DNA from: an uncultured Chlorobiota bacterium
Lineage (GTDB): Bacteria > Bacteroidota > Ignavibacteria > UBA10030 > UBA6906
Assembly (NCBI GenBank): GCA_900696645.1
Contig: CAADGV010000007.1
Location: 124,001-188,000, forward strand
DNA length: 64,000 nt
Direction of reading: 5' to 3'
A program made the position numbers and the translations under genes. The notes beneath the pieces were generated by a model, which was given only the letters and a program-made list of their open reading frames with translations, was not told the DNA's origin and did no database searches. Shown here one piece after another: positions 1 through 64,000 of this stretch. The first letter of the stretch is position 1, and each line of letters opens with the position of its first letter.

Positions 1-1
1 A

Positions 2-259
2 GCTGCAATCCGTGAAAAACTGGGGGATGAGCTTGAGTATTACATCATGTATGGAACCCGCGAACAAAGGGATGCACAACACGAGAAAAATGCAGAAACG
101 ATCTTCCGCAATAGCGGTTCAGAGAAGGCAAGAATGCTGGACGTGATTGAGAAGCATGGGGTTCTCACTGCCGAACAGTTGGATCGTATCCTCGAAGCAC
201 GGCATATGATGTTGCATGAACCGAAACTTCGCTACAATCCGAAAGGGAAGAAGAGATGA
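2..259 (+). CDS. C-terminal end of a phage protein (partial), possibly the portal
   Basis: The reading frame is open from the first bases of the window and ends at a TGA that overlaps the next gene by 4 nt, so this is the tail of a gene that starts outside the window. About 85 residues are visible. They are highly charged and end in a basic stretch (NPKGKKR), with no recognisable motif. In Mu-type head clusters the portal gene (gp29, DUF935) lies directly before the gpF-like gene that follows here. Position therefore suggests portal protein, but the visible residues do not prove it. Confidence 0.5.
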   Translation, partial: AAIREKLGDELEYYIMYGTREQRDAQHEKNAETIFRNSGSEKARMLDVIEKHGVLTAEQLDRILEARHMMLHEPKLRYNPKGKKR

Positions 260-810
260 TGCCCTTAGAACGGATTGAAGAAATTGTAAGGTCAGGAGAT
301 TTGACCCTCTTGGGGGATTCGTATGCTGGCCATGCCGCCTCTTTCCTATCGAATCCCTACAATGACATCAACATCAGACCGGAAATCAGAAAGGAAATTG
401 CAGTCCTCTTTGCAGTCACACACTTGAGCGGTGATCCGCGCACATACAAAATGGCAAAGCGCGTCCTTGAAATCACCGGCGGTAACTTCGATTGTCTCGA
501 TCTTCTTGAATTCTGCAAGTCATCGCGAGGGAAGGTTGCACTTGAGATGATGAGTTCATACAAGAAAGAAGAGAAGATCGTTGAACTCTATTTCTTCACG
601 ATGCAAAATCGAATAATTCACGAGCACAATCTCGCTGACCTTCTGAAGTTTAAGTATGGGAAAGGGGTAAGGATAACTCCGATTATTGATGGTAGCTGTT
701 GCAGTGCCTGCAAACGGGGGAAGCAGACTTTCACCTGGAATGAAATTCACAAACTGCCGAAAGTACCGCGGCATTGGGGCTGCCGATGTGGTATCATGGC
801 ATGGACATAA
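256..810 (+). CDS. Mu gpF-like minor head/head morphogenesis protein
   Basis: This 184-aa protein ends in the cysteine/histidine pattern typical of the phage Mu F-like minor head family: C148, C149 and C152, then an aromatic/LP stretch, then H173, C176 and C178. The family connects to the portal and is needed for head assembly. It is much shorter than Mu gpF, so it may keep only the C-terminal domain. The gene starts with ATGATG overlapping the upstream stop, which indicates translational coupling to the preceding gene. The family call rests on the C-terminal motif and on the Mu-like head genes further on. Confidence 0.6.
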   Translation: MMPLERIEEIVRSGDLTLLGDSYAGHAASFLSNPYNDINIRPEIRKEIAVLFAVTHLSGDPRTYKMAKRVLEITGGNFDCLDLLEFCKSSRGKVALEMMSSYKKEEKIVELYFFTMQNRIIHEHNLADLLKFKYGKGVRITPIIDGSCCSACKRGKQTFTWNEIHKLPKVPRHWGCRCGIMAWT

Positions 811-822
811 GGAAGAAAGAAA

Positions 823-1221
823 ATGACACGTTTGATCTTACTAACGCTACTGAGTGTCGGCATGCTCTCGGCTCAAACCACAATGTCCGTCGACTCATTC
901 AAGAAGTATGAGGAAGGGAAAAAAGACAAGGCAGTTGCGTTTGCGATCTCAACTGTAATTCCGGGAGGGGGGATGATGTATGCCGACAATGATATTGGAG
1001 GGATAGCGGTATTCGGCGCGACCGTCGGCGCCGGATTCTGGCTCAGGAGTGCCGTGAAGAATGATGAAGAGGTAGTATTTCCATTGCTGGCAATGGCTGT
1101 TCTCCGCGTGATCGATATTGTGCTGGCATTTGATGGCGTCGACGAGTACAACAGAGCATTGCGAAACCACGTAACGGTAGCCGTTGGCGCCGGCAGTATT
1201 GGTTTGAGGTTTCACCTTTAA
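823..1221 (+). CDS. Small exported membrane protein, DUF5683-like
   Basis: This 132-aa protein has an N-terminal signal peptide (cleavage probably after the LSAQ stretch near residue 18), a charged segment, then hydrophobic segments starting with STVIPGGGMMYADN. That motif resembles the S-x-x-x-P-G-x-G-x-x-Y pattern of DUF5683 proteins, and a clear host member (SAVLPGAGQFYNES) lies at 47,513-48,121 in this window. Its place inside a phage head cluster suggests a cargo gene acting on the host envelope, but the function is unknown. The start follows an AAGGAAGAAAG ribosome-binding region. Confidence 0.6.
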   Translation: MTRLILLTLLSVGMLSAQTTMSVDSFKKYEEGKKDKAVAFAISTVIPGGGMMYADNDIGGIAVFGATVGAGFWLRSAVKNDEEVVFPLLAMAVLRVIDIVLAFDGVDEYNRALRNHVTVAVGAGSIGLRFHL

Positions 1222-1224
1222 GGA

Positions 1225-1431
1225 ATGGGTAGCCTCAACGAGAACATATCGCTTGCAAAGAACTACATTCAGATCGCCCGTGACCTGAAAAGCAAGGGTG
1301 ACAAGGCGGGAGCGACGCTGAGATACCAGTACGCAATCAAGCTGCTCCGGTCATCGCAAGGAACGTTAGCCAGAAAACTCCTGGAGCAGACACTGGAAGA
1401 GTTTAACGAAATGACGTCTCAGGGAAACTGA
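1225..1431 (+). CDS. Small helical hypothetical protein
   Basis: This 68-aa product is predicted to be almost all alpha-helical, with an alternating charged/hydrophobic pattern (TPR-like spacing: YIQIARDLKSKGD, then YQYAIKLL). It has no family I recognise. The gene begins 3 nt after the preceding stop in the same direction, so the two are probably co-transcribed. A single helix-turn-helix repeat hairpin is plausible; the role is unknown. Confidence 0.5.
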   Translation: MGSLNENISLAKNYIQIARDLKSKGDKAGATLRYQYAIKLLRSSQGTLARKLLEQTLEEFNEMTSQGN

Positions 1432-1503
1432 CGAACTCGATCTCGCCTCTCATGAACACACTCTACCTCGGTGAAACCATATAATCAATAGTTCGATCAC
1501 CAG

Positions 1504-2580
1504 ATGACAGCAAGAAAAGCCGGAGGTGCCACAACTGCAAGGCCAAGAAGGAAGGCGAGAACGGAAACGCGAAGAACGCCAAGCCGGCCTTTGAATCGAA
1601 GCCTTAGCGCCGCAAAGGCATCGAAGCAGGATGAGTTTTATACCCAGCTATCCGACATTGAGAAGGAGCTCCGGCACTACACGGCGCACTTCAAGGGCAA
1701 GACTGTCCTGTGCAACTGCGACGATCCCAAGGTCAGCAATTTCTTTCACTACTTCTCGCACAACTTCGAGAAGCTGAAGCTGAAAAAGCTGATCACTACT
1801 TGCTACAAGAATTGCGACGCCGATCTGTTTAGCAAGCACACGGATGAAAGAGGAATCTTTCTCGAATATAACGGCGACAAGAGTGGCAACCGCGTCCCCG
1901 ACCCGGAGGAAATCGGTATCCACCAGCTAAAAGGCGACGGCGATTTTCGCAGTGAGGAATGCATCAAGCTGCTCAAGCAAGCGGACATAGTAGTCACAAA
2001 TCCGCCGTTTTCGTTGTTCAGGGAGTACGTTGAGCAGTTGGTGAAGTACAAAAAGAAGTTTCTCATCATAGCGAACCACAACGCGATCACCTACAAAGAG
2101 ATTTTCCAGCTAATTAAGGAAAACAAGATTTGGCTGGGGTACACGCACCCGGTAGCCTTCATCGTCCCCGACCACTACGAAATGCGTGCAGTGAGAAGCT
2201 GGCGCGACGAAAATGGAACTAATTGGCGCAGTCTCGGAAATGCCTGCTGGTTTACGAACCTCGACATTGCGAAGCGACACGACGATTTGGTGCTCTACAG
2301 AGAATACTCGCGCAGGGAGTACCCAAAATACGACAATTACAATGCGATAGAAGTCGCAAGGGTCGCCGATATTCCGATAGATTTTGATGGAGTGATGGGC
2401 GTGCCGGTAACGTTCCTTGAAAAGTACAATCCCGACCAATTTGAAATTGTGGACGCCAATGACATACGTCGTCGGAAGTCCGTGGCAATCAAAGCTCACG
2501 GACTCATAAAGGACAAGGACAGCGCCATTAAAGGAAAGCCCACTTACGTACGAATTCCGATCAGGAAAAAGCGTGTATGA
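1504..2580 (+). CDS. EcoRI-family adenine-specific DNA methyltransferase
   Basis: This 358-aa protein belongs by its sequence to the EcoRI-type adenine methyltransferases, which transfer a methyl group from S-adenosylmethionine to N6 of adenine. The catalytic motif NPPF is at residues 166-169, followed by the family-typical SLFREYV stretch. The conserved entry motif DEFYTQ is at 43-48. The first 40 residues are strongly basic and low-complexity, unlike the family core, so a later start cannot be excluded. The stop codon overlaps the start of a DUF262-HNH nuclease gene (ATGA), so the two are translationally coupled and probably form a restriction-modification-like unit carried by the prophage. 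Confidence 0.85.
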   Translation: MTARKAGGATTARPRRKARTETRRTPSRPLNRSLSAAKASKQDEFYTQLSDIEKELRHYTAHFKGKTVLCNCDDPKVSNFFHYFSHNFEKLKLKKLITTCYKNCDADLFSKHTDERGIFLEYNGDKSGNRVPDPEEIGIHQLKGDGDFRSEECIKLLKQADIVVTNPPFSLFREYVEQLVKYKKKFLIIANHNAITYKEIFQLIKENKIWLGYTHPVAFIVPDHYEMRAVRSWRDENGTNWRSLGNACWFTNLDIAKRHDDLVLYREYSRREYPKYDNYNAIEVARVADIPIDFDGVMGVPVTFLEKYNPDQFEIVDANDIRRRKSVAIKAHGLIKDKDSAIKGKPTYVRIPIRKKRV

Positions 2581-3659
2581 AAATAGAACTCAAAGAAATC
2601 ACGATCAAGAAATTGACCGACGGCTTCCTCGACAGCGCCGAAGCGGGAGTTGTTGCGTACAGTGGCAAGCTCGACATCCGCCCACCGTACCAACGCGAAT
2701 TCATCTACAAAGACAAACAGCGGGACGCGGTGATCGATAGTGTCCGCAAAGACTTCCCGCTGAACGTGATGTATTGGGCGGTACGCAAGGATGGGCATTT
2801 TGAGGTAATCGACGGGCAGCAGCGCACGCTTTCGATTTGTCAGTACGTCAACGGGGACTTCTCCATCGACGGGCTTGCGTTTCACAACCTGCAAGATGAT
2901 CAACAAGAACAGATTCTCGGTTACAAATTGATGGTCTATTTCTGCTCCGGGACTGACAGCGAGAAGTTGGATTGGTTCAGAACCATCAACATCGCCGGTG
3001 AGGAACACACCGATCAGGAATTGCGCAATGCAGTCTATGCGGGGCCGTGGACTGCGGACGCCAAGCGTTATTTCAGCAAGACCGGCTGCCCGGCCTACGG
3101 ACTGGCGAGCGATTACATGCGCGGCAGCCCGATACGGCAGGACTATCTCGAAACAGCGATAGCGTGGCGCTCGGGTGGCGAGATCGAAGAGTACATGTCG
3201 AAGCACCAGCACGATAAGAACGCGACGCAGCTGTGGCAATACTTTCAGAAGGTCATTGCCTGGGTGAAAGCGACGTTTCCAGTGTATCGACGGGAGATGA
3301 AGGGGGTGGATTGGGGAGTTCTCTACAATCAGTTCAAGGACAAAGAGTTTGACACCGACAAGCTGGAGAGGCAGGTTGCCAAGCTGATGATGGACGACGA
3401 TGTGGGGCGGAAATCAGGAATCTACCCGTATGTGCTGGATGGGGATGAAAGGCATCTGAACATCAGGGCGTTCTCCGACAACATGAAGCGGGAAGCTTAC
3501 GAGAGGCAAAAGGGTGTCTGCGTGAAGTGCAAGAAAAAGTTCCAGTTGGACGAAATGGAGGCCGACCACATCAAGCCTTGGCACGAGGGGGGGAAGACCA
3601 CAGCCGCCAACTGCCAGATGCTATGCAAAGACGACAACCGAAGAAAATCGGGGAAATGA
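2577..3659 (+). CDS. DUF262-HNH nuclease
   Basis: This is a 360-aa two-domain protein. The N-terminal DUF262 domain carries DGQQR at residues 79-83, the nucleotide-binding motif of GmrS-like and related defence nucleases. The C-terminal part is a zinc-type HNH nuclease: C315 and C318, D330-H331, W335-H336, N345, C346 and C350. DUF262-HNH proteins cut DNA, often in an NTP- and modification-dependent way. Overlap with the upstream adenine methyltransferase suggests that methylation either protects against or directs this enzyme. Both nuclease and methyltransferase motifs appear intact. A hairpin with a U-rich tail follows about 80 nt after the stop. Confidence 0.85.
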   Translation: MKIELKEITIKKLTDGFLDSAEAGVVAYSGKLDIRPPYQREFIYKDKQRDAVIDSVRKDFPLNVMYWAVRKDGHFEVIDGQQRTLSICQYVNGDFSIDGLAFHNLQDDQQEQILGYKLMVYFCSGTDSEKLDWFRTINIAGEEHTDQELRNAVYAGPWTADAKRYFSKTGCPAYGLASDYMRGSPIRQDYLETAIAWRSGGEIEEYMSKHQHDKNATQLWQYFQKVIAWVKATFPVYRREMKGVDWGVLYNQFKDKEFDTDKLERQVAKLMMDDDVGRKSGIYPYVLDGDERHLNIRAFSDNMKREAYERQKGVCVKCKKKFQLDEMEADHIKPWHEGGKTTAANCQMLCKDDNRRKSGK

Positions 3660-3738
3660 AGTAGGAGTTCCCGGCTTCGGAGTTTCCCAGAAGCCCCAGA
3701 TACCCGTCACAGTACTCTCCGCGAGCTGTGACAGGTTA

Positions 3739-3780
3739 GGGCTAACAGGTGTTAGTGGTAGCACATGTTAGCCCGTTTTG
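3739..3780 (+). terminator. Probable terminator after the methyltransferase-nuclease unit
   Basis: A perfect 9-bp inverted repeat (gggctaaca at 3739-3747 and tgttagccc at 3766-3774) has an 18-nt loop and is followed by a U-rich tract broken by G (gttttgttg). A second inverted repeat (gtcacag at 3706-3712, ctgtgac at 3726-3732) lies just upstream. The arrangement fits a weak intrinsic terminator, but the interrupted U tract leaves other roles possible. Confidence 0.4.
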
Positions 3781-3793
3781 TTGCCCCCCCCAC

Positions 3794-3822
3794 TTGACAC
3801 GCGCGGGAGAATTCACTACATT
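3794..3822 (+). promoter_or_regulatory. Sigma-70 promoter of the small-RNA unit
   Basis: A perfect -35 box TTGACA (3794-3799) is separated by 17 nt from a TACATT -10 box (3817-3822, 4 of 6 consensus positions). An imperfect dyad (attcact at 3811, agtgtaat at 3829) spans the -10 box and could bind a repressor. The predicted start is near 3829, and an intrinsic terminator lies only about 100 nt downstream with no gene between. Confidence 0.55.
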
Positions 3823-3828
3823 CGTACC

Positions 3829-3930
3829 AGTGTAATCAGCGGGCAAGGCCCGCTCTGATGGTGACATAGACGACTCGGTCGTCCAATAACACGGAGCCGA
3901 GATCTCTCGAAAGAGAGGTCTCGGCTTTTT
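3829..3930 (+). ncRNA. Candidate structured small RNA of about 100 nt
   Basis: The segment between a sigma-70-type promoter and a strong terminator holds no convincing open frame but folds well. Hairpin 1 is agcgggc (3838-3844), loop aag, gcccgct (3848-3854), and can be extended by a flanking atc/gat pair across a 2-nt bulge. Hairpin 2 is gacga/tcgtc around 3869-3883. Hairpin 3 is the 14-bp terminator. I do not recognise it as a known RNA family. It lies between the methyltransferase-nuclease pair and the phage late genes, so an antisense or regulatory role toward one of them is possible but unproven. Confidence 0.45.
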
Positions 3931-3932
3931 TA
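3895..3932 (+). terminator. Strong intrinsic terminator with GAAA tetraloop
   Basis: The stem is agccgagatctctc (3895-3908) with gagaggtctcggct (3913-3926), 14 bp with one G-U pair. It is closed by a GAAA tetraloop (3909-3912) and followed by a U tract (about 3926-3930). It ends the short unit started by the promoter at 3794 and also separates the accessory genes from the head genes. Confidence 0.9.
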
Positions 3933-3989
3933 TTTTGTGCACCAACCAATCATCTGCCTGCCTCCGCCCACAGGCAAAGGGGAAACAAC

Positions 3990-4064
3990 TTGAAAGCCTC
4001 ATTGTTTTTCATGCCCTCCGTTCTGCTGGTATCCGTGTGGGTACTGGTGTGGGCACTCTCATAA
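3990..4064 (+). CDS. Possible 24-aa hydrophobic peptide
   Basis: A TTG codon preceded by AAAGGGG (about 7 nt spacing) opens a 24-codon frame ending at TAA 4062-4064. The product begins MKASLFF and continues as one hydrophobic segment rich in V, L and W, a plausible single membrane span. It lies just upstream of a coiled-coil protein and a two-span membrane protein. It could be a lysis-type peptide, a leader peptide or chance; there is no homology support. Confidence 0.25.
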   Translation: MKASLFFMPSVLLVSVWVLVWALS

Positions 4065-4078
4065 GAAGGATCTGAAAC

Positions 4079-4357
4079 ATGGCAAAGCTATCGAAGTCGC
4101 GACTCGAACAACGTGGTCAACTCGAAGAGTTCCGCGAAGAACTGAAGAGAAAGAAGTGGCATGCTGATGGCGTCGCGAAGAACATTGCCGACTTGCTCGC
4201 GCCGATGGATATTGCCGGCGACTATACGCTCGCGGTGAACGTGGAGCGGATGAAGGCGCATGCCACTGATCTCGGCCGGATTCAAAAACAGATGTTGAAG
4301 CTGCAAGATGAAATCGTGCGGCTCGAAGCGGAGTTGGGTGCCGAGGAGGGAGAATGA
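4079..4357 (+). CDS. Coiled-coil phage protein
   Basis: This 92-aa protein is highly charged with heptad-like spacing in its last 35 residues (IQKQMLKLQDEIVRLEAEL), suggesting a coiled coil that mediates oligomerisation. An AAGGAT sequence lies 8 nt upstream of the ATG. It overlaps the next gene by 4 nt, a two-span membrane protein. The pair resembles accessory or lysis-associated small genes of Mu-like phages, but I cannot assign a family. Confidence 0.6.
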   Translation: MAKLSKSRLEQRGQLEEFREELKRKKWHADGVAKNIADLLAPMDIAGDYTLAVNVERMKAHATDLGRIQKQMLKLQDEIVRLEAELGAEEGE

Positions 4358-4671
4358 AATACGCAGGATGGATCTCGACTGTGCTGGCGCTCTCGATTGT
4401 TTCTCTGTACCAGTCCCTGATACCGGACGACTTCACCCGCATGCTCGCATGGGCCGCTCCCTCCGGTGTTGCCCTGTTGGGTTGGATCATCCAGGTTGCA
4501 ACCTATCTGAAGAAGTTCAAAGACCTGCTTGTTGAGGCAGTTGTCGCCAGAGTGAAGAAAGAACTGAGTGAGATGGAACCGCGCATTGCATCGCGGTGCG
4601 TCGACGAAGTATGGAACCGTCTTGATACGATCAAGATGTTCACGAAGAACCCGGAGCCGGAGAAATCATGA
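4354..4671 (+). CDS. Two-span membrane protein, holin-like
   Basis: This 105-aa protein has two hydrophobic segments (about residues 5-23 and 32-52) and a charged, helical C-terminal half. The topology and size fit a phage holin, which makes inner-membrane holes at lysis. No endolysin gene is visible in the window, so the call is by topology only. It overlaps the gene before it and the protease gene after it by 4 nt, so all three are translated in a coupled row. Confidence 0.45.
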   Translation: MKYAGWISTVLALSIVSLYQSLIPDDFTRMLAWAAPSGVALLGWIIQVATYLKKFKDLLVEAVVARVKKELSEMEPRIASRCVDEVWNRLDTIKMFTKNPEPEKS

Positions 4672-5900
4672 AATTCAATCGTCATCAGCTACCTCACCAG
4701 CAACGCGGCGTGTTCTTGCTCGCAGCGGGCACGGATTTTCGCCGCGTTGCACCCGATTCGTTCCCACTACTCCCGGTCGGAGAATGGAACGGCTTCACGA
4801 ACATGGGAACGCAAAAGGCCCAGAAGCTTACCATCACCGAGCCGATGTTGCAGGCTGCCGTTGCCTATCAACAGCGACGCCTTCAACTCAATCCCGACAA
4901 GAAACTTGTCATCGACTACGAGCATCAGAGTCTTTCCGGCGACCTAGCACCAGCGGCGGGATGGATCTCCGGCTTGGCGATCAAGGACGGATGGTTGTGG
5001 GCAACGGGTGTTGAGTGGACGGAGAAAGCCAAAGGCTTTATCGAGAACGGTGAGTATAAGTACTACTCTCCGATGTTCGCTTTCAATTACAGAGACAAGG
5101 TGAGCGGTGAAACTGTTCCGCTTGCTGTGTTCGGAGCCGGCCTGACCAATGAACCATTTCTGGATGAGGTAGAAGACCTCGGACTGTTACAGGCTGCAAA
5201 GAGTAATCAACCAAAGCTGTATCAACTCAAACACAATAATCATGAGGAGACAATTCCTATGAATACCCTGCTTGCATTGCTCGCTTCGCTGTTCGGCGTT
5301 GCGGCAACGTCGGAAGAGAATGTTTTCGTTGCGAAGGCAAACGGCTTCATCGATCAGTTGAAACAATTAGGCGTATCGGTGAAAGACAACGCCGAGCTGA
5401 CGGCGGAGGCGATTGTCAATCACTTCAAAGGAGTGAACGACGAGCTTAAAGCGCTCAAGGCAAATTACGCACAAGTTGCGAAAGCGATCGGTGCGGCAGA
5501 GACTGATGGGCCGGAGAAGATCATTGCCCTCAGCGCACGTACCATGGACACGAATATCACAGCGTTGCGGTCGCAGGTAACGACGCTGGAGAACAGACTT
5601 GCTGAACGTGACGTTGACGATCTGCTCGCCGGCGCTCTGGCAAAAGGCAAGATCAGTCCGGCCATGAAAGAACACTACAAAAAGTACGCAATGAAGGATC
5701 GGGAAGGTTTTGTTGCGATGATGGCTGCGACGCCGGAGTACTCCGCGGTTCCTCTGAACAGAGTCGAGACGCCGGGTGCTGTTGCTGCAGCACATGATGA
5801 GAACGGGCAGCCTTCGGTCGAGACCATACAAGCGTATGCCGACAAGAACAAGCTCAGCTTCAAGGATGCTGCCATTGCATTGACGGTTCGAAAGAACTGA
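4668..5900 (+). CDS. Mu gpI-like prohead protease/scaffold fusion
   Basis: This 410-aa protein resembles the phage Mu I family. The N-terminal part (about 1-170) is the protease domain, with the conserved stretch VIDYEHQS near residues 82-89 and the downstream PAAGWISGL motif. The C-terminal part (about 198-410) is alpha-helical and charged like a scaffold. In Mu the protease processes the scaffold and head proteins during capsid maturation, and the scaffold is also made alone from an internal start. An in-frame ATG with its own SD at 5259 reproduces that layout. The gene overlaps the holin-like gene by 4 nt and precedes the decoration and capsid genes. Confidence 0.8.
   Translation: MKFNRHQLPHQQRGVFLLAAGTDFRRVAPDSFPLLPVGEWNGFTNMGTQKAQKLTITEPMLQAAVAYQQRRLQLNPDKKLVIDYEHQSLSGDLAPAAGWISGLAIKDGWLWATGVEWTEKAKGFIENGEYKYYSPMFAFNYRDKVSGETVPLAVFGAGLTNEPFLDEVEDLGLLQAAKSNQPKLYQLKHNNHEETIPMNTLLALLASLFGVAATSEENVFVAKANGFIDQLKQLGVSVKDNAELTAEAIVNHFKGVNDELKALKANYAQVAKAIGAAETDGPEKIIALSARTMDTNITALRSQVTTLENRLAERDVDDLLAGALAKGKISPAMKEHYKKYAMKDREGFVAMMAATPEYSAVPLNRVETPGAVAAAHDENGQPSVETIQAYADKNKLSFKDAAIALTVRKN
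5259..5900 (+). CDS. Nested scaffold protein inside the protease gene
   Basis: An internal ATG at 5259 lies in the same frame as the 4668-5900 gene and is preceded by GAGGAG (5244-5249) at 9-nt spacing, as good a ribosome site as those of the neighbouring genes. The product would be 213 aa covering only the helical scaffold part. Mu makes its scaffold (gpZ) from the 3' part of gene I, and lambda makes Nu3 inside gene C, so the architecture is established. Use of this particular start is inferred from the SD and the domain boundary. Confidence 0.6.
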   Translation: MNTLLALLASLFGVAATSEENVFVAKANGFIDQLKQLGVSVKDNAELTAEAIVNHFKGVNDELKALKANYAQVAKAIGAAETDGPEKIIALSARTMDTNITALRSQVTTLENRLAERDVDDLLAGALAKGKISPAMKEHYKKYAMKDREGFVAMMAATPEYSAVPLNRVETPGAVAAAHDENGQPSVETIQAYADKNKLSFKDAAIALTVRKN

Positions 5901-5958
5901 CGAGTTTCGCAGACGAAGAAAAACGATTGTCAAACAACATTTGAAAGGCTTGTGCATC

Positions 5959-6339
5959 ATGAATCCCATTCTTGAGACGACCCACATTGCAGCGAATGCG
6001 CTGACGGCAAAGCGCTGCGTTGTGCTCGACAACAATAACAAAGCAGACATGCCCGGCGGCGCCAATGCGGCCCGGTTCGGAGGTGTTTGCCAGGAAGGCG
6101 CTGCCCAAGGGGCGCCTGCTCGTATCTGCAGGATCGGAGAAGTCGAAGTGACAGCAGCGGCAGCGTTCAACGCCGGAGAGGAATTGATGATTGCCGCGAA
6201 CACCGGGAAGGTACAGAAGATTGGTGCAGTGGCAGCAACGGTGTACAACGTGGTCGGCATTGCCGTGGAGTCGGCAGCAGCGGACGGCGATATTGTGCGG
6301 ATGCTGATTGCTCCGAGTACGCACACGACACCGGCGTAA
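5959..6339 (+). CDS. Capsid decoration (cement) protein, DUF2190-like
   Basis: This 126-aa, alanine- and glycine-rich beta protein includes the pattern RFGGVCQEGAAQGAPARIC and a GEELMIAANTGKVQKI stretch, typical of the small head-decoration proteins that sit just before the major capsid gene in Mu-like and many siphovirus clusters. They bind the outside of the expanded capsid and stabilise it. The ATG at 5959 is chosen over an upstream TTG because an AAAGG element is 11 nt before it. Confidence 0.7.
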   Translation: MNPILETTHIAANALTAKRCVVLDNNNKADMPGGANAARFGGVCQEGAAQGAPARICRIGEVEVTAAAAFNAGEELMIAANTGKVQKIGAVAATVYNVVGIAVESAAADGDIVRMLIAPSTHTTPA

Positions 6340-6405
6340 GTCAGCGGCCGAAGGCGGAAAGTCAGATAGTCAGTTTTTCAATTCACATTTCACAAAGGAG
6401 TGAAC

Positions 6406-7413
6406 ATGTTCGGACAATTTGTAGTGCATGCCATGAGCATCATTTCGCTGCTTGCAGCGGTGATGGTGCTCTGGCATTTCAAAGCGATTCCCTTCGGGAT
6501 GAACATCCAGGGAGGCAGCCCGGCGGTGAACCCGATCCTCAGCAACATCGCCCTGCAGTATCGCAATACCAATTTCATTGCAGACCAGATTCTTCCGGTA
6601 CATTCCGTGGTGCAAAAAACCGGACGGTATCAGGTTTACGCCAAAGAGGACCGCTTCAACATCCATCCGACCAAGCTCGGACCGAAAGCCGAGGCGAGGG
6701 AGATTGAATGGAAGGTTGGAGAAGCCACATACACCTGTGAAGGAAACGCACTGAAAGACTTCGTCAGCGAGGAAGATGAAGCGAACGCTGCAAGTCCCAT
6801 TCAGCCGCAAGCCGACACCGTAGAGTTGTTGCAGGACTTGATGGAAGTTGCACGCGAGAAGCGTGTGAATGACCTGTTGGCTGCAAACGTGCCGGGTGCA
6901 AATGCTGGTGCGAAGTGGAACGTTGCCAACACCGATGTTATCGGTGACGTTCTCAATGCAGTGCAGCAGTGTTTTGCTCCGGCAAACACGGTGATCATGT
7001 CGAAGGATGTACTCTTCGCACTCGAGAAGAACACGGCCATCATGGAGCGCATCAAGTACAGCCAGCTCGGCGTGCTGACGACGGAACTGCTTGCGAAGTT
7101 CTTCAAAGTGGATCGTGTTCTGGTTGGCGACAGCAAGTACAACACGGCAAAGAAGGGACAAAATCCGACCTATGCCCAGATCTGGACAGACAACGTGTAC
7201 GTGTGCTACATCAACCCGCGGCCAACACCCAAGACGCTGACGCTTGGTCTGACGTTCGCTCAGCAAATCTTCAGCCAAGGTAAGTGGCGTGTACGTAGTT
7301 GGCGCGAAGAGAAGCGAGGCCTCGGCGGTGGCACGATGGTGCAGGTCGAGAATTGTATTGATGAACGATTGATGGCGACGGATGTTGCCTACGCCATCAA
7401 AGACGTTCTCTAA
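6406..7413 (+). CDS. Major capsid protein
   Basis: This 335-aa protein is the likely shell subunit: it follows protease/scaffold and decoration genes, and its core pattern NPILSNIALQYRN...FIADQI is typical of Mu/siphovirus-type major capsid proteins. AAAGGAG stands 5 nt before the ATG at 6406. The first 30 residues form a hydrophobic membrane-like segment that is odd for a shell protein. An in-frame ATG at 6499 (starting MNIQGGS) would remove it. The extension may be a targeting or cleaved delta-like piece, or 6499 may be the true start. Confidence 0.75.
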   Translation: MFGQFVVHAMSIISLLAAVMVLWHFKAIPFGMNIQGGSPAVNPILSNIALQYRNTNFIADQILPVHSVVQKTGRYQVYAKEDRFNIHPTKLGPKAEAREIEWKVGEATYTCEGNALKDFVSEEDEANAASPIQPQADTVELLQDLMEVAREKRVNDLLAANVPGANAGAKWNVANTDVIGDVLNAVQQCFAPANTVIMSKDVLFALEKNTAIMERIKYSQLGVLTTELLAKFFKVDRVLVGDSKYNTAKKGQNPTYAQIWTDNVYVCYINPRPTPKTLTLGLTFAQQIFSQGKWRVRSWREEKRGLGGGTMVQVENCIDERLMATDVAYAIKDVL

Positions 7414-7452
7414 GAATCGCGTGAAGGGGAGACGCGAATCATAGCGGCGGGG

Positions 7453-7512
7453 GCCCGGCAACGGGCTCTCGCTTGCGATAACAGAGGTCAGCCGTCCCGA
7501 CACATCGGGACG
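7453..7512 (+). other. Two hairpins between capsid and gp36-like genes
   Basis: The 128-nt gap holds gcccg-gcaa-cgggc (7453-7466) and an 8-bp perfect stem cgtcccga-caca-tcgggacg (7493-7512). Neither has a U tract, so they are more likely to be mRNA-processing or stability elements downstream of the highly expressed capsid gene than terminators. Confidence 0.4.
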
Positions 7513-7541
7513 AGCCTCGCCAAAGGCGGGAAGTCAGAAAG

Positions 7542-7979
7542 ATGGCATACTCAACACAGGCAGACATACTCGCAAGAATTTCTACGGAAGAGCTCTCACA
7601 GCTTACATCCGAAGCGGAGGGTGTCATCGACTCATCAATTGTTGATGAGATGATTGCAACTGCCGATGGTGAGATCGATGGCTATGTTGCCGTGCGTTAT
7701 TCCGTTCCTCTTGAAGATCCTCCGAAACTGATCAAGGTGTGCAGTATTTCAATTGCATTGTATCGTCTCTTTGAACGCCGTTCAAACCGGCTTGGCGGGA
7801 TAAACGATGCGATTAAGGATGGATATGAGAACGCCATTCACACGCTCAAAGCGATTGCGAGCGGCAAGCTCAGTCTCGGTGTTGACCCTCCGCCTCCTGC
7901 AAGTACGCAGGCAAGTGGTTCTCAGTTTATCAGCGGGGGAGACCGGGAATACACCAACGACACGCTGAAAGGTTTTTGA
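7542..7979 (+). CDS. Mu gp36-like protein (DUF1320)
   Basis: This 145-aa protein starts MAYSTQADILARIS and has an acidic helical N-terminus, then AYxxVRY-like and LYRLFERR stretches, as in the DUF1320/Mu gp36 family found just after the capsid gene. Members probably act at the head-tail connection. The C-terminal 35 residues are proline/serine/glycine-rich and probably disordered. The stop is 2 nt before the next start codon. Confidence 0.75.
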   Translation: MAYSTQADILARISTEELSQLTSEAEGVIDSSIVDEMIATADGEIDGYVAVRYSVPLEDPPKLIKVCSISIALYRLFERRSNRLGGINDAIKDGYENAIHTLKAIASGKLSLGVDPPPPASTQASGSQFISGGDREYTNDTLKGF

Positions 7980-7981
7980 GA

Positions 7982-8527
7982 ATGTCAGAAGTCCGGGGCA
8001 TTGACATAGTGAATGCGAAGATCGAGCGCATGCTTGCCGTTGGCGGATTGGATCGTGAGGCGTATTTAGAGCTTGCAAACATTTTGAAAAGCGAGATGCA
8101 GGAAAACTTCCGCGTTGGCGGCCGCCCTACGGCGTGGAAGCCGTCAGAGCGTGTGCGCCGCAAGGGCGGACAAACTCTGCGGCTTACAGGCCGCTTGATG
8201 AATTCACTCACTGCTTTTGCTGACGACACGGGGGGAGGCGTCGGCACGAATGTGAAGTACGCTGCCATTCATAATTTTGGTGGCGACATCGTTCGTCATG
8301 CTCACTCACGAATCGGGGTAGAATTCAGGAGGCCGAAGCGGGGAAAGTTTGCAGGGAAGCAGATTTTTGCCAAACGAGGAACCGGTTCAATCAAGAAGAA
8401 TATCTCGGTTGGGCAATATATCATCACAATTGATCCTCGCCCATTCGACTACATCTCCCCCCAAGGACGCAGTGATATTATCAAAGCAGCCGGCCGTCGT
8501 CTCATTGTCGGAGCGACAGATGGCTGA
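7982..8527 (+). CDS. Virion morphogenesis / tail completion protein (Mu gpG-like)
   Basis: This 181-aa protein has the family pattern of Mu gpG/phage tail-completion proteins: an N-terminal helix, then WKPSERVRRKGGQTLRLTG and the GTNVKYAAIHNFGG segment. This family helps join tail to head. I prefer the ATG at 7982 over an upstream TTG. Its end overlaps the next gene by 8 nt. Confidence 0.8.
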   Translation: MSEVRGIDIVNAKIERMLAVGGLDREAYLELANILKSEMQENFRVGGRPTAWKPSERVRRKGGQTLRLTGRLMNSLTAFADDTGGGVGTNVKYAAIHNFGGDIVRHAHSRIGVEFRRPKRGKFAGKQIFAKRGTGSIKKNISVGQYIITIDPRPFDYISPQGRSDIIKAAGRRLIVGATDG

Positions 8528-8966
8528 CCGGGTATCGGTTATCGAAGACATCCTGATCGAGCAAGTGAAGCTCGCTCTCGCTATTCAGAACGTGGGGACA
8601 CGAACCGTGTCTTTGACCGAACCGGAGCTCGATAAGATGATCGGCAAGGCCCCATTCTGCTACATCGAATACGTGCGCAGTGCACCGATGTCACAAGATG
8701 AAGGCGGTGCGTCGAATTTCAGGAAACTCTACTTCAACTTCTTCATTGCTTCAAAGAGCCTCCGTGACAAGAAAGAAGGCCAACGCGGAAGCTACGAGCT
8801 GTTGGAGAAAACAAGAAAGCATCTGAACGGTCAATCGTTCAAGGGAATTGCAGGTGACGCCTTCGCAGGCCCGTTTACGTGGGAAGGCGACGACGTCATG
8901 TACGATTCGCCGAACGGCGGCACCGTGTACATGCAAGTGTTCAGTACAATCGAAACAAACATCTAA
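8520..8966 (+). CDS. Mu gp37-like protein (DUF1834)
   Basis: This 148-aa product begins MADRVSVIEDILIEQVK and contains a CYIEYVRSAP stretch and the C-terminal pattern YMQVFSTIETNI, as in small minor tail/head-tail proteins located at this spot in Mu-like clusters (DUF1834/gp37). In sipho-type phages the same position is held by tail-terminator proteins. The ATG overlaps the end of the gpG-like gene, indicating coupling. Confidence 0.6.
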   Translation: MADRVSVIEDILIEQVKLALAIQNVGTRTVSLTEPELDKMIGKAPFCYIEYVRSAPMSQDEGGASNFRKLYFNFFIASKSLRDKKEGQRGSYELLEKTRKHLNGQSFKGIAGDAFAGPFTWEGDDVMYDSPNGGTVYMQVFSTIETNI

Positions 8967-8979
8967 AGGAGACACATCA

Positions 8980-9531
8980 ATGTCGCTAACAACAGCGTTC
9001 AATCCCGATGCTATGGGGGCCGGTGGCTCGAATATCGGTTATCTCCGTGAGGTCAAGAAAGATGGAACGGACCTCACGACACCCGATACCAACCATCGCA
9101 TTCCCATCATCAAAGAGAGTGAGCTCGGTGATGAAACGACGGTGATTAAACCCCGGTCGGAGGACGGCAAGCTCTACAATCAGCTCGAAGATCAACGTGA
9201 CGTTACGTTCAAGTTGGTGTTGCAGCAGTCCGACAAAGCAACGTACGACATGTTCAAGGAGATGCGCGGGAAGTACTACCGGCTCTATAAGCAGACCGGC
9301 AAGCGCAACGGCAAAACGCAGGAATGGCTGTATGGTATCTGCAAACTGACCCCGAAGCTGAATGCCAAGTGGGTGCCTGGTACGGTGACGGAAATTCCGT
9401 GCGAAGTGACGGTGCTGGCAAACGAGACGCAGATCAGCATTGCAAACTCGGCGTTGCCGACGGAGAAGGTGACCGCGACTGACCCGGTTCTGATTCCCGC
9501 CGGCGAGTATTACGTGTTGCTCGAAACATAG
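8980..9531 (+). CDS. Major tail tube protein
   Basis: This 183-aa protein starts MSLTTAFNPDAMG behind AAAGGAGA (9-nt spacing), the strongest SD nearby, as expected for an abundant structural protein. Position (after head-completion genes, before chaperone and tape measure) and the beta-rich composition with VTGIPCEVTVLA-like C-terminal strands fit a siphovirus tail tube subunit. No sheath gene lies beside it, so a contractile tail is unlikely. A 10-bp hairpin follows 30 nt after the stop. Confidence 0.65.
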   Translation: MSLTTAFNPDAMGAGGSNIGYLREVKKDGTDLTTPDTNHRIPIIKESELGDETTVIKPRSEDGKLYNQLEDQRDVTFKLVLQQSDKATYDMFKEMRGKYYRLYKQTGKRNGKTQEWLYGICKLTPKLNAKWVPGTVTEIPCEVTVLANETQISIANSALPTEKVTATDPVLIPAGEYYVLLET

Positions 9532-9561
9532 GTCCCGTGCGACCAGGCGGAGACGCAGCAA

Positions 9562-9587
9562 GGAGCGATGATAGCATTCATCGCTCC
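9562..9587 (+). other. Perfect 10-bp hairpin after the tail tube gene
   Basis: ggagcgatga (9562-9571) pairs perfectly with tcatcgctcc (9578-9587) around a 6-nt loop. No U tract follows, so it may act as a partial attenuator or as a 3' mRNA stabiliser that keeps tail tube message in excess over the chaperone. Confidence 0.5.
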
Positions 9588-9631
9588 GCATCTCTGGAAT
9601 ATTTTCAGAATAATTCTCAGGAGAAATTACG

Positions 9632-9907
9632 GTGAAGGAAAAGTTCGAACTGCTTCAGAAGGCGCTTCTGAAGACTGATGTCAAAGCCGGACTTCTGGCT
9701 GTGGCAAACAAGTATGCGCCAATCTACGAGGGGAAGAAGATCCTTGGCCACAACTTCATCGTCACCAAAGGTTCGCTTGTTGGCGCGGCCTTTGAATGCG
9801 GTGAGAGCGCTGTGCACAAGTTCTTTGACGGCGAGGGTACCATTGTGAACGGCAAGAAGGTGAGCGAGTGGATGGCTGCCTACGCACCGTTTGAGGTCAA
9901 GGAGTGA
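9632..9907 (+). CDS. Phage tail-region hypothetical protein
   Basis: This 91-aa protein starts with GTG behind CAGGAGAAA. It contains GKKILGHNFIVTKGSLVGAAF and ends YAPFEVKE. It lies between the tail tube and the frameshifted chaperone gene and overlaps the latter by 4 nt. I do not recognise the family; a tail-assembly role is inferred only from position. Confidence 0.6.
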   Translation: MKEKFELLQKALLKTDVKAGLLAVANKYAPIYEGKKILGHNFIVTKGSLVGAAFECGESAVHKFFDGEGTIVNGKKVSEWMAAYAPFEVKE

Positions 9908-10344
9908 GGCCGAAACAACCAATCATCGGGACGGAGAGAGAGCCAGCGAAGTTGTACAAGGCTGGCTCTTATGTTCTGCAACAGCGACCTGGGGGAGACC
10001 ATACTCTTGCGGAGCAAGATCACGTATTTGAAGTCTTGAAGCTGCTCGGTTTCACGAATTTGAAGGAACTTGGCGACCAAACCCTTGTGACGTATTTCAA
10101 TTCGCTTGACCAGGACGGACGAATCAAGGATGCATTGGAACTGCTGCTTGAGTTCAGAGATCGTACGCCGATTCATCGAATCATGCGCACGCAGTGGATG
10201 AAGGTTCGAGGCATCACGAAGCGCAACGTGATAGAGATGATGGGGAGAAAAACTGCGGCAAAGGTAATAGCAGATTTTTTTTCTTTGAACTTCAGCTCGA
10301 CACAGCGGTCCGTAGCTTCGCCGCTGAACACGGCATCGAGCTGA
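9904..10344 (+). CDS. Tail assembly chaperone, short (G-like) product
   Basis: This 146-aa GTG-start protein is produced when ribosomes do not shift frame. It lies between the tail tube and tape measure genes, where tailed phages make two chaperone forms, G and GT, by a programmed -1 shift. A slippery T-TTT-TTT heptamer and a stable stem follow codon 124. Past the slip the zero frame adds only about 20 low-information residues. Sequence identity to known G proteins cannot be judged by eye; the call rests on position and the frameshift signal. Confidence 0.6.
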   Translation: MRPKQPIIGTEREPAKLYKAGSYVLQQRPGGDHTLAEQDHVFEVLKLLGFTNLKELGDQTLVTYFNSLDQDGRIKDALELLLEFRDRTPIHRIMRTQWMKVRGITKRNVIEMMGRKTAAKVIADFFSLNFSSTQRSVASPLNTASS

Positions 10345-10499
10345 AGTCTGATGGAGGCCGGATAGGAACAGAGGACGTCGTGTTTCTGTTGTCCGGCGGT
10401 GACTTATCGAAGCACAAAGAAGTTGTGGAATATACCCGCGGCGAAGCGCTCCACTGGATGCTCTTGATGGCGAAAACAAACAAACGAAAGGAAAAGTGA
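9904..10499 (+). CDS. Tail assembly chaperone, -1 frameshifted (GT-like) product
   Basis: Zero-frame reading to codon TTT 10279-10281, then a -1 shift with re-reading of base 10281, gives a 198-aa protein. The added C-terminal part (about 72 residues) includes EDVVFLLSGG and EVVEYTRGEALHWMLLMAK and ends KRKEK; it looks like real coding sequence and has no start or SD of its own. It is open for about 90 nt before the slip site, as needed. GT forms recruit the tape measure during tail assembly. Confidence 0.65.
10275..10347 (+). promoter_or_regulatory. Programmed -1 ribosomal frameshift signal
   Basis: The slippery heptamer T-TTT-TTT (10275-10281, within a run of eight T) is in the correct phase. 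A 7-nt spacer precedes a perfect 12-bp stem: acttcagctcga (10289-10300) with tcgagctgaagt (10336-10347). Nested inside is a second 6-bp stem, cagcgg (10303-10308) with ccgctg (10321-10326). Heptamer, spacer and stem match the canonical bacterial -1 frameshift layout. The T run could also allow transcriptional slippage. Confidence 0.85.
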
Positions 10500-10500
10500 C

Positions 10501-10917
10501 GTGGCAACATTCAACAAGTTCAACTCGTTCGTCGAGGCTCTGGCCGAAAAGGTGCATAATCTCGGCAGCGACCAACTGAAGGTAGCACTCTGCGCGGCCG
10601 CAAATGCACCCGTGGCCGGAAACTCTCAACTCTCCCATCTGACAGAAATCAGCTACACGAATTGCTCGAGCAGGGACGTCACCACGGCGAGCTCGGCACA
10701 GACGTCGGGAACGTACAAACTCACGTGCAACGATCTCGTGTTGACTGCATCAGGCGGAACTGTAGGCCCGTTCCGCTACGTGGTGTTGTACAACGACACG
10801 GCCGGCAACAAGGAACTGATCGGATGGTATGATTACGGTCAGGAGATCACGCTCCAGAACGGTGAAACGTTCACGATTGATTTCGACGGCACGAACGGCG
10901 TGTTGACGCTCGTGTAA
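10501..10917 (+). CDS. Phage structural hypothetical protein
   Basis: This 138-aa GTG-start protein begins MATFNKFNSFVEALAEKVHNLGSD, a pattern I associate with a widespread small virion protein of siphoviruses (often annotated only as structural). The rest is beta-rich, with GPFRYVVLYND and NGETFTIDFDGTNGVLTLV, suggesting a surface-exposed beta-sandwich. It follows the chaperone frame by 1 nt. Confidence 0.6.
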   Translation: MATFNKFNSFVEALAEKVHNLGSDQLKVALCAAANAPVAGNSQLSHLTEISYTNCSSRDVTTASSAQTSGTYKLTCNDLVLTASGGTVGPFRYVVLYNDTAGNKELIGWYDYGQEITLQNGETFTIDFDGTNGVLTLV

Positions 10918-10929
10918 CCAAAGGGGGCG

Positions 10930-11649
10930 GTGATGATAGATGTAGCTCTCGTCACAAGTGACGGTGTCGATGCCTCGCAGTCGAGCTACTCGGTTGCGTC
11001 GCAAACGCTCACGGCTGGACGGTTGTACCTGCTGTCAGTACATACGCGTGGCGGGATTCCCTCGTCAGTGGAGTTGAGCGGCGTGACGTTCACGTTGATT
11101 GACTCAGGGGAGCAGGCAAACGACACAACAGCATTGTATCGCTGCGTACCCGCATCCAACACTACCGGAGTAATTGCCATCAACTTCGGATCGAATCCAT
11201 CCAGGTGCAGTTGGAACCTTGTTGAAGTGGACGGCACAACAGCTGTTTCTGGTGACAACGGTTCGGCGGCAATCCTACAATCGGCAGACAATTATTCGGA
11301 CGGCACGACGAATTTCACCGTGACGCTTCCGGGGGCGTTGAGTAGCACGGGGAACCTTGTAGTTGCAGCGTGCACGCATGGGAATAATGATGAGTCGAGC
11401 CCGGAAAGTGGTTGGACGCAATTGAGCCATCGCATGACCGGCTCAGTTGACGGTTGGGACAGGATCAATGCAACGTTCAACTACAAGGCAGATTCGTCTG
11501 ACAACTCGTACACCGAGAATTGGGGGTTCAATTCTGGAAGTGGAGTAATTGCGGAGATTGAAGAAGGCGAAGCCGGACCACCCCCGCCCTTTGGCGTCAC
11601 ATCATTATTTGCAAGGTTTCCAGTTCACAAACTCAGGAGCCCACGGTGA
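10930..11649 (+). CDS. Beta-rich phage hypothetical protein
   Basis: This 239-aa protein is rich in S, T, G, N and V with strand-turn periodicity and few charges, typical of virion surface or adhesion proteins. The last 30 residues contain a proline run (GPPPPF) like a linker. It follows an AAAGGGGG SD. It overlaps the next gene by 4 nt. No named family is recognised. Confidence 0.55.
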   Translation: MMIDVALVTSDGVDASQSSYSVASQTLTAGRLYLLSVHTRGGIPSSVELSGVTFTLIDSGEQANDTTALYRCVPASNTTGVIAINFGSNPSRCSWNLVEVDGTTAVSGDNGSAAILQSADNYSDGTTNFTVTLPGALSSTGNLVVAACTHGNNDESSPESGWTQLSHRMTGSVDGWDRINATFNYKADSSDNSYTENWGFNSGSGVIAEIEEGEAGPPPPFGVTSLFARFPVHKLRSPR

Positions 11650-12533
11650 TTTTACTCGTTACCACAAGCGACAAGATTCAGCTTGTCACGTCGGCGGCAG
11701 TCGCGGTTCACGCGCATGCTTCGTTCATGGATGGAGCTTTGAGTGGTGGTGTTCTGCAAAACGACATGACACCCGGAAGAAAGAACACGCTGATCAGCAC
11801 GGCGACGACGACAGATATTGTTACGTCGCCCGGTTCAAACGTGTGTCGCAACGTGAAAACGTTGCACATACGGAATACGCACGCCACAAGTCAGGTGACT
11901 GTGACGGTCATTCACACGGATGGGACGAATGCGGTCGAATTGCATTCCGAAGTGTTGTCTGCTGGAGAAAGCCTTGAGTACATCGAAGGAATCGGCTTTT
12001 TCAAGATTGAAGCCAAACAGACCGGAACGTTTCTCAATGCGTCAACCAGCGACCAGTCGATTGGGGCAAGCACAACGGCATATCTTGTCGGGTCAGCGTT
12101 AGTGCTGCCTACCGATCTCAAAGTCGGAACGGTGTTGCGCTGGACAATTCAACTCGGGAAGAGTGCCGCCGCGACAGCTACAGAAACGATTGCCTTGCGT
12201 TTCGGTACAGCAGGAACTACGGCGGATACCGCCCGCAATACATTCACAGGCGACACAGAGACGGCCGCCGCCGATGAAGCCGTGGACTACATTCAGGCAA
12301 TTATTCGCGGGCCACTGAGCTCGTCGTGCATTGTCGAATCTGTGTGGATGAGAGACAGCAATCTTTCCACAACCGGATTCTCCAATACAGCACGGAAGGC
12401 GTTGATTCGGCAATCGACATCAGCTGCATTTGACATCACGACAGCAGGGCTTATCGTTGGCGTTTCGATTCAGACTGGCTCATCACACAGTCTTACAGTT
12501 CGTCAAGTCGTTTCGGAGATGCTACGCCCATGA
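11646..12533 (+). CDS. Beta-rich phage hypothetical protein
   Basis: This 295-aa GTG-start protein includes the segment VTVIHTDGTNAVELHSEVLSA, followed by GESLEYIEGIGFF. That pattern occurs in many phage structural proteins of unknown function. The second half is T/A-rich with probable beta-strands. Coupled by 4-nt overlaps to both neighbours, it belongs to the block of probable tail-surface genes before the tape measure. Function unknown. Confidence 0.55.
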   Translation: MILLVTTSDKIQLVTSAAVAVHAHASFMDGALSGGVLQNDMTPGRKNTLISTATTTDIVTSPGSNVCRNVKTLHIRNTHATSQVTVTVIHTDGTNAVELHSEVLSAGESLEYIEGIGFFKIEAKQTGTFLNASTSDQSIGASTTAYLVGSALVLPTDLKVGTVLRWTIQLGKSAAATATETIALRFGTAGTTADTARNTFTGDTETAAADEAVDYIQAIIRGPLSSSCIVESVWMRDSNLSTTGFSNTARKALIRQSTSAAFDITTAGLIVGVSIQTGSSHSLTVRQVVSEMLRP

Positions 12534-13957
12534 CGTGGTTCGACACATACATCAAGCGACCCTTTGACGAGACGCAGGACGCTCACGGGTGGTTTGACAA
12601 TGAACTTCGACAACCTTTCGCCGCCGGCTACAAGCTGACGGCTCAAGAAGGGGCATTTATAGTGTCGGGGGTGGCAGCAACGCTGAAGGCAGATCGGCGG
12701 ATCTCGTGTGCTGCCTCGTCGTACACGTTATCCGGAATCCCGCTTGGCCTTCTGAGGGGATGTCGAGTGATAGCTGGCGTGGGATCATATTCGCTTGCGG
12801 GCTTCGATGTCACATTCAACCGGTCCTATCGATCGGAGTGTTCGCCCGGCTCGTTCACGCTGGGAGGAATCTCCGTAGGCCTCGTGGTCGGCAGAAGTAT
12901 CCAGGCAGCCCAAGGAAGCCTTGTCGTTACGGGCATCGACGCGAATCTTCGGAAGGGGTATCGATTCAGCGCGGACGAGGGTATGTTCACGCTAACCGGC
13001 ATTGATACGGGCTTCGCTCGGGCATATCGTCTTAGTTCCGATGCCGCAGGTTACATCTTGACCGGATTCAATTCAGGACTCCGGGCAGGTCGGCAGATAG
13101 CGGCCGAGAGTTCATCCATCACCCTTACCGGAAATAACGTTGCCTTCATGCGTGGATTCGGTCTTGTTGCTGAGCTGGGTCCATTCTCACTGGCCGGTAA
13201 CAACATCGGACTTGTCCGATCGCTTCGCTTGGCGTGCACGCATGGCGCGTACACTCTTTCGGGCAACAGTTCAGCGTTAACAGTTGAGCGCAATCTTCTC
13301 GCCGCAAAGGGAGAGTTCGTTCTCGCGGGCAACGCTGTGTCATTCCTATATGAGCAGCCCGGTTCCTACACACTCCTCGTTGATGCAGGAATCTTCAGCG
13401 TGAGCGGTAGTCTCACGCATCTGTTGACCGGTCGTGTGCTTGCCACATCAGAAGGCCTGTATGCACTGGGCGGCATAGATGTTGCATTTCATAAAGGCTA
13501 TGGCTTCAGCACTGGTGTTGGTTCGTTCACGCTCGCGGGTGTCTCGGCCGGGTTGCTCGCCGGGCGGAAGATCACTCTCCAAGTTGGTCAGCTTTCCTTG
13601 ACAGGAGAAGAAGTGACCCTGTTCTATGGACGAGTATTGGCAGGACAATCCGGCGTGTTCGCTCTTACAGGAATTGATGCCCAACTCATAGCGGCCAGAT
13701 TACTCGGACTCGACCCGGGGTCTTTCATGCTTGCCGGTGTGGGGGTTGCGCTCGTACATGGAAACGGATTTCTGGGAACGATCTACCTGCGGACAAAGGA
13801 TTTCAGTGCATCAGAGCTTCGAGGGAATCTCAGAACGGCGAATCTCAGTCTCGTTATGTCGGCTTCAGAGCTATCGGAGGGGAACCTGGCTGCGTCCAAG
13901 CTTCAATCCAGCAGTCTACGTTCGTCTACCATTACCACGAAGGAATTCAGAACCTAA
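12530..13957 (+). CDS. Tandem-repeat phage protein (17 copies of a 22-residue unit)
   Basis: This 475-aa protein is almost entirely a tandem array. From about residue 40 to 410 a unit of about 22 residues recurs 17 times with the core G-x-(F/Y)-x-(L/V)-(T/S/A)-G, then a short variable turn and a hydrophobic strand ending in (L/F). One interval is about 26 residues. The strict spacing suggests a repetitive beta structure such as a solenoid or fibre. The last 50 residues switch to pentapeptide-like spacing (leucines 5 apart in SEL/GNL/SKL/SSL steps). A tail-surface or host-binding fibre role is inferred from shape and position. Confidence 0.65.
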   Translation: MTWFDTYIKRPFDETQDAHGWFDNELRQPFAAGYKLTAQEGAFIVSGVAATLKADRRISCAASSYTLSGIPLGLLRGCRVIAGVGSYSLAGFDVTFNRSYRSECSPGSFTLGGISVGLVVGRSIQAAQGSLVVTGIDANLRKGYRFSADEGMFTLTGIDTGFARAYRLSSDAAGYILTGFNSGLRAGRQIAAESSSITLTGNNVAFMRGFGLVAELGPFSLAGNNIGLVRSLRLACTHGAYTLSGNSSALTVERNLLAAKGEFVLAGNAVSFLYEQPGSYTLLVDAGIFSVSGSLTHLLTGRVLATSEGLYALGGIDVAFHKGYGFSTGVGSFTLAGVSAGLLAGRKITLQVGQLSLTGEEVTLFYGRVLAGQSGVFALTGIDAQLIAARLLGLDPGSFMLAGVGVALVHGNGFLGTIYLRTKDFSASELRGNLRTANLSLVMSASELSEGNLAASKLQSSSLRSSTITTKEFRT

Positions 13958-13968
13958 GAGTACGAACA

Positions 13969-14337
13969 ATGAGTGAAGACACATTTCACGTCGACGAGAA
14001 CTGTTCGGCTGTATATCGCGGCCTTCTTACGGATGAATACAAACTGCCGCTATCCTCATCACTTCTGCTCACGTTGACCGCAACACTGTACGACAGCGCT
14101 TCAGGCTCGATTATCAACGGATGGAATAAGAAGAACGTGTTGAACACCAACGGGGGTACGCTTGACGAGAACGGGAACTTCGAACTGCTGTTGACTGCCA
14201 CTGAGAATGTGGTTGTCAATCAGAGCATTGTCGGAGGCGAGAAGCATGTGTTACTGCTGGAATGGACGTGGGGCGTAAATAGGTCTGGGAAGAAACGAGT
14301 CATCATCGTTGTCAATAATTTGGCCAAGGTGCCATAG
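13969..14337 (+). CDS. Small phage structural hypothetical protein
   Basis: This 122-aa protein is beta-rich and resembles small tail or baseplate accessory proteins by the pattern YRGLLTDEYKLPLSSSLLLTLTATLYD (a substitution often seen in phage fibre-associated domains). Its TAG stop shares one base with the GTG start of the tape measure gene, showing coupling. No firm family. Confidence 0.5.
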   Translation: MSEDTFHVDENCSAVYRGLLTDEYKLPLSSSLLLTLTATLYDSASGSIINGWNKKNVLNTNGGTLDENGNFELLLTATENVVVNQSIVGGEKHVLLLEWTWGVNRSGKKRVIIVVNNLAKVP

Positions 14338-17153
14338 TGGCGAACGAGTCGTTTGGAAATATCATTCTCAAGCTGCTGGTTGACAACAACAGCTACAAGG
14401 AAGGTCTTGCGACTGCTCTGCAACTGACCCAAATCGCTGCGACGCAGATCAAGGATTTGATGAGCCTGAAGATCAGCGCCCCTGATTTGAAAGCGCTGGA
14501 TGCTGCGCTTGCTGCCGGTGAGGCGAGGATGAAGGATTTCATCAAACTTGAAGCTGAAGTCGAACTGAATTTGCCGACCGTTCCACCTGAGGTTCCGAAG
14601 AGCCACGAGGAGCACAATAAGAAACTCGGTGAAGGCGAAAAGGCGTTACGACAATTCTTCCGGGAGCAACGCCTGCAGGATCGGGTAATGAGCGAAGGAC
14701 GACAAAGCGTTCTTGCGCTTACCTCCGCACTCGGATTTCTTTCGGTTGGCAATACTGATGCGACAAGTACCTCGAAGGTGCTGCAAGAAGGAATGCTTGC
14801 CGGTATCGGGACAGCGAATGGTCTGGAGTTTGCGCTGTTCGGGCTTGGGCAGGTCGGTGGCAAATTGCCCGGCATGTTTGGCGCTATCGCAACAAGTGCG
14901 GGAGCCCTCGCGGGACCGATTTCCATCGCGGTTGGTGTTGGTGCAGCATTGCTGACGTTCCTGGATAGCGCAAATGCAAAGTCGAAGAAGCTCGCTGAGG
15001 AAGGCTTGCAGGCGTACCTCGGACGGATCAGGGAAGCAGGTGGAGGGAACCTGAGTTTTCTGGAAAGCATCGAGCGCTCTCTTGAAGCACAATCGGCTTC
15101 ACTCGAGAAGCTGAAGAAGGTATCCGAGACGACAACATTCGGAGGCCTTGATCCGAAAAGTGCAGAAACGACAATCGACTTGCTTCGTCAGCAAACGCAG
15201 GCTGTCGGTGATGTGAGTGCCCAGGTTGCAAGGGCCGGAGTCGTCCAGAATCTCAATGAACAGGACGAGAAGCACAAGAAGATCATTGAGGAGCTGAAGG
15301 AGGAGATCGAAAAGCAGAAGGTGTTGAACGAGGCCATCAAGCGTGCGAACGACGACATCAAAGCTAACGGCGACGAATACCGCCGGATGAAGGTGGAGAT
15401 CGAAGAACTTACAGCTCAGATTGAGGCTGAGAACCTCAGCGAAGAGAAACGGCGTGCACTCATTGATGAACGAGCTGTAAAGCAAGAACGCATACATCAG
15501 TTGACTCTTTCGTCATTTGACCTGGCGAGGGAGGAGATCAGCTTGCTTGAACAAAGGAAAGCGCTCGGCGAGGCGACAACCCAACAATTGATCGAGCAGA
15601 TCGACAAGGCTCTGCAGAGCAACCTTACGGAGAAACAGCGACTCGAGTTGGAGTCGCAAAGACACAGCCTCGTCATTGCTGCTGCTGATGAAGAGATTGC
15701 TGTTCAGCAAAGCCTGCGCGAACTCGGTAGAGCTACAACCGCTGATGTGGTTCGAGCACTGGAAGCGAAAAAGGCCAAGGTAAAGACTGCGGCAGAAGAA
15801 CTCGCCATCGAACAGCAGATCAGGGCTGAGCTCGAAAAGGAAATCAACCTCGAAGAGCAACGTAATGCCAAACGCCGGGCCGAGTTGAAAGCGACACAGG
15901 ATGCATATACCCGGCTCCAGAACATCACCGTCGAACTCACCACAAACGCTATTCAAAACGAGTTCGACCAGCGGCTGGCACGTGAGGAGCTGAGGCACGC
16001 AAAAGTCATGAGTGACATTGACGAGGCGGCCGGTCATGGTTTGGCGATGGAAGACGTCAAGGAGGCACGTGATGCCGCGAACGCTGAGAACAAGAGACAG
16101 CGGGACCTCATTGAGCGCGACAGGCTTCTCGCCAAGCATGAGCTGGAGCTCTTCCTCCTTGGTGATACGGCTGCTGCAGAGTTTCAACGCATCCATGATA
16201 CATACGCTGAGCAGGAACGGCTTGCCCGCCAGATTTACACAGACAAAGACCAACTGGACGCTGTGTTGACTCAGCTCCGCAAAAACCGGGATCGTGATGT
16301 TGCCGACGCCGAGTTGCGAAATGCGCAGCGCGTGTTTGGAGCGGCACAAAGTCTCGTTAGCAACATAGTGAGCATTGCGCGTGCAATCGAGGAACCTGCG
16401 GAGGGTTTCTTGCGCAACTTGGAGAAAGCCCTTCAGGTGGCTCAGGCAATTGCAGCGGTGATGCAGGCGGTTAATATCATCAGCACGATTTTTGGATTCT
16501 CGCGAGGCGGTCCGCTACCGGCGGCTCGCATTGCGTACGCAGCGTCAGGCATGCAGATACCCGGCGGTAGTTATGTGGTGAAGAAATCTGCCGTTGATCA
16601 AAACAGACCCTTGCTGGAAGCTCTGGGTGGTCGTGAGGTGACCGGCGGGATACCAGGCAAAGATTCCGTTGCGGCTCGAACGGAAGGTGAGGGGATAGTG
16701 ATGATGATGCCGGGCGAGATGATTGTTGAGCCGAAGTTTGCTCCCATAGCGAAAGCAGTCAACGAGGGAAGAGTCCGAATGCTGGCTGGTGGTGGCCCGG
16801 TTGTCCAGGATTGGATGGGAGACATTGTGAGTGTTGTTCGGCAATATGTTCAGGTGAATCCATCATTCAGCGTCGTTCCTCTTCCGGCAAAGCTGGTCGA
16901 ACAGCTGAAGGCAGAGGTCTCGCTGAATGGTGGATTCAACAAGGAGACAATGGATGCGTTGATCGATGAGGTGAGAAACTTGAGGAACGAGGTTGGGGAG
17001 ATGAAGACAGAGATCAGAAGTCAAACGGCGTCGATTGATGATCAGACGACGGCAGTTCGTGATCTCCAGTCGGTTCAGGCAGTGATTGACCGTGAGGAGT
17101 TGCGGCGGGGGATGAAGGATATTGAGACATTCGAGGGGAACAAGACACTATGA
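14337..17153 (+). CDS. Tape measure protein
   Basis: At 938 aa this is the longest gene in the prophage and has the classic tape-measure build: long coiled-coil stretches (about residues 320-600 rich in E, K, L, A), a hydrophobic segment near 180-205 (GALAGPISIAVGVGAAL) and another near 700-725, and a glycine-rich C-terminal part. Tape measures set tail length and help DNA entry. By the usual rule of about 0.15 nm per residue this predicts a tail near 140 nm. It starts with GTG overlapping the upstream stop. Confidence 0.8.
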   Translation: MANESFGNIILKLLVDNNSYKEGLATALQLTQIAATQIKDLMSLKISAPDLKALDAALAAGEARMKDFIKLEAEVELNLPTVPPEVPKSHEEHNKKLGEGEKALRQFFREQRLQDRVMSEGRQSVLALTSALGFLSVGNTDATSTSKVLQEGMLAGIGTANGLEFALFGLGQVGGKLPGMFGAIATSAGALAGPISIAVGVGAALLTFLDSANAKSKKLAEEGLQAYLGRIREAGGGNLSFLESIERSLEAQSASLEKLKKVSETTTFGGLDPKSAETTIDLLRQQTQAVGDVSAQVARAGVVQNLNEQDEKHKKIIEELKEEIEKQKVLNEAIKRANDDIKANGDEYRRMKVEIEELTAQIEAENLSEEKRRALIDERAVKQERIHQLTLSSFDLAREEISLLEQRKALGEATTQQLIEQIDKALQSNLTEKQRLELESQRHSLVIAAADEEIAVQQSLRELGRATTADVVRALEAKKAKVKTAAEELAIEQQIRAELEKEINLEEQRNAKRRAELKATQDAYTRLQNITVELTTNAIQNEFDQRLAREELRHAKVMSDIDEAAGHGLAMEDVKEARDAANAENKRQRDLIERDRLLAKHELELFLLGDTAAAEFQRIHDTYAEQERLARQIYTDKDQLDAVLTQLRKNRDRDVADAELRNAQRVFGAAQSLVSNIVSIARAIEEPAEGFLRNLEKALQVAQAIAAVMQAVNIISTIFGFSRGGPLPAARIAYAASGMQIPGGSYVVKKSAVDQNRPLLEALGGREVTGGIPGKDSVAARTEGEGIVMMMPGEMIVEPKFAPIAKAVNEGRVRMLAGGGPVVQDWMGDIVSVVRQYVQVNPSFSVVPLPAKLVEQLKAEVSLNGGFNKETMDALIDEVRNLRNEVGEMKTEIRSQTASIDDQTTAVRDLQSVQAVIDREELRRGMKDIETFEGNKTL

Positions 17154-18541
17154 GGTGGTTCTTCCCTCAACGGCGTGTTGCTGCCGGCAGACTATCGCTT
17201 GAGTTGGGAGACGATACACCCGGCACGTATGAAACCTTGCAAGAGAAGTACTTTTTATCCATGACGGCAGTACGTGAGGAGCTTGAGGAAAAATTGGGTG
17301 AACTTCGCATGGCAGATGTGACGCTGCGTGTGCTCGACAAGGATCGGAAGTTCAGGGATACGATTCTCACGGGCACTTCTCGACTTGAATTCAGAGTCTT
17401 GCTGAATGACACGCAAAGCCTGTTTACAGGGTATGTGAACAAGGCAACCCGCAAATCGAAAGACAAATCTGACCTTGTTGATTTCACTGCATTCAGTCCA
17501 CTGAACGTTCTTTCAACTGTAAGCATTGCCGACCTGTATGCTTGGCTGCGAGCAAACGGCTATGAGCGTACAGTACAATGGGCGCACGGGGGATACGTCA
17601 TTTTCATGAAGGGAATTCGGCTTCGTGACGTTCTGCATGGCATCGCTCGAATGGCCGGATTGAGTGACGTTCTGATTGAGCACTTCTGGACGTTTCATGA
17701 GGCGAACTATCCCATGAACGGCGGTGATTTTCTGAAACTCTGGATTCTCACAAATGCGGCCCGCTTTCCGGGTGACGAGCAACAGAATATGTTCGATCCT
17801 GATCTGGAACGAAGCCCGATGTCCTTTGCTCAATTCGAGAACTGCAGGACGCTGTTGAAACATCTTTGTCAGATGTTCTTCTCACACGCTTATGTGCAGT
17901 ATGTCCCTGAACTCGATCATCACTATCTCATATTCAAACAACGTGGCTCGTCCGATTCTGACGTGACTGCCGACGGTACGTTGCTTAGCCAGGACACTGA
18001 TTATATTGCGACGTCGGGTATTATAGTCCGGCATCTGATCGGCCGTCAAGGTGTGACGTTTAATCCAACAAGCATGCAGTCCAACTACGGTACTTTTTCC
18101 GCTGACTCAGGGTTGGAACTCGAGCTTCCGCTAAAGACGCACGAGACACCGGACATTTTCAACAGTGGCACCGCCGATGGCATTTATTCGTATCTGCATG
18201 TCGAGATTCCTCCTGATCCCTGGCCGCCACGAAATGGGATCGGGTTGGTTGGGCATGTGACGGCGAACCGTTTCCCGACCTATGGCCTCAGCGCCTCACA
18301 TCTCCACAAGGCCCTTGCAGAGAGTTACGGATTGATGCACGTAGGTGAGCGGGCTCGTGTTGCTCGAACATATCATGGCGTGACTGCGACGAAGAACGGA
18401 AGTTCAAATGTTGCCCACTTCCGTGTTGGCGAGGTATTGTCATACGTTCATCATGGTGTGTTGTACAGGTCGGACATCTCGGTAACCGAGATTGATCCTT
18501 TCAAAAACACGACAAAAGTCTTCGGAGTACCTCGAACATGA
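17150..18541 (+). CDS. Tail-tip protein after the tape measure
   Basis: This 463-aa protein follows the tape measure with a 4-nt overlap, the usual site of distal-tail and tail-hub genes. The N-terminal 130 residues include an early beta region with LFTGYVNKATRKSKDKSDLVDFTAFSP, similar in layout to hub proteins that begin with a tail-tube-like fold. No catalytic motif is visible. Call by position and general pattern. Confidence 0.55.
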   Translation: MRWFFPQRRVAAGRLSLELGDDTPGTYETLQEKYFLSMTAVREELEEKLGELRMADVTLRVLDKDRKFRDTILTGTSRLEFRVLLNDTQSLFTGYVNKATRKSKDKSDLVDFTAFSPLNVLSTVSIADLYAWLRANGYERTVQWAHGGYVIFMKGIRLRDVLHGIARMAGLSDVLIEHFWTFHEANYPMNGGDFLKLWILTNAARFPGDEQQNMFDPDLERSPMSFAQFENCRTLLKHLCQMFFSHAYVQYVPELDHHYLIFKQRGSSDSDVTADGTLLSQDTDYIATSGIIVRHLIGRQGVTFNPTSMQSNYGTFSADSGLELELPLKTHETPDIFNSGTADGIYSYLHVEIPPDPWPPRNGIGLVGHVTANRFPTYGLSASHLHKALAESYGLMHVGERARVARTYHGVTATKNGSSNVAHFRVGEVLSYVHHGVLYRSDISVTEIDPFKNTTKVFGVPRT

Positions 18542-19047
18542 GTATTGTGAATGGTACAGGCAAACCTCGGCTGGAGATCACGAAGGGGAGCGGTGCTGTC
18601 GTCACCATCGATTTTCCTCTTCTACCCGAAGAGGGGTCGTATGAGGACCCGAATCCCCAAGAGACTGTTCACGATGCATTCGATCATGAGGACATCCCCG
18701 ACAAGCATGGCTTTAAGCCGAAATGGATACTTGATTTCAGCAGCGGATACGACGGCGTTGACCTGCTGCAACTGCGACACTTACTCGAACGTGATGTGAA
18801 AAAAATTGTCTTTGTTCCTCATGTTGATCTACCGGGGAGGAAGTTCGAAGTACGGTTACTGAATTTTGGAACGCTCAAACGGATAGGAAGCAGTGCACAC
18901 GGGGGCGTGAAACTAATTTTTCAAAGCACTAAGATGCTGGACGCCATTCCATTTCCGCAAGCAGCCTTGAGCGGTAAGCTCTGGCAGGATTTGGATGACG
19001 ATACATGGGGTGACCATGCAGCAAGCGTCTGGCATTTCTTCATGTAG
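18538..19047 (+). CDS. Tail-tip accessory hypothetical protein
   Basis: This 169-aa protein overlaps the preceding tail-tip gene by 4 nt. It is mixed alpha/beta, with acidic stretches (residues 30-60) and a C-terminus rich in D and W (LWQDLDDDTWGDHAASVWHFF). No family recognised. Operon position indicates a tail component or assembly factor. Confidence 0.5.
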   Translation: MSIVNGTGKPRLEITKGSGAVVTIDFPLLPEEGSYEDPNPQETVHDAFDHEDIPDKHGFKPKWILDFSSGYDGVDLLQLRHLLERDVKKIVFVPHVDLPGRKFEVRLLNFGTLKRIGSSAHGGVKLIFQSTKMLDAIPFPQAALSGKLWQDLDDDTWGDHAASVWHFFM

Positions 19048-19065
19048 TAACTCAGAGGAGACCTC

Positions 19066-19686
19066 ATGGCAACAATACCACTTCAGGCCGCAGATAAACT
19101 TGAGCCAGATTCGAGGGAAGCGATCAATGCGAAATTTGCCGAGCACGATACGGCTTTAGCGAACAAGCTCGATAAGGCCGGCGGGACAATGACGGGCGAC
19201 GTGAACATGAACAATAAGAAGATCACGAATCTGCCTGCGCCGGTCAGCTCAGGCGAGCCTGCACGGAAAGCTGAGCTCGACGCATACGTTCCGCCGGATA
19301 ACTCCATTACACCGGCCAAGATTTCACATGACAACCCTCGGACAAAGGTGTTCTTTACTTTTGAGTGGACGACAGGCACGACTCCGAGCTACTGTTACAA
19401 GATAGGCAGTATTGTCACGACTGCCAGCATCGGGCATCCAATGCACCGTCCGGGGTGTATCACCGGCATCCGGGTAGCGAAAGGAGGAAACAGCTACGGG
19501 AATAGTTACGCGTACTCAACTACTGGGTCACGACACTTCAATGCAGGTGACAAGCTCAATGCGATCTTTCTCTCGGGTGAACATCATGTCCAGAAGAATG
19601 GAGCTGTAACGAACGCCTATGTTGTTGACCAAGGTGAAGGTAACGTCGATACAATCATGGAAGTTGAAGCGGAGCTCGACAATTGA
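19066..19686 (+). CDS. Tail fibre protein
   Basis: This 206-aa protein carries the signature of phage tail fibres, LDKAGGTMTGDVNMNNKKIT followed by NLPAPVSSGEPARKAEL (about residues 35-75), in which short turns recur along a trimeric shaft. The C-terminal 110 residues are glycine/tyrosine-rich (GGNSYGNSYAYST) and could be the receptor-binding or collagen-like tip. SD AGAGGAGA precedes the ATG. It overlaps the next fibre gene by 1 nt. Confidence 0.75.
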   Translation: MATIPLQAADKLEPDSREAINAKFAEHDTALANKLDKAGGTMTGDVNMNNKKITNLPAPVSSGEPARKAELDAYVPPDNSITPAKISHDNPRTKVFFTFEWTTGTTPSYCYKIGSIVTTASIGHPMHRPGCITGIRVAKGGNSYGNSYAYSTTGSRHFNAGDKLNAIFLSGEHHVQKNGAVTNAYVVDQGEGNVDTIMEVEAELDN

Positions 19687-20696
19687 TGGAAGTGCTATTT
19701 CCCGATACTCTTCAGGATTTTGGTCTCCTGCAATCCAGAGCAGATCGAAATGCAGAACCACCTGTCCTGGATCAGAAGCTCTCACTCCACGATGTGGCAT
19801 ACCATCTGGATGAAATCGAAAAGAAGATAGGTGCGAACAACTCCGGCGATGCGAAGAGCCACGAATATCGGCTGAGAACAGTCGAAGAAGAGTTGGATGC
19901 AATCACGCAGGAAGCGGTGACGGAAGTGGGGGACGGTCTTGAGAAGAATGGCAACACGATGGCGGCGAAGCTCGGAGCAAACCTTGAGTTTGATGGCGAG
20001 AAGAAGATAGCCCTTAAGGACATCGTCACGCTCAACACTTTGGTGGCTGACCTTCTTCAAACAAACGAAGTCAGGAACGTAAGTGGGAACGGGGTGTTCA
20101 CGTTCGTTCTGTCACCGGAGGCAGTTGCGACGTTTGGCAATATCGACGGAGAGGACATCATTGTCAAGCTGTTTGGATGGGCTGGAAATCAGAATCAGAT
20201 TGTTCTCGGCGATGGGTTAATCACGATTGAAACGACCTACGGGACAATCGAATTAAAGGCTTCGACGCTGACGAAGGTTATCAGCAATTTGCTCGTACAG
20301 GGCACAGAGGGTTACAATGCCGCGAACGAAGAAGCAGCTCTCTACCTTGGTGACACGAACATCGCGCTCAAAGGTAAGTGGGGGGTAGGCTTTCGGATGA
20401 ACGTCGCAGGCGTCACCGACGCATTCGGCATCGACGAGAACACGGGCGACGCTGCGGTCAAAGGGCACTTCAATCTGCTGACGGGAAAAGGCTTGAAAGT
20501 GAACGGCAACAAAGTCGTGGGTGACCGGCAGGCGGCAGTGGCCGTGCCCGAAAGTGTATCGCCAACTCCGACAGCTTCAGGGTATGGTTTCCAAACCAAA
20601 GAAGACTTCAACACGTTCGTCGGTTTAGTTGAAGATATGCGGACGGCGCTCGCAGATCTCATTAGCAAGCTCCAGACGCATGGTTTAATTGGGTGA
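19686..20696 (+). CDS. Second tail fibre / tip protein
   Basis: This 336-aa protein has an N-terminal coiled-coil region (DEIEKKIGANN through VEEELDAITQEAV), then repeated strand-turn segments with VGDGLEKNGNTMAAKLGANLEFDGE, a fibre-shaft pattern, and a C-terminal helix (about 300-336) that may trimerise. The ATG at 19686 overlaps the preceding stop; a TTG 3 nt earlier is less likely. It is the last + strand phage gene; its stop is 2 nt from the end of the convergent gene. Confidence 0.65.
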   Translation: MEVLFPDTLQDFGLLQSRADRNAEPPVLDQKLSLHDVAYHLDEIEKKIGANNSGDAKSHEYRLRTVEEELDAITQEAVTEVGDGLEKNGNTMAAKLGANLEFDGEKKIALKDIVTLNTLVADLLQTNEVRNVSGNGVFTFVLSPEAVATFGNIDGEDIIVKLFGWAGNQNQIVLGDGLITIETTYGTIELKASTLTKVISNLLVQGTEGYNAANEEAALYLGDTNIALKGKWGVGFRMNVAGVTDAFGIDENTGDAAVKGHFNLLTGKGLKVNGNKVVGDRQAAVAVPESVSPTPTASGYGFQTKEDFNTFVGLVEDMRTALADLISKLQTHGLIG

Positions 20697-20698
20697 AG

Positions 20699-21064
20699 TT
20701 AGTCCGATAGGAACTGCACAGCTAAGGCGCGATCATGGAAAATGCGGACGTCACCGAATGCATTCTGCGATACCAGGATGACGAAATCATGGGACTTGTC
20801 GTTGGGCGCCACAAGGGCCGCTACTCTTGCAAAGCGGTTGATCCCCTCGCTTCGCATGTCATGGTGGATGAATTGGTAGTTGTTAAGAATTGTGTCGACG
20901 TTTCTCGCATGAGTCATGTCAACCAAGAAACGGTTTATGCCGAGTTGGGCGGCAAGACGATGGGCTTCGAGAGTGTAGGCGAAAGCGTCCTTGCGGGTGA
21001 TCTCCCCTTTATACGTGAGCGTAACAAAGGGGTCGTTAGGCTCTCTTGCAATTGTACAGTTCAT
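20699..21064 (-). CDS. STAS/SpoIIAA-like protein
   Basis: This 121-aa product reads MNCTIAREPNDPFVTLTYKGEI and continues with FLVDMTHARNVDTILNN, GINRFARVAALVAP and DVRIFHDRALAVQFL, a pattern of small STAS-like regulators in which a strand ends in D/N-rich turns before helix 1. A GTG 36 nt further upstream (21,098-21,100) is an alternative start. It is the only - strand gene of the prophage zone and converges with the fibre gene. If the repeats at 21,199-21,246 mark the phage end, this is a cargo gene at the right end, the position held by mom in Mu. Confidence 0.55.
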   Translation of the reverse strand: MNCTIAREPNDPFVTLTYKGEITRKDAFAYTLEAHRLAAQLGINRFLVDMTHARNVDTILNNYQFIHHDMRSEGINRFARVAALVAPNDKSHDFVILVSQNAFGDVRIFHDRALAVQFLSD

Positions 21065-21198
21065 CGGACCAGTAATGAAGATTAGAACTGCCTTCAACAC
21101 GCCTTCGAAACCCGCAAGAAGGTCGTTTCAGGTAAAAGAATATAGCCAATTTTAGCGATTTCTTAGGTATGACATTGTGTCCACTGACACGATTTGCC

Positions 21199-21246
21199 CC
21201 GCGCAAATGGAGTGCTTCTGCCGCGCGAATGGAGTGCGAATTTACA
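21199..21246. repeat. Paired 17-bp direct repeats; candidate prophage right end
   Basis: ccgcgcaaatggagtgc (21,199-21,215) recurs as ccgcgcgaatggagtgc (21,221-21,237), one mismatch, period 22 bp. Read from the right inward on the - strand, the segment starts TGTAAATTCGCAC, and TG is the terminal dinucleotide of Mu-like phages. Repeated transposase sites of about 22 bp near the end also fit. An IS21-type end fragment would look similar. A matching left end would lie outside the window. Confidence 0.4.
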
Positions 21247-21283
21247 TCGGTCATTTTCTTAACACTTCTTAATTTCTCACCTA

Positions 21284-21311
21284 TTGACATACTGAAAATT
21301 TTGCATATATT
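21284..21311 (+). promoter_or_regulatory. groESL promoter
   Basis: A perfect -35 box TTGACA (21,284-21,289), 16-nt spacer and TATATT -10 box (21,306-21,311) lie directly before a CIRCE element. HrcA bound to CIRCE would cover the transcription start. Confidence 0.9.
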
Positions 21312-21312
21312 A

Positions 21313-21339
21313 TTAGCACTCTTTTATTGAGAGTGCTAA
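21313..21339 (+). promoter_or_regulatory. CIRCE operator (HrcA binding site)
   Basis: TTAGCACTC (21,313-21,321), 9-nt spacer, GAGTGCTAA (21,331-21,339) is a perfect match to the CIRCE consensus. CIRCE binds the heat-shock repressor HrcA, which is released when GroEL is busy with unfolded protein. It starts one base after the -10 box. No hrcA gene is in the window. Confidence 0.97.
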
Positions 21340-21403
21340 TCTCTCTAACGTATTGTATTCAAACCATTTACAAACAATCAAAATTTCACTAAAAGGAGGT
21401 TCC

Positions 21404-21688
21404 ATGAAAATGAAGCCATTGGCTGATCGGGTCATTATCAAACCCGCCGCAGCTGAAGAGAAAACCAAGGGTGGTATCATCCTTCCCGATACTGCAAAAG
21501 AGAAGCCGGTGATCGGTGAAGTAGTTGCCGTTGGTCCGGGCAAAGTTACCGACGACGGAAAGAAAGTTACCCCTGAAGTGAAGGTTGGTGACAAGGTGTT
21601 GTACGGAAAGTATTCCGGTACAGAAGTAACCGTCGAGGGCGAAGAGTATCTCATCATGCGCGAAGCAGACATCTTCGCAATAGTGTAG
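21404..21688 (+). CDS. groES: Co-chaperonin GroES
   Basis: This 94-aa protein is the heptameric lid of the GroEL chaperonin. It starts [14 protein letters not shown] and has the mobile-loop region [18 protein letters not shown] near residues 18-35 and the C-terminal [17 protein letters not shown]. The ATG at 21,404 is chosen because AAAGGAGG lies 5 nt before it; an upstream TTG/ATG extension adds residues that do not belong to the family. First gene of the CIRCE-controlled operon, 39 nt before groEL. Confidence 0.98.
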
Positions 21689-23365
<1,677 letters not shown>

Positions 23366-23396
23366 GCCCTCGGCACGATTCATTGAATCAGCTAAG

Positions 23397-23430
23397 GCCC
23401 TCAACTCCAACGAGTTGGGGGCTTTTTTGT
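23397..23430 (+). terminator. groESL terminator
   Basis: gccctcaactc (23,397-23,407) pairs with gagttgggggc (23,412-23,422), 11 bp with one G-U pair and a 4-nt loop, followed by six T. It ends the groESL transcript before the TetR promoter. Confidence 0.92.
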
Positions 23431-23457
23431 TGCTGAAAAATTTTCCTCTGGAAACTC

Positions 23458-23486
23458 TTGACTTCTTCCCAAATGAACGTTATAAT
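23458..23486 (+). promoter_or_regulatory. Promoter of the TetR-efflux operon
   Basis: TTGACT (23,458-23,463), 17-nt spacer, TATAAT (23,481-23,486). About 35 nt downstream an inverted repeat aaagcca (23,522-23,528) / tggcttt (23,540-23,546) lies in the leader and may be the TetR operator, although its 11-nt gap is longer than many. Confidence 0.85.
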
Positions 23487-23558
23487 GGAAACGTAAGAAA
23501 CAAAAATCGTGTCTACATATCAAAGCCACCATATTTTCATGGCTTTCTTTTGGTAGAT

Positions 23559-24227
23559 ATGAAAACGAAATATACAATAGAAGTTTCTAATAGTTCCATG
23601 CCTGAAGACGATCTCACAAAAGAAAAAATCCTCGCTCATTGCCAAGGACGGTTCTTCAAAGAGGGCTTTGTCAGAATCACTGTTGACGAGATCGCCGCGG
23701 ACCTCACAATCAGCAAGAAGACATTCTACAAATACTTCTCGAGCAAAGAGGATGTTGTTCAGCAGATTATGGAGAGATTCATGGGGGGAGTCCGGGGGAA
23801 TGTGGAGCGGATACTTCTCAGTGACAAAAGTGCCGTCGAGAAACTCTCGGACATCATCACGATGCTCGCAGCGAACGTGGGCCGTGTGTCGCCGACGTTG
23901 GGTCAGGATATCAAGAGGCGGCTTCCGGAATTTTGGAAACATATCGAGGAGTTCAGGAGAAGAAGACTCTCTGATGCATTCGAGCGGCTGATCGCTCAAG
24001 GCATACATGAGGGAACGATGAGGCCCGGGATGAACAAACGTGTTTTCTTGATGAGTGTGATTGGCGCAATCGAGCGGGTGGTTCAGCCCGAAGTTCTTGC
24101 TGCGGAATCATTCTCGATGAGCGAGGCGGTAAGCGAAATCATCAGCATCTTCTTTATCGGTGCCGTAACTGCACAAGGCAGGGAACAGTTCGAGCAGTTA
24201 CAACGTACCACGATCAACCCAAACTGA
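23559..24227 (+). CDS. TetR-family transcriptional regulator
   Basis: This 222-aa protein has an N-terminal helix-turn-helix (EKILAHCQGRFFKEGF, then TVDEIAADLTISKKTFYKYF, residues about 15-60), the canonical TetR DNA-binding pattern, and a ligand-binding C-terminal domain. TetR proteins repress neighbouring genes and let go on binding a drug or metabolite. Its gene is immediately upstream of an efflux operon (9-24 nt gap), so it is the likely regulator. The ATG at 23,598 (MPEDDLTKEK) is an alternative start. Confidence 0.9.
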   Translation: MKTKYTIEVSNSSMPEDDLTKEKILAHCQGRFFKEGFVRITVDEIAADLTISKKTFYKYFSSKEDVVQQIMERFMGGVRGNVERILLSDKSAVEKLSDIITMLAANVGRVSPTLGQDIKRRLPEFWKHIEEFRRRRLSDAFERLIAQGIHEGTMRPGMNKRVFLMSVIGAIERVVQPEVLAAESFSMSEAVSEIISIFFIGAVTAQGREQFEQLQRTTINPN

Positions 24228-24251
24228 AACAATACTATGTCCGAGGAAATT

Positions 24252-25178
24252 ATGCAACGTACTTTTGCAGTCCTTCTCGCCCTCTTGATGATGGGTACAA
24301 TTGGATGTTCGGGAGATGAAGGTAATAGCATCGAGGCATCCGGCACAATCGAAGGGACGAACATTAACATAGCAGCCGAGGTCACGGGAAAGGTGAGGGA
24401 GATTCGGGTGACGGAGGGAACGCGAGTCTCTGTCGGCGACACGCTTGTGGTTGTTGACGATACGGAGTATCAGATTCAGCTACGACAGGCGACCGCAAAT
24501 GCGGCTGCCGCGGATGCGCAGTATAGGCTGGCTCTTGAGGGTTCACGCAAAGAAGATATTCTCCAGGCCGAGGCTGCTTACAAAACCGCCCGGACGGATT
24601 ACGAGAGAATGAAAGAACTCCTCGCCGCTCAAACCATCACGCAAAAACAATACGATGATGTCTATGCCCGATTCGTCTCCGCCGAGCAAACATATCAGAA
24701 ATTCGTTCGTGGATTGCGAAAGCCGGAGATTGAGATCGCCCGCGCCCGCCGCGAGCAAGCCGAAGCACAAGCCGACCAACTACGGAAGAAAGTCCGTGAT
24801 TGCCTCATAACCGCCCCCGCCGAAGGAACCGTAACGCTGAAATCTGTTGAAGTCGGAGAACTCGTCACGCCGGGGGCAAACGTCATGCGGCTGACGTATC
24901 TCGATGTTGTGAAGCTTGTCATTTATGTGAATGAACAGTTTCTCGGCCATATTCATCTCGGACAGAAAGCTGAAGTGAAGATTGACGGAATGCAGGACAG
25001 AACATTTGAAGGCAAAGTCACGTTCATTTCCCCGAATGCCGAGTTCACCCCCAAGAATGTCCAAACAAAAGAAGAACGAACAAAACTTGTCTTCGGCGTC
25101 AAGATTGAAGTTGATAACAAAGATGGCGCGCTGAAGCCGGGATTGCCCGCGGATGCGAGGTTGGTCATTGGTCAGTAG
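24252..25178 (+). CDS. HlyD-family membrane fusion lipoprotein (efflux adaptor)
   Basis: This 308-aa adaptor starts MQRTFAVLLALLMMGTIGC; C19 is a lipobox cysteine, so it is probably a lipoprotein. It has a lipoyl/barrel-sandwich half (IEGTNINIAAEVTGKVREI, then DTLVVVDDTEYQIQL), a long helical hairpin (about residues 80-170) and a second lipoyl half (APAEGTVTLKSVEVGEL). Such adaptors link inner-membrane transporters to TolC. The start at 24,252 is chosen for GAGGAAA, 5 nt upstream; an ATG at 24,237 is in frame. Confidence 0.9.
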   Translation: MQRTFAVLLALLMMGTIGCSGDEGNSIEASGTIEGTNINIAAEVTGKVREIRVTEGTRVSVGDTLVVVDDTEYQIQLRQATANAAAADAQYRLALEGSRKEDILQAEAAYKTARTDYERMKELLAAQTITQKQYDDVYARFVSAEQTYQKFVRGLRKPEIEIARARREQAEAQADQLRKKVRDCLITAPAEGTVTLKSVEVGELVTPGANVMRLTYLDVVKLVIYVNEQFLGHIHLGQKAEVKIDGMQDRTFEGKVTFISPNAEFTPKNVQTKEERTKLVFGVKIEVDNKDGALKPGLPADARLVIGQ

Positions 25179-25206
25179 TCATTTGTCATTTGTGATTGGA
25201 GGTGTT

Positions 25207-25350
25207 ATGCTGAAACTTGAAGAACTGGAGGTGTATCAAATGGCGATGGGTATTGGTGAGGCCGTGTGGAAGTTCGTTGATACGTGGGAGTACTTCGCGA
25301 AGCGAACTATCGGGGTCAAATCAGTCGGCAGAAGCAACCCAAGTCAATGA
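25207..25350 (+). pseudogene. Truncated four-helix-bundle (23S rRNA IVP-like) gene
   Basis: Forty-seven residues starting MLKLEELEVYQMAMGIGEAV match the N-terminus of the four-helix-bundle/S23 family (usually about 120 aa): a first helix, then WKFVDTWEYFAKRTIG. The family continuation QLVRAADSIAAN is only faintly traceable in a shifted frame (bases about 25,318-25,352), so the gene is frameshifted and cut. It sits between the adaptor and the ABC ATPase of the efflux operon. Copies of gtcattt and its complement flank it (25,178-25,192 and 25,361-25,375), consistent with an old insertion. Confidence 0.6.
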
Positions 25351-25368
25351 CGATTGACTAATGACCAA

Positions 25369-26307
25369 ATGACTACCACAGCGATAGAAATACGCAATCT
25401 CTCAAAATCGTTCGGCGACATCCACGCCGTGAACAGCATTTCACTGAAAGTAAGCTCCGGCGAAATGTTCGGCATCGTCGGACCTGACGGGGCAGGGAAG
25501 ACGACGCTCATTCGTATGCTGTGCGGTATTCTCAGTTCGACAGCGGGCACCGCAACAATTCTCGGTCATGATATTGTGAAAAAGCCGGATGACATCAAAA
25601 AGGAAATCGGCTACCTCTCCCAACGCTTCTCTCTGTACGGGGATCTCACCATTGACGAAAATATCGAGTTCTTTGCAGAAATCAACAAGGTGTACGACTT
25701 CAAGCAGCGACGAGAGGAACTGCTGGAATTCACGAGACTGATACCTTTCAGAGACAGGCTTGCCGAAAAGCTTTCAGGCGGGATGAAGCAAAAACTCGCG
25801 CTTGCCTGTACGTTGGTTCACACGCCGAAAATCATCTTCCTCGACGAGCCTACGACGGGCGTTGATCCGGTTTCGCGCCGCGATTTCTGGAGGATATTGC
25901 AAAGCCTCCTTAAAAGCGGAATCACGATCGTCATGAGCACGCCGTACCTTGACGAGGCAGAACGTTGCTCGCGTGTGGCATTTATGAATAAGGGAGAGAT
26001 AATGCGCGTTGACACGCCGTCGAACTTGAAGTTGCTGATGCGCGGGGAAATAGTGGAGATTGTTTGTGAACGGGCGCGGGAAGCGTCACAGATATTAAAG
26101 TCTCATCCCGAAGCGATGGAAGTTCAGACATTCGGTGACCGGCTGAATATCGTAGTGTCAAAGGCCGCAACTGCTATGAAATCACTGGAAGAGGTTCTGA
26201 AGTCAGAAAATATCCCTGTCACGTCGTGGCGCGTAATTTCTCCATCGCTTGAAAATGTATTCATCTCATTACTTACGCAAACCGAAAAGCATGAGGTTGA
26301 AGTATGA
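25369..26307 (+). CDS. ABC transporter ATP-binding protein (degenerate switch histidine)
   Basis: This 312-aa ATPase has Walker A GPDGAGKTT (about residues 39-47), the signature LSGGMKQKLALA, Walker B IIFLDEPTTG and the D-loop GVDPVS. The switch-loop position, normally histidine, reads STPYLDEAE, so H is replaced by P. The N-terminal NBD of YbhF-type transporters is similarly degenerate. It probably pairs with the second ATPase at 27,724 as an unequal heterodimer. The ATG at 25,369 is preferred to a TTG at 25,354. It overlaps tolC by 4 nt. Confidence 0.88.
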   Translation: MTTTAIEIRNLSKSFGDIHAVNSISLKVSSGEMFGIVGPDGAGKTTLIRMLCGILSSTAGTATILGHDIVKKPDDIKKEIGYLSQRFSLYGDLTIDENIEFFAEINKVYDFKQRREELLEFTRLIPFRDRLAEKLSGGMKQKLALACTLVHTPKIIFLDEPTTGVDPVSRRDFWRILQSLLKSGITIVMSTPYLDEAERCSRVAFMNKGEIMRVDTPSNLKLLMRGEIVEIVCERAREASQILKSHPEAMEVQTFGDRLNIVVSKAATAMKSLEEVLKSENIPVTSWRVISPSLENVFISLLTQTEKHEVEV

Positions 26308-27698
26308 ACGGAGGAACAAAAACAGCAACTCGGTTGGCAGTTTTGGTATTCTTCATTCTCACCAATCAAGTCTTGGCGCAAAACAGCGTCATTCTCTCGT
26401 TGCCGGATGCCATCCGCATCGGGCAGGAGAACAGCCGGGCGTTGAAAATCTCGTCAGCAAAAGTCGATGCGGCACAGGCGAAGGAAAGCGAGGCATCGGT
26501 ACAACGACTCCCCTCGCTTAAGCTGGCCGCAAGTTATCAGCGACTGAGTGATGTTGATCCGTTTCAAGTCTCTGTTCCTTTTCTGCCCCAGCCGATAGTC
26601 ATTGCGCCGACGGTGTTGAACAACTACGCGACGCGTGTTTCGCTTCAGCAACCTCTGTTTACAGGCTTCAAGTTGGAAGGCAACGCACGGGCCGCGGAGT
26701 ATGCCGCACGGGCGGCCGAGTTCGATAACAAGAATGAGACTTCAGATATCACGTTCAGCATCACGGTTGCGTATTGGACGCTCTATCAGACAATAGAAGT
26801 GAAGAGGCTTGTTGACGAGAATGTCGTGCGGCTTGAGACGAACGAACAGGATACGAAAAATTTGCTGAACGCCGGTTTAGTGACTCGCAACGATTTGTTG
26901 AAAGTACAGCTTCAACTCAACAATGCGCGACTTGCACAAATTGATGCACGCAACGATGTCGAGCTGGCAATGATGAATCTCAACAACATCATCGGGCAGC
27001 CGCTTGAAACGCAGATTCAGCTTGCGTCGAAACCGTGGCCGCCGGCTGAACCGGAGAATATGCCGCGTTTTCCGGGCGAGCCGGATTCAAAGCCGTTTCG
27101 CGAGGGGGACGATGCTCGATCAACTTCAGATCTGCTGAATCGTGCACTCAGCAGTCGGGCAGACCTGCAGGCGATGCAGTCCCGCGTCGAGGCGGCGAGG
27201 GCGGCGGTGAGTGCAGCACAAGGAAACTGGTGGCCGCAGATTTTCCTGACCGGCAATTACTACTACAACCGCCCCAATCAACGGTATCAACCGACCCGCG
27301 ATGAATTCAAGGGAACGTGGGATGTCGGAGTTCAAATGCAACTCGATCTATGGAACTGGGGAACAACAGCCCATCAAACTGATCAAGCACGGGCGTTGTT
27401 GCAACAACAAGAATTGATGTACGACCAGATGAAAGAGAATGTGACATTGGATGTCCGCCGTCAGTTGCTGGCAGTACTGCGCGCCAAAGAGAAAGTACAG
27501 GTTGCCATGTTAGCAATCGAGCAAGCAGAGGAAAACCAGCGGACACTGAATGACAAGTACAAGCGAGGCTTGGCAACGTCAACCGATCTGCTCGATGCAA
27601 ACGTCACGCTGTTGCAAGCGAAAACGAATTACTCGGGCTCATTGATTGAGCATGAGATTGCAAGAACGCGGTTGGATCGGGTCACGGGGAGTTTATAG
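26304..27698 (+). CDS. TolC-family outer membrane efflux protein
   Basis: This 464-aa outer membrane channel protein has a signal peptide (about residues 1-25, ending VLAQ), two repeated halves with long helices (AAEYAARAAEFDNK; AARAAVSAAQGNWWPQIFLTGNYYYN) and the family's SLQQPLFTGF strand motif. TolC proteins form the exit duct of tripartite pumps. Here it is inside the operon between the two ATPase genes, unusual but consistent with a self-contained efflux unit. Confidence 0.92.
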   Translation: MNGGTKTATRLAVLVFFILTNQVLAQNSVILSLPDAIRIGQENSRALKISSAKVDAAQAKESEASVQRLPSLKLAASYQRLSDVDPFQVSVPFLPQPIVIAPTVLNNYATRVSLQQPLFTGFKLEGNARAAEYAARAAEFDNKNETSDITFSITVAYWTLYQTIEVKRLVDENVVRLETNEQDTKNLLNAGLVTRNDLLKVQLQLNNARLAQIDARNDVELAMMNLNNIIGQPLETQIQLASKPWPPAEPENMPRFPGEPDSKPFREGDDARSTSDLLNRALSSRADLQAMQSRVEAARAAVSAAQGNWWPQIFLTGNYYYNRPNQRYQPTRDEFKGTWDVGVQMQLDLWNWGTTAHQTDQARALLQQQELMYDQMKENVTLDVRRQLLAVLRAKEKVQVAMLAIEQAEENQRTLNDKYKRGLATSTDLLDANVTLLQAKTNYSGSLIEHEIARTRLDRVTGSL

Positions 27699-27723
27699 AG
27701 TTCGAAGAGTTTGTGGACTGGTT

Positions 27724-28668
27724 ATGTTGGTAAATGAAATAGAAGTCACTAATCTCACCAAACGCTTCGGCAAGTTTACGGCCGTTGACGATGTCAGTTT
27801 TTCCGTGAAGCAGGGAAAAATCTTCGGCTTTCTCGGCGCCAACGGCGCAGGCAAATCAACAACGATTCGCATGTTGATCGGCTTGCTGCAACCAACAGCG
27901 GGCACTGCAACGGTTGGCGGGTACGACATCATCAAGCAAACCGATTTGGTGAAACTCAACATCGGCTACATGTCGCAACGCTTCTCGTTGTATGATGATT
28001 TGACCGTGGAGCAGAACATTCGCTTTTACGGGGGCGTGTACGGTCTGAAGAACTCGCGCCTCAACGAACGCATGCAGTGGGTGTTGAGGATGGCGGATTT
28101 GAAGGGGCGGGAGGATAGTCTCACAAAAAATCTCTCCGGCGGATGGAAACAGCGTCTGGCCCTCGGTTGTGCAATCCTGCACGAACCCCGCATTGTATTT
28201 CTCGACGAGCCGACAGGCGGCGTTGATCCCATCTCCCGAAGAAATTTCTGGGAACTGATCAATCAACTTTCTGCCCAAGGGGTTACCGTGCTGGTGACAA
28301 CGCATTTTCTCGACGAGGCGGAATACTGCAACGATATAATTCTGATTAATGCCGGAAAACTGATCGCAAGCGGCAGCCCGGTTGAACTTAAGACAGACTA
28401 CATCACGAATCCGATTCTCGAAGTGTCGGGATTGGAGCATCACGTTGTCGAAGCGCTTGAAACAATCCGTGACCAGCGCTGGGCACTGGAAACGTCGGTC
28501 TTCGGCACGTCGCTCCACGTTATGGTGGAAGAAGAGAAAGAGGGAAAGCAATTGATTCAACACTCTCTTACCGAAAAGCAGATCACATCATTCACTATTC
28601 ACAGGATTACTCCGTCATTGGAAGATGTGTTTCTGTACTTGTTGGACAGAAGTTCATCGAGTTCATGA
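27724..28668 (+). CDS. ABC transporter ATP-binding protein (complete)
   Basis: This 314-aa ATPase has an intact set of motifs: Walker A GANGAGKSTT, signature LSGGWKQRLALG, Walker B IVFLDEPTGGVDP and the switch TTHFLDEAE with histidine present. With the upstream ATPase it matches the two NBDs of fused YbhF-type proteins. The ATG at 27,724 gives the usual start (MLVNEIEVTNLTKRFG). It ends 4 nt into the permease gene. Confidence 0.9.
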   Translation: MLVNEIEVTNLTKRFGKFTAVDDVSFSVKQGKIFGFLGANGAGKSTTIRMLIGLLQPTAGTATVGGYDIIKQTDLVKLNIGYMSQRFSLYDDLTVEQNIRFYGGVYGLKNSRLNERMQWVLRMADLKGREDSLTKNLSGGWKQRLALGCAILHEPRIVFLDEPTGGVDPISRRNFWELINQLSAQGVTVLVTTHFLDEAEYCNDIILINAGKLIASGSPVELKTDYITNPILEVSGLEHHVVEALETIRDQRWALETSVFGTSLHVMVEEEKEGKQLIQHSLTEKQITSFTIHRITPSLEDVFLYLLDRSSSSS

Positions 28669-29798
28669 GCATGTTCAGAGCGCTTCGACCTATCGTCATC
28701 AAAGAGTTCCGCCAGATACGCCGTGACCCGACGACGCTCGGCATTTTGCTCGTGTTGCCGACTGCGCTAATTGCATTGGTGGGCTACGCGTTAAATTTTG
28801 ACGTGAAGCATATCCCGTTGGCGATCTATGACCAAAGCAAAACCGAGGAGAGTCGGGCGTTTCTTCGGCAGTTTGAGAATACCGAATACTTCACCCCTTC
28901 ATACTATGTTGGTAGCTATAACGAGATTGACGATTTGTTTCTGCACGGCAGGGCGAAGGCGGCAATCGTCATCCCCGCGGATTTCGGCCGCGAACTCCTT
29001 GCGGACCGGAGTGTGAAGATTCAGATTCTTGTTGATGGTGCCGATGCAAACAGCGCCGGGCAAGCTATCGGCTACGCGACGCGGATGAGCATGGAATACT
29101 CGACTCGTCTCGTTACCGAGTTCCTCCAGCGGAAAGGAAGAAAACAATTCGCTCCGATTGATTTCCAACCACGCATCTGGTACAATCCGGATTTATTGTC
29201 GGCCAAGTTCCTGATTCCCGGCCTGTTCGGTTTCATCATAGCATTGGCCGCCGTTGTGTCAACGGCATTGACTGTGGTTCGGGAAAAGGAACGAGGTACG
29301 ATGGAACAACTCATGGTCTCTCCTCTTCATCCGCTGCAGGTGATTGTCGGCAAGGTCATTCCCTATTCGGTAATCAGTCTTGTCGTTGCATCGTCCGTTC
29401 TGTTGGTGGGCTATCTTTTGTTCGACATTCAAATCAAGGGAAGCTTGCTGTTGCTGTATGCCGCAATCTTCACAATGATTCTGGGGGGACTCGGTCAGGG
29501 ACTTGTCGTCTCCAGTATTACTGACACGCAACAAACCGCGTTCATGGTGGCAATGCTAAGCTCATTGCTGCCGACGTTCTTGCTTTCGGGATTTGTGTTT
29601 CCGATTGCGAGCATGCCTGTTCCGCTGCAGGTGTTGTCAAACCTTGCCGTGAACAAGTTCTTTCTTGTTGTTGTGCGAGGAGTTATGCTCAAAGGCGTCG
29701 GATTCTTTGCTGTGTGGGATCAATTCCTGTACATGTTGCTTTTCGCTGCCGTGACCGTGGGAATCAGCACGCGGAAGTTTAGAAAAAGAACACTCTAA
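28665..29798 (+). CDS. ABC-2 type permease of the efflux pump
   Basis: This 377-aa permease has an N-terminal membrane span, a large periplasmic domain (about 45-175), and five C-terminal spans with the ABC-2 signature EKERGTMEQLMVSPLHPLQ and the FLLSGFVFPIASMP loop. It resembles YbhS/YhhJ. These transporters expel drugs or other compounds from the cytoplasm or membrane into the adaptor/TolC channel. Start ATG overlaps the upstream gene by 4 nt. Confidence 0.9.
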   Translation: MSMFRALRPIVIKEFRQIRRDPTTLGILLVLPTALIALVGYALNFDVKHIPLAIYDQSKTEESRAFLRQFENTEYFTPSYYVGSYNEIDDLFLHGRAKAAIVIPADFGRELLADRSVKIQILVDGADANSAGQAIGYATRMSMEYSTRLVTEFLQRKGRKQFAPIDFQPRIWYNPDLLSAKFLIPGLFGFIIALAAVVSTALTVVREKERGTMEQLMVSPLHPLQVIVGKVIPYSVISLVVASSVLLVGYLLFDIQIKGSLLLLYAAIFTMILGGLGQGLVVSSITDTQQTAFMVAMLSSLLPTFLLSGFVFPIASMPVPLQVLSNLAVNKFFLVVVRGVMLKGVGFFAVWDQFLYMLLFAAVTVGISTRKFRKRTL

Positions 29799-29810
29799 CA
29801 TTGCAAGCGT

Positions 29811-30947
29811 ATGCACAATTCGATTTCTGTTATCATCGAAATCATCAAGAAAGAATTCTACCAAATCCGTCAGGACAAGAGGATGTTGGCCGTTTCCATC
29901 ATGGCGCCGATTCTTCAAGTGTTTCTACTCGGCTATACTGCAACAACCGATATTACGAACAGCACGATGGTCGTTTGCGACATGGACCGGACTGCGGAGA
30001 GCAGGGAGTTTGTGGAAAGCTTCACGACGTCGGGATACTTCATTCCCCGATATGCAGTAGGGAAGCCTGATGATGTTACCCCGTTCATCGAGGAAGCGAA
30101 GGCAAATATCGCCATTGTCATTCCAAGAGGTTTTGGTCGCAACCTGCTTGGTCGGGAAACTTCTCAAGTACAAGTGATTCTCGACGGAACCGACGCCAAC
30201 ACGACGAATATATTGCTGGGCTATGCAACTCAAATCGTCAATTCATACTCACGCAAGATACTTGCCGAGTACAGCGCTGCGGGGCGCGGAATGAGCTTAC
30301 CGCAGGTGTTGCCCGAACCGCGGGTCTGGTTCAATCCCGACCTGAAAAGCCAGAACTACATGGTGCCCGGCGTCGTTGCGATGGTACTGATGATTATTAC
30401 CATGACTCTCACTTCAGTTGGCATTGTGAAGGAGAAGGAAATCGGCACGTTGGAGCAGATTCTCGTCACGCCCATCAAATCATATCAGTTCATTCTTGGC
30501 AAACTCATTCCGTTTGTGATTATCGGATTTGTTGATGCGATTCTTGTTCTGGCGCTTGCACGCTTCTGGTTCGAAGTGCCGCTTGCCGGAAGTGTGTGGC
30601 TCTTGTTCGGGCTCAGTGGATTGTTTCTGCTTTCCACGCTGGGCCTCGGACTGTTTGTCTCGACTGTATCGAAGTCGCAAGGCCAAGCAATGATGATTGC
30701 GCAGTTTTTCGTGTTCATGCCGTTTCTTTTTCTTTCGGGATTCACGTTCCCGATTGCCAATATGCCGGAGTGGGTTCAATATCTCACATACATCATTCCG
30801 TTGCGGTATTATTTGGAGATCGTGAGGGGAATATTCCTCAAAGGAACAGACGCATCGCATCTCTGGCCGCAAGCCGCGGCGCTGTTGGGATTCGGAATTC
30901 TCATTCTCAGTCTGTCGGTCAAACGTTTCCGGCGTACGTTGGAGTGA
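29811..30947 (+). CDS. Second ABC-2 type permease of the efflux pump
   Basis: This 378-aa paralogue of the upstream permease has the same topology and motifs (EKEIGTLEQILVTPIKSYQ; FLSGFTFPIANMP). Two permeases with two ATPases make a complete heteromeric exporter like YbhF-S-R. It is the last gene of the operon; a possible terminator follows at 30,996. Confidence 0.9.
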   Translation: MHNSISVIIEIIKKEFYQIRQDKRMLAVSIMAPILQVFLLGYTATTDITNSTMVVCDMDRTAESREFVESFTTSGYFIPRYAVGKPDDVTPFIEEAKANIAIVIPRGFGRNLLGRETSQVQVILDGTDANTTNILLGYATQIVNSYSRKILAEYSAAGRGMSLPQVLPEPRVWFNPDLKSQNYMVPGVVAMVLMIITMTLTSVGIVKEKEIGTLEQILVTPIKSYQFILGKLIPFVIIGFVDAILVLALARFWFEVPLAGSVWLLFGLSGLFLLSTLGLGLFVSTVSKSQGQAMMIAQFFVFMPFLFLSGFTFPIANMPEWVQYLTYIIPLRYYLEIVRGIFLKGTDASHLWPQAAALLGFGILILSLSVKRFRRTLE

Positions 30948-30995
30948 AAGGACAACGCAAGAGTTGACCACTGCCGCTTCATCCGGTTTCGTCTG

Positions 30996-31027
30996 CCTGC
31001 GCGGGTCGGTTGGCGTGCGCAGGTTTT
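30996..31027 (+). terminator. Probable terminator after the efflux operon
   Basis: cctgcgc (30,996-31,002) pairs with gcgcagg (31,017-31,023) around a 14-nt loop, followed by TTTT. The large loop makes it weaker than the groESL terminator. Confidence 0.5.
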
Positions 31028-31127
31028 CATTCCACCACCCAGTTGTCTTTTGACAGTTTGCCCTTCTCAACTCAATTCTCTACTTTTAGCTGTGCAAAGA
31101 TGTGTTCTCTTGTTTTTCGTTCTCTCA

Positions 31128-32687
31128 ATGACCAGAAACAAGCTCCTTCTTCTCATCATTTCCGGAATTCTTGCCGGTTGCGGCACAACGGCCGACAACG
31201 GCGGAATCGGTAAGACGTTTGTTGTTGATCCTCCGTCTATCGCCGTTGCAGATTCTCTTACCGTCATTCCCGGACCCGAATACAAAGCCGGATGGTTGCA
31301 TGAAGCGTTGTTCGGAAAGCATTACCGGGATATCTGGACATCACCTGCGAAAGTGAAAGTGCTTGACCTCGAAACGTTTGCCGGTGGACTGACTCCGATC
31401 AAGCAGGGGGGCGGGTTCCAGACAAAATCGCTTCGCTTTCAGGGGAAGGATGGCCGTCAGTACGCATTCCGTTCAACTAACAAAGACCCGAAAGCCGTTC
31501 TACCGCTTGAGTTGCGCGAAACTTTCGCTGCTGATATCGTGCAGGATCAAATCAGTTCTTCCAACCCTTCGGCGGCGCTTGTTGTTGACGTGTTTGCTGA
31601 TGCGCTCGGTGTGCTGCATCCCAAACCGTTGATTGTTATTATGCCTGATGATTCACAGCTCGGAGAGTTTCGCTCAACATTTTCCGGAGTTCTCGGGATC
31701 ATTGAAGAATATCCAGCCGACGGGCCCGATGGAACACCCGGTTTTGCCGGCTCGGACAAAACCGTCAGCACAATCAAATTTTACGAAGCCCTCGAAAAGG
31801 ATAACGACAATCAGGTAAATGCCGAGGCATTGCTGACTGCCCGGTTGCTTGATGTGTTTGTGGGAGATTGGGACAGGCACATCGATCAGTGGCGCTGGGC
31901 ACGATTCAAGGAGAACGGGCGGAACGTTTGGTATCCTATTCCCCGCGACCGGGATCAGGCGTTTGCGTTGTTCGACGGACTCTTTCCGCTGATTGGTGCG
32001 CGGGCAATCACGCAATTCCATCACTTCTACGAAAAGTTCGGTGATATGAACAGCCTGACTTTTTCGGGGAGATTTGTTGACCGACGGCTACTGGTGTCGT
32101 TGGATAAGAAGAGATGGGATACGGTCGTTCAGAACCTAATCGGAAAGCTGACCGATGAAGTGACAGAACAGGCTGTTCAGCAACTCCCTCCCGAACATTA
32201 CGCGTTGCGCGGCAAATGGCTGACCTCTACGCTGAAATCCCGCCGCAACACACTGAAGCATGCCGCCGATGAATACTACGAACTTCTTTCCGACTATGTT
32301 GATGTTCACTTCAGCGACAAAGCGGAATTGGTGGACGTGAATCGCTTGGACGATGGCAGTACGGAAATCGTTGCATACGATCTCAAACAATCAGGCGAAC
32401 GTGGCGACGAGTTGTTTCGCAGGACTTTTCTGACAAGTGAAACCGCGGAAGTCCGTCTCTACCTCCACGGTGGCGATGACAAATGCACAATCACAGGGAA
32501 CGGCGGTACGAGTATCGTCGTTCGAGTCATAGGCGGAGGAGGAGATGATGAACTTACCGACAAAACCCAAGGCCGCGGCATTTACTTCTATGACGACAAA
32601 GGGGAGAATAGAATTACCGCCGGTCCGCGGACAGTTGTTGACACAAGAAAATACGAACCTCCTCCTCCGGGATTAGTTCAGTATTAG
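31128..32687 (+). CDS. Kinase-like envelope lipoprotein
   Basis: This 519-aa protein starts MTRNKLLLLIISGILAGC, a lipoprotein signal with lipid-modified C18. The middle contains GDWDRH (about 246-251) followed by DQWRW, and PRDRDQAF (about 272-279). The two D/R/H-rich motifs recall the catalytic and metal loops of HipA/FAM20-like kinase folds. In Bacteroidota I associate this region with large proteins that fuse it to a metallophosphoesterase and a barrel; here those are the next two genes. Near the C-terminus are glycine/aspartate-rich strands (GGGGDDELTDK). Catalytic activity is unproven. Confidence 0.6.
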   Translation: MTRNKLLLLIISGILAGCGTTADNGGIGKTFVVDPPSIAVADSLTVIPGPEYKAGWLHEALFGKHYRDIWTSPAKVKVLDLETFAGGLTPIKQGGGFQTKSLRFQGKDGRQYAFRSTNKDPKAVLPLELRETFAADIVQDQISSSNPSAALVVDVFADALGVLHPKPLIVIMPDDSQLGEFRSTFSGVLGIIEEYPADGPDGTPGFAGSDKTVSTIKFYEALEKDNDNQVNAEALLTARLLDVFVGDWDRHIDQWRWARFKENGRNVWYPIPRDRDQAFALFDGLFPLIGARAITQFHHFYEKFGDMNSLTFSGRFVDRRLLVSLDKKRWDTVVQNLIGKLTDEVTEQAVQQLPPEHYALRGKWLTSTLKSRRNTLKHAADEYYELLSDYVDVHFSDKAELVDVNRLDDGSTEIVAYDLKQSGERGDELFRRTFLTSETAEVRLYLHGGDDKCTITGNGGTSIVVRVIGGGGDDELTDKTQGRGIYFYDDKGENRITAGPRTVVDTRKYEPPPPGLVQY

Positions 32688-32700
32688 AAATCGGAAAACG

Positions 32701-33912
32701 ATGAAACCACTCTATCTCTTCCTTATTGGTGTAACAGCCCTCAGTTGTTCGCATCAACAAAGCATACATGAACCGGCAGAAGGCAAGCCTCTGACCGTCA
32801 TTGCCATCGGCGACGCAGGCGAGCCGGGAAATCTGTTGCGTGATAATGCGAAGCTGGTTGAGAACATGTATTCGGGACGTCACAGTGCGGGCCTCCCGGA
32901 CGCCATGTTCTTTCTCGGCGACAATTTTTATCCGACGGGCTTGAACGTTCCGACGGATGAAGTTGACAAGAAAATCAAGAAAACACTCGGCCCGTTTCGC
33001 GAGACTTTCGAAGCATTGGGGAAGAAGAATGTCCACGCCGTGGCGGGAAATCATGACTACTATGCCCGGAACGCTATTGAGAAATCACTTCTCTTTGGAT
33101 TGATCAACATAGCGGCGGGCCCGGTTGGCTTTTCTGATCGGGGGAACCAACGCGCATCAGAAATTGAATGGTGGACGTACCATCGCAACATGCCCGCGCA
33201 GGTTGTGTATCCGTCAAGCCGCGGCGGCAAGGATAGTGTACAGTTCATCATCTTCGATTCCGCGTTGCCGCTGCGAACAGATATGACAACATGGAAGCCT
33301 GCTCTCGACAGCCTGAGGAGAATCCTGGCCGTATCCGCAAACCGCCCCGGCATCTCGTGGCGCATTCTCATCCAACATCATCCCTGGTATTCGGTGGGCG
33401 ATCATGGCGGGTATTCGGTGTGGGATGATGAAGCGAATTCGATTACCTATCTCTCCAACTGCGATAAGGATTCGAATGCCGTCCGTTGGTTCATGAACAC
33501 CATCGATCCCGAAGATGTCTGTGCCGGGAAATATCAGGCGATGCTCAACGCGCTGCGCTCGGTGGTTCTCGCCGGAGGCGTGAAAATCCAACTGACCTTA
33601 GCCGGACACGATCATACGTTGCAGCTTCTTTCCTATCCCGACGACGGTGGCTGTTCAAACTGCCCGAAGGTTCACGTTGTATCCGGGGCAGGATCGGAAA
33701 TGAAGCATGTAAAGTTCCCCTCACCGCCACGCGAATTCACAGCACCGCAACGTGACAAAAAAGGCGAATCACGCGGCGGCTTTGCGCAATTACGTTTCGA
33801 GAATGATAAACTTCGGATCGTTTTCTTTGACGGACAGAACGGCGAGATGATTGATATGGGGGGAGGGACGAGGGAGTTCTGGATTGACAAAGACGGCCGT
33901 CTTCTTCCTTGA
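32701..33912 (+). CDS. Metallophosphoesterase lipoprotein
   Basis: This 403-aa calcineurin-like phosphoesterase has a signal peptide ending in LSC (lipobox C16), then the metal-binding motifs GDAG (about 37-40), GDNFYPTG (about 76-83), GNHDYY (about 117-122), HHPWYSVGDHGG (about 222-233) and GHDH (about 301-304). These enzymes hydrolyse phosphate esters using two metals. It probably acts in the periplasm or at the outer membrane, between a kinase-like lipoprotein and a beta-barrel. It starts 13 nt after the upstream stop. Confidence 0.88.
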   Translation: MKPLYLFLIGVTALSCSHQQSIHEPAEGKPLTVIAIGDAGEPGNLLRDNAKLVENMYSGRHSAGLPDAMFFLGDNFYPTGLNVPTDEVDKKIKKTLGPFRETFEALGKKNVHAVAGNHDYYARNAIEKSLLFGLINIAAGPVGFSDRGNQRASEIEWWTYHRNMPAQVVYPSSRGGKDSVQFIIFDSALPLRTDMTTWKPALDSLRRILAVSANRPGISWRILIQHHPWYSVGDHGGYSVWDDEANSITYLSNCDKDSNAVRWFMNTIDPEDVCAGKYQAMLNALRSVVLAGGVKIQLTLAGHDHTLQLLSYPDDGGCSNCPKVHVVSGAGSEMKHVKFPSPPREFTAPQRDKKGESRGGFAQLRFENDKLRIVFFDGQNGEMIDMGGGTREFWIDKDGRLLP

Positions 33913-33929
33913 CAGCAACTCTCTCCACT

Positions 33930-35096
33930 ATGCCCCGCTCCATCTATAAATTCGTCCTTAGCTCATTGTTGGCAACAGGGATTGCCTGCATCTTTCCCCT
34001 GCAAGTTATTGTTGCACAACAAGTTGAAGATGATGAGGAACGGGCAAAACATCAACCCTATCGGGATTTTGGGACGGATTGGCGTTGGGGCTCGCTGTTC
34101 GGCATTACGGCAGAAGACGGAATTCTCGCCGGCACGGGTGCCATCGTGTACAAATTTGCTTTCCGCACATTTCCGTACTTGTACCGGATGCAGTTCGTAG
34201 GCGGGCTGACATTCAAAACAGGCCGTTTCAAAATAGTCTACACGGCTGCTTTCCCGGACTTGGGCAGGAGTCTCTCGCTCGACATTCTTGCATATGCTTC
34301 AGAACTGGAGGTGAGAAACTTCTACGGGTACGGCAACGACACGCCGAGAGATGCAGATCTTGAACGGGACAATTTCTACCGTGTTGCTTCGAGGCAGTAT
34401 TTCATTCACCCCGAATTTCAAGTCAGATTGGGGAAGCTGACATATATCAGGATCGGCGCTTCATTCAAGCATTTTGAAGTGAGGCGTCAGGCAAACCGCT
34501 TTCTCAACGGCAATGTTGTCTCAGGCTTTGGCGATGATCGTTCCGTTTTGGGAACAGGAGTTGAGTTCGGGGTTGCAATGCTCGATGCCGCGGTTGCGCC
34601 ACGTGACGGGTTTTCGCTGTTACTTTCTGCTTGGAACTATCCCGGCTTGTTCAACGGAACTCAGCCTTTTCAGCGTTACGCGGGGGATATGCGCGGCTAT
34701 GCAAGTGCAGGCCCCGCAACCCTTGCATTGCGTGTCGCTGCTGAAAAGGTGGATGGCCAACTTCCGTTCTACGAAGCGGCATTTCTCGGAGGCGCGGCAA
34801 ACCTGAGGGGATATAATCTCAATCGCTTTGCAGGAGATGCCTCTCTTACAGGAAGCGCCGAGTTACGGTTCGATCTGTTCAGGACGAAGATTCTTCTCCC
34901 GACGCAAGTCGGCATATTCTTTTTCGGAGATGCCGGGCGAGTGTATCTGCAAGGCAAATCTCCCAAAGGCTGGCATGCCGATGTGGGTGGAGGCGTTTCG
35001 CTTGCCCCGCTCTCCCGTGAGCTGACACTTTCCGTCTCAGTCGGTTCTTCTGTTGAGGGAGTGTTCGTCAACGGAGGTTTCGGGTTCAGCTTCTGA
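33930..35096 (+). CDS. Outer membrane beta-barrel (surface antigen-like)
   Basis: This 388-aa protein has a signal peptide (MPRSIYKFVLSSLLATG..., cleavage near VAQ), then many amphipathic strands and the BamA/surface-antigen pattern GGAANLRGYNLNRFAGDASLTG near residues 287-308, ending in a C-terminal aromatic residue (GFGFSF), as is usual for outer membrane barrels. It is the barrel partner of the phosphoesterase and kinase-like lipoproteins. An in-frame TTG at 33,909 is a less likely start. Confidence 0.8.
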   Translation: MPRSIYKFVLSSLLATGIACIFPLQVIVAQQVEDDEERAKHQPYRDFGTDWRWGSLFGITAEDGILAGTGAIVYKFAFRTFPYLYRMQFVGGLTFKTGRFKIVYTAAFPDLGRSLSLDILAYASELEVRNFYGYGNDTPRDADLERDNFYRVASRQYFIHPEFQVRLGKLTYIRIGASFKHFEVRRQANRFLNGNVVSGFGDDRSVLGTGVEFGVAMLDAAVAPRDGFSLLLSAWNYPGLFNGTQPFQRYAGDMRGYASAGPATLALRVAAEKVDGQLPFYEAAFLGGAANLRGYNLNRFAGDASLTGSAELRFDLFRTKILLPTQVGIFFFGDAGRVYLQGKSPKGWHADVGGGVSLAPLSRELTLSVSVGSSVEGVFVNGGFGFSF

Positions 35097-35208
35097 CATC
35101 CTTCGAAAAAACACTCGAATGCTTTCCTCAAGTTGGTGTTTTTGAATCGCCACCTCACTATCTTTTGTTTCCATTTCATCCAGCATATCCGCAAGCAGGA
35201 AGCAAGCT

Positions 35209-36588
35209 ATGATCGGAAAAACCATCCAACCGGAAATTCGGGCGCTCATTGATGCGCGTGATTTTGCCACACTCAAGGAATTGTTCGCTGATTGGAATCC
35301 GGCTGATCTCGCCGATTTGATCGACGACCTTCCCTATGAGGATCAGGCAATAATCTTCAGGCTGTTGCCCCGGGCGCTTGCCGCCGACACGTATGAGTAC
35401 CTTGCCCACGAAAAGCAGGCAAACCTGTTAAAAGCTATGGGACAGGAGCAGGTGGGCAATATCCTGAACGATATGGACCCCGACGACCGGACGGCACTTT
35501 TCGAAGAATTGCCAAGTGCTGCCGTTCAGCAATTGATAGCCCTGCTAAGTCCGCAAGAACGTGCTGTTGCCCAGTCCCTGCTGAACTACCCCGAGGACAG
35601 TATCGGCCGGTTAATGACACCTGACTTCATCGCTGTCAAGATGGACTGGACGGTGCAGGACGTGTTGAACTATGTGAGGGCAAACGGCCACGACAAAGAG
35701 ACGCTGAACGTTATTTATGTTGTTGATGACAAGGGGAAGCTGATTGATGACCTTCGCATCAGGGAGTTTCTGCTTGCCCCGCTTGAGAAAAAAGTGAGCG
35801 AGATGATGGATGAGAATTATGCATCTCTTCCGGCCCACGCAGATAGAGAAACGGCGATCGAGGTTTTCAAGAAGTACAATCGTACGGCACTTCCCGTTGT
35901 CGATTCCAACGAACACCTTCTCGGTATCGTTACTGTTGATGACGTACTCCAGGTTCAAGAGGAAGAAACAACAGAGGATATCCAGAAAATCGGCGGTACC
36001 GAGGCGTTCGAGCAACCCTATCTTGAGATATCTGTTCCGAAAATGGTGCGAAAAAGGGCAGGATGGCTGGTTGTGCTTTTCTTAGGAGAGATGTTCACCG
36101 CTACAGCTATGGGCTTTTTTGAGGAGGAGATTGCAAAGGCGGTTGTTTTGGCACTGTTCGTTCCACTCATTATTTCCAGCGGCGGGAACTCCGGTTCGCA
36201 GGCTGCGACCCTTATCATCCGCGCTATGGCGCTGGGAGAGGTGACGCTGGCAACGTGGTGGAGAGTGATGAGGAGGGAGATTATTGCAGGACTCTCATTG
36301 GGTTCGATTCTCGGTACTATCGGGTTTCTACGTATAGCGCTCTGGACCATCTTCACCGATATCTACGGAGAACATTGGTTTCTGGTGGCGCTCACTGTCG
36401 GGATGAGCTTGGTAGGTGTGGTTTTGTGGGGTTCGCTAACGGGTTCAATGATGCCGTTTATCATGAGGAGATTTGGCGCAGACCCTGCAACTTCTTCTGC
36501 TCCGTTCGTCGCTACGCTTGTGGATGTAACGGGTTTGGTTATTTACTTCAGTATTGCGGCCATAATTCTTAGCGGAACACTGCTCTAA
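35209..36588 (+). CDS. mgtE: Magnesium transporter MgtE
   Basis: This 459-aa protein has the MgtE layout: an N-terminal helical Mg-sensing domain (about 1-130), two CBS domains (about 135-255) and a C-terminal membrane domain (about 285-459) with the GGNSGSQAATL pore motif near residues 324-334. MgtE channels import Mg2+ and close when cytosolic Mg2+ binds the CBS domains. Strong start: ATG after an AAGCAGG region. Monocistronic by its spacing. Confidence 0.95.
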   Translation: MIGKTIQPEIRALIDARDFATLKELFADWNPADLADLIDDLPYEDQAIIFRLLPRALAADTYEYLAHEKQANLLKAMGQEQVGNILNDMDPDDRTALFEELPSAAVQQLIALLSPQERAVAQSLLNYPEDSIGRLMTPDFIAVKMDWTVQDVLNYVRANGHDKETLNVIYVVDDKGKLIDDLRIREFLLAPLEKKVSEMMDENYASLPAHADRETAIEVFKKYNRTALPVVDSNEHLLGIVTVDDVLQVQEEETTEDIQKIGGTEAFEQPYLEISVPKMVRKRAGWLVVLFLGEMFTATAMGFFEEEIAKAVVLALFVPLIISSGGNSGSQAATLIIRAMALGEVTLATWWRVMRREIIAGLSLGSILGTIGFLRIALWTIFTDIYGEHWFLVALTVGMSLVGVVLWGSLTGSMMPFIMRRFGADPATSSAPFVATLVDVTGLVIYFSIAAIILSGTLL

Positions 36589-36781
36589 ACAGATCAGAAT
36601 GGGCAATATTGACCGTATGCTCAATTTCATCTGTCCCGCAAAATCACTCGTTCTGAAACAATATTAACTCCCCAAATCTCGTCATTTTGTTGACTTTCCT
36701 TTGCTAATTCATTACTTTTCAACGGTTTTAGCTTGCCTGAGTGTATCCGTTCAGGCCGCACAAAGGAAACAAAAACGACCG

Positions 36782-38740
36782 ATGGTGGCGTTGCCCGCAA
36801 TGGCTGAATTGATTTGGAAGAGAATTCGCACCGTCCAAGGTATCATTGCGCTGGCTATTTTCATTACGCTCATCATTGGTCTTTTTCTTGGTTCGCCGGT
36901 GGGGCGAATTGTCAGCGGCCTCGGGGCGCTTGTTCTTGCGGCGTATTTTCTTTATGTGCTGAAGCGGGATGGTGTGTTTGACGCAAGAAACAGGCCGCAG
37001 CGTGCAAAACGGCAAGGTGAAACCGCACAAGAGGAATTGTATTCACAACTTGAAGGGGATATGAAAACACTGCTCTTCGATGATTTCCAACCGACATCCG
37101 CTGCCGGATATGTTGTGAAGGAGATTACAGAGGAGGAAGCAGTTGTTCCTTCCACAAAAACCGTCCAACGTGTGGTGACGGCAAAGGAGGAGAAGGCGAG
37201 AGAATTTGATATTTCGGACTTTTTTGACCTGGAGTCCGATGTTTTCCGGAACGAAACGGAGCCGAGAAGCGAGTTCAATTTCCTGCTGAACAAACTTCTG
37301 GCGGCGATGAAGGATGTGTTGTTTGCCAATTCGGTGGCGTTTTTCTGGGCAAACCGCGAGAAGCAGCAAATGGTGCTGGAAGCAAAAATCACGAACAGCA
37401 CCAACTTCATGCTCGTGAAGCGCTACGCAATTGACGAGGATGTCGTCAGTCAGGTTGCGAGGACAGGCAAGCCGCAAGTGTTGGGAAGAATTTCACCGCT
37501 TGCCGAAAAGGAACTTGTCCGACACTATATCGTCGGAGAAGGCATCAAGTCGTTGATTGTTGTTCCGGTTTTTTATTTTACCGGACAGAACAGCGGTGAG
37601 CAATTGCCGGAGGGCGTTATCGTTGCTGACAGCAAAGCGGAAGATGCTTTTGGCGCAGAAACTCTCTCGCTGATGGGGCAATTTACGAAAGTGGTTTCTG
37701 CTCTTATCAAGAGTTACACAAACAAGTACGACCTGCTGCTGGATTCCGAGGTTCTGACATCAATTCGTCGGCTTCAGGATAGGGTGAAGTCGGATCGCAG
37801 CGAGCAGACAATTCTGGACTCCCTCGCCGAAGAAGCGGGAAAGCTGATGAATTGGGATGTTCTCGCTATAACGATGTACTCCGAGGAGTTGAACAGTTGG
37901 GCGGTTCAGAAAGTTGTGAATCGGAACGGGATGCTGTATCCCGAACCGAATGATACTGTTGATTTCAGCGACAGCATTGTCGGGAAGTCGATTCGTTCCA
38001 ACTTGCTGACACATATCAACGATTTGGAGTCGGCGCCGCAGATTCGCTTCTCATCGAACGAAACGATTTCGCTACGTGGCTCGTTCCTTTGTGTGCCGAT
38101 AAGCTCGTTGAATCGCTGCTACGGCGCGCTGACGCTGGAAAGCGGCAACAAGTTTCAATTTTCTCCCAACGAAGCGGAAACCATCTACCGGCTGGTCGAA
38201 ACTGCAGCCGAGTTGCTCGAAGTGTTGTACATGAACGACCTTGTGAAGGAGTTCATCTCCATCGATCAGACGACGGGCTCGTTGACGAGAAACCATTTCA
38301 ACAAGAAACTTGAAGAGGAAGTCCAGCGGGCTGAAGATTTCGGAACAGAGCTTTCGATGGTTTCCATTGCCGTGGACGGCATGCAGGAGCATCTGAACCG
38401 CCACGGAAAAGACGGATTTGAGGGAATTCTGAATCAGGTTGCCGGACTTGTCCGGGCCAACGTTGAGCCGTACGATGTGATTGGACGAATGGACGCAAAC
38501 ACGTTGAACGTAATTCTCATGAATACAACGGCTAACGATGCCTATTTGTGGGCCGAGAAAGTGCGCAAGCATATTGCCAGCAACATCATCGTGTTGGGCG
38601 GATTGAGTTGTTCGGTAACTGTCAGTGTCGGTGTCTGCGGCCTGAATAACGGAATGAAGAAGGAAGAACTGGTTGCCGGAACATCGCAAGTGTTGCACAA
38701 GGCAATCGAAAGCGGCGGAAACCTTGTCCGCGTATTCTAG
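36782..38740 (+). CDS. Membrane GAF protein with degenerate GGDEF domain
   Basis: This 652-aa protein has two N-terminal membrane spans (about residues 14-62), then GAF-like sensory domains (about 155-330 and 350-480) and a C-terminal GGDEF-like domain (about 490-650). The catalytic GG(D/E)EF loop is replaced by RMDANTLN, lacking the GGDEF residues, so diguanylate cyclase activity is unlikely; it may bind c-di-GMP or GTP or act as a scaffold. The ATG at 36,782 is taken; 36,800 (MAELIWK) is an alternative. Confidence 0.8.
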   Translation: MVALPAMAELIWKRIRTVQGIIALAIFITLIIGLFLGSPVGRIVSGLGALVLAAYFLYVLKRDGVFDARNRPQRAKRQGETAQEELYSQLEGDMKTLLFDDFQPTSAAGYVVKEITEEEAVVPSTKTVQRVVTAKEEKAREFDISDFFDLESDVFRNETEPRSEFNFLLNKLLAAMKDVLFANSVAFFWANREKQQMVLEAKITNSTNFMLVKRYAIDEDVVSQVARTGKPQVLGRISPLAEKELVRHYIVGEGIKSLIVVPVFYFTGQNSGEQLPEGVIVADSKAEDAFGAETLSLMGQFTKVVSALIKSYTNKYDLLLDSEVLTSIRRLQDRVKSDRSEQTILDSLAEEAGKLMNWDVLAITMYSEELNSWAVQKVVNRNGMLYPEPNDTVDFSDSIVGKSIRSNLLTHINDLESAPQIRFSSNETISLRGSFLCVPISSLNRCYGALTLESGNKFQFSPNEAETIYRLVETAAELLEVLYMNDLVKEFISIDQTTGSLTRNHFNKKLEEEVQRAEDFGTELSMVSIAVDGMQEHLNRHGKDGFEGILNQVAGLVRANVEPYDVIGRMDANTLNVILMNTTANDAYLWAEKVRKHIASNIIVLGGLSCSVTVSVGVCGLNNGMKKEELVAGTSQVLHKAIESGGNLVRVF

Positions 38741-38785
38741 ATCTCTCAACAAGAAATTCTATTATCGAAATAATCAGGAACAACA

Positions 38786-38983
38786 ATGGCAAAACAACAA
38801 TCCTTCGCCGATAAAGCGGCAAAAGCTGCAGCACAAAAAGGCTCGAAATGCCCTGTTTGCGGCACAATTTTCCAACCTCTACTCTTTGTCTCATCCGAGC
38901 CATCGAAAACGACGGGCAGCGTAAAGTTCAATGAACGTCGGGTAAACGTCTGTAAATGCAACGAGAAGACGGTCTACAACTGA
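38786..38983 (+). CDS. Small zinc-ribbon protein
   Basis: This 65-aa protein has CPVC (residues 22-25) and a later CKC pair (C55, C57), a zinc-ribbon-like arrangement, after a basic, alanine-rich helix (ADKAAKAAAQKG). No enzyme signature. It follows the GGDEF-like gene and precedes deoB. A 9-bp perfect hairpin (38,995-39,017) lies right after the stop. Function unknown. Confidence 0.75.
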   Translation: MAKQQSFADKAAKAAAQKGSKCPVCGTIFQPLLFVSSEPSKTTGSVKFNERRVNVCKCNEKTVYN

Positions 38984-39087
38984 TTCTCTGACCGCTTCAC
39001 ATCGGAATGATGTGAAGACGTACAATATGCATTTCAGGAAACGTTAACCCCTTCAACGAAAGGGGCGCTTGGAACCGGAGACAAACA

Positions 39088-40269
39088 ATTTCAGCACAAC
39101 GCAAACTCGTATTGATCATTCTCGACGGAGTCGGAATCGGTGAACTACCGGATGCGCACCGCTACGCCGACGAGGGAAGTAATACGTTGTGCAATACTGC
39201 GGAAGCTGTCGGAGGGCTGCATCTTCCGAATCTTGAGTCACTCGGATTGGGAAACATTGCGGCAATCAAAGGCGTCAAACCTTCTGCCAAGCCGCTGGCG
39301 AGTTTCGGAAAGATGGCCGAAGTGTCGAGGGGGAAAGACAGCACAACCGGACATTGGGAGTTGGCGGGACTTGTTCTTGAGAAGGAATTTCCGACATTCC
39401 CCGACGGGTTTCCCGATTCTCTGATGAGAGAATTCTGCGAGCGAACAGGAAGCAAAGGGTATCTCGGAAATAAAACCGCATCGGGTACTGCAATCATCAA
39501 AGAACTTGGCGGCGAACATGTACGAACCGGTTTCCCTATTGTGTACACGTCGGCGGATTCTGTGTTTCAGATTGCGGCCCACGAGGAAGTGATTCCGCTT
39601 CCGCAGTTGTACGAAATGTGTGAGCGAACCCGCAACGAGGTCTGCGTCGGCGATTTTTCAGTCGGGCGTGTGATTGCCCGGCCGTTTGTTGGAACAGAAG
39701 GCAATTTCACTCGTACTACCAACCGGCGTGATTTTTCGCTGCCGCCGGCGGGGACGACGATCCTGGATCTTCTGACGAAAGCTGGGATTGAAACCGTCAG
39801 CATCGGGAAAGTCGATGATCTTTTTGCGGGGAGGGGATTGGCGAAGAAAATCCACACGAAGAGCAATGCAGAGGGCATCGAGGCGATAATCTCGGAATCA
39901 TCCCGGATGAAATCGGGCATGATATTCACGAATCTGGTGGATTTCGATACGCTGTACGGCCATCGCAACGACCCGCAGGGGATGGCCAATGCGTTGGAGG
40001 CCTTCGACGAGAAACTCCCCCGCATTCTCGGAACGCTCGGCAACGACGATCTGTTGATACTCACGGCGGATCACGGCAACGATCCTGTTACGCCAAGTAC
40101 CGATCATTCGCGGGAATATGTGCCCGTGTTGTGTTATGCGAAATCGAAGCAACCGGGCAGCAACATCGGAACACGATCAACGTTTGCGGATGTCGGGCAA
40201 ACTGCGGCCGATTTCTTTGATGTGGAGAACGATCTTGCAGGGACAAGCTTTCTAAGCGAGGTAATGTGA
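39088..40269 (+). CDS. deoB: Phosphopentomutase (probable ATT start)
   Basis: This alkaline-phosphatase-fold enzyme interconverts ribose-1-P and ribose-5-P (and deoxy forms) in nucleoside breakdown. Metal-site motifs are visible: ILDGVGIGELPD near residue 12-23, KDSTTGHWE near 86-94, ADHGND near 326-331 and DHSREYVPV. The family's N-terminal strand (K-x-x-x-I-I-L-D) needs reading from 39,088, where the codon is ATT, 7 nt after GGAG; the first usual start, TTG at 39,112, would delete it. Two leader hairpins (38,995-39,017; 39,048-39,065) precede it. The stop overlaps the antitoxin-like gene. Confidence 0.9.
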   Translation: MSAQRKLVLIILDGVGIGELPDAHRYADEGSNTLCNTAEAVGGLHLPNLESLGLGNIAAIKGVKPSAKPLASFGKMAEVSRGKDSTTGHWELAGLVLEKEFPTFPDGFPDSLMREFCERTGSKGYLGNKTASGTAIIKELGGEHVRTGFPIVYTSADSVFQIAAHEEVIPLPQLYEMCERTRNEVCVGDFSVGRVIARPFVGTEGNFTRTTNRRDFSLPPAGTTILDLLTKAGIETVSIGKVDDLFAGRGLAKKIHTKSNAEGIEAIISESSRMKSGMIFTNLVDFDTLYGHRNDPQGMANALEAFDEKLPRILGTLGNDDLLILTADHGNDPVTPSTDHSREYVPVLCYAKSKQPGSNIGTRSTFADVGQTAADFFDVENDLAGTSFLSEVM

Positions 40270-40559
40270 TGGAAAAGAAGTCCGTGCAAGAGTTTGAGGG
40301 CGTTTTGGAACCAGACGGAACAATCGCCGTTCCTCCGAAAATAGCAGAGAGATTTTCCGGCGCGAAACTTCAAGTTCGGATTGAGAAGAAAGAGATTAGC
40401 GATCGTCTCAAGAAGAACAACGTGACCGAGGAGGAGATAGAACGCATTTCAGCCCTGCAACTTGAATCGCGGGAACAGGTAGTCAAGTTCTTGCTCAGTC
40501 AAGGAATGTTGGCGAGGCGATCTGCGAGCAGACGACGTCGAAAAGGGGCAGCCCGTTGA
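40269..40559 (+). CDS. Antitoxin-like protein of a PIN module
   Basis: This 96-aa protein has an N-terminal AbrB-like stretch (FEGVLEPDGTIAVPPKIAERF) followed by a charged helical half and a very basic C-terminus (RRSASRRRRKGAAR). Its ATG overlaps the deoB stop and its end overlaps the PIN gene, so it fits as antitoxin and DNA-binding partner of the downstream toxin. The basic tail is unlike most AbrB antitoxins. Confidence 0.65.
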   Translation: MEKKSVQEFEGVLEPDGTIAVPPKIAERFSGAKLQVRIEKKEISDRLKKNNVTEEEIERISALQLESREQVVKFLLSQGMLARRSASRRRRKGAAR

Positions 40560-40987
40560 GTGTCTCGAAAATTGTCGTTCACACGGACGTCCTGCTCGAA
40601 CACTTGACGACGAAGAATTCTTGTTCTGTACTTCGTGCAGCGATGAGCAAGTTCTTCTGCTACACGACGGTGTATCAGGCAATTGAGTTGTTTGCGATGG
40701 CAAAGTCGGAAGAACAAAAGAGGATCGTCGAAGACTCGATGGCGGCGATGAAAGTGTTGGGCTTGAATCCGAAGAACGCCCGGAAGTACGGCGAGTTGAT
40801 GGCGTCGAACAAAAAGGCAGATCGCTGGAATATTCTGATTGCAGGACTCTGTTTAGAAAGCAGGCTCCCCCTCTTAACAGACAGAAAGAAGGATTTCAGA
40901 GGGATGGCAGGACTCGTCATTGTTCCGACAAAACTCATTGCAGAGGGGAAATCGGGCCTGGAGATTCTGAGAACAGTGCAGCGCTGA
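40556..40987 (+). CDS. PIN-domain toxin-like ribonuclease
   Basis: This 143-aa protein (TTG start overlapping the upstream stop, after AAAAGGGG) has PIN-domain residues: D11 in VVHTDVLLEHL, E43 in YQAIEL, D91 in KKADRWN and D110 in LLTDRKKDF. PIN proteins of VapC type cleave RNA and are neutralised by the antitoxin. The spacing of the last acids is slightly unusual, but the four-residue acidic set appears complete. Confidence 0.75.
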   Translation: MSVSKIVVHTDVLLEHLTTKNSCSVLRAAMSKFFCYTTVYQAIELFAMAKSEEQKRIVEDSMAAMKVLGLNPKNARKYGELMASNKKADRWNILIAGLCLESRLPLLTDRKKDFRGMAGLVIVPTKLIAEGKSGLEILRTVQR

Positions 40988-41014
40988 TGTTGCACGCATC
41001 AATATGAGTGAACT

Positions 41015-41284
41015 ATGATACTCGGCAAAGTTGTTGGTACCGTATGGGCGACCCGCAAGGATGAAGAACTTGTCGGGATGAAATTCCAGATCGTCAAACA
41101 TCTCGATCTCGATTACAAGCTCAAAGACACATTCGTGGTTGCTGTGGATACCGTGCAGGCAGGTGTCGGTGATGTTGTGTTGATGTGCAGCGGCAGCTCG
41201 GCGCGGCAAACAACGCTGACGAAGAACAAGCCGGTTGATGCCGTCATTATGGCCGTTGTTGACAAGATTGACGTTGCGGGTTAG
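41015..41284 (+). CDS. EutN/CcmL microcompartment vertex protein 1
   Basis: This 89-aa protein belongs to the pentameric BMC-P (EutN/CcmL) family that caps vertices of bacterial microcompartments: MILGKVVGTVWATRKDEEL at the start and later VVAVDTVQAGVGDVVLMCSGSSAR. It pairs in tandem with a paralogue 2 nt downstream. No BMC hexamer or cargo enzyme gene lies in this window. Confidence 0.9.
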   Translation: MILGKVVGTVWATRKDEELVGMKFQIVKHLDLDYKLKDTFVVAVDTVQAGVGDVVLMCSGSSARQTTLTKNKPVDAVIMAVVDKIDVAG

Positions 41285-41286
41285 AA

Positions 41287-41562
41287 GTGTTTTTAGCAGA
41301 AGTCATAGGGACAGTTTGGGCAACACGCAAGGATGAGAACTTGCAGAGTTTCAAATTGCAGTTCATCCAGCCGCTGAACGGCAAACGTGAAAAAATCGGC
41401 GACCCTATCGTTGCAGTAGATACAATAGGCGCAGGGCCCGGCGAAACAGTTATGTATATCACTGCCCGGGAGGCCGTGATTCCGCTGCCGGTTGAGATGG
41501 CCCCTGTTGACGCAAGCATAGTGGGAATCATAGATAGAATTGACAGAGAAGTAGATCTCTGA
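41287..41562 (+). CDS. EutN/CcmL microcompartment vertex protein 2
   Basis: This 91-aa paralogue of the preceding gene (start EVIGTVWATRKDENLQ; VAVDTIGAGPGETVMYITAREA) is another BMC-P pentamer subunit. The GTG start is 2 nt after the preceding stop. Divergence between the two suggests specialised vertex positions or a hetero-pentamer. They lie directly before the primary sigma factor gene. Confidence 0.88.
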   Translation: MFLAEVIGTVWATRKDENLQSFKLQFIQPLNGKREKIGDPIVAVDTIGAGPGETVMYITAREAVIPLPVEMAPVDASIVGIIDRIDREVDL

Positions 41563-41591
41563 TTTCGAGTTTTTGAACATAAGGGAGAAGA

Positions 41592-42449
41592 ATGGGCAAA
41601 GCAGCAAAGCAATACACAAATCGCGAAAGCCAGTCTCTTGACAAGTATCTTCAAGAGATTGGAAAGGTCGATTTGCTGAAATCCGACGAGGAAATCGACC
41701 TCGCGCAACGCATCAAGAAGGGGGATCAGCGAGCCCTCGAGAAGTTGACGAAGGCGAATCTTCGTTTCGTGGTAAGCGTGGCGAAACAGTACCAGAACCA
41801 GGGACTCTCGCTCGGCGATTTGATCAATGAAGGAAATCTCGGCCTCATCAAAGCGGCAAAACGATTTGACGAAACACGCGGCTTCAAATTCATCTCCTAT
41901 GCCGTGTGGTGGATTCGCCAGTCGATACTGCAGGCACTGGCCGAACAATCCCGTATTGTCCGCTTGCCGCTCAATCGTGTAGGCGCGTTGAACAAGATCG
42001 GCAAGGCATTCAGCACGCTTGAGCAGGAATTCGAACGCGAACCGAGCGCAAGCGAGCTTGCGGAAGAGTTGGATATGTCATTGTTCGAGGTCTCTGATAC
42101 ATTGAAGATCTCGGGCCGCCATCTCTCGATGGACGCCCCGTTCGCGCAGGGTGAAGACAACCGCCTCCTTGATGTTATTCAGGATGAGCGTCAGCCCTCT
42201 CCGGATTCCGAATTGATGAAGGAGTCGCTCAGCAAGGAAGTAGAGCGGGCACTCTCGACCTTGAGCGATCGTGAAGCCGAAGTCATCCGGCTCTACTTCG
42301 GGCTCGGGCGTGAACATTCTCTCACACTTGAAGAGATAGGCGAGAAATTCAAGCTGACGCGTGAGCGCGTCCGCCAGATAAAAGAAAAAGCTATCCGGCG
42401 GCTGCGTCACGCTTCGCGCAGCAAGCAATTGCGAGCGTACTTGGGCTGA
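41592..42449 (+). CDS. rpoD: Primary sigma factor RpoD (short form)
   Basis: This 285-aa sigma-70 lacks region 1.1 and the non-conserved insert, as in the primary sigma factors of Bacteroidota/Chlorobiota. It starts near region 1.2 ([13 protein letters not shown]), carries the core-binding and -10 recognition regions ([20 protein letters not shown], then [11 protein letters not shown]) and ends with the region 4 helix-turn-helix ([20 protein letters not shown]). It starts after AAGGGAGAAG. A terminator follows. Confidence 0.95.
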
Positions 42450-42454
42450 ACGTC

Positions 42455-42483
42455 AAAGCCTCCCGCGGGAGGCTTTGCCTTTT
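42455..42483 (+). terminator. rpoD terminator
   Basis: aaagcctccc (42,455-42,464) pairs perfectly with gggaggcttt (42,467-42,476) across a 2-nt gap, followed by gccTTTT. A strong dyad with a short U tract, right after the sigma factor gene. Confidence 0.85.
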
Positions 42484-42522
42484 GGGATGGCATATGTGAG
42501 GTCATAACATACTTCGGGTGAG

Positions 42523-43176
42523 ATGATTCAAACGGCAATTCAGAATTCGTGGTTGAGTGTTGCTTTTCTGATTTCAATCGGAGCATTTGTCATGATCTCT
42601 CAGGGAGGATGCGCCGGCTCCTTCCCAACACGGGAAGAATATGAGGGGGAGAAGAGGCTTGGGGTCATTCAGGAAGATGCTGAGTTCAAGTTCATCACAA
42701 AAATCCGTAGGGAAAGCGCCCGTGAAGATGACCGGAAGGTCTCGCCTGAAGTCCTCAGGCAGCTTGGCTCCTCGGAGGAGTTTGACACAAGCATCCCAAA
42801 TGGCCTTAATCGTGACAACTTCCTTCTCGAAGTTGTGCGATATCTTGGCACGGAATACTCTTATGGCGGCAACACACGAGACGGCATTGATTGTTCGGGT
42901 TATACATGCCAGGTGTACAAGAATGCCGCCGGCAGGTTGCTCCCGCGTTCAACGGCGGAACAATTTCGTGTCGGTGCAGAAGTCCAGAAAAGAAATCTCC
43001 GGTTTGGCGACCTCGTGTTTTTCAACACCACAGGCCGTTCTCCCTCTCACGTAGGCATTTATATTGAAGACGGCGTGTTTGCGCACGCCAGTGTGATTGA
43101 AGGCGTAACACTCTCAACCCTTGAAAGTACGTACTACAAACGGCGATTTGTCGGTGCACGCCGGGTGATTGACTAA
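42523..43176 (+). CDS. NlpC/P60 cell-wall hydrolase lipoprotein
   Basis: This 217-aa protein has a signal with lipobox ending MISQGGC and a C-terminal NlpC/P60 domain. Its catalytic residues are C123 in DGIDCSGYT, H176 in PSHVGIYI and H188 in FAHAS. These enzymes cut peptide bonds in peptidoglycan stems, acting outside the inner membrane during growth or separation. It has no SH3 domains, only the core domain and a linker. Confidence 0.88.
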   Translation: MIQTAIQNSWLSVAFLISIGAFVMISQGGCAGSFPTREEYEGEKRLGVIQEDAEFKFITKIRRESAREDDRKVSPEVLRQLGSSEEFDTSIPNGLNRDNFLLEVVRYLGTEYSYGGNTRDGIDCSGYTCQVYKNAAGRLLPRSTAEQFRVGAEVQKRNLRFGDLVFFNTTGRSPSHVGIYIEDGVFAHASVIEGVTLSTLESTYYKRRFVGARRVID

Positions 43177-43231
43177 GTTCTGCCTGCACACTATATTGAT
43201 CTGGAATTAGGAACGAATCCGGGATAATCCT

Positions 43232-43852
43232 TTGGCAATTCTACCCATCTACATATACGGTCAACCGGTATTGCGGAAACGGGCGAGACCCGTCAAGGTG
43301 GTTGACGAGAACATGAAGAAATTCGTTGACAGCATGTTTGAAACGATGCATCACGCCAACGGTGTAGGGCTTGCCGCAAATCAGGTGGGCTCTCTCGATC
43401 GTGTGATAGTGGTGGACGTTTCGGATGTTGACGAGAAGAAACATGAAGGAGTGGGAGAGGCGGCCGACTCGATCCCCCGAAAGATCAATCCCGACCAGCC
43501 AAAGAAATTCGCCCTCATCAATCCTGAAGTTGTCTCGGTTGCCGGCTCGGAGAAAATGGAGGAAGGCTGCCTCAGTATTCCTGAAATCCGTGACGAGGTG
43601 GAACGTCCCGAGGTCATCCGTGTCAGGTACAAAGATTTGGATATGAAGTTGCAGGAAGTTGAAGCAAGCGGATTGCTGGCTCGTGTGATTCTTCACGAGA
43701 TCGACCACCTTAACGGAATTCTCTTCATCGACAAACTCGGCGTTGTCAAACAAAAGTTGCTTCGCGGAAGGTTGAACAAGCTCGAAAAAGGCTTCTTTGA
43801 AGCGCATTACCCGACTGTCAGCGCGCAGGATGTTGTGGAGCAGGAACAATAA
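43232..43852 (+). CDS. def: Peptide deformylase
   Basis: This 206-aa metalloenzyme removes the formyl group from nascent proteins. Its three motifs are intact: GVGLAANQVG, EGCLSIP (near residue 111) and HEIDHLNG (near 154), supplying cysteine, two histidines and glutamate. It has a 30-residue charged insertion (about 68-98: SDVDEKKHEGVGEAADSIPRK) not in most enzymes. It starts with TTG. It forms an operon with fmt, with which it acts in the same pathway. Confidence 0.95.
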   Translation: MAILPIYIYGQPVLRKRARPVKVVDENMKKFVDSMFETMHHANGVGLAANQVGSLDRVIVVDVSDVDEKKHEGVGEAADSIPRKINPDQPKKFALINPEVVSVAGSEKMEEGCLSIPEIRDEVERPEVIRVRYKDLDMKLQEVEASGLLARVILHEIDHLNGILFIDKLGVVKQKLLRGRLNKLEKGFFEAHYPTVSAQDVVEQEQ

Positions 43853-43870
43853 ACCGCAGGAGATTTCCCC

Positions 43871-44800
43871 GTCGCAACAAACATTGTCTTCATGGGGACG
43901 CCCGAATTTGCCGTCCCCAGCCTTGAGATTCTCCTCGCCAACGGCTATCCGGTTTCCGCAGTCGTCACAGCGCCTGACAAGCCTCGGGGCAGGGGACAAG
44001 TTCTTTCTCCAACTCCGATCAAATCCGTTGCCCTCAAACACCGGTTGCCTGTTCTACAGCCTGAATCACTCCGCGACCCCGAATTTGCATCCGCCATCCG
44101 GGCATTGAATCCGGATCTCATTATTGTTGTTGCATTCAGAATTCTCCCCAAAGAGATTTTCTCCATTCCAACTCTCGGTGCATTCAATCTTCATGCATCG
44201 CTGCTCCCGAAATACCGCGGCGCAGCGCCGATCAACTGGGCAATCATCAACGGTGAGAAGGAAACCGGGGTGACGACATTCTTTCTCGAAGAGAAAGTCG
44301 ATACCGGCAACATGCTGTTGCAAGCCCGCGTTCCCATCAAACCGGATGATGATGCAGGCTCGCTGCACGACACGCTTGCCGAAGTCGGCGCCGAGATTGT
44401 GTTGCACACAGTCAGGCTGATTGAACAGGGGAAGATGGTTCCGCGCAAACAAGATGATGCACTGGCATCTCCGGCCCCGAAACTTTTCAAACAGGATTGC
44501 CGGATCAACTGGAACGAGCCTGCGCAGAAAATTCACAATCGTGTTCGCGGACTCTCTCCGCTGCCGACTGCATTTACAATGCACAACGGAAGAGTAATCA
44601 AGCTGTACCGGACGCAACTCACCGACAGAAAATCGAGCGGCGAGCCCGGAAGCGTACTGCTTGAAGGGAAGTCATTGTTTGTCTGCACCGCCGACAACTT
44701 CATAGCTGTGAGTGAATTGCAGCAGGAAGGGCGCAGGAGAATGGGGGTGGAGGAGTTTCTGCGCGGATACCATCTCACCTCGGGCGAAAAACTCACGTAA
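43871..44800 (+). CDS. fmt: Methionyl-tRNA formyltransferase (start codon unusual)
   Basis: This enzyme formylates initiator Met-tRNA. The visible motifs include NIVFMGTPEFAVPSLEIL at the start, NLHASLLPKYRGAAPINWAI with the catalytic NLHASLLP loop, and GVTTFFL. The frame shows no ATG, GTG or TTG ahead of the conserved NIVFMGTPEF: the first canonical start is ATG 43,892, which would cut strand 1. AGGAG (43,858-43,862) points 8 nt downstream to GTC 43,871, or an ATT at 43,883 could serve. The 5' end is uncertain; the rest is clear. Confidence 0.9.
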   Translation, partial: VATNIVFMGTPEFAVPSLEILLANGYPVSAVVTAPDKPRGRGQVLSPTPIKSVALKHRLPVLQPESLRDPEFASAIRALNPDLIIVVAFRILPKEIFSIPTLGAFNLHASLLPKYRGAAPINWAIINGEKETGVTTFFLEEKVDTGNMLLQARVPIKPDDDAGSLHDTLAEVGAEIVLHTVRLIEQGKMVPRKQDDALASPAPKLFKQDCRINWNEPAQKIHNRVRGLSPLPTAFTMHNGRVIKLYRTQLTDRKSSGEPGSVLLEGKSLFVCTADNFIAVSELQQEGRRRMGVEEFLRGYHLTSGEKLT

Positions 44801-44892
44801 CCGCCAAGGATATTTCATTGCAAACAAACGTCAAAAGGCGTATCTTTTTTGCGTTCAAAGGTTTCACGCCGTTTCACACACGCCCGATTTGA

Positions 44893-45366
44893 ATGGATTT
44901 TCTTCTGTGGAGTGCACGAAGTCTGCACGTTTTCTCCGTGGTAGTTTGGTTCGGCGGGATGCTGTATCAAGCGGTTGTAACTTTACCCGTTGCCCGGGTC
45001 GAGCAGAAGCAACTTGATCCGTTCGTACGGCATTTGTCGGGCAGGTTCCAGCCGTTCGTGTGGATGTGTGTGTGGACGATCGTGATTACGGGGGCTGTGC
45101 TGATGTTATTCGACCCGCGGTTTCTGTTCTTGAACTTCGACAGCCTATGGTCGGTATTGCTTGCTGCGAAGCAGTGTGTTTTTGTTCTGATGGTTTTTTT
45201 TGGATTCGGATACGCGAGAATGTTCAGCCGGCTTGAAACGGCACTGACGACGGGAGAACCGGAAGAGCAGGCGATGCAGTTTTACAATCAGATGCTGATG
45301 TTCGGGAAGATAAACGTTGCACTGGCAATCATTGCGTTGTTGCTGGCGTCGGGTATGAGTTCATAA
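44893..45366 (+). CDS. Four-span membrane protein, CopD-like
   Basis: This 157-aa protein has four hydrophobic segments and an N-terminal motif [19 protein letters not shown] with a histidine in the first span, as in CopD-type membrane proteins. No copper-related neighbour is visible. Function inferred only from the fold-level pattern. Confidence 0.55.
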
Positions 45367-45379
45367 AGGAAGGAATCCG

Positions 45380-46189
45380 TTGGGCAAAATCATCACTATA
45401 GCGAATCAAAAGGGGGGCGTCGGAAAGACAACGACGGCGGTCAACCTTGCGGCGTGCGTGGCAGCGGCAGAAAAACGAACGCTGCTCGTTGATGTGGATC
45501 CGCAGTCGAACGCGACAAGCGGCGTCGGGTTCGAAGGCTCGTCGGAAGGATGCAGCAGCTATGAACTGATGGTGGGTAACCTCGTCACTTCAGCAGCGAT
45601 TGTGAAAACACAAATGCCGTATCTCTCGCTTATTCCTTCACACATCAATCTTGTCGGTGCTGAAGTAGAGATGGTTGATCTGGAAGATCGTGAGAAACGC
45701 CTGAAGGCAGGACTCGACGCCATCCGCAATGACTACGATTTCATATTTATCGACTGCCCACCCTCACTCGGCCTGATTACGCTGAATGCCTTGACTGCGG
45801 CCGATTCCGTACTGATACCCGTGCAATGCGAATACTATGCGCTCGAAGGGTTGGGGCAGCTTCTCAACACCATCAATATGGTCAAGAAGCAATTGAATGA
45901 ACAATTGGATATTGAAGGTGTGTTGATGACGATGTATGACAGCCGGCTCCGCCTTTCCAACCAGATTATCGAAGAAGTGAAGAAGTATTTCGGAGACAAA
46001 GTCTTCCGGGCTATCATCACACGCAACGTCCGGTTGAGTGAAGCACCGAGTTTCGGCAAGCCGATTATATTGTATGATGCAATTTCAGCCGGGACGCGAA
46101 ACTATATGGATCTTGCCCAGGAAGTTCTCGCCAACAACAATCATGCTGTGCGCATTGTGCAGACACATCCCCGGGAGAATGAACAATGA
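45380..46189 (+). CDS. parA: Chromosome partitioning ATPase ParA (Soj)
   Basis: This 269-aa protein has the deviant Walker [15 protein letters not shown] (about residues 11-24), a Walker B DCPPSLGL and the family ending with [10 protein letters not shown]. ParA hydrolyses ATP and moves ParB-bound origins apart at division. It starts with TTG. It overlaps parB by 4 nt. Confidence 0.97.
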
Positions 46190-47085
46190 AAACAAAGCCT
46201 GTACTCGGGCGTGGTCTCGCGTCGCTTATTCCCAGGCCAACAGTCCCGCTCGTCGGCAGACAGGATGACGGCGTCACGAGCGACACGATTGCCAACATCG
46301 ACGTCGAGAAAATCAGGCCCAATCCCTTTCAGCCGCGGGCAGACTTTGATCGCGTGGAATTGGATGAGTTGAAGCGGTCGATTCAGGAGAAGGGCATCAT
46401 TCAGCCGATTACCGTTTGTCGCGTTGATGGCGAGTATCAATTGATATCGGGAGAGCGGCGACTGCGCGCTTCGCGTGAGGCAGGACTCTCACAAATTCCC
46501 GCGTACATCATCAAGATACACTCCCGCGAGGAATTGCTTGAGCTCGCGTTGATTGAGAACTTGCAGCGTTCTAATCTTAACCCTATCGAAATCGCCATCT
46601 CCTACAAGCGTCTCACTGATGAACTGAACTACACGATCGAGCAGGTTGCACAGAAAACCGGCAAAGATCGTTCGACGATCACAAATTTTTTGAGATTGCT
46701 GAAGCTGCCGGAAAGTATTCAGGCGGCAGTCCGGAAAGGCGATGTGAGTGCCGGACATGCCCGTGCCTTGATTACGATTGACGACCCGTCCCTGCAACTT
46801 CATATGTTTCATAAGATCATATCGAAGGGCTGGTCTGTCCGTGAAGTGGAAAAGGCGGTTCGCGAAAGCGGGCGCAGCAAAGCGCATGGCAAAACAACAC
46901 GGCGCGCCGCCGGTTCGACTTCCAGCAACGCGCTGGCAAGTATTGAAGAGAAGCTTCGCCAGAAGTTGGGAACAAAGGTTGAAGTAAAAGATATGGCAGA
47001 TGGAAAGGGCCACATCCTCATTGAATACTATTCGCTTGATGACCTTGACCGGCTGCTTGATCTTTTTGCAACGATCGAGTCATAA
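46186..47085 (+). CDS. parB: Chromosome partitioning protein ParB (Spo0J)
   Basis: This 299-aa CTP-dependent DNA clamp begins [16 protein letters not shown], has the nuclease-like/CTPase core ([26 protein letters not shown]), the HTH region ([21 protein letters not shown]) and a C-terminal dimer helix. It loads at parS sites; I found no perfect parS copy by eye in this window. Confidence 0.97.
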
Positions 47086-47121
47086 ATTGTTTCTCGCATC
47101 AAACAGGACAATACACGGAAC

Positions 47122-47511
47122 ATGAAAAAGCAAATCATCAAAACCACGAAAGCTCCCGGCGCCATCGGGCCGTACAGCCAGGGAGTTGTGCACAACACGC
47201 TGCTGTTCACAGCCGGACAAATTGCCATCAATCCTGAAACGGGACTTGTGATTGAAGGAGATGTGAAGGCGCAAACTCACCGCGTCATGCAGAACCTCAA
47301 AGCAATTCTCGAAGCCGCAAGCACGTCAATTGACAACGTCGTGAAGACGACTGTCTTCATCAAGGATATGAATGAGTTCGCCGCAATGAACGAAGTGTAC
47401 GGCGAATATTTCAAGGAGAATCCGCCGGCGCGTTCCACAGTAGAGGTAGCGCGGCTGCCGAAAGATGTACGCGTGGAAATTGAAGCGATTGCCGTCATCG
47501 AGAAATCGTAG
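47122..47511 (+). CDS. ridA: Reactive intermediate deaminase RidA
   Basis: This 129-aa YjgF/RidA protein removes reactive enamine/imine intermediates of amino acid metabolism. Family pattern: [12 protein letters not shown] at the start, [10 protein letters not shown], and the C-terminal [23 protein letters not shown] with the conserved arginine and glutamate. The stop is 1 nt before the DUF5683 gene. Confidence 0.95.
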
Positions 47512-47512
47512 C

Positions 47513-48121
47513 ATGATACGGATCGGGTTGTGCTGCCTGTTGGTAGCGACGCTCGTCTGCTCGCCCGCAGCGTCGCAACAAGAAGAGGCACGCCCTGATT
47601 CCGTTACCCGCATCTCTCCCCAAGACTCGGCCCGCGCAGTCAACCTGCTCATGGAAATGAGCGTGAAGCAAATCGACAGCGTTGCGAAAGTCGAGCAGAA
47701 AAGCAAATCCCCCGGATTGGCGCTGGCGCTTTCCGCCGTGCTTCCCGGCGCCGGTCAGTTTTACAACGAATCCTACTGGAAAGTCCCCATTCTGCTCGGC
47801 TTCGGATATTATTTTGCTTCGCAATGGATCGATGCGAATGACAGCGTCAAGTATTACCGCAGACTTTACGCCGAAAGCATCACATCTGAAAACAGCTCGG
47901 GGAATCCGACGTATTCCCGTTTACGCGAAGATTACAAGGATATCCGCGACGCATTTTCGTGGTACATCTTTATCTACTATCTCGTGAATCTTGTTGACGC
48001 GTACGTCGATGCAAGCTTGTATGATTTTAATGTTGGAGATGATTTGTCGATACGGCTAATGCCGGAATTTGATCATCAGTACACCCGGAATGCGAGACTG
48101 AAACTCAGAATCAATTTTTAG
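47513..48121 (+). CDS. DUF5683 outer-envelope protein
   Basis: This 202-aa protein has a signal peptide (about 1-20), a charged linker, then SAVLPGAGQFYNESYWKVP and two or three hydrophobic segments, the pattern of the DUF5683 family of the Bacteroidota group. The C-terminus (YTRNARLKLRINF) ends in a charged strand and phenylalanine. Function unknown; probably envelope-linked. A shorter relative lies in the prophage at 823-1221. Confidence 0.85.
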   Translation: MIRIGLCCLLVATLVCSPAASQQEEARPDSVTRISPQDSARAVNLLMEMSVKQIDSVAKVEQKSKSPGLALALSAVLPGAGQFYNESYWKVPILLGFGYYFASQWIDANDSVKYYRRLYAESITSENSSGNPTYSRLREDYKDIRDAFSWYIFIYYLVNLVDAYVDASLYDFNVGDDLSIRLMPEFDHQYTRNARLKLRINF

Positions 48122-48182
48122 ATTCACGAAGTTACTGCACTTCAAACTCTACAAACTTTCACCTCCACAATCTCGACAACTC

Positions 48183-48827
48183 ATGCTCAACTACATCTGG
48201 CTTGCTCTCATCATCATAGGAATTGGCGTCGCGGTAGGGAAGGATATCACGCAGCCGCCCGATCCTGCTGCCGAACAGCAATTCCCTGCAATCATGAAGG
48301 TTACGAACGAAGGCATTATCGGCTCGGCAAAAACCGCCGTAACGCTTGCGTTGGGACTCATCGGAATCATGGCGCTGTGGCTTGGCGTTATGAAAATTGC
48401 CGAACAAGCCGGACTCATAACGCTGCTTGCGAAGGTGCTGAAGCCGATAACCTCACGACTCTTTCCTGATGTACCCGCCGAACATCCCGCAATGGGGGCG
48501 ATGATCATGAATATCTCGGCCAACATGCTCGGGCTTGCCAATGCCGCAACGCCGCTCGGCCTCAAGGCAATGGAAGAATTAAACAAACTCAACAAGAAAC
48601 TCGGCACGGCAACCGATGCGATGTGTACGTTTCTCGTTATCAACACCAGCAATGTTCAACTTGTTGCGGCTCCGGTGATTGCAATCCGCGTGGCGGCGGG
48701 TTCTGCCAACCCGACGGAGTTTTTAGGCGCAGCAATCGTTGCAACGACTATCTCGACAATTGTCGGAGTGACGACCGTAAAATTGTTGGCGAAACTCCCC
48801 TTTTACAAGAAGCAACTGGAGGGATGA
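48183..48827 (+). CDS. spmA: SpmA-like nucleoside-recognition (Gate) membrane protein
   Basis: This 214-aa membrane protein has five or so hydrophobic segments with the Gate/nucleoside-recognition pattern (NISANMLGLANAATPLGLKAM; VINTSNVQLVAAPVIAIR). In Bacillus SpmA and SpmB work together in spore-core dehydration, yet the pair is common in non-sporulating bacteria, where its job is unknown. It overlaps spmB by 4 nt. Confidence 0.88.
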   Translation: MLNYIWLALIIIGIGVAVGKDITQPPDPAAEQQFPAIMKVTNEGIIGSAKTAVTLALGLIGIMALWLGVMKIAEQAGLITLLAKVLKPITSRLFPDVPAEHPAMGAMIMNISANMLGLANAATPLGLKAMEELNKLNKKLGTATDAMCTFLVINTSNVQLVAAPVIAIRVAAGSANPTEFLGAAIVATTISTIVGVTTVKLLAKLPFYKKQLEG

Positions 48828-49369
48828 TGCAAGCATTCGTTGACATCACAAAAACCATCTCGACGTTTGCCATTCCGCTTCTGATTCTTTCGATTGTTGT
48901 GTACGGCGCTTTCAAGAAGGTGAAGATTTACGAAGCGTTTGTTGAAGGGGCGAAGGAAGGCTTCAATGTTGCCGTTCGGATTATTCCGTTTCTTGTTGCG
49001 ATGTTGGTGGCAATCGGGATTTTTCGCGCGGGTGGCGCGATGGAAATTCTGACTGCCGTTCTCTCGCCGCTGACTTCTCTCATCGGCATGCCTGCCGAGA
49101 CAATCCCCATGGCAGTTATGCGTCCCCTTTCCGGCAGCGGCGCATTGGGAGTCATGTCCGAAACGATAGCCGCTCACGGTCCCGATTCACTGATCGGCAG
49201 AATGGTGAGCGTGATGATGGGAAGCGGAGAGACGACGTTCTACGTTCTTGCAGTGTATTTTGGTTCTGTTTCCGTTACGAAAACCCGGCACGCAGTGCCT
49301 GCCGGAATTATTGCCGATGTAGTCGGCATACTCGCATCAGTCTGGCTGGTGAATCTGATTTGGGGATAG
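48824..49369 (+). CDS. spmB: SpmB-like Gate membrane protein
   Basis: This 181-aa partner of the preceding gene has four hydrophobic segments with the Gate pattern (GIFRAGGAMEILTAVLSPL; PLSGSGALGVMSET). The ATG at 48,824 overlaps the SpmA stop; ATGATG allows 48,827 too. Coupled to spmA as in most genomes. Confidence 0.88.
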   Translation: MMQAFVDITKTISTFAIPLLILSIVVYGAFKKVKIYEAFVEGAKEGFNVAVRIIPFLVAMLVAIGIFRAGGAMEILTAVLSPLTSLIGMPAETIPMAVMRPLSGSGALGVMSETIAAHGPDSLIGRMVSVMMGSGETTFYVLAVYFGSVSVTKTRHAVPAGIIADVVGILASVWLVNLIWG

Positions 49370-49509
49370 GGAATTCTCCTTGCTTTTCTATCAAGCCGTG
49401 ACTATCTTTTTCAGGGTTGCATGAAACAATTGCATTCCGATACCTTCCGTTTATCTACATTTGTTCAGCTCGCTTTAACACATACGTATCAACAACTTAG
49501 AGTACTATC

Positions 49510-50412
49510 ATGTCTTTCTTTAACAAGTTAGTCGTCAGCAGCATACCGCTTGTTCCCCGGCCCATCGTTCGCAGGTTTGCTGGCCGATACATTGCAGGCG
49601 AAACACTCGCCGATGCCATCACCTGTGTCCGTCAAATCAACACCGAGGGTGCTTGCGCCACTCTCGATGTTCTTGGCGAGGATATCTTCACGAAAGAAGA
49701 AGCGGTCGATTCGCGCAACCAGTCGATAGAAGTTCTTCACACAATCACAAAAGAAAAGCTCGATTCCAATCTCTCAATCAAACTCACATCCCTCGGCCTG
49801 AAGCTCGACAAAGATTTCTGCACGGAGAATGTGAGGGAGATTTTGAAAGTCGCTGCGGCGCAGAACATCTTTGTTCGATTTGACATGGAGAATTCAACCT
49901 GCACTACGGATACAATCGATGTCTTTCGTGTATTGCACAAGGATTTTCCGAACACTGGAATTGTTCTGCAGGCATATCTTTTCCGTACCGAGGAAGACAC
50001 GCGTCTTCTTCTAAAAGAGAAACCGAACTTCCGTCTGTGCAAAGGAATTTACAAGGAATCCCCCGACATCGCGTTTCAAGGACGTGAAGAAGTACAGCAG
50101 AATTTTCTCAAACTTCTTGGGATGATGTTCGAGCAGAAAGCCTACGTTGGCATTGCTACGCATGACAGCCTGTTAGTTGACGGCGCTATTGCTATGATCG
50201 ACAAGATGGGATTGAAGAAAACCGAATACGAATTTCAGATGCTTCTCGGCGTCAGGCCAGAACTCCGCAAGAAACTTGTGCGTGACGGGCACAAGCTAAG
50301 ACTTTATGTCCCGTTCGGCGAGCATTGGTACGGCTATTCAACCCGCCGCTTCAAAGAGAACCCGGAAATTGCAGGTTACGTATTCAAGGCGCTATTCACC
50401 CCCAACAAATAG
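49510..50412 (+). CDS. Proline dehydrogenase
   Basis: This 300-aa FAD enzyme oxidises proline to pyrroline-5-carboxylate. The TIM-barrel pattern is visible: LSIKLTSLGLKLD, FVRFDMENS, GIVLQAYLFRTEED, FRLCKGIYKE, GIATHDS and YVPFGEHWYGYSTRRFKENPE (with the R/E residues that bind proline). It is the monofunctional form, with no aldehyde dehydrogenase domain. It is followed 12 nt later by an AbgT-family transporter. Confidence 0.95.
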   Translation: MSFFNKLVVSSIPLVPRPIVRRFAGRYIAGETLADAITCVRQINTEGACATLDVLGEDIFTKEEAVDSRNQSIEVLHTITKEKLDSNLSIKLTSLGLKLDKDFCTENVREILKVAAAQNIFVRFDMENSTCTTDTIDVFRVLHKDFPNTGIVLQAYLFRTEEDTRLLLKEKPNFRLCKGIYKESPDIAFQGREEVQQNFLKLLGMMFEQKAYVGIATHDSLLVDGAIAMIDKMGLKKTEYEFQMLLGVRPELRKKLVRDGHKLRLYVPFGEHWYGYSTRRFKENPEIAGYVFKALFTPNK

Positions 50413-50424
50413 AAAGGAGTACCA

Positions 50425-51948
50425 ATGGCGGAAAAAAAGACCGGATGGCTCGAACGGTTTATTCTTCGAAGTCTTGATACCATTGAGAAGCAGGGAAACC
50501 GGTTGCCTCAACCGGTGACGTTGTTCCTGATTCTGATTGTGATCGTCCTGATTTCGTCGTGGATTGCTTCATCGCTCGGCGTCTCGGCCGTACATCCGGG
50601 AACCGGCGCCACGATCACCGCGGTAAATTTGCTGAACGGTGAAGGGATCACCCGCATTATGACAGAAATGGTCAAAACCTTCACGGCCTTTCCGCCGCTG
50701 GGACTTGTGCTGGTGGTAATGCTCGGCATCGGCGTTGCCGAACGGAGCGGGCTCATTGCAACGGGGCTCAAGGCGTTTGTCTCGAGCGTTCCGAAAGGAC
50801 TCATCACAGCGTCAATTGTTACCGCGGGGCAGCTATCGAGTCTTGCGGTTGATGCAGGCTATGTTGTGCTGCTCCCTATCGGAGCGGTGATTTTTCTTGG
50901 TATGGGGCGGCATCCTATTGCGGGACTGGCTGCGGCATTTGCAGGCGTATCGGGTGGGTTCGGGGCGAACCTCTTTCTTACATCTCTCGACCCTCTGCTT
51001 GCCGGTTTCACTGACTCGGCTGCAAAGCTCATCAATCCGGAGTATAACGTTGCGCCAACCTCCAATTGGTATTTCATGGCGGCTTCCGTTCCTCTCATTA
51101 CGATTACAGGAACGTACGTTACCGAGCGCATTCTCGAACCCCGACTCGGAAAGTATGAAGAAGGCACGAAGTCGGAGAATCAGCCGCTCACAGCAAAAGA
51201 GAAGAAGGGACTTCTGTGGGCAAGCATCAGCGCGATTGTGCTTACTGTACTTGCCTTCATGACGATTATTCCGGAGGACGGAATTCTGCGCGATGCGAAG
51301 GGCGGTTTCACACCGTTCTTCGTCAGTATCGTTCCGATCATGTTGTTCATGTTTCTGATTCCGGGATTGGTGTACGGCTTCATCGTCGGCACGATCAAAT
51401 CGGACAAGCAAATCTCCTCAATGACGACGGAAGCCATGGGGACGATGGGCGGGTATATCGTTCTTGCATTCGCGGCAGCCCAGTTCGTTGCCTATTTCGG
51501 ATGGTCGAACCTCGGCGTCATCTTCGCCATTACGGGAGCAGACGTTCTGAAGTCAATCGGATTTACCGGCATTCCGCTGATTGTATCGTTCGTGCTTGTT
51601 GCATCGTTCATCAATATCTTCATCGGAAGCGCTTCGGCAAAATGGGCAATCATGGCGCCGATTTTTGTGCCGATGCTGATGCTGATGGGATACTCGCCCG
51701 AATTGACGCAGGCATCGTATCGCGTCGGCGATTCGTATTCCAACATTCTTACACCCTTGCTGCCGTATTTCCCGCTGGTGGTGACGTTTGCGCAAAAGTA
51801 TGTGAAGGATATCGGAATCGGCTCGATTATTTCAGCGATGCTGCCGTTTGCCGTTGCGTTTGCAATTGTCAGAATTGCTATGCTTATCGGATGGATGTTA
51901 CTCGGAATACCGGTCGGCCCGGATGCTCCGCTTCAGTACGTACCCTGA
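50425..51948 (+). CDS. AbgT-family transporter
   Basis: This 507-aa inner-membrane protein has about 11 hydrophobic segments and AbgT signatures (RLPQPVTLFLILIVIVL; SLAVDAGYVVLLPIGAVIF; SSAKWAIMAPIFVPMLMLM with the glycine/asparagine-rich turn FINIFIGSAS). AbgT members move aminobenzoyl-glutamate or export sulfonamide-type compounds. It starts after AAAGGAG. Position next to proline dehydrogenase may reflect amino-acid or peptide use. Confidence 0.9.
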   Translation: MAEKKTGWLERFILRSLDTIEKQGNRLPQPVTLFLILIVIVLISSWIASSLGVSAVHPGTGATITAVNLLNGEGITRIMTEMVKTFTAFPPLGLVLVVMLGIGVAERSGLIATGLKAFVSSVPKGLITASIVTAGQLSSLAVDAGYVVLLPIGAVIFLGMGRHPIAGLAAAFAGVSGGFGANLFLTSLDPLLAGFTDSAAKLINPEYNVAPTSNWYFMAASVPLITITGTYVTERILEPRLGKYEEGTKSENQPLTAKEKKGLLWASISAIVLTVLAFMTIIPEDGILRDAKGGFTPFFVSIVPIMLFMFLIPGLVYGFIVGTIKSDKQISSMTTEAMGTMGGYIVLAFAAAQFVAYFGWSNLGVIFAITGADVLKSIGFTGIPLIVSFVLVASFINIFIGSASAKWAIMAPIFVPMLMLMGYSPELTQASYRVGDSYSNILTPLLPYFPLVVTFAQKYVKDIGIGSIISAMLPFAVAFAIVRIAMLIGWMLLGIPVGPDAPLQYVP

Positions 51949-52071
51949 GCGAAGCTCTCAAAGAAGTGACAGTTATGGTCTATATTCGCTGAGTAACGAG
52001 GATTTCGGCCACTTCTTTTTGACTTGATTCTCAGAAAGGCTCTGTCTATATTTTCAACAGCAATTTCTCAT

Positions 52072-52104
52072 GATACGGGAGATTCGATAGCGAATCCCCG
52101 TATC
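52072..52104. repeat. Long hairpin in a 396-nt intergenic stretch
   Basis: gatacggg (52,072-52,079), a bulged A, gattcg (52,081-52,086), loop atag, cgaatc (52,091-52,096), cccgtatc (52,097-52,104): 14 bp with one bulge. No U tract follows. The rest of 51,949-52,344 shows no gene; a weaker hairpin (ctccc-ttc-gggag, near 52,133) and an AAGGAG before the OPT start were the only other signals. It could be an operator or an mRNA element. Confidence 0.5.
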
Positions 52105-52344
52105 TGCCTGCTCACTGAATATGCGATGAAGGCTCCCTTCGGGAGTCCGGCCGATGATTGTGCGCCAATCGCATCCCTGTTCTTTCATTCATGAATTCGA
52201 ATTACCGCCCGCTTTCTTACAACCCGACTCCAACCCGGACACATGCCTATTTCCGATGCTTTTACTCCTCTGAGTTGCCCTGTATGAAGCGGCAGAGTAT
52301 TCGATTCGGATACGTCAATCATCTCAAAATTCCAAGGAGTTATT

Positions 52345-54393
52345 ATGGCTGACAGTGCTTCCGCCGGAGGCGGCGGTATACGATACAAGCCGTATGTTCC
52401 GGCTGAAACCGACATGAAGGAGTTTACGCTTCGTGCTCTGGTCATCGGGCTCATCATGTGCGTGGTTCTGGGCGCTGCAAACGCGTATCTCGGCCTGAAG
52501 GCCGGAATGACGATTGCCGCAACGTACCCGGCGGCAGTTATCGGTATGGCGTTGCTGCGGATCATGAAGGGTTCCATCCTCGAAGAAAATTTCTCCCGAA
52601 CCGTCGGTTCCATCGGAGAATCGGTTGCGGCCGGTGCCATTTTCACATTGCCTGCGTTCTTCATTGCGGGCATTTGGCCCGAGTTTGCAACAACCCAGCA
52701 TTATCTTGAATCTGCCGCGATCATGACGGCGGGCGGCGTTCTCGGCATCATGTTCGTCGTGTTGTTGCGGCGTGTGATGGTGGAGGATGTTGAATTGCCG
52801 TTTCCCGAATCGGTTGCTGCTGCGGAAATTCACAAGGCGGGACGTTCGGGCGGAACGGGCGCCAAGTTTCTCTTTGGCGCAATGGGCGCGGGCGCGCTGA
52901 TTCAGGCATTGGGGCAGTTCAAGTTCTTTGCCACAGCATGGGAGAAATGGGTCGGGTTCTCGAAATCACTGATTGGCCTTCGGGCGACCGGCGAAATAAC
53001 TGCCCAAAGCGGCATACTGCTCAGTTCGCCCGGCGTCAGTCCGGCATACATCGGCGTCGGGTACATCATCGGGCCGAAGCTAGCGTCGCTGAACTTCAGC
53101 GGCGGGTTGATTGCGTGGGGGTTGTTCGTTCCGATTCTTACCTATTTCATCGGGCCTACACTGATTCCTGAGGGAGCCCCTGCCGAGGAAGGAACCTGGG
53201 TTGCAATGGCGGCCAACGTTTGGCGCTACATCGTTCGTCCGATAGCCATCGGCGGCATGTTGGTAAGTGCCGGCTTTACGTTGTTCAGAATGCGCAAAAG
53301 TCTGCTGACCGGCATCAAGCGCTCGATTGGTGATGTGAAGAAGGCGGCAACGGGCGAGCATGTCACAGTCAGAACCGAGAACGATCTCAGCTTCAAGTGG
53401 GTGATGGTGGGAATCGGGGCCGCCGCGTTGGCAACATTCTTCATTTACAACTACTTTGCGGGAGATGTTGCGGCCGCGTTAGTAGCAACAGTCGTGATGA
53501 TTATTGCGGGATTCTTCTTTGCCGCGGTGTCCGGTTATCTTGTCGGCATCATCGGCTCAAGCAACAACCCCATCAGCGGCCTTACGCTTTCCACGCTGCT
53601 GGTCGCAGCGCTTCTCATGGTTGCATTGGGTATGAAAGGGCATGAAGGAGTAGCCGCGGTGCTCGGAGTAGCAGCGGTTGTTTGTGTTGCTGCTGCGGTT
53701 GCCGGCGAGATGTTGCAAGATCTGAAAGTTGGCCACATTCTTGGCGGCACGCCGTGGAAGATGCAAGTCGGCAATCTGGTCGGAATAGCATTGGCTGCGG
53801 CTGTGATGTTCCTTCCTCTCATCGTCTTGCATGAAGGCGACGTTGCTGCGGGCAAGATGGCAACGCCACAATACGAAGGCGGATTCGGCTCACGCGCCCT
53901 TCCTGCTCCGCAGGCAAGTCTGATGGCGTTGCTCTCGCAAGGCATCGTTGGCGGACAAATGGCATGGCCGCTTATTATCGTCGGTATGTTGATGGGATTC
54001 GGCTTCATCCTGATGCAGGTAAAAAGCCCGATGCTGGTATGCGTCGGCATGTATCTTCCCCTCGAAACAACGTTCGCAATCTTCCTCGGCGGATTGTTCA
54101 AGGGCATTGTTGAGAAAATCAGCGCAAAACGCGAGCACAATGCGGCACAAAAAGCCCGTGTGGAAAATAACGGCGTTCTGCTTGCTGCCGGCCTGATTGC
54201 CGGAGAGGCATTGATCGGGCTTCTCTTTGCAGCCTTTGCATTCTGGGAAGTGAAGCTGTTTGCTATATTCGAGCAGCCCTCGTTTATCACGAGCCTTGTC
54301 ATCTTCGGCATTATTGCATGGATTCTGATTCAGATTCCGGTCAAGAATGCCGGAAGGCCAGATGAACCGGCGCCGCCGAGTGCAGTATTCTGA
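52345..54393 (+). CDS. OPT-family oligopeptide transporter
   Basis: This 682-aa protein has about 14-16 hydrophobic segments and the OPT pattern (LRALVIGLIMCVVLGAANAYLG; GLKAGMTIAATYPAAVIGMA; SSNNPISGLTLSTLL with NPIS). OPT proteins import oligopeptides or metal chelates. It starts after AAGGAG. It heads a peptide-use cluster (PqqD-like protein, PepD, MFSD1-like transporter, DPP-IV). Confidence 0.9.
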   Translation: MADSASAGGGGIRYKPYVPAETDMKEFTLRALVIGLIMCVVLGAANAYLGLKAGMTIAATYPAAVIGMALLRIMKGSILEENFSRTVGSIGESVAAGAIFTLPAFFIAGIWPEFATTQHYLESAAIMTAGGVLGIMFVVLLRRVMVEDVELPFPESVAAAEIHKAGRSGGTGAKFLFGAMGAGALIQALGQFKFFATAWEKWVGFSKSLIGLRATGEITAQSGILLSSPGVSPAYIGVGYIIGPKLASLNFSGGLIAWGLFVPILTYFIGPTLIPEGAPAEEGTWVAMAANVWRYIVRPIAIGGMLVSAGFTLFRMRKSLLTGIKRSIGDVKKAATGEHVTVRTENDLSFKWVMVGIGAAALATFFIYNYFAGDVAAALVATVVMIIAGFFFAAVSGYLVGIIGSSNNPISGLTLSTLLVAALLMVALGMKGHEGVAAVLGVAAVVCVAAAVAGEMLQDLKVGHILGGTPWKMQVGNLVGIALAAAVMFLPLIVLHEGDVAAGKMATPQYEGGFGSRALPAPQASLMALLSQGIVGGQMAWPLIIVGMLMGFGFILMQVKSPMLVCVGMYLPLETTFAIFLGGLFKGIVEKISAKREHNAAQKARVENNGVLLAAGLIAGEALIGLLFAAFAFWEVKLFAIFEQPSFITSLVIFGIIAWILIQIPVKNAGRPDEPAPPSAVF

Positions 54394-54406
54394 AAAAAGT
54401 AACCGG

Positions 54407-54436
54407 AGGGGCACGGCTGGCCGTGTCCTTCGTTTT
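54407..54436 (+). terminator. Possible terminator after the OPT gene
   Basis: Stem 54,407-54,416 with 54,421-54,430 (10 bp including two G-U pairs) and loop ctgg, followed by cgTTTT. Weak, since the U tract is broken. It lies between the OPT stop and the PqqD-like start. Confidence 0.45.
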
Positions 54437-54454
54437 CAGCAGCGTAGTGTGTGA

Positions 54455-54802
54455 ATGAATAAACCGAACGAGACATCACGCGATCTTCTTTCTATCAAAC
54501 CGAAGCGGAATCTTGAGTGGGAAACGAAAGAAAACAGTAACGTTGTATTGCTTATCCCGAAGTTCAAGCACCCGTTGCTGGTGAAATGGTTTGTTCCAAT
54601 GCTCGCAAAACCGAATATCAAGCTGAAGTTGGACGAGTTGGGAAGTTTTGTATGGAACAAATGTGATGGCCAGACATCCATCGAATCCATCGGGAAGGAA
54701 ATGTCCGAACAATTCGGGCAGCCGCTTGAACCGATGTATGAACGGATTGGAAAATTTGTCGCCAAGTTGGAGCGGAATAAGTATCTGCTACTAGAATCAT
54801 GA
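54455..54802 (+). CDS. PqqD-family protein
   Basis: This 115-aa protein has the PqqD/RRE-type pattern: after an N-terminal extension, VWNKCDGQTSIESIGKEMSEQF (winged-helix core) and IGKFVAKLERNKYL. PqqD-type domains bind precursor peptides for radical-SAM or other modifying enzymes. No such enzyme or short precursor is visible next to it. It is followed by a dipeptidase gene with a strong SD. Confidence 0.8.
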   Translation: MNKPNETSRDLLSIKPKRNLEWETKENSNVVLLIPKFKHPLLVKWFVPMLAKPNIKLKLDELGSFVWNKCDGQTSIESIGKEMSEQFGQPLEPMYERIGKFVAKLERNKYLLLES

Positions 54803-54823
54803 AACAGTACAAAGGAGGCTACA

Positions 54824-56278
54824 GTGTCAACAGCAATTGAAGGATTGAAACCCGAACTGGTGTGGAAGTACTTTGCAGCAATTGCCGCAATACCACGCCC
54901 TTCAAAACACGAAGAGGCGATGACAAAGTACGTGGTTGAGACGGCAAAAAAACTCGGGCTGCAAGCTAAGACAGACAAGTTCGGCAACGTGGTTGTCAAG
55001 AAACCCGCATCACCCGGTCGCGAGAACGTCCGGATGATCTGCTTGCAGGGGCATCTCGACATGGTCGCGGAAGCGAACAAGGACAAAGTGCATGATTTCT
55101 TCAAGGACCCGATTGAGCTGGTCCGCAAAGGAAATGTGTTGATGGCGAATGGAACAACGCTCGGCGCCGATAACGGTATTGCCGTTGCGACAAATCTTGC
55201 CATTATGGAAGACAAGTCGCTTGAACACGGCCCACTTGAGTTTCTCTTTACCGTTGATGAAGAAACCGGCCTGACCGGCGCAAGCAATCTGCAACCCGGC
55301 TTTCTCGAAAGCAAAACCCTCATGAATCTCGATTCAGAAGAAGAGGGCTCAATTTACGTCGGTTGTTCGGGTGGCAAGGATTCGAGCGCAACCTGGAAAG
55401 TTGATTTTGACAAAGCCCCTGCGCAAACAATCGCAGCCCATGTTCGTGTCGGCGGATTGAAGGGCGGGCACTCGGGACTCGAAATTGACAAGGGCCGCGG
55501 CAATGCCGTTAAGATACTCAACCGGGCGTTGATTGCCCTTGAGCCGTTCGGCGTCCGCATATCCTCCATTGACGGAGGCAACAAGCACAATGCAATCCCG
55601 CGGGAAGCAGAGGCGCTGGTATTTGTTCCGAAGAAAAGCTGGAAGCCCGCAATGGAAGCGGTGATGCGATTCAATACGGCCGCGAAGAACGAATTGTCCA
55701 CCGTCGATCCTGACTTGAACGTTTCGATGGAAGAAGCAAAGGTAAAAAAGGGAAAGGTGATCAAGAAATCCCTTCAGAAGAAAATCCTTATGACGGTTTC
55801 CGCCCTTCCTCACGGTGTTGTCAAGATGAGTGCCGATATTCCGGGTCTGGTTGAAACATCGACGAATGTTGCCGTAATCAAAACGGAGAAGAAGGCTGTC
55901 AAGATGGTGACAAGCCAGCGCAGTTCGGTGGCTTCCGAGATCGAAGAAATCGTTCACACCGTCTCAAGCATCTTTGAATTGGGCGGAGCCAAGGTGTCGC
56001 ACGGTGACGGCTACCCGGGTTGGAAACCGAATCTTGACTCGGAGATTCTCAAGATTGCCCGATCAACTTACAAGTCCCTCTACGGAAAAGATGCCGAAGT
56101 AAAGGCGATTCACGCGGGACTCGAATGCGGCATTATCGGCGAGAAGATGGGCGAGATGGATATGATTTCGTTCGGCCCCACGCTTGAAGGAGTTCACTCA
56201 CCCGACGAGAAGATTTATATTGATACGGTTGAGAAGTTCTGGAATTTCTTGCTTGCAATTCTCAAAAATGTAAATTAG
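54824..56278 (+). CDS. pepD: Aminoacyl-histidine dipeptidase (PepD, M20)
   Basis: This 484-aa metallopeptidase cuts dipeptides such as carnosine-type Xaa-His. Motifs include GHLDMV (near residue 76), TTLGADNGIAVA, DEETGLTGA and NLDSEEEGSIYVG, which bind two zinc ions, and a lid domain (about 190-400). The GTG start follows AAAGGAGG. It sits between peptide transport and peptide-chain-cleaving genes. Confidence 0.95.
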   Translation: MSTAIEGLKPELVWKYFAAIAAIPRPSKHEEAMTKYVVETAKKLGLQAKTDKFGNVVVKKPASPGRENVRMICLQGHLDMVAEANKDKVHDFFKDPIELVRKGNVLMANGTTLGADNGIAVATNLAIMEDKSLEHGPLEFLFTVDEETGLTGASNLQPGFLESKTLMNLDSEEEGSIYVGCSGGKDSSATWKVDFDKAPAQTIAAHVRVGGLKGGHSGLEIDKGRGNAVKILNRALIALEPFGVRISSIDGGNKHNAIPREAEALVFVPKKSWKPAMEAVMRFNTAAKNELSTVDPDLNVSMEEAKVKKGKVIKKSLQKKILMTVSALPHGVVKMSADIPGLVETSTNVAVIKTEKKAVKMVTSQRSSVASEIEEIVHTVSSIFELGGAKVSHGDGYPGWKPNLDSEILKIARSTYKSLYGKDAEVKAIHAGLECGIIGEKMGEMDMISFGPTLEGVHSPDEKIYIDTVEKFWNFLLAILKNVN

Positions 56279-56304
56279 AAAACATCGATTTCTCTTAATA
56301 AAGC

Positions 56305-56336
56305 AGGGCGTCAAACGAGCGTCTGACGCCCTTTTC
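56305..56336 (+). terminator. pepD terminator
   Basis: agggcgtca (56,305-56,313) pairs perfectly with tgacgccct (56,324-56,332) around a 10-nt loop, followed by TTTT. It separates pepD from the transporter gene. Confidence 0.88.
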
Positions 56337-56364
56337 ATTTCTCTCACACAATCCCAACCATACT

Positions 56365-57702
56365 ATGTCGGATGCTGCTATCCTCAAACCCCAACCAAGC
56401 AAAGGCTTTCGCTGGCTGGTTTTGGTGTTCATCAGCCTTTCGATGTTCGGCAACTATTACGCCTACGATTCGATAGGCCCCATCTTCGATCTGCTGAAAG
56501 AACAGCTTCACTACTCGGATAGTGATTTGGGATTACTGTACACCGTGTACAGTATCGCGGCGGTGATTGTGCTGCTGGTTGGCGGATACATCATTGACAG
56601 GTTCGGCACCAAGATCTCTGTTCTCGTCTTCGGCATTATTTGTCTCGCCGCAACGGCGGTAACGGCGTCATCACCCGAATTGTGGCTCATGTTGACCGGG
56701 CGTTTCATGTTGGGTATCGGGGCAGAGCCGTTGATTGTTGCTGTTACAACGGCACTGGCAAAATGGTTCAAGGGCAAGGAACTCAGTTTCGCATTCGGCG
56801 TGAACCTGATGATTGCGCGCCTCGGCTCGGTCAGCGCTGATTGGTCAACCGCGTGGGCGCGGCCCTGGTACACGAATTGGCAGGACCCGCTCTGGCTCTC
56901 GACCATGATCACGAGCGCCTGCGTTGTCGGCGGAATTCTCTACTACATTCTTGAGAAACGTGCCGAGCGGCTCTACTCCCTCGGCGAACAGGGGGAAACC
57001 GAAAAGCTCGAATTTAAAAGCCTCTACAAATTCAGCCCTTCATACTGGTACATTGTGGGATTGTGCGTGGTGTTCTATTCAACCGTCTTTCCGTTCCGGG
57101 CATTTGCCATCAAGTACTTCATTGAAGCCCACGGCACATCACGCGAAATTGGCGGTTTCCTCAACAGTTTTCTGCCGCTTGCGGCAATGGTTGCAACCCC
57201 GCTGTTCGGATTGTTGGTTGATCGTGTCGGGAAGCGCTCGTTGTTCATGTTTGCGGGCTCGCTTGTGTTGTTGCCGCTGTTTCTTGTTGTTACGTATGCT
57301 CCCGCCGGCCCGATTCTTGAGTTTGCCCTTCCCGTGTTCGGCGACATAGCCATCCCCCTGACACTTCTGATTGTGATGACGCTTCTCGGCATTGCATTTT
57401 CGATGATTCCGGCAATCATGTGGCCCTCGGTGGCATACATCGTGGACGAGCGACGCCTCGGTTCTGCATATTCCATGATGACCCTCTGCCAGCAAGTCGG
57501 CATGGCGGCTATTCCGTGGCTGATTGGTGAATTGAACGACCGCCTCGGCGCCGGCCCCGACAATCCCGGCGGATACTCGGGCGGCATGTGGGTGTTTACA
57601 GCTCTTTCCATATTCGGGTTAGTGTTTTCCTTCCTCCTCTGGCGGCAAGAGCGCGGCCCCGACAGGCACGGGCTTGAAACGATAACGATGTCATCCAAAT
57701 AG
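56365..57702 (+). CDS. MFS transporter, MFSD1-like
   Basis: This 445-aa protein has 12 membrane segments and the MFS loop GGYIIDRFGTK. The stretch GRFMLGIGAEPLIVAVTTAL, then KWFKGKELSFAFG and ARLGS, closely matches the MFSD1 group of animals (GRF-x-FGIG-x-E-x-L, WFKGKEL, AR-x-GS). MFSD1 exports dipeptides from lysosomes. With neighbouring PepD and DPP-IV genes this suggests dipeptide transport. Confidence 0.85.
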   Translation: MSDAAILKPQPSKGFRWLVLVFISLSMFGNYYAYDSIGPIFDLLKEQLHYSDSDLGLLYTVYSIAAVIVLLVGGYIIDRFGTKISVLVFGIICLAATAVTASSPELWLMLTGRFMLGIGAEPLIVAVTTALAKWFKGKELSFAFGVNLMIARLGSVSADWSTAWARPWYTNWQDPLWLSTMITSACVVGGILYYILEKRAERLYSLGEQGETEKLEFKSLYKFSPSYWYIVGLCVVFYSTVFPFRAFAIKYFIEAHGTSREIGGFLNSFLPLAAMVATPLFGLLVDRVGKRSLFMFAGSLVLLPLFLVVTYAPAGPILEFALPVFGDIAIPLTLLIVMTLLGIAFSMIPAIMWPSVAYIVDERRLGSAYSMMTLCQQVGMAAIPWLIGELNDRLGAGPDNPGGYSGGMWVFTALSIFGLVFSFLLWRQERGPDRHGLETITMSSK

Positions 57703-57721
57703 AATCTACAGGAGACCGGCA

Positions 57722-59911
57722 ATGAGACGGGTGTACGTCTACTTTTTGCTTTCGATTTTCTCATTAGAAGTCTTCGCTCAAGAAGCGGTGGATCAATGGT
57801 CTATAGACGAGGTATTCGCCGCGTTGAAGGGGACAAGCACGTCGCTCGGAAAGGTTCAATGGATAGAGGGAGGAAAGCGATTCACGTACATTCGAAAAGA
57901 CAGCGCAACGAACCGCCAACAAGTGTATGCCTACAATCTCTTGAACAATTCGCGGGAGCTTGTTCTGGATGAGGCATGGCTCGTTTCCGGTGGGGATCAG
58001 AAGTCCATGACGATCGGCTCGTACGAGTGGGCGGCTGACGGCGAACATGTGCTGGTGACAAGCACGCTTCCTGCCCGTAGAATCAAAACGGGGGGCGACT
58101 TCGGTATCTTCAATCTCAAAACAAAATCCTTCCGTCTTCTCTCACATTCATCCGGCGACAACGCCATCATCAAACTCTCTCCCGATGGAAGGAAGGTCGG
58201 GTTTGTCCGCTCGAACAATTTGTTTGTGCTGGATGTGGCGTCAGGAAAAGAGACGCAACTAACGTTCGACGGCTCCGAGAATGTACTGAACGGCAAATTC
58301 GATTGGGTGTACGAAGAGGAATTCTCTATCATCGAAGGTTGGCAATGGTCGCCGGACAGCAGGCGCATTGCTTTCTGGCGGCTCGATCAAACTGCCGTGC
58401 CGACGTTTCCGCTTGTGAGCTATACGGCTGAGAGTCCGCACGCGAAGCTCGAGTTGATGAAGTATCCGAAGGCAGGAGACCCGAATTCGCTGGTGCAAAT
58501 CGGCATCATCACTCTTGACGGAAACACTACCCGATGGCTGAATCTGGGGTCGAATCCCGATATCTACATTCCGCGCATCACGTGGACAACCGACCCGAAT
58601 ATTCTCGCCGTTCAGCGGCTGAATCGGGCGCAGGATACGTTGGATTTGATGCTTGCGAATGCAACCGACGGTTCCCTCAAAACAATTCTGACCGAAGCAG
58701 ATACTGCATGGATTGAAACTGAGCACGACGATCTCCGCTTTCTCAAGAAATCGAAGCGCTTTATCTGGAAGTCGAGCCGGGACGGGTACACGCATCTGTA
58801 CTTGTACAATCTGAACGGAACGCTCGAACGGCAGATTACGAAAGGACAGTGGGATGTTACCGAACTTGCCGGTGTGTATGAGGATCGGAATACGATATAT
58901 TTTGTTGCGGGAAAGGAATCGCCGCTCGAACGGCATCTCTACAGCATTCGTCTTGACGGCACAGGTCTGAAGCGAGTGACTCAAGAACCGGGGTGGCACT
59001 CGGTGTTGTTTTCGCCGGATGCGCGGGTGTTTATCAACACGTATTCCAATACTGCCCAACCCTCGCACATATGGTTGAAGAATGCGGAGGGAAGTCACAT
59101 TGCGACTCTCGTCGCAAACTCACTCGCGCCCTGGAAGCATCTTCCGGCGACGCAGCATTCATTCTTCACGTTCAAGACGAACGACGGTTTGGATTTGAAC
59201 GGTTATATGCTGAAACCTTCGAATTTTGATGCATCGAAGAAATATCCTGTGCTGATGTTTGTGTATGGCGCTGGTCCGCAAACTGTAACTAATCGGTGGG
59301 GAGGAAGAAACTTTCTCTGGTATCAACTGCTTGCACAGCACGGCTACATTGTTGTGAGCATTGATCCGCGTGGAACGGATGCCCGCGGTAAGGCATTCCG
59401 GCAAAGCACGAACCGGCAACTCGGTCTGCCGAACATACGTGATATTCTTGAGGCTGCCAAATACCTCGGTTCGCTTTCCTACATTGATGCGTCGCGTTTG
59501 GGCATCTGGGGTTGGAGCGGCGGCGGGTATCATACATTGATGGCAATGACCTACGGCGCAGGCGTTTTCAAAGCGGGAATAGCTGTGGCAGCGGTAGCGG
59601 ATTTCAAGTTCTACGATACAATCTGGACTGAACGCTACATGGGCACGCCGCAGGCAAATCCGGAAGGCTACAGAGTAACGGCGCCCGTCACGTACGCTTC
59701 GCAGCTCAAGGGCAATCTCCTGATTGTGCACGGCACTGCGGATGATAATGTGCATTGGCAGCATGTCATTGTGTTTAACGAAATCCTGATTCGGGAAGGC
59801 AAACAGTTCGAGACTTTCTTCTATCCCGGACAAGCACACGGAATCTCGGACCCGGCAGCGCAGCACCATCTCTTCACAAAAATGACCAACTTTATTCTGG
59901 AGAAGTTGTAG
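57722..59911 (+). CDS. Dipeptidyl peptidase IV family serine peptidase (S9)
   Basis: This 729-aa protein has a signal peptide (about 1-20), a beta-propeller (about 60-480) and a C-terminal alpha/beta-hydrolase domain. The catalytic serine lies in GWSGGGY (near residue 598; the usual tyrosine is glycine), the aspartate in HGTADDN (near 672) and the histidine in GQAHG (near 704). It removes N-terminal dipeptides, probably in the periplasm, giving substrate for the PepD and MFSD1-like steps. It starts 20 nt after the transporter stop. Confidence 0.93.
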   Translation: MRRVYVYFLLSIFSLEVFAQEAVDQWSIDEVFAALKGTSTSLGKVQWIEGGKRFTYIRKDSATNRQQVYAYNLLNNSRELVLDEAWLVSGGDQKSMTIGSYEWAADGEHVLVTSTLPARRIKTGGDFGIFNLKTKSFRLLSHSSGDNAIIKLSPDGRKVGFVRSNNLFVLDVASGKETQLTFDGSENVLNGKFDWVYEEEFSIIEGWQWSPDSRRIAFWRLDQTAVPTFPLVSYTAESPHAKLELMKYPKAGDPNSLVQIGIITLDGNTTRWLNLGSNPDIYIPRITWTTDPNILAVQRLNRAQDTLDLMLANATDGSLKTILTEADTAWIETEHDDLRFLKKSKRFIWKSSRDGYTHLYLYNLNGTLERQITKGQWDVTELAGVYEDRNTIYFVAGKESPLERHLYSIRLDGTGLKRVTQEPGWHSVLFSPDARVFINTYSNTAQPSHIWLKNAEGSHIATLVANSLAPWKHLPATQHSFFTFKTNDGLDLNGYMLKPSNFDASKKYPVLMFVYGAGPQTVTNRWGGRNFLWYQLLAQHGYIVVSIDPRGTDARGKAFRQSTNRQLGLPNIRDILEAAKYLGSLSYIDASRLGIWGWSGGGYHTLMAMTYGAGVFKAGIAVAAVADFKFYDTIWTERYMGTPQANPEGYRVTAPVTYASQLKGNLLIVHGTADDNVHWQHVIVFNEILIREGKQFETFFYPGQAHGISDPAAQHHLFTKMTNFILEKL

Positions 59912-59913
59912 CG

Positions 59914-60225
59914 ATGACTCTGAAAGTCGGGGTGTTCTCGGCTTTTCTGCTTGCAATCGCCTTCGTATCGTGCATGGATAAGAAGCCGGTGTATCGCTTT
60001 GACGATCTTCAAAGCCTGAAGGGAAAGACAGAACGTGACGTGCTGGCATTGCTGGGCTCGCCGCGTGTTATCGATTCTTCGGCATCCTCCGGCGAACGAA
60101 TCTGGGGCTACTACCAAATGCCGGTGGTTTCTGAAGACAACGAGAAGCCGCGTCATAGAACTGTGCTGATTGTATTGAGAGGTCGTGATGCGGATTTTGT
60201 AGTTGATGAAGTACGAATCCCGTAG
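59914..60225 (+). CDS. BamE/SmpA-like small lipoprotein
   Basis: This 103-aa protein begins MTLKVGVFSAFLLAIAFVSC, a lipobox with C20, and has the short BamE-like pattern (LKGKTERDVLALLGSP, then RIWGYYQMP). BamE-like lipoproteins support outer-membrane protein assembly, but the family is loose. It is 2 nt after the peptidase stop, so co-transcribed. Confidence 0.7.
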   Translation: MTLKVGVFSAFLLAIAFVSCMDKKPVYRFDDLQSLKGKTERDVLALLGSPRVIDSSASSGERIWGYYQMPVVSEDNEKPRHRTVLIVLRGRDADFVVDEVRIP

Positions 60226-60311
60226 CCGTTCTGATCCCTTTACATCCTACCTTCAAATTCTTACCTTTTTTGTACAACAGACCCGAACATTGGATGTATT
60301 GACCGGACGCG

Positions 60312-60707
60312 ATGGAGCAAAGGCTGCACAAGAAGCATTTTTCAGTCGAAGAGGCCCGGCGTGAATTGACAAGCGTTCATGCTCTCGCAACCAAACTCGT
60401 CGAACTCAAACAGAGTCTCGACGCAAAGGGCTGGGATGTACATCGTCACCGGTACTTCGGCGGAATGGGGCCGAACGGCGACGGAAGCTTTCCTCCTGAG
60501 TTGGAGACGCTTGTCGAAATTGTCCGGGGCCTGGAAGAACGGGGCATAATTGTGAAGGGCCTCGACGACGGACTCGTGGATTTTCCGCACATCCGTGGGA
60601 ACGGTGAGGAAGTCTACTTGTGTTGGAAAGTTGGTGAGGATGATATTCGCTTCTGGCATTCCATACCGGACGGGTTTGCAGGACGAAAGGGTATTGATGA
60701 ACTATAG
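60312..60707 (+). CDS. DUF2203 protein
   Basis: This 131-aa protein has the DUF2203 pattern: HFSVEEARRELTSVHALATKL at the start and GLDDGLVDFPHIRGNGEEVYLCWKVGED, then IRFWHSIPDGFAGRKGIDEL. The family is widespread in bacteria with no known function; the ending with a compact charged motif is typical. Its own start is ATG at 60,312, 86 nt after the preceding stop. Confidence 0.88.
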   Translation: MEQRLHKKHFSVEEARRELTSVHALATKLVELKQSLDAKGWDVHRHRYFGGMGPNGDGSFPPELETLVEIVRGLEERGIIVKGLDDGLVDFPHIRGNGEEVYLCWKVGEDDIRFWHSIPDGFAGRKGIDEL

Positions 60708-60801
60708 CGAGCACGCTTAAACCGCAATGTCCGGCGGGATGTCCAATTCGTAACGCTATCAGTACTTCCACTCAAAAAAAGATCATAAAAGGGTTATTCA
60801 C

Positions 60802-62073
60802 ATGAAGAAGTGGTTGTGGATTGTAGTTGGTGCCGTCATCATTCTCGGCGGTGGTTTCCTTTGGTTGACCAACGGAGATAAGGATAAGATTACGTACCGA
60901 ACCGCAAAAATCGATCGGGGCGATGTTACAGTGTCAATCAGCGCAACGGGAACAGTCAACGCCGATACAACGGTTCAGGTTGGTTCGCAGGTTTCCGGGC
61001 GGATTGCGAGACTCTATGCAGATTTCAATTCAGAGGTGAAGAGGGGCGATTTGCTGGCACAACTCGATCCCACCTTTCTTCAAGCGGCGTTGAATCAGGC
61101 AAAAGCCGGCGTGTCACGCGCCCGAGCTTCTCTGAATCAGGCGGAACGCGACCATCATCGTATTCAGGATCTCTTCGGCAAGAATCTTGTTTCGCAGGCG
61201 GATATGGATGCGGCGGTGACAAATCTCGAATCGGCTCGGGCAAATCTCGAACAGGCAAACGCCGGCCTTGAAGGCGCCGACGTCAATCTGAAGTACGCTA
61301 CAATCCGGTCCCCGATCAGCGGCATTGTTATTTCCCGCAATGTCGATGTCGGTCAGACTGTTGCGGCAAGTCTTTCAGCGCCGACATTGTTTGAGATTGC
61401 AAACGATCTCCGCAAGATGCAAGTACGGGCAAGCATTGACGAAGCAGATATCGGCAACGTGAAGAAAGGACTTGATGTCACGTTTCGGGTTGATGCGTAC
61501 CCGAGGGATGAATTTCACGGAACGGTCAGGGAAATCAGGCTCGCCCCTGTCATCTCGCAGAATGTTGTTACCTACAATGTTATTATTGATGTTGAGAATC
61601 CCGATCTCAAACTGATGCCCGGCATGACGGCGACTCTGACAATTGTTGTGGCGACGCGGGAGAATGTGCTGCGTGCCCCGATTCAGGCGACACGATTTTC
61701 TCCGCCGAACGCGGAAGAACTGCTGGACAGCATGAGGGCGCAACGAATGGCACAAATGAACGCCCAATCTGATACCGCACGGCCCGGCCGATGGCAGCAA
61801 GCCGGCGATGGCGGTCGTGAAGGAAGACGGGGTCCCGGCAGTAGAGGCGTGGGAAGGTCTGTACTGTGGGTGCTGGAAGGAGGAAGGCCCCAACCCCGCA
61901 TGATTGGAGCAGGGCTTCAAGACGGGCGTTTTGTTGAACTCGCGCGAACAGACCTGAACGAAGGGGATGAAATTATTATCGGAATGATCAATCCCTCGGC
62001 TGAAGTTTCGCAATCCGTGCAGAATCCCTTCGCGCCGAGTATGCCGGGTGGCGGTCGAAGAAGAGGCCTCTAA
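60802..62073 (+). CDS. MacA-like membrane fusion protein
   Basis: This 423-aa adaptor has one N-terminal membrane span (about 5-24), a lipoyl half (GTVNADTTVQVGSQVSGRIA), a helical hairpin (about 80-155), a second lipoyl half (TIRSPISGIVISRNVDVGQT) and a glycine/arginine-rich C-terminus. A glycine/arginine-rich insert near 330-360 is unusual. It feeds the neighbouring MacB-like permease. Confidence 0.9.
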   Translation: MKKWLWIVVGAVIILGGGFLWLTNGDKDKITYRTAKIDRGDVTVSISATGTVNADTTVQVGSQVSGRIARLYADFNSEVKRGDLLAQLDPTFLQAALNQAKAGVSRARASLNQAERDHHRIQDLFGKNLVSQADMDAAVTNLESARANLEQANAGLEGADVNLKYATIRSPISGIVISRNVDVGQTVAASLSAPTLFEIANDLRKMQVRASIDEADIGNVKKGLDVTFRVDAYPRDEFHGTVREIRLAPVISQNVVTYNVIIDVENPDLKLMPGMTATLTIVVATRENVLRAPIQATRFSPPNAEELLDSMRAQRMAQMNAQSDTARPGRWQQAGDGGREGRRGPGSRGVGRSVLWVLEGGRPQPRMIGAGLQDGRFVELARTDLNEGDEIIIGMINPSAEVSQSVQNPFAPSMPGGGRRRGL

Positions 62074-62074
62074 G

Positions 62075-63292
62075 ATGAGAATTCTTGAAACACTCCGTAT
62101 TGCTCTCGATTCTTTGCTGCGTCAGAAGACTCGCGCATTGCTGACGATGCTCGGCATTATCATTGGAGTGGGGGCAGTGATATCCATGGTTGCGGTGGGG
62201 CAGGGGGCGCAAGCGGCCGTGGAGTCGCAGATTGCAAGTCTCGGAACCAATGTGCTGATTATTTTCCCCGGCTCATCGATGCAAGGGGGAGTCCGGGGCG
62301 GGGCTGGTACGCGCTCATCGTTGACGTTGGGTGACGTTGAAGCCATTCGTGAACAATGCCCTTCGGTTGCGCTTGTCAGTCCGAACACGAGAACGGGCCG
62401 GCAACTGGTGGCAGGTAATCTCAACTGGGGCTCCTCAATACAAGGCGGGTCGCCCTCGTATTTTCAGATCCGTGATTGGCAGCTTGCAACCGGTGATTTT
62501 TTCACTGAGCAGGATGAGCGCGGGGCTACAAAGGTGTGTGTGTTGGGTCAGACGGTTGTGCAACAGCTTTTTCCGGGGCAAGATCCGGTCGGGCAGATTA
62601 TCCGCATCGGTAACATGCCTTTTGTTGTAACCGGAACGCTCATGCCCAAAGGCCAGAACACATGGGGACAGGATCAGGACGATATTGTTGTAGCACCGTT
62701 TTCAACCGTGCAGAAGAAGATTCAGGGAATCGACCACGTGAGCAGCATTCTCGTCTCGGCAGTTTCCAAGGAGATGATTCCGGTGGCGCAGCAGGAAGTG
62801 ACGACACTGCTCCGCGCCCGTCACAAAATCCAGCCGTGGGACGAGGATGATTTCACAATCCGGAACCAATCGGAGATCGCCAATGCCGCCACTGCCACGT
62901 CGAGCATCATGACGATGCTGTTAGGAAGCATCGCTTCCGTTTCGCTGATTGTCGGCGGGATCGGCATCATGAATATTATGCTGGTTTCCGTAACCGAGCG
63001 GACACGGGAAATCGGCATTCGCATGTCCATCGGTGCCCGGCGACGTGACATACTCCAGCAATTTCTTATCGAAGCGATGATGTTGAGTATTGCCGGCGGA
63101 CTTATTGGTATCGGGCTCGGGCTTGCAAGCTCGAATCTGATTTCAAAATTTGCCGGCTGGCCCATCTTTGTCTCGCCCGATGCAGTCGGATTGGCATTTC
63201 TCTTCTCGGCATTTGTCGGTATCTTCTTCGGCTACTATCCGGCGCGCAAAGCCGCTCAACTCAGCCCGATTGATGCCTTGAGGTATGAGTGA
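62075..63292 (+). CDS. MacB-like permease (no fused ATPase)
   Basis: This 405-aa protein is a type VII ABC permease: first span (about 20-42) with [20 protein letters not shown], a large periplasmic domain (about 45-280) and three C-terminal spans with the FtsX/MacB motifs ([24 protein letters not shown]). MacB normally carries an N-terminal ATPase; here it is absent. The adaptor is directly upstream and uvrB directly downstream, so the ATPase gene must be elsewhere. Confidence 0.9.
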
Positions 63293-64000
63293 GTAATTTC
63301 ACTCTCATTTCAGACTACAAACCCAGCGGCGATCAGCCCGAAGCAATCCGCCAGCTTACCGAAGGCGTACTCCGGGGTGACAAATATCAGACCCTGCTCG
63401 GCGTAACAGGCAGCGGGAAAACGTTCACAATCTCGAACGTAATCGCACAGACGAACAAGCCGGTGTTGGTTATGTCGCACAACAAAACGCTTGCGGCACA
63501 ACTCTACGGCGAGTTCAAGAGTTTCTTCCCGAAGGACAGGGTGGAGTTCTTCATCAGCTATTACGATTACTACCAGCCCGAAGCCTACGTTCCAACCTCC
63601 GATACGTACATTGCCAAAGATGCCTCGATTAACGATGAGATTGACCGTCTACGTTTGCGGGCAACAAGCGCATTGCTCAGCGGCGACAGGAATGTCATTG
63701 TCGTTGCCTCCGTCAGTTGCATCTACGGCATCGGCGCACCCGAGGAGTGGGCGAGCCAGATTGTCGTCATCCGCAAGGGCGAACGCATGGAGCGGAATGA
63801 TTTTCTGCGCAAGCTGCTGAATATCTTCTACATGCGCAATGACTTCGAGTTTGTGCGGGGCACGATGCGGGTTCGCGGTGACGTTGTTGAAGTAATTCCC
63901 GCTTATGAGAATGAAGAGGCGATTCGCGTCGAGTTTTTTGGAGATGTGATTGAGAGGATTTCCTACATCAACAAAACCGACGGGAAGGTTCTCGCCGAAA
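63289..64000 (+). CDS. uvrB: Excinuclease UvrB, 5' part
   Basis: The GTG at 63,289 overlaps the permease stop and opens a frame that stays open to the end of the window (about 237 codons). Residues include Walker [10 protein letters not shown] (about 37-45), [14 protein letters not shown], the beta-hairpin [12 protein letters not shown] and [18 protein letters not shown]. UvrB is the damage-recognition helicase of nucleotide excision repair, working with UvrA and UvrC. The gene is cut by the window edge. Confidence 0.96.

Follow-up and report, generated by a model that had tools for sequence, protein, structure and literature searches.

The first 20.7 kb or so of the window (the whole 64,000-nucleotide stretch of DNA analysed here) form the right part of a Mu-like prophage, inside which the window begins. 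Genes for MuA, a MuB-like protein, GemA, Gam, an amidase, TerS and TerL lie on the minus strand of the flanking sequence (L003). On the plus strand, the prophage carries a repressor-like gene, an EcoRI-type methylase, a GmrSD_N/HNH nuclease, the transcription unit studied here, and then protease, head and tail genes. The initial annotation had described a 420-nt gap between a methyltransferase-nuclease pair and phage late genes; the gap (3660-4078) measures 419 nt, and its neighbors are as described, with the methylase and nuclease on the left and Mu-type late genes on the right. The unit is located directly in front of the late head operon. The start of this operon, which the switch proposed below would control (4079-8527, plus strand), encodes proteins of 92 and 105 aa, followed by the Mu-like protease/scaffold (4668-5900), the major head protein (6400-7413), Gp36 (7542-7979) and the tail completion protein (7976-8527), all on the plus strand. 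A hydrophobic ORF of 24 aa (MKASLFFMPSVLLVSVWVLVWALS, 3990-4064, plus strand) with a ribosome-binding-like sequence is possibly a remnant of the membrane protein of 217-234 aa that heads the late operon in relatives.

The methylase-nuclease pair probably has its own terminator, and the unit therefore belongs to the late operon. The likely terminator, which would isolate the switch from the upstream operon, is a stem-loop at 3739-3774 on the plus strand (GGGCTAACA..TGTTAGCCC, then GTTTTGTT; dG -23, z -3.8). The pair itself (1504-3659), in which the EcoRI-type adenine methylase (PF13651, E 6e-139) adjoins a GmrSD_N(DUF262)-HNH nuclease, is an unusual restriction-modification pair and prophage cargo. 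Further upstream, a protein of 184 aa (256-810) with a C-terminal C-x2-C..H..C-x-C pattern (CSACKRGK...HWGCRCG) had no match in Pfam or PHROG and resembles the C-terminus of Mu F-like proteins.

The unit begins with the promoter that had been pointed out before, TTGACA-17-TACATT (3794-3822, plus strand), with the -35 element TTGACA at 3794-3799, a spacer of 17 nt and the -10 element TACATT at 3817-3822. The quality of the match is by itself not above chance (2 found versus 1.4 expected in shuffles of a 3-kb stretch). The promoter nevertheless stands above chance, because a TTGA-type -35 element, a 17-nt spacer (16 in one case) and a TANNTT -10 element recur before most related units. Across the host genome, TTGACA-N16-18-TANNNT is enriched (148 matches versus 70 in the control). 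Transcription would start near 3829, and from promoter and terminator together a terminated leader transcript of about 104 nt (3829-3932, plus strand) is predicted, which folds far better than shuffled sequences (z -6.4). The intrinsic terminator (3893-3934, plus strand) is strong and has the GAAA loop that had been noted; its stem (3893-3928) consists of 16 rather than 14 pairs and is followed by a T-rich tail. Presumably the promoter is active and the terminator functional in the host, and a short terminated RNA of about 100 nt, which is expected from the unit, may exist.

The two additional hairpins of the initial annotation are also predicted by folding. The first (3838-3854, plus strand) is not conserved in relatives, where minimal units lack it. 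The second (GACGAC-UCG-GUCGUC, 3869-3883, plus strand) would sequester the 5' strand of the antiterminator hairpin described below, in the window copy only; the GACGAC arm is missing from the second unit of the prophage (unit B) and from other copies. A coding-potential check agreed with the earlier statement that the unit has no good open frame: there is none on the plus strand and no conserved reading frame, and an antisense ORF of 86 aa (3742-4002) had no counterpart that could be seen in relatives. The covariance-model search that had been suggested for the segment yielded no Rfam family, as the whole window gave no match at the curated threshold and the unit gave chance matches only at a relaxed one.

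A DNA similarity search of the gap against known phages returned nothing, and searches of viral and genome contigs with the major head protein detected no relatives. With the protease as bait, four related prophages from the same bacterial order were found. In all three for which the upstream region was available, the same late genes are preceded by a TTGAC-type promoter and a short leader, followed by a strong terminator. DNA similarity is lost in these relatives, yet the architecture of the unit is kept immediately 5' of the late genes. Unit B precedes the TerS gene of the own prophage on the other strand, and the two units have a word in common, which occurs twice in the 4.2-Mb genome, once before each late operon of the prophage.

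The family was assembled by scanning viral and genome collections with patterns and profiles. It contains 29 units in 16 related phages from this bacterial order and from metagenomes, with 2-3 units per phage that are always located 5' of late genes. Its named members come from one Ignavibacteriales and one Bacteroidota metagenome-assembled genome, so the host probably belongs to that group. Not counted separately were G398 and L042 (near-identical to G066), L197 (identical to L196) and G093 (same genome as G396). A unit, in some cases with a shorter loop, precedes TerS in 15 of the 15 phages where this region was readable (all but G400). The terminator lies about 10-70 nt before the TerS start codon, which therefore leaves little or no room for another promoter. 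Six units lack a good -35 element (the own unit B, the TerS copies of G394, G396 and G397, G394_head and L196) and may depend on read-through or on another promoter type. Leader length and the sequence outside antiterminator and terminator are not conserved among the 29 units: extra hairpins come and go, and in the shortest leaders the word is preceded by no more than about 10 nt. Between the -35 element and the motif there are 45 to 131 nt, while the distance from the element to the terminator is fixed by their overlap, and the element therefore works with the terminator.

Some copies depart from the simple arrangement. The late unit of G399 (L044:4356-4540) has tandem antiterminator hairpins before the terminator in one leader, namely two near-identical copies and a short-loop one at the terminator, and degenerate upstream copies of the hairpin are found in L091 and L196. 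Matches to the motif pattern in L025, L026, L028, L031, L032, L035-L037, L039, L040 and most of L179-L195 had no terminator and were set aside as chance or coding sequence. One of the related phages (G394) also encodes a protein with an Acb2/Tad1 hairpin domain (L155:4438-4824, plus strand; PF24729), possibly a counter-defence protein.

Folded with its flanks, the conserved word forms one hairpin shape in nearly all copies. In the window, this antiterminator hairpin occupies 3874-3901 of the plus strand, as indicated by folding, by covariation and by a match to the covariance model R1 (3865-3905, E 2e-8). Its outer helix P1 pairs CUCGGU (3874-3879) with GCCGAG (3896-3901), two nucleotides bulge out on the 5' side (3880-3881), the inner helix P2 pairs UCC (3882-3884) with GGA (3893-3895), and the A-rich loop AAUAACAC (3885-3892) has 8 nt. 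In the consensus, the last pairs of the outer helix are GGU/GCC, followed by 2 bulged nucleotides in the 5' strand, an inner helix of 3 bp and a loop of 8 nt (RAUMAYAA), or of 5 to 7 nt in some phages. P2 occurs as UCC/GGA, UUC/GAA, ACC/GGU, UCG/CGA, GAC/GUC, GUC/GAC, CGC/GCG and GGC/GCC.

The compensating base changes that the initial annotation had proposed to look for were found when related units were compared. In P2, 62 of 63 cells are paired across 21 sequences, with 15 double changes and 1 break (54 of 54 cells and 11 double changes in a set of 18 sequences). For the whole antiterminator, the 21 sequences contain 27 double-changed cells, versus 8.3 in shuffles (0/500 shuffles), and 84% of cells are paired, versus 31-51% when the structure is slid. 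The four outer pairs of P1 are formed in only about 52-76% of copies; they also covary, and an independent permutation test of these positions gave p = 0.003. The GGU/GCC pairs of P1 hardly vary and for this reason contribute little covariation support. As judged from the sequence comparison, the conserved core is the antiterminator hairpin and not the two extra hairpins. Low structural conservation had been named as an outcome that would speak against a small RNA; structure is conserved, but it is the structure of a cis-element.

The same covariation bears on a different reading of the word as DNA, namely as an operator (palindrome GTTATNCGATAAC) for a phage activator of the winged-helix or DnaA-domain-IV-like type. 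In its favor, the word is a near-perfect DNA palindrome in some copies, and winged-helix proteins are found among the phage gene products, along with a DnaA-C-like protein in the own prophage. The palindrome, however, accounts for 0 double changes, against 22-27 for the bulged hairpin, and the copies with loops of 5 nt have no palindrome altogether. The operator or DnaA-box-like reading of the motif was rejected for its lack of covariation, and we regard it as extremely improbable. The DnaA-C-like protein (L003:6284-6832, minus strand) has weak similarity to the C-terminal DNA-binding domain of DnaA, is encoded between middle and lysis genes, and was found only in the own phage.

Eighteen units of the bulged hairpin went into model R1. 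Among 391 genomes of the class, R1 matches with E<1e-6 were found only in genomes carrying this prophage, and among 395 genomes of the phylum, a match with E below 1e-6 was found only in the own genome. Weaker matches elsewhere in the class (E 1e-3 to 0.05) were taken as chance, as those that were inspected did not show the core followed by a terminator. For an out-of-sample test, the phage protein P0001, described below, was used as the sole bait in viral contigs, and new contigs with the same terminase lineage were counted. The element was present directly before TerS in 5 of 5 further phages. L196/L197 (one phage) and L199 match R1 at E below 1e-9, L204 has a weak match in the short-loop form, and L200 and L205 have short-loop forms that were found by a structure script and by eye. 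L207, in which P0001 matched over part of its length only, is without a related terminase.

In every unit, one strand serves both hairpins, as 3' strand of the antiterminator and as 5' arm of the terminator, and the two are therefore mutually exclusive. The general hallmark of a terminator/antiterminator switch is thereby present, with two mutually exclusive hairpins that share a strand and a downstream one that is an intrinsic terminator. Predicted energies are -7 to -13 kcal/mol for the antiterminator versus -28 to -47 kcal/mol for the terminator. The partial transcript 3829-3901 folds exactly as the antiterminator, the full leader as the terminator. G060_head and L205 have an extra A-U pair in the antiterminator and a matching change in the 3' arm of the terminator, which is what one would predict for a shared strand that has to pair in either hairpin. 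With exclusive hairpins and terminators that abut TerS, default termination with regulated read-through is the economical reading.

Together, these observations make it likely that the unit acts as promoter and leader of the late (head) operon of the prophage, under the control of a terminator/antiterminator RNA switch. Transcription by the host polymerase would start near 3829, and the hairpin at 3874-3901 would form first in the nascent RNA. Once 3902-3928 had been made, the stronger terminator would take over the 3' strand of the hairpin and displace it, and transcription would end at about 3932; in the lysogen, this would be the default. During lytic growth, a factor acting in trans, in all likelihood a protein of the phage, would bind the bulge and the conserved A-rich loop and hold the antiterminator, so that polymerase could read on into the late genes. 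The second copy would act likewise at the terminase operon on the other strand, and one factor could turn on both late operons. The sequence comparison shows the positions, the recurring architecture, the covarying antiterminator and its overlap with the terminator, and from these we infer promoter activity, the direction of the switch, increased read-through during lytic growth, and a factor together with its identity. A ligand or a host protein in place of the phage factor, or no factor at all, is possible.

If the arrangement were a plain terminator with a hairpin in the 5' UTR and no regulation, serving as a transcription insulator between operons, a conserved, covarying competing hairpin would have no role. 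Most units, furthermore, are equipped with a promoter that points into the terminator. Strong terminators do commonly separate operons, and some TerS copies are without a clear promoter; even so, we consider this explanation very unlikely.

The locus had initially been interpreted as a likely small RNA. The compact promoter-to-terminator unit and the expected RNA of about 100 nt remain from this interpretation, but the conserved part is a hairpin in cis that competes with the terminator. A small RNA acting in trans would pair, as a product of about 104 nt, with mRNAs of the methylase-nuclease pair, the late genes or the host, and control in cis would be secondary or absent. Promoter and terminator do bracket about 104 nt, and StxS, which derives from pR'-tR', shows that by-product leaders of phage late promoters can be functional small RNAs (PMC7873438). 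However, promoter and terminator recur among the units and the transcript body does not, with minimal units of about 10 nt before the hairpin. There are several copies per phage, always abutting late genes. In addition, a terminated product cannot keep the conserved hairpin intact, and selection therefore acts on the un-terminated state. A trans-acting small RNA is thus quite unlikely. Among the targets that had been envisaged (the methylase-nuclease pair, the late genes or a host gene), the late genes are retained, with evidence for action in cis, as the hairpin is always immediately 5' of late genes and is present two to three times per phage.

Processive antitermination of the lambda Q or HK022 put type, in which a factor or the RNA itself would load onto polymerase near the promoter, with the hairpin as the loading site, and modify it to ignore the terminator, is likewise unlikely. 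The position of the unit just 5' of the late genes mirrors lambda pR'-tR', and HK022 put is a structured RNA that acts without a protein (PMC9378689). A loading site need not overlap a terminator, however, whereas the element keeps a fixed position at the terminator, whose 5' arm it overlaps, and lies at a variable distance from the promoter. Nor did the early and middle genes tested match any known antiterminator family.

The protein that would hold the antiterminator in the proposed switch was sought among the genes of these phages. No Mor/C, Q, ANTAR or CAT-domain proteins were found among the early and middle proteins tested of two phages (the own phage and G394), and Q-family proteins in particular had no Pfam or PHROGs match among the proteins tested. 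The candidate factor is P0001 (L003:8328-8759, minus strand), a winged-helix protein of about 140 aa that is present in all family phages whose sequence allowed the check and has no match in 50,697 known phage records. An AlphaFold model (pLDDT 80) has a C-terminal winged helix, and a fold search returned generic winged-helix matches only, none with E below 1e-3. P0001 and the element accompany each other in both directions; this also holds for other genes of the phage clade, and the link may be one of shared descent. It is plausible, though somewhat more doubtful than probable, that the hairpins form a new family of RNA antiterminators, served by a dedicated RNA-binding regulator from the phage (candidate P0001), and that this system replaces activator-based late control in this clade of Mu-like phages, one protein switching on all late operons by holding the same hairpin before each.

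P0001 and its homologues have a conserved (G/N)xPLF near the N-terminus that is reminiscent of a sliding-clamp-binding motif and might couple late transcription to replication. A second candidate regulator is a small protein (L139:7697-7987, plus strand, and 7 homologues) with a conserved Cys/His pattern and a C-terminal RKDPRF motif, present in most family phages. Further candidates are a winged-helix homologue of 191 aa (L155:2047-2619) and a protein of 60-83 aa encoded upstream of TerS.

Temperate phages are known to turn on their late genes with activators (Mu C), by processive antitermination (lambda Q) or through new sigma factors, and bacteria control sugar or nitrogen genes by local RNA hairpin switches. 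For this Mu-like clade, the comparative evidence suggests a different route of late control, a local hairpin switch before each late operon. Searches of open-licence papers turned up no account of a switch of this kind at late operons of phages. The switch offers an experimental entry point to the lysis decision in phages from a group of bacteria that has received little study; R1 defines a searchable RNA family, and the switch predicts a phage RNA-binding protein.

Among known systems, the RAT elements of BglG, LicT and SacY are bulged hairpins whose 3' part overlaps the 5' arm of a terminator, the protein holding the weaker structure (PMC3369936). The element is similar in having a bulged hairpin that overlaps the terminator 5' arm and in the mutually exclusive structures. 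Unlike RAT, which has two asymmetric internal loops, it has a single 2-nt bulge on the 5' side, an inner helix of 3 bp and an A-rich loop of 5-8 nt; no CAT/PRD protein is encoded by the phage genes tested, and the genes it would control are phage late genes and not sugar operons. In eut operons, which are regulated by ANTAR proteins (AmiR/NasR/EutV), several terminators per locus are each preceded by the same kind of overlapping hairpin (PMC3369936). This is also the arrangement here. ANTAR targets, in contrast, consist of two hairpins, P1 and P2, with a critical A1 and G4 in each loop, whereas one hairpin suffices here, the loop (RAUMAYAA or 5 nt) does not fit, and there is no ANTAR protein among the genes tested.

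In the StxS region, which is of the lambda pR'-tR' type, termination is the default in the lysogen (PMC7873438). With lambda pR'-6S-tR' the unit shares a constitutive-looking promoter and a short leader that runs into a terminator right in front of late genes. Paused polymerase is the target of lambda Q, which works from a DNA site at the promoter. The element, by contrast, is RNA-structured, fixed to the terminator and 45-131 nt from the -35 element, and no Q-like protein was found. HK022 put is a cis-acting phage RNA of about 70 nt with two stem-loops and two copies per genome, which promotes read-through by acting on polymerase at a distance in early operons (PMC9378689). Like put, the element is a phage-encoded RNA structure in cis, here proposed to promote read-through, with two copies per genome; unlike put, it is a single hairpin that physically overlaps its own terminator. 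In phage Mu, late control is exerted by the activators Mor and C. The logic of the gene order is similar, with an early operon containing MuA/MuB and then late operons, but no Mor/C family match was found among the early and middle proteins tested of two phages, and control appears to take place after initiation. Because the defining features of the RAT, ANTAR, Q and put families are absent where tested, the element is regarded as a new variant within the terminator/antiterminator kind and outside these families.
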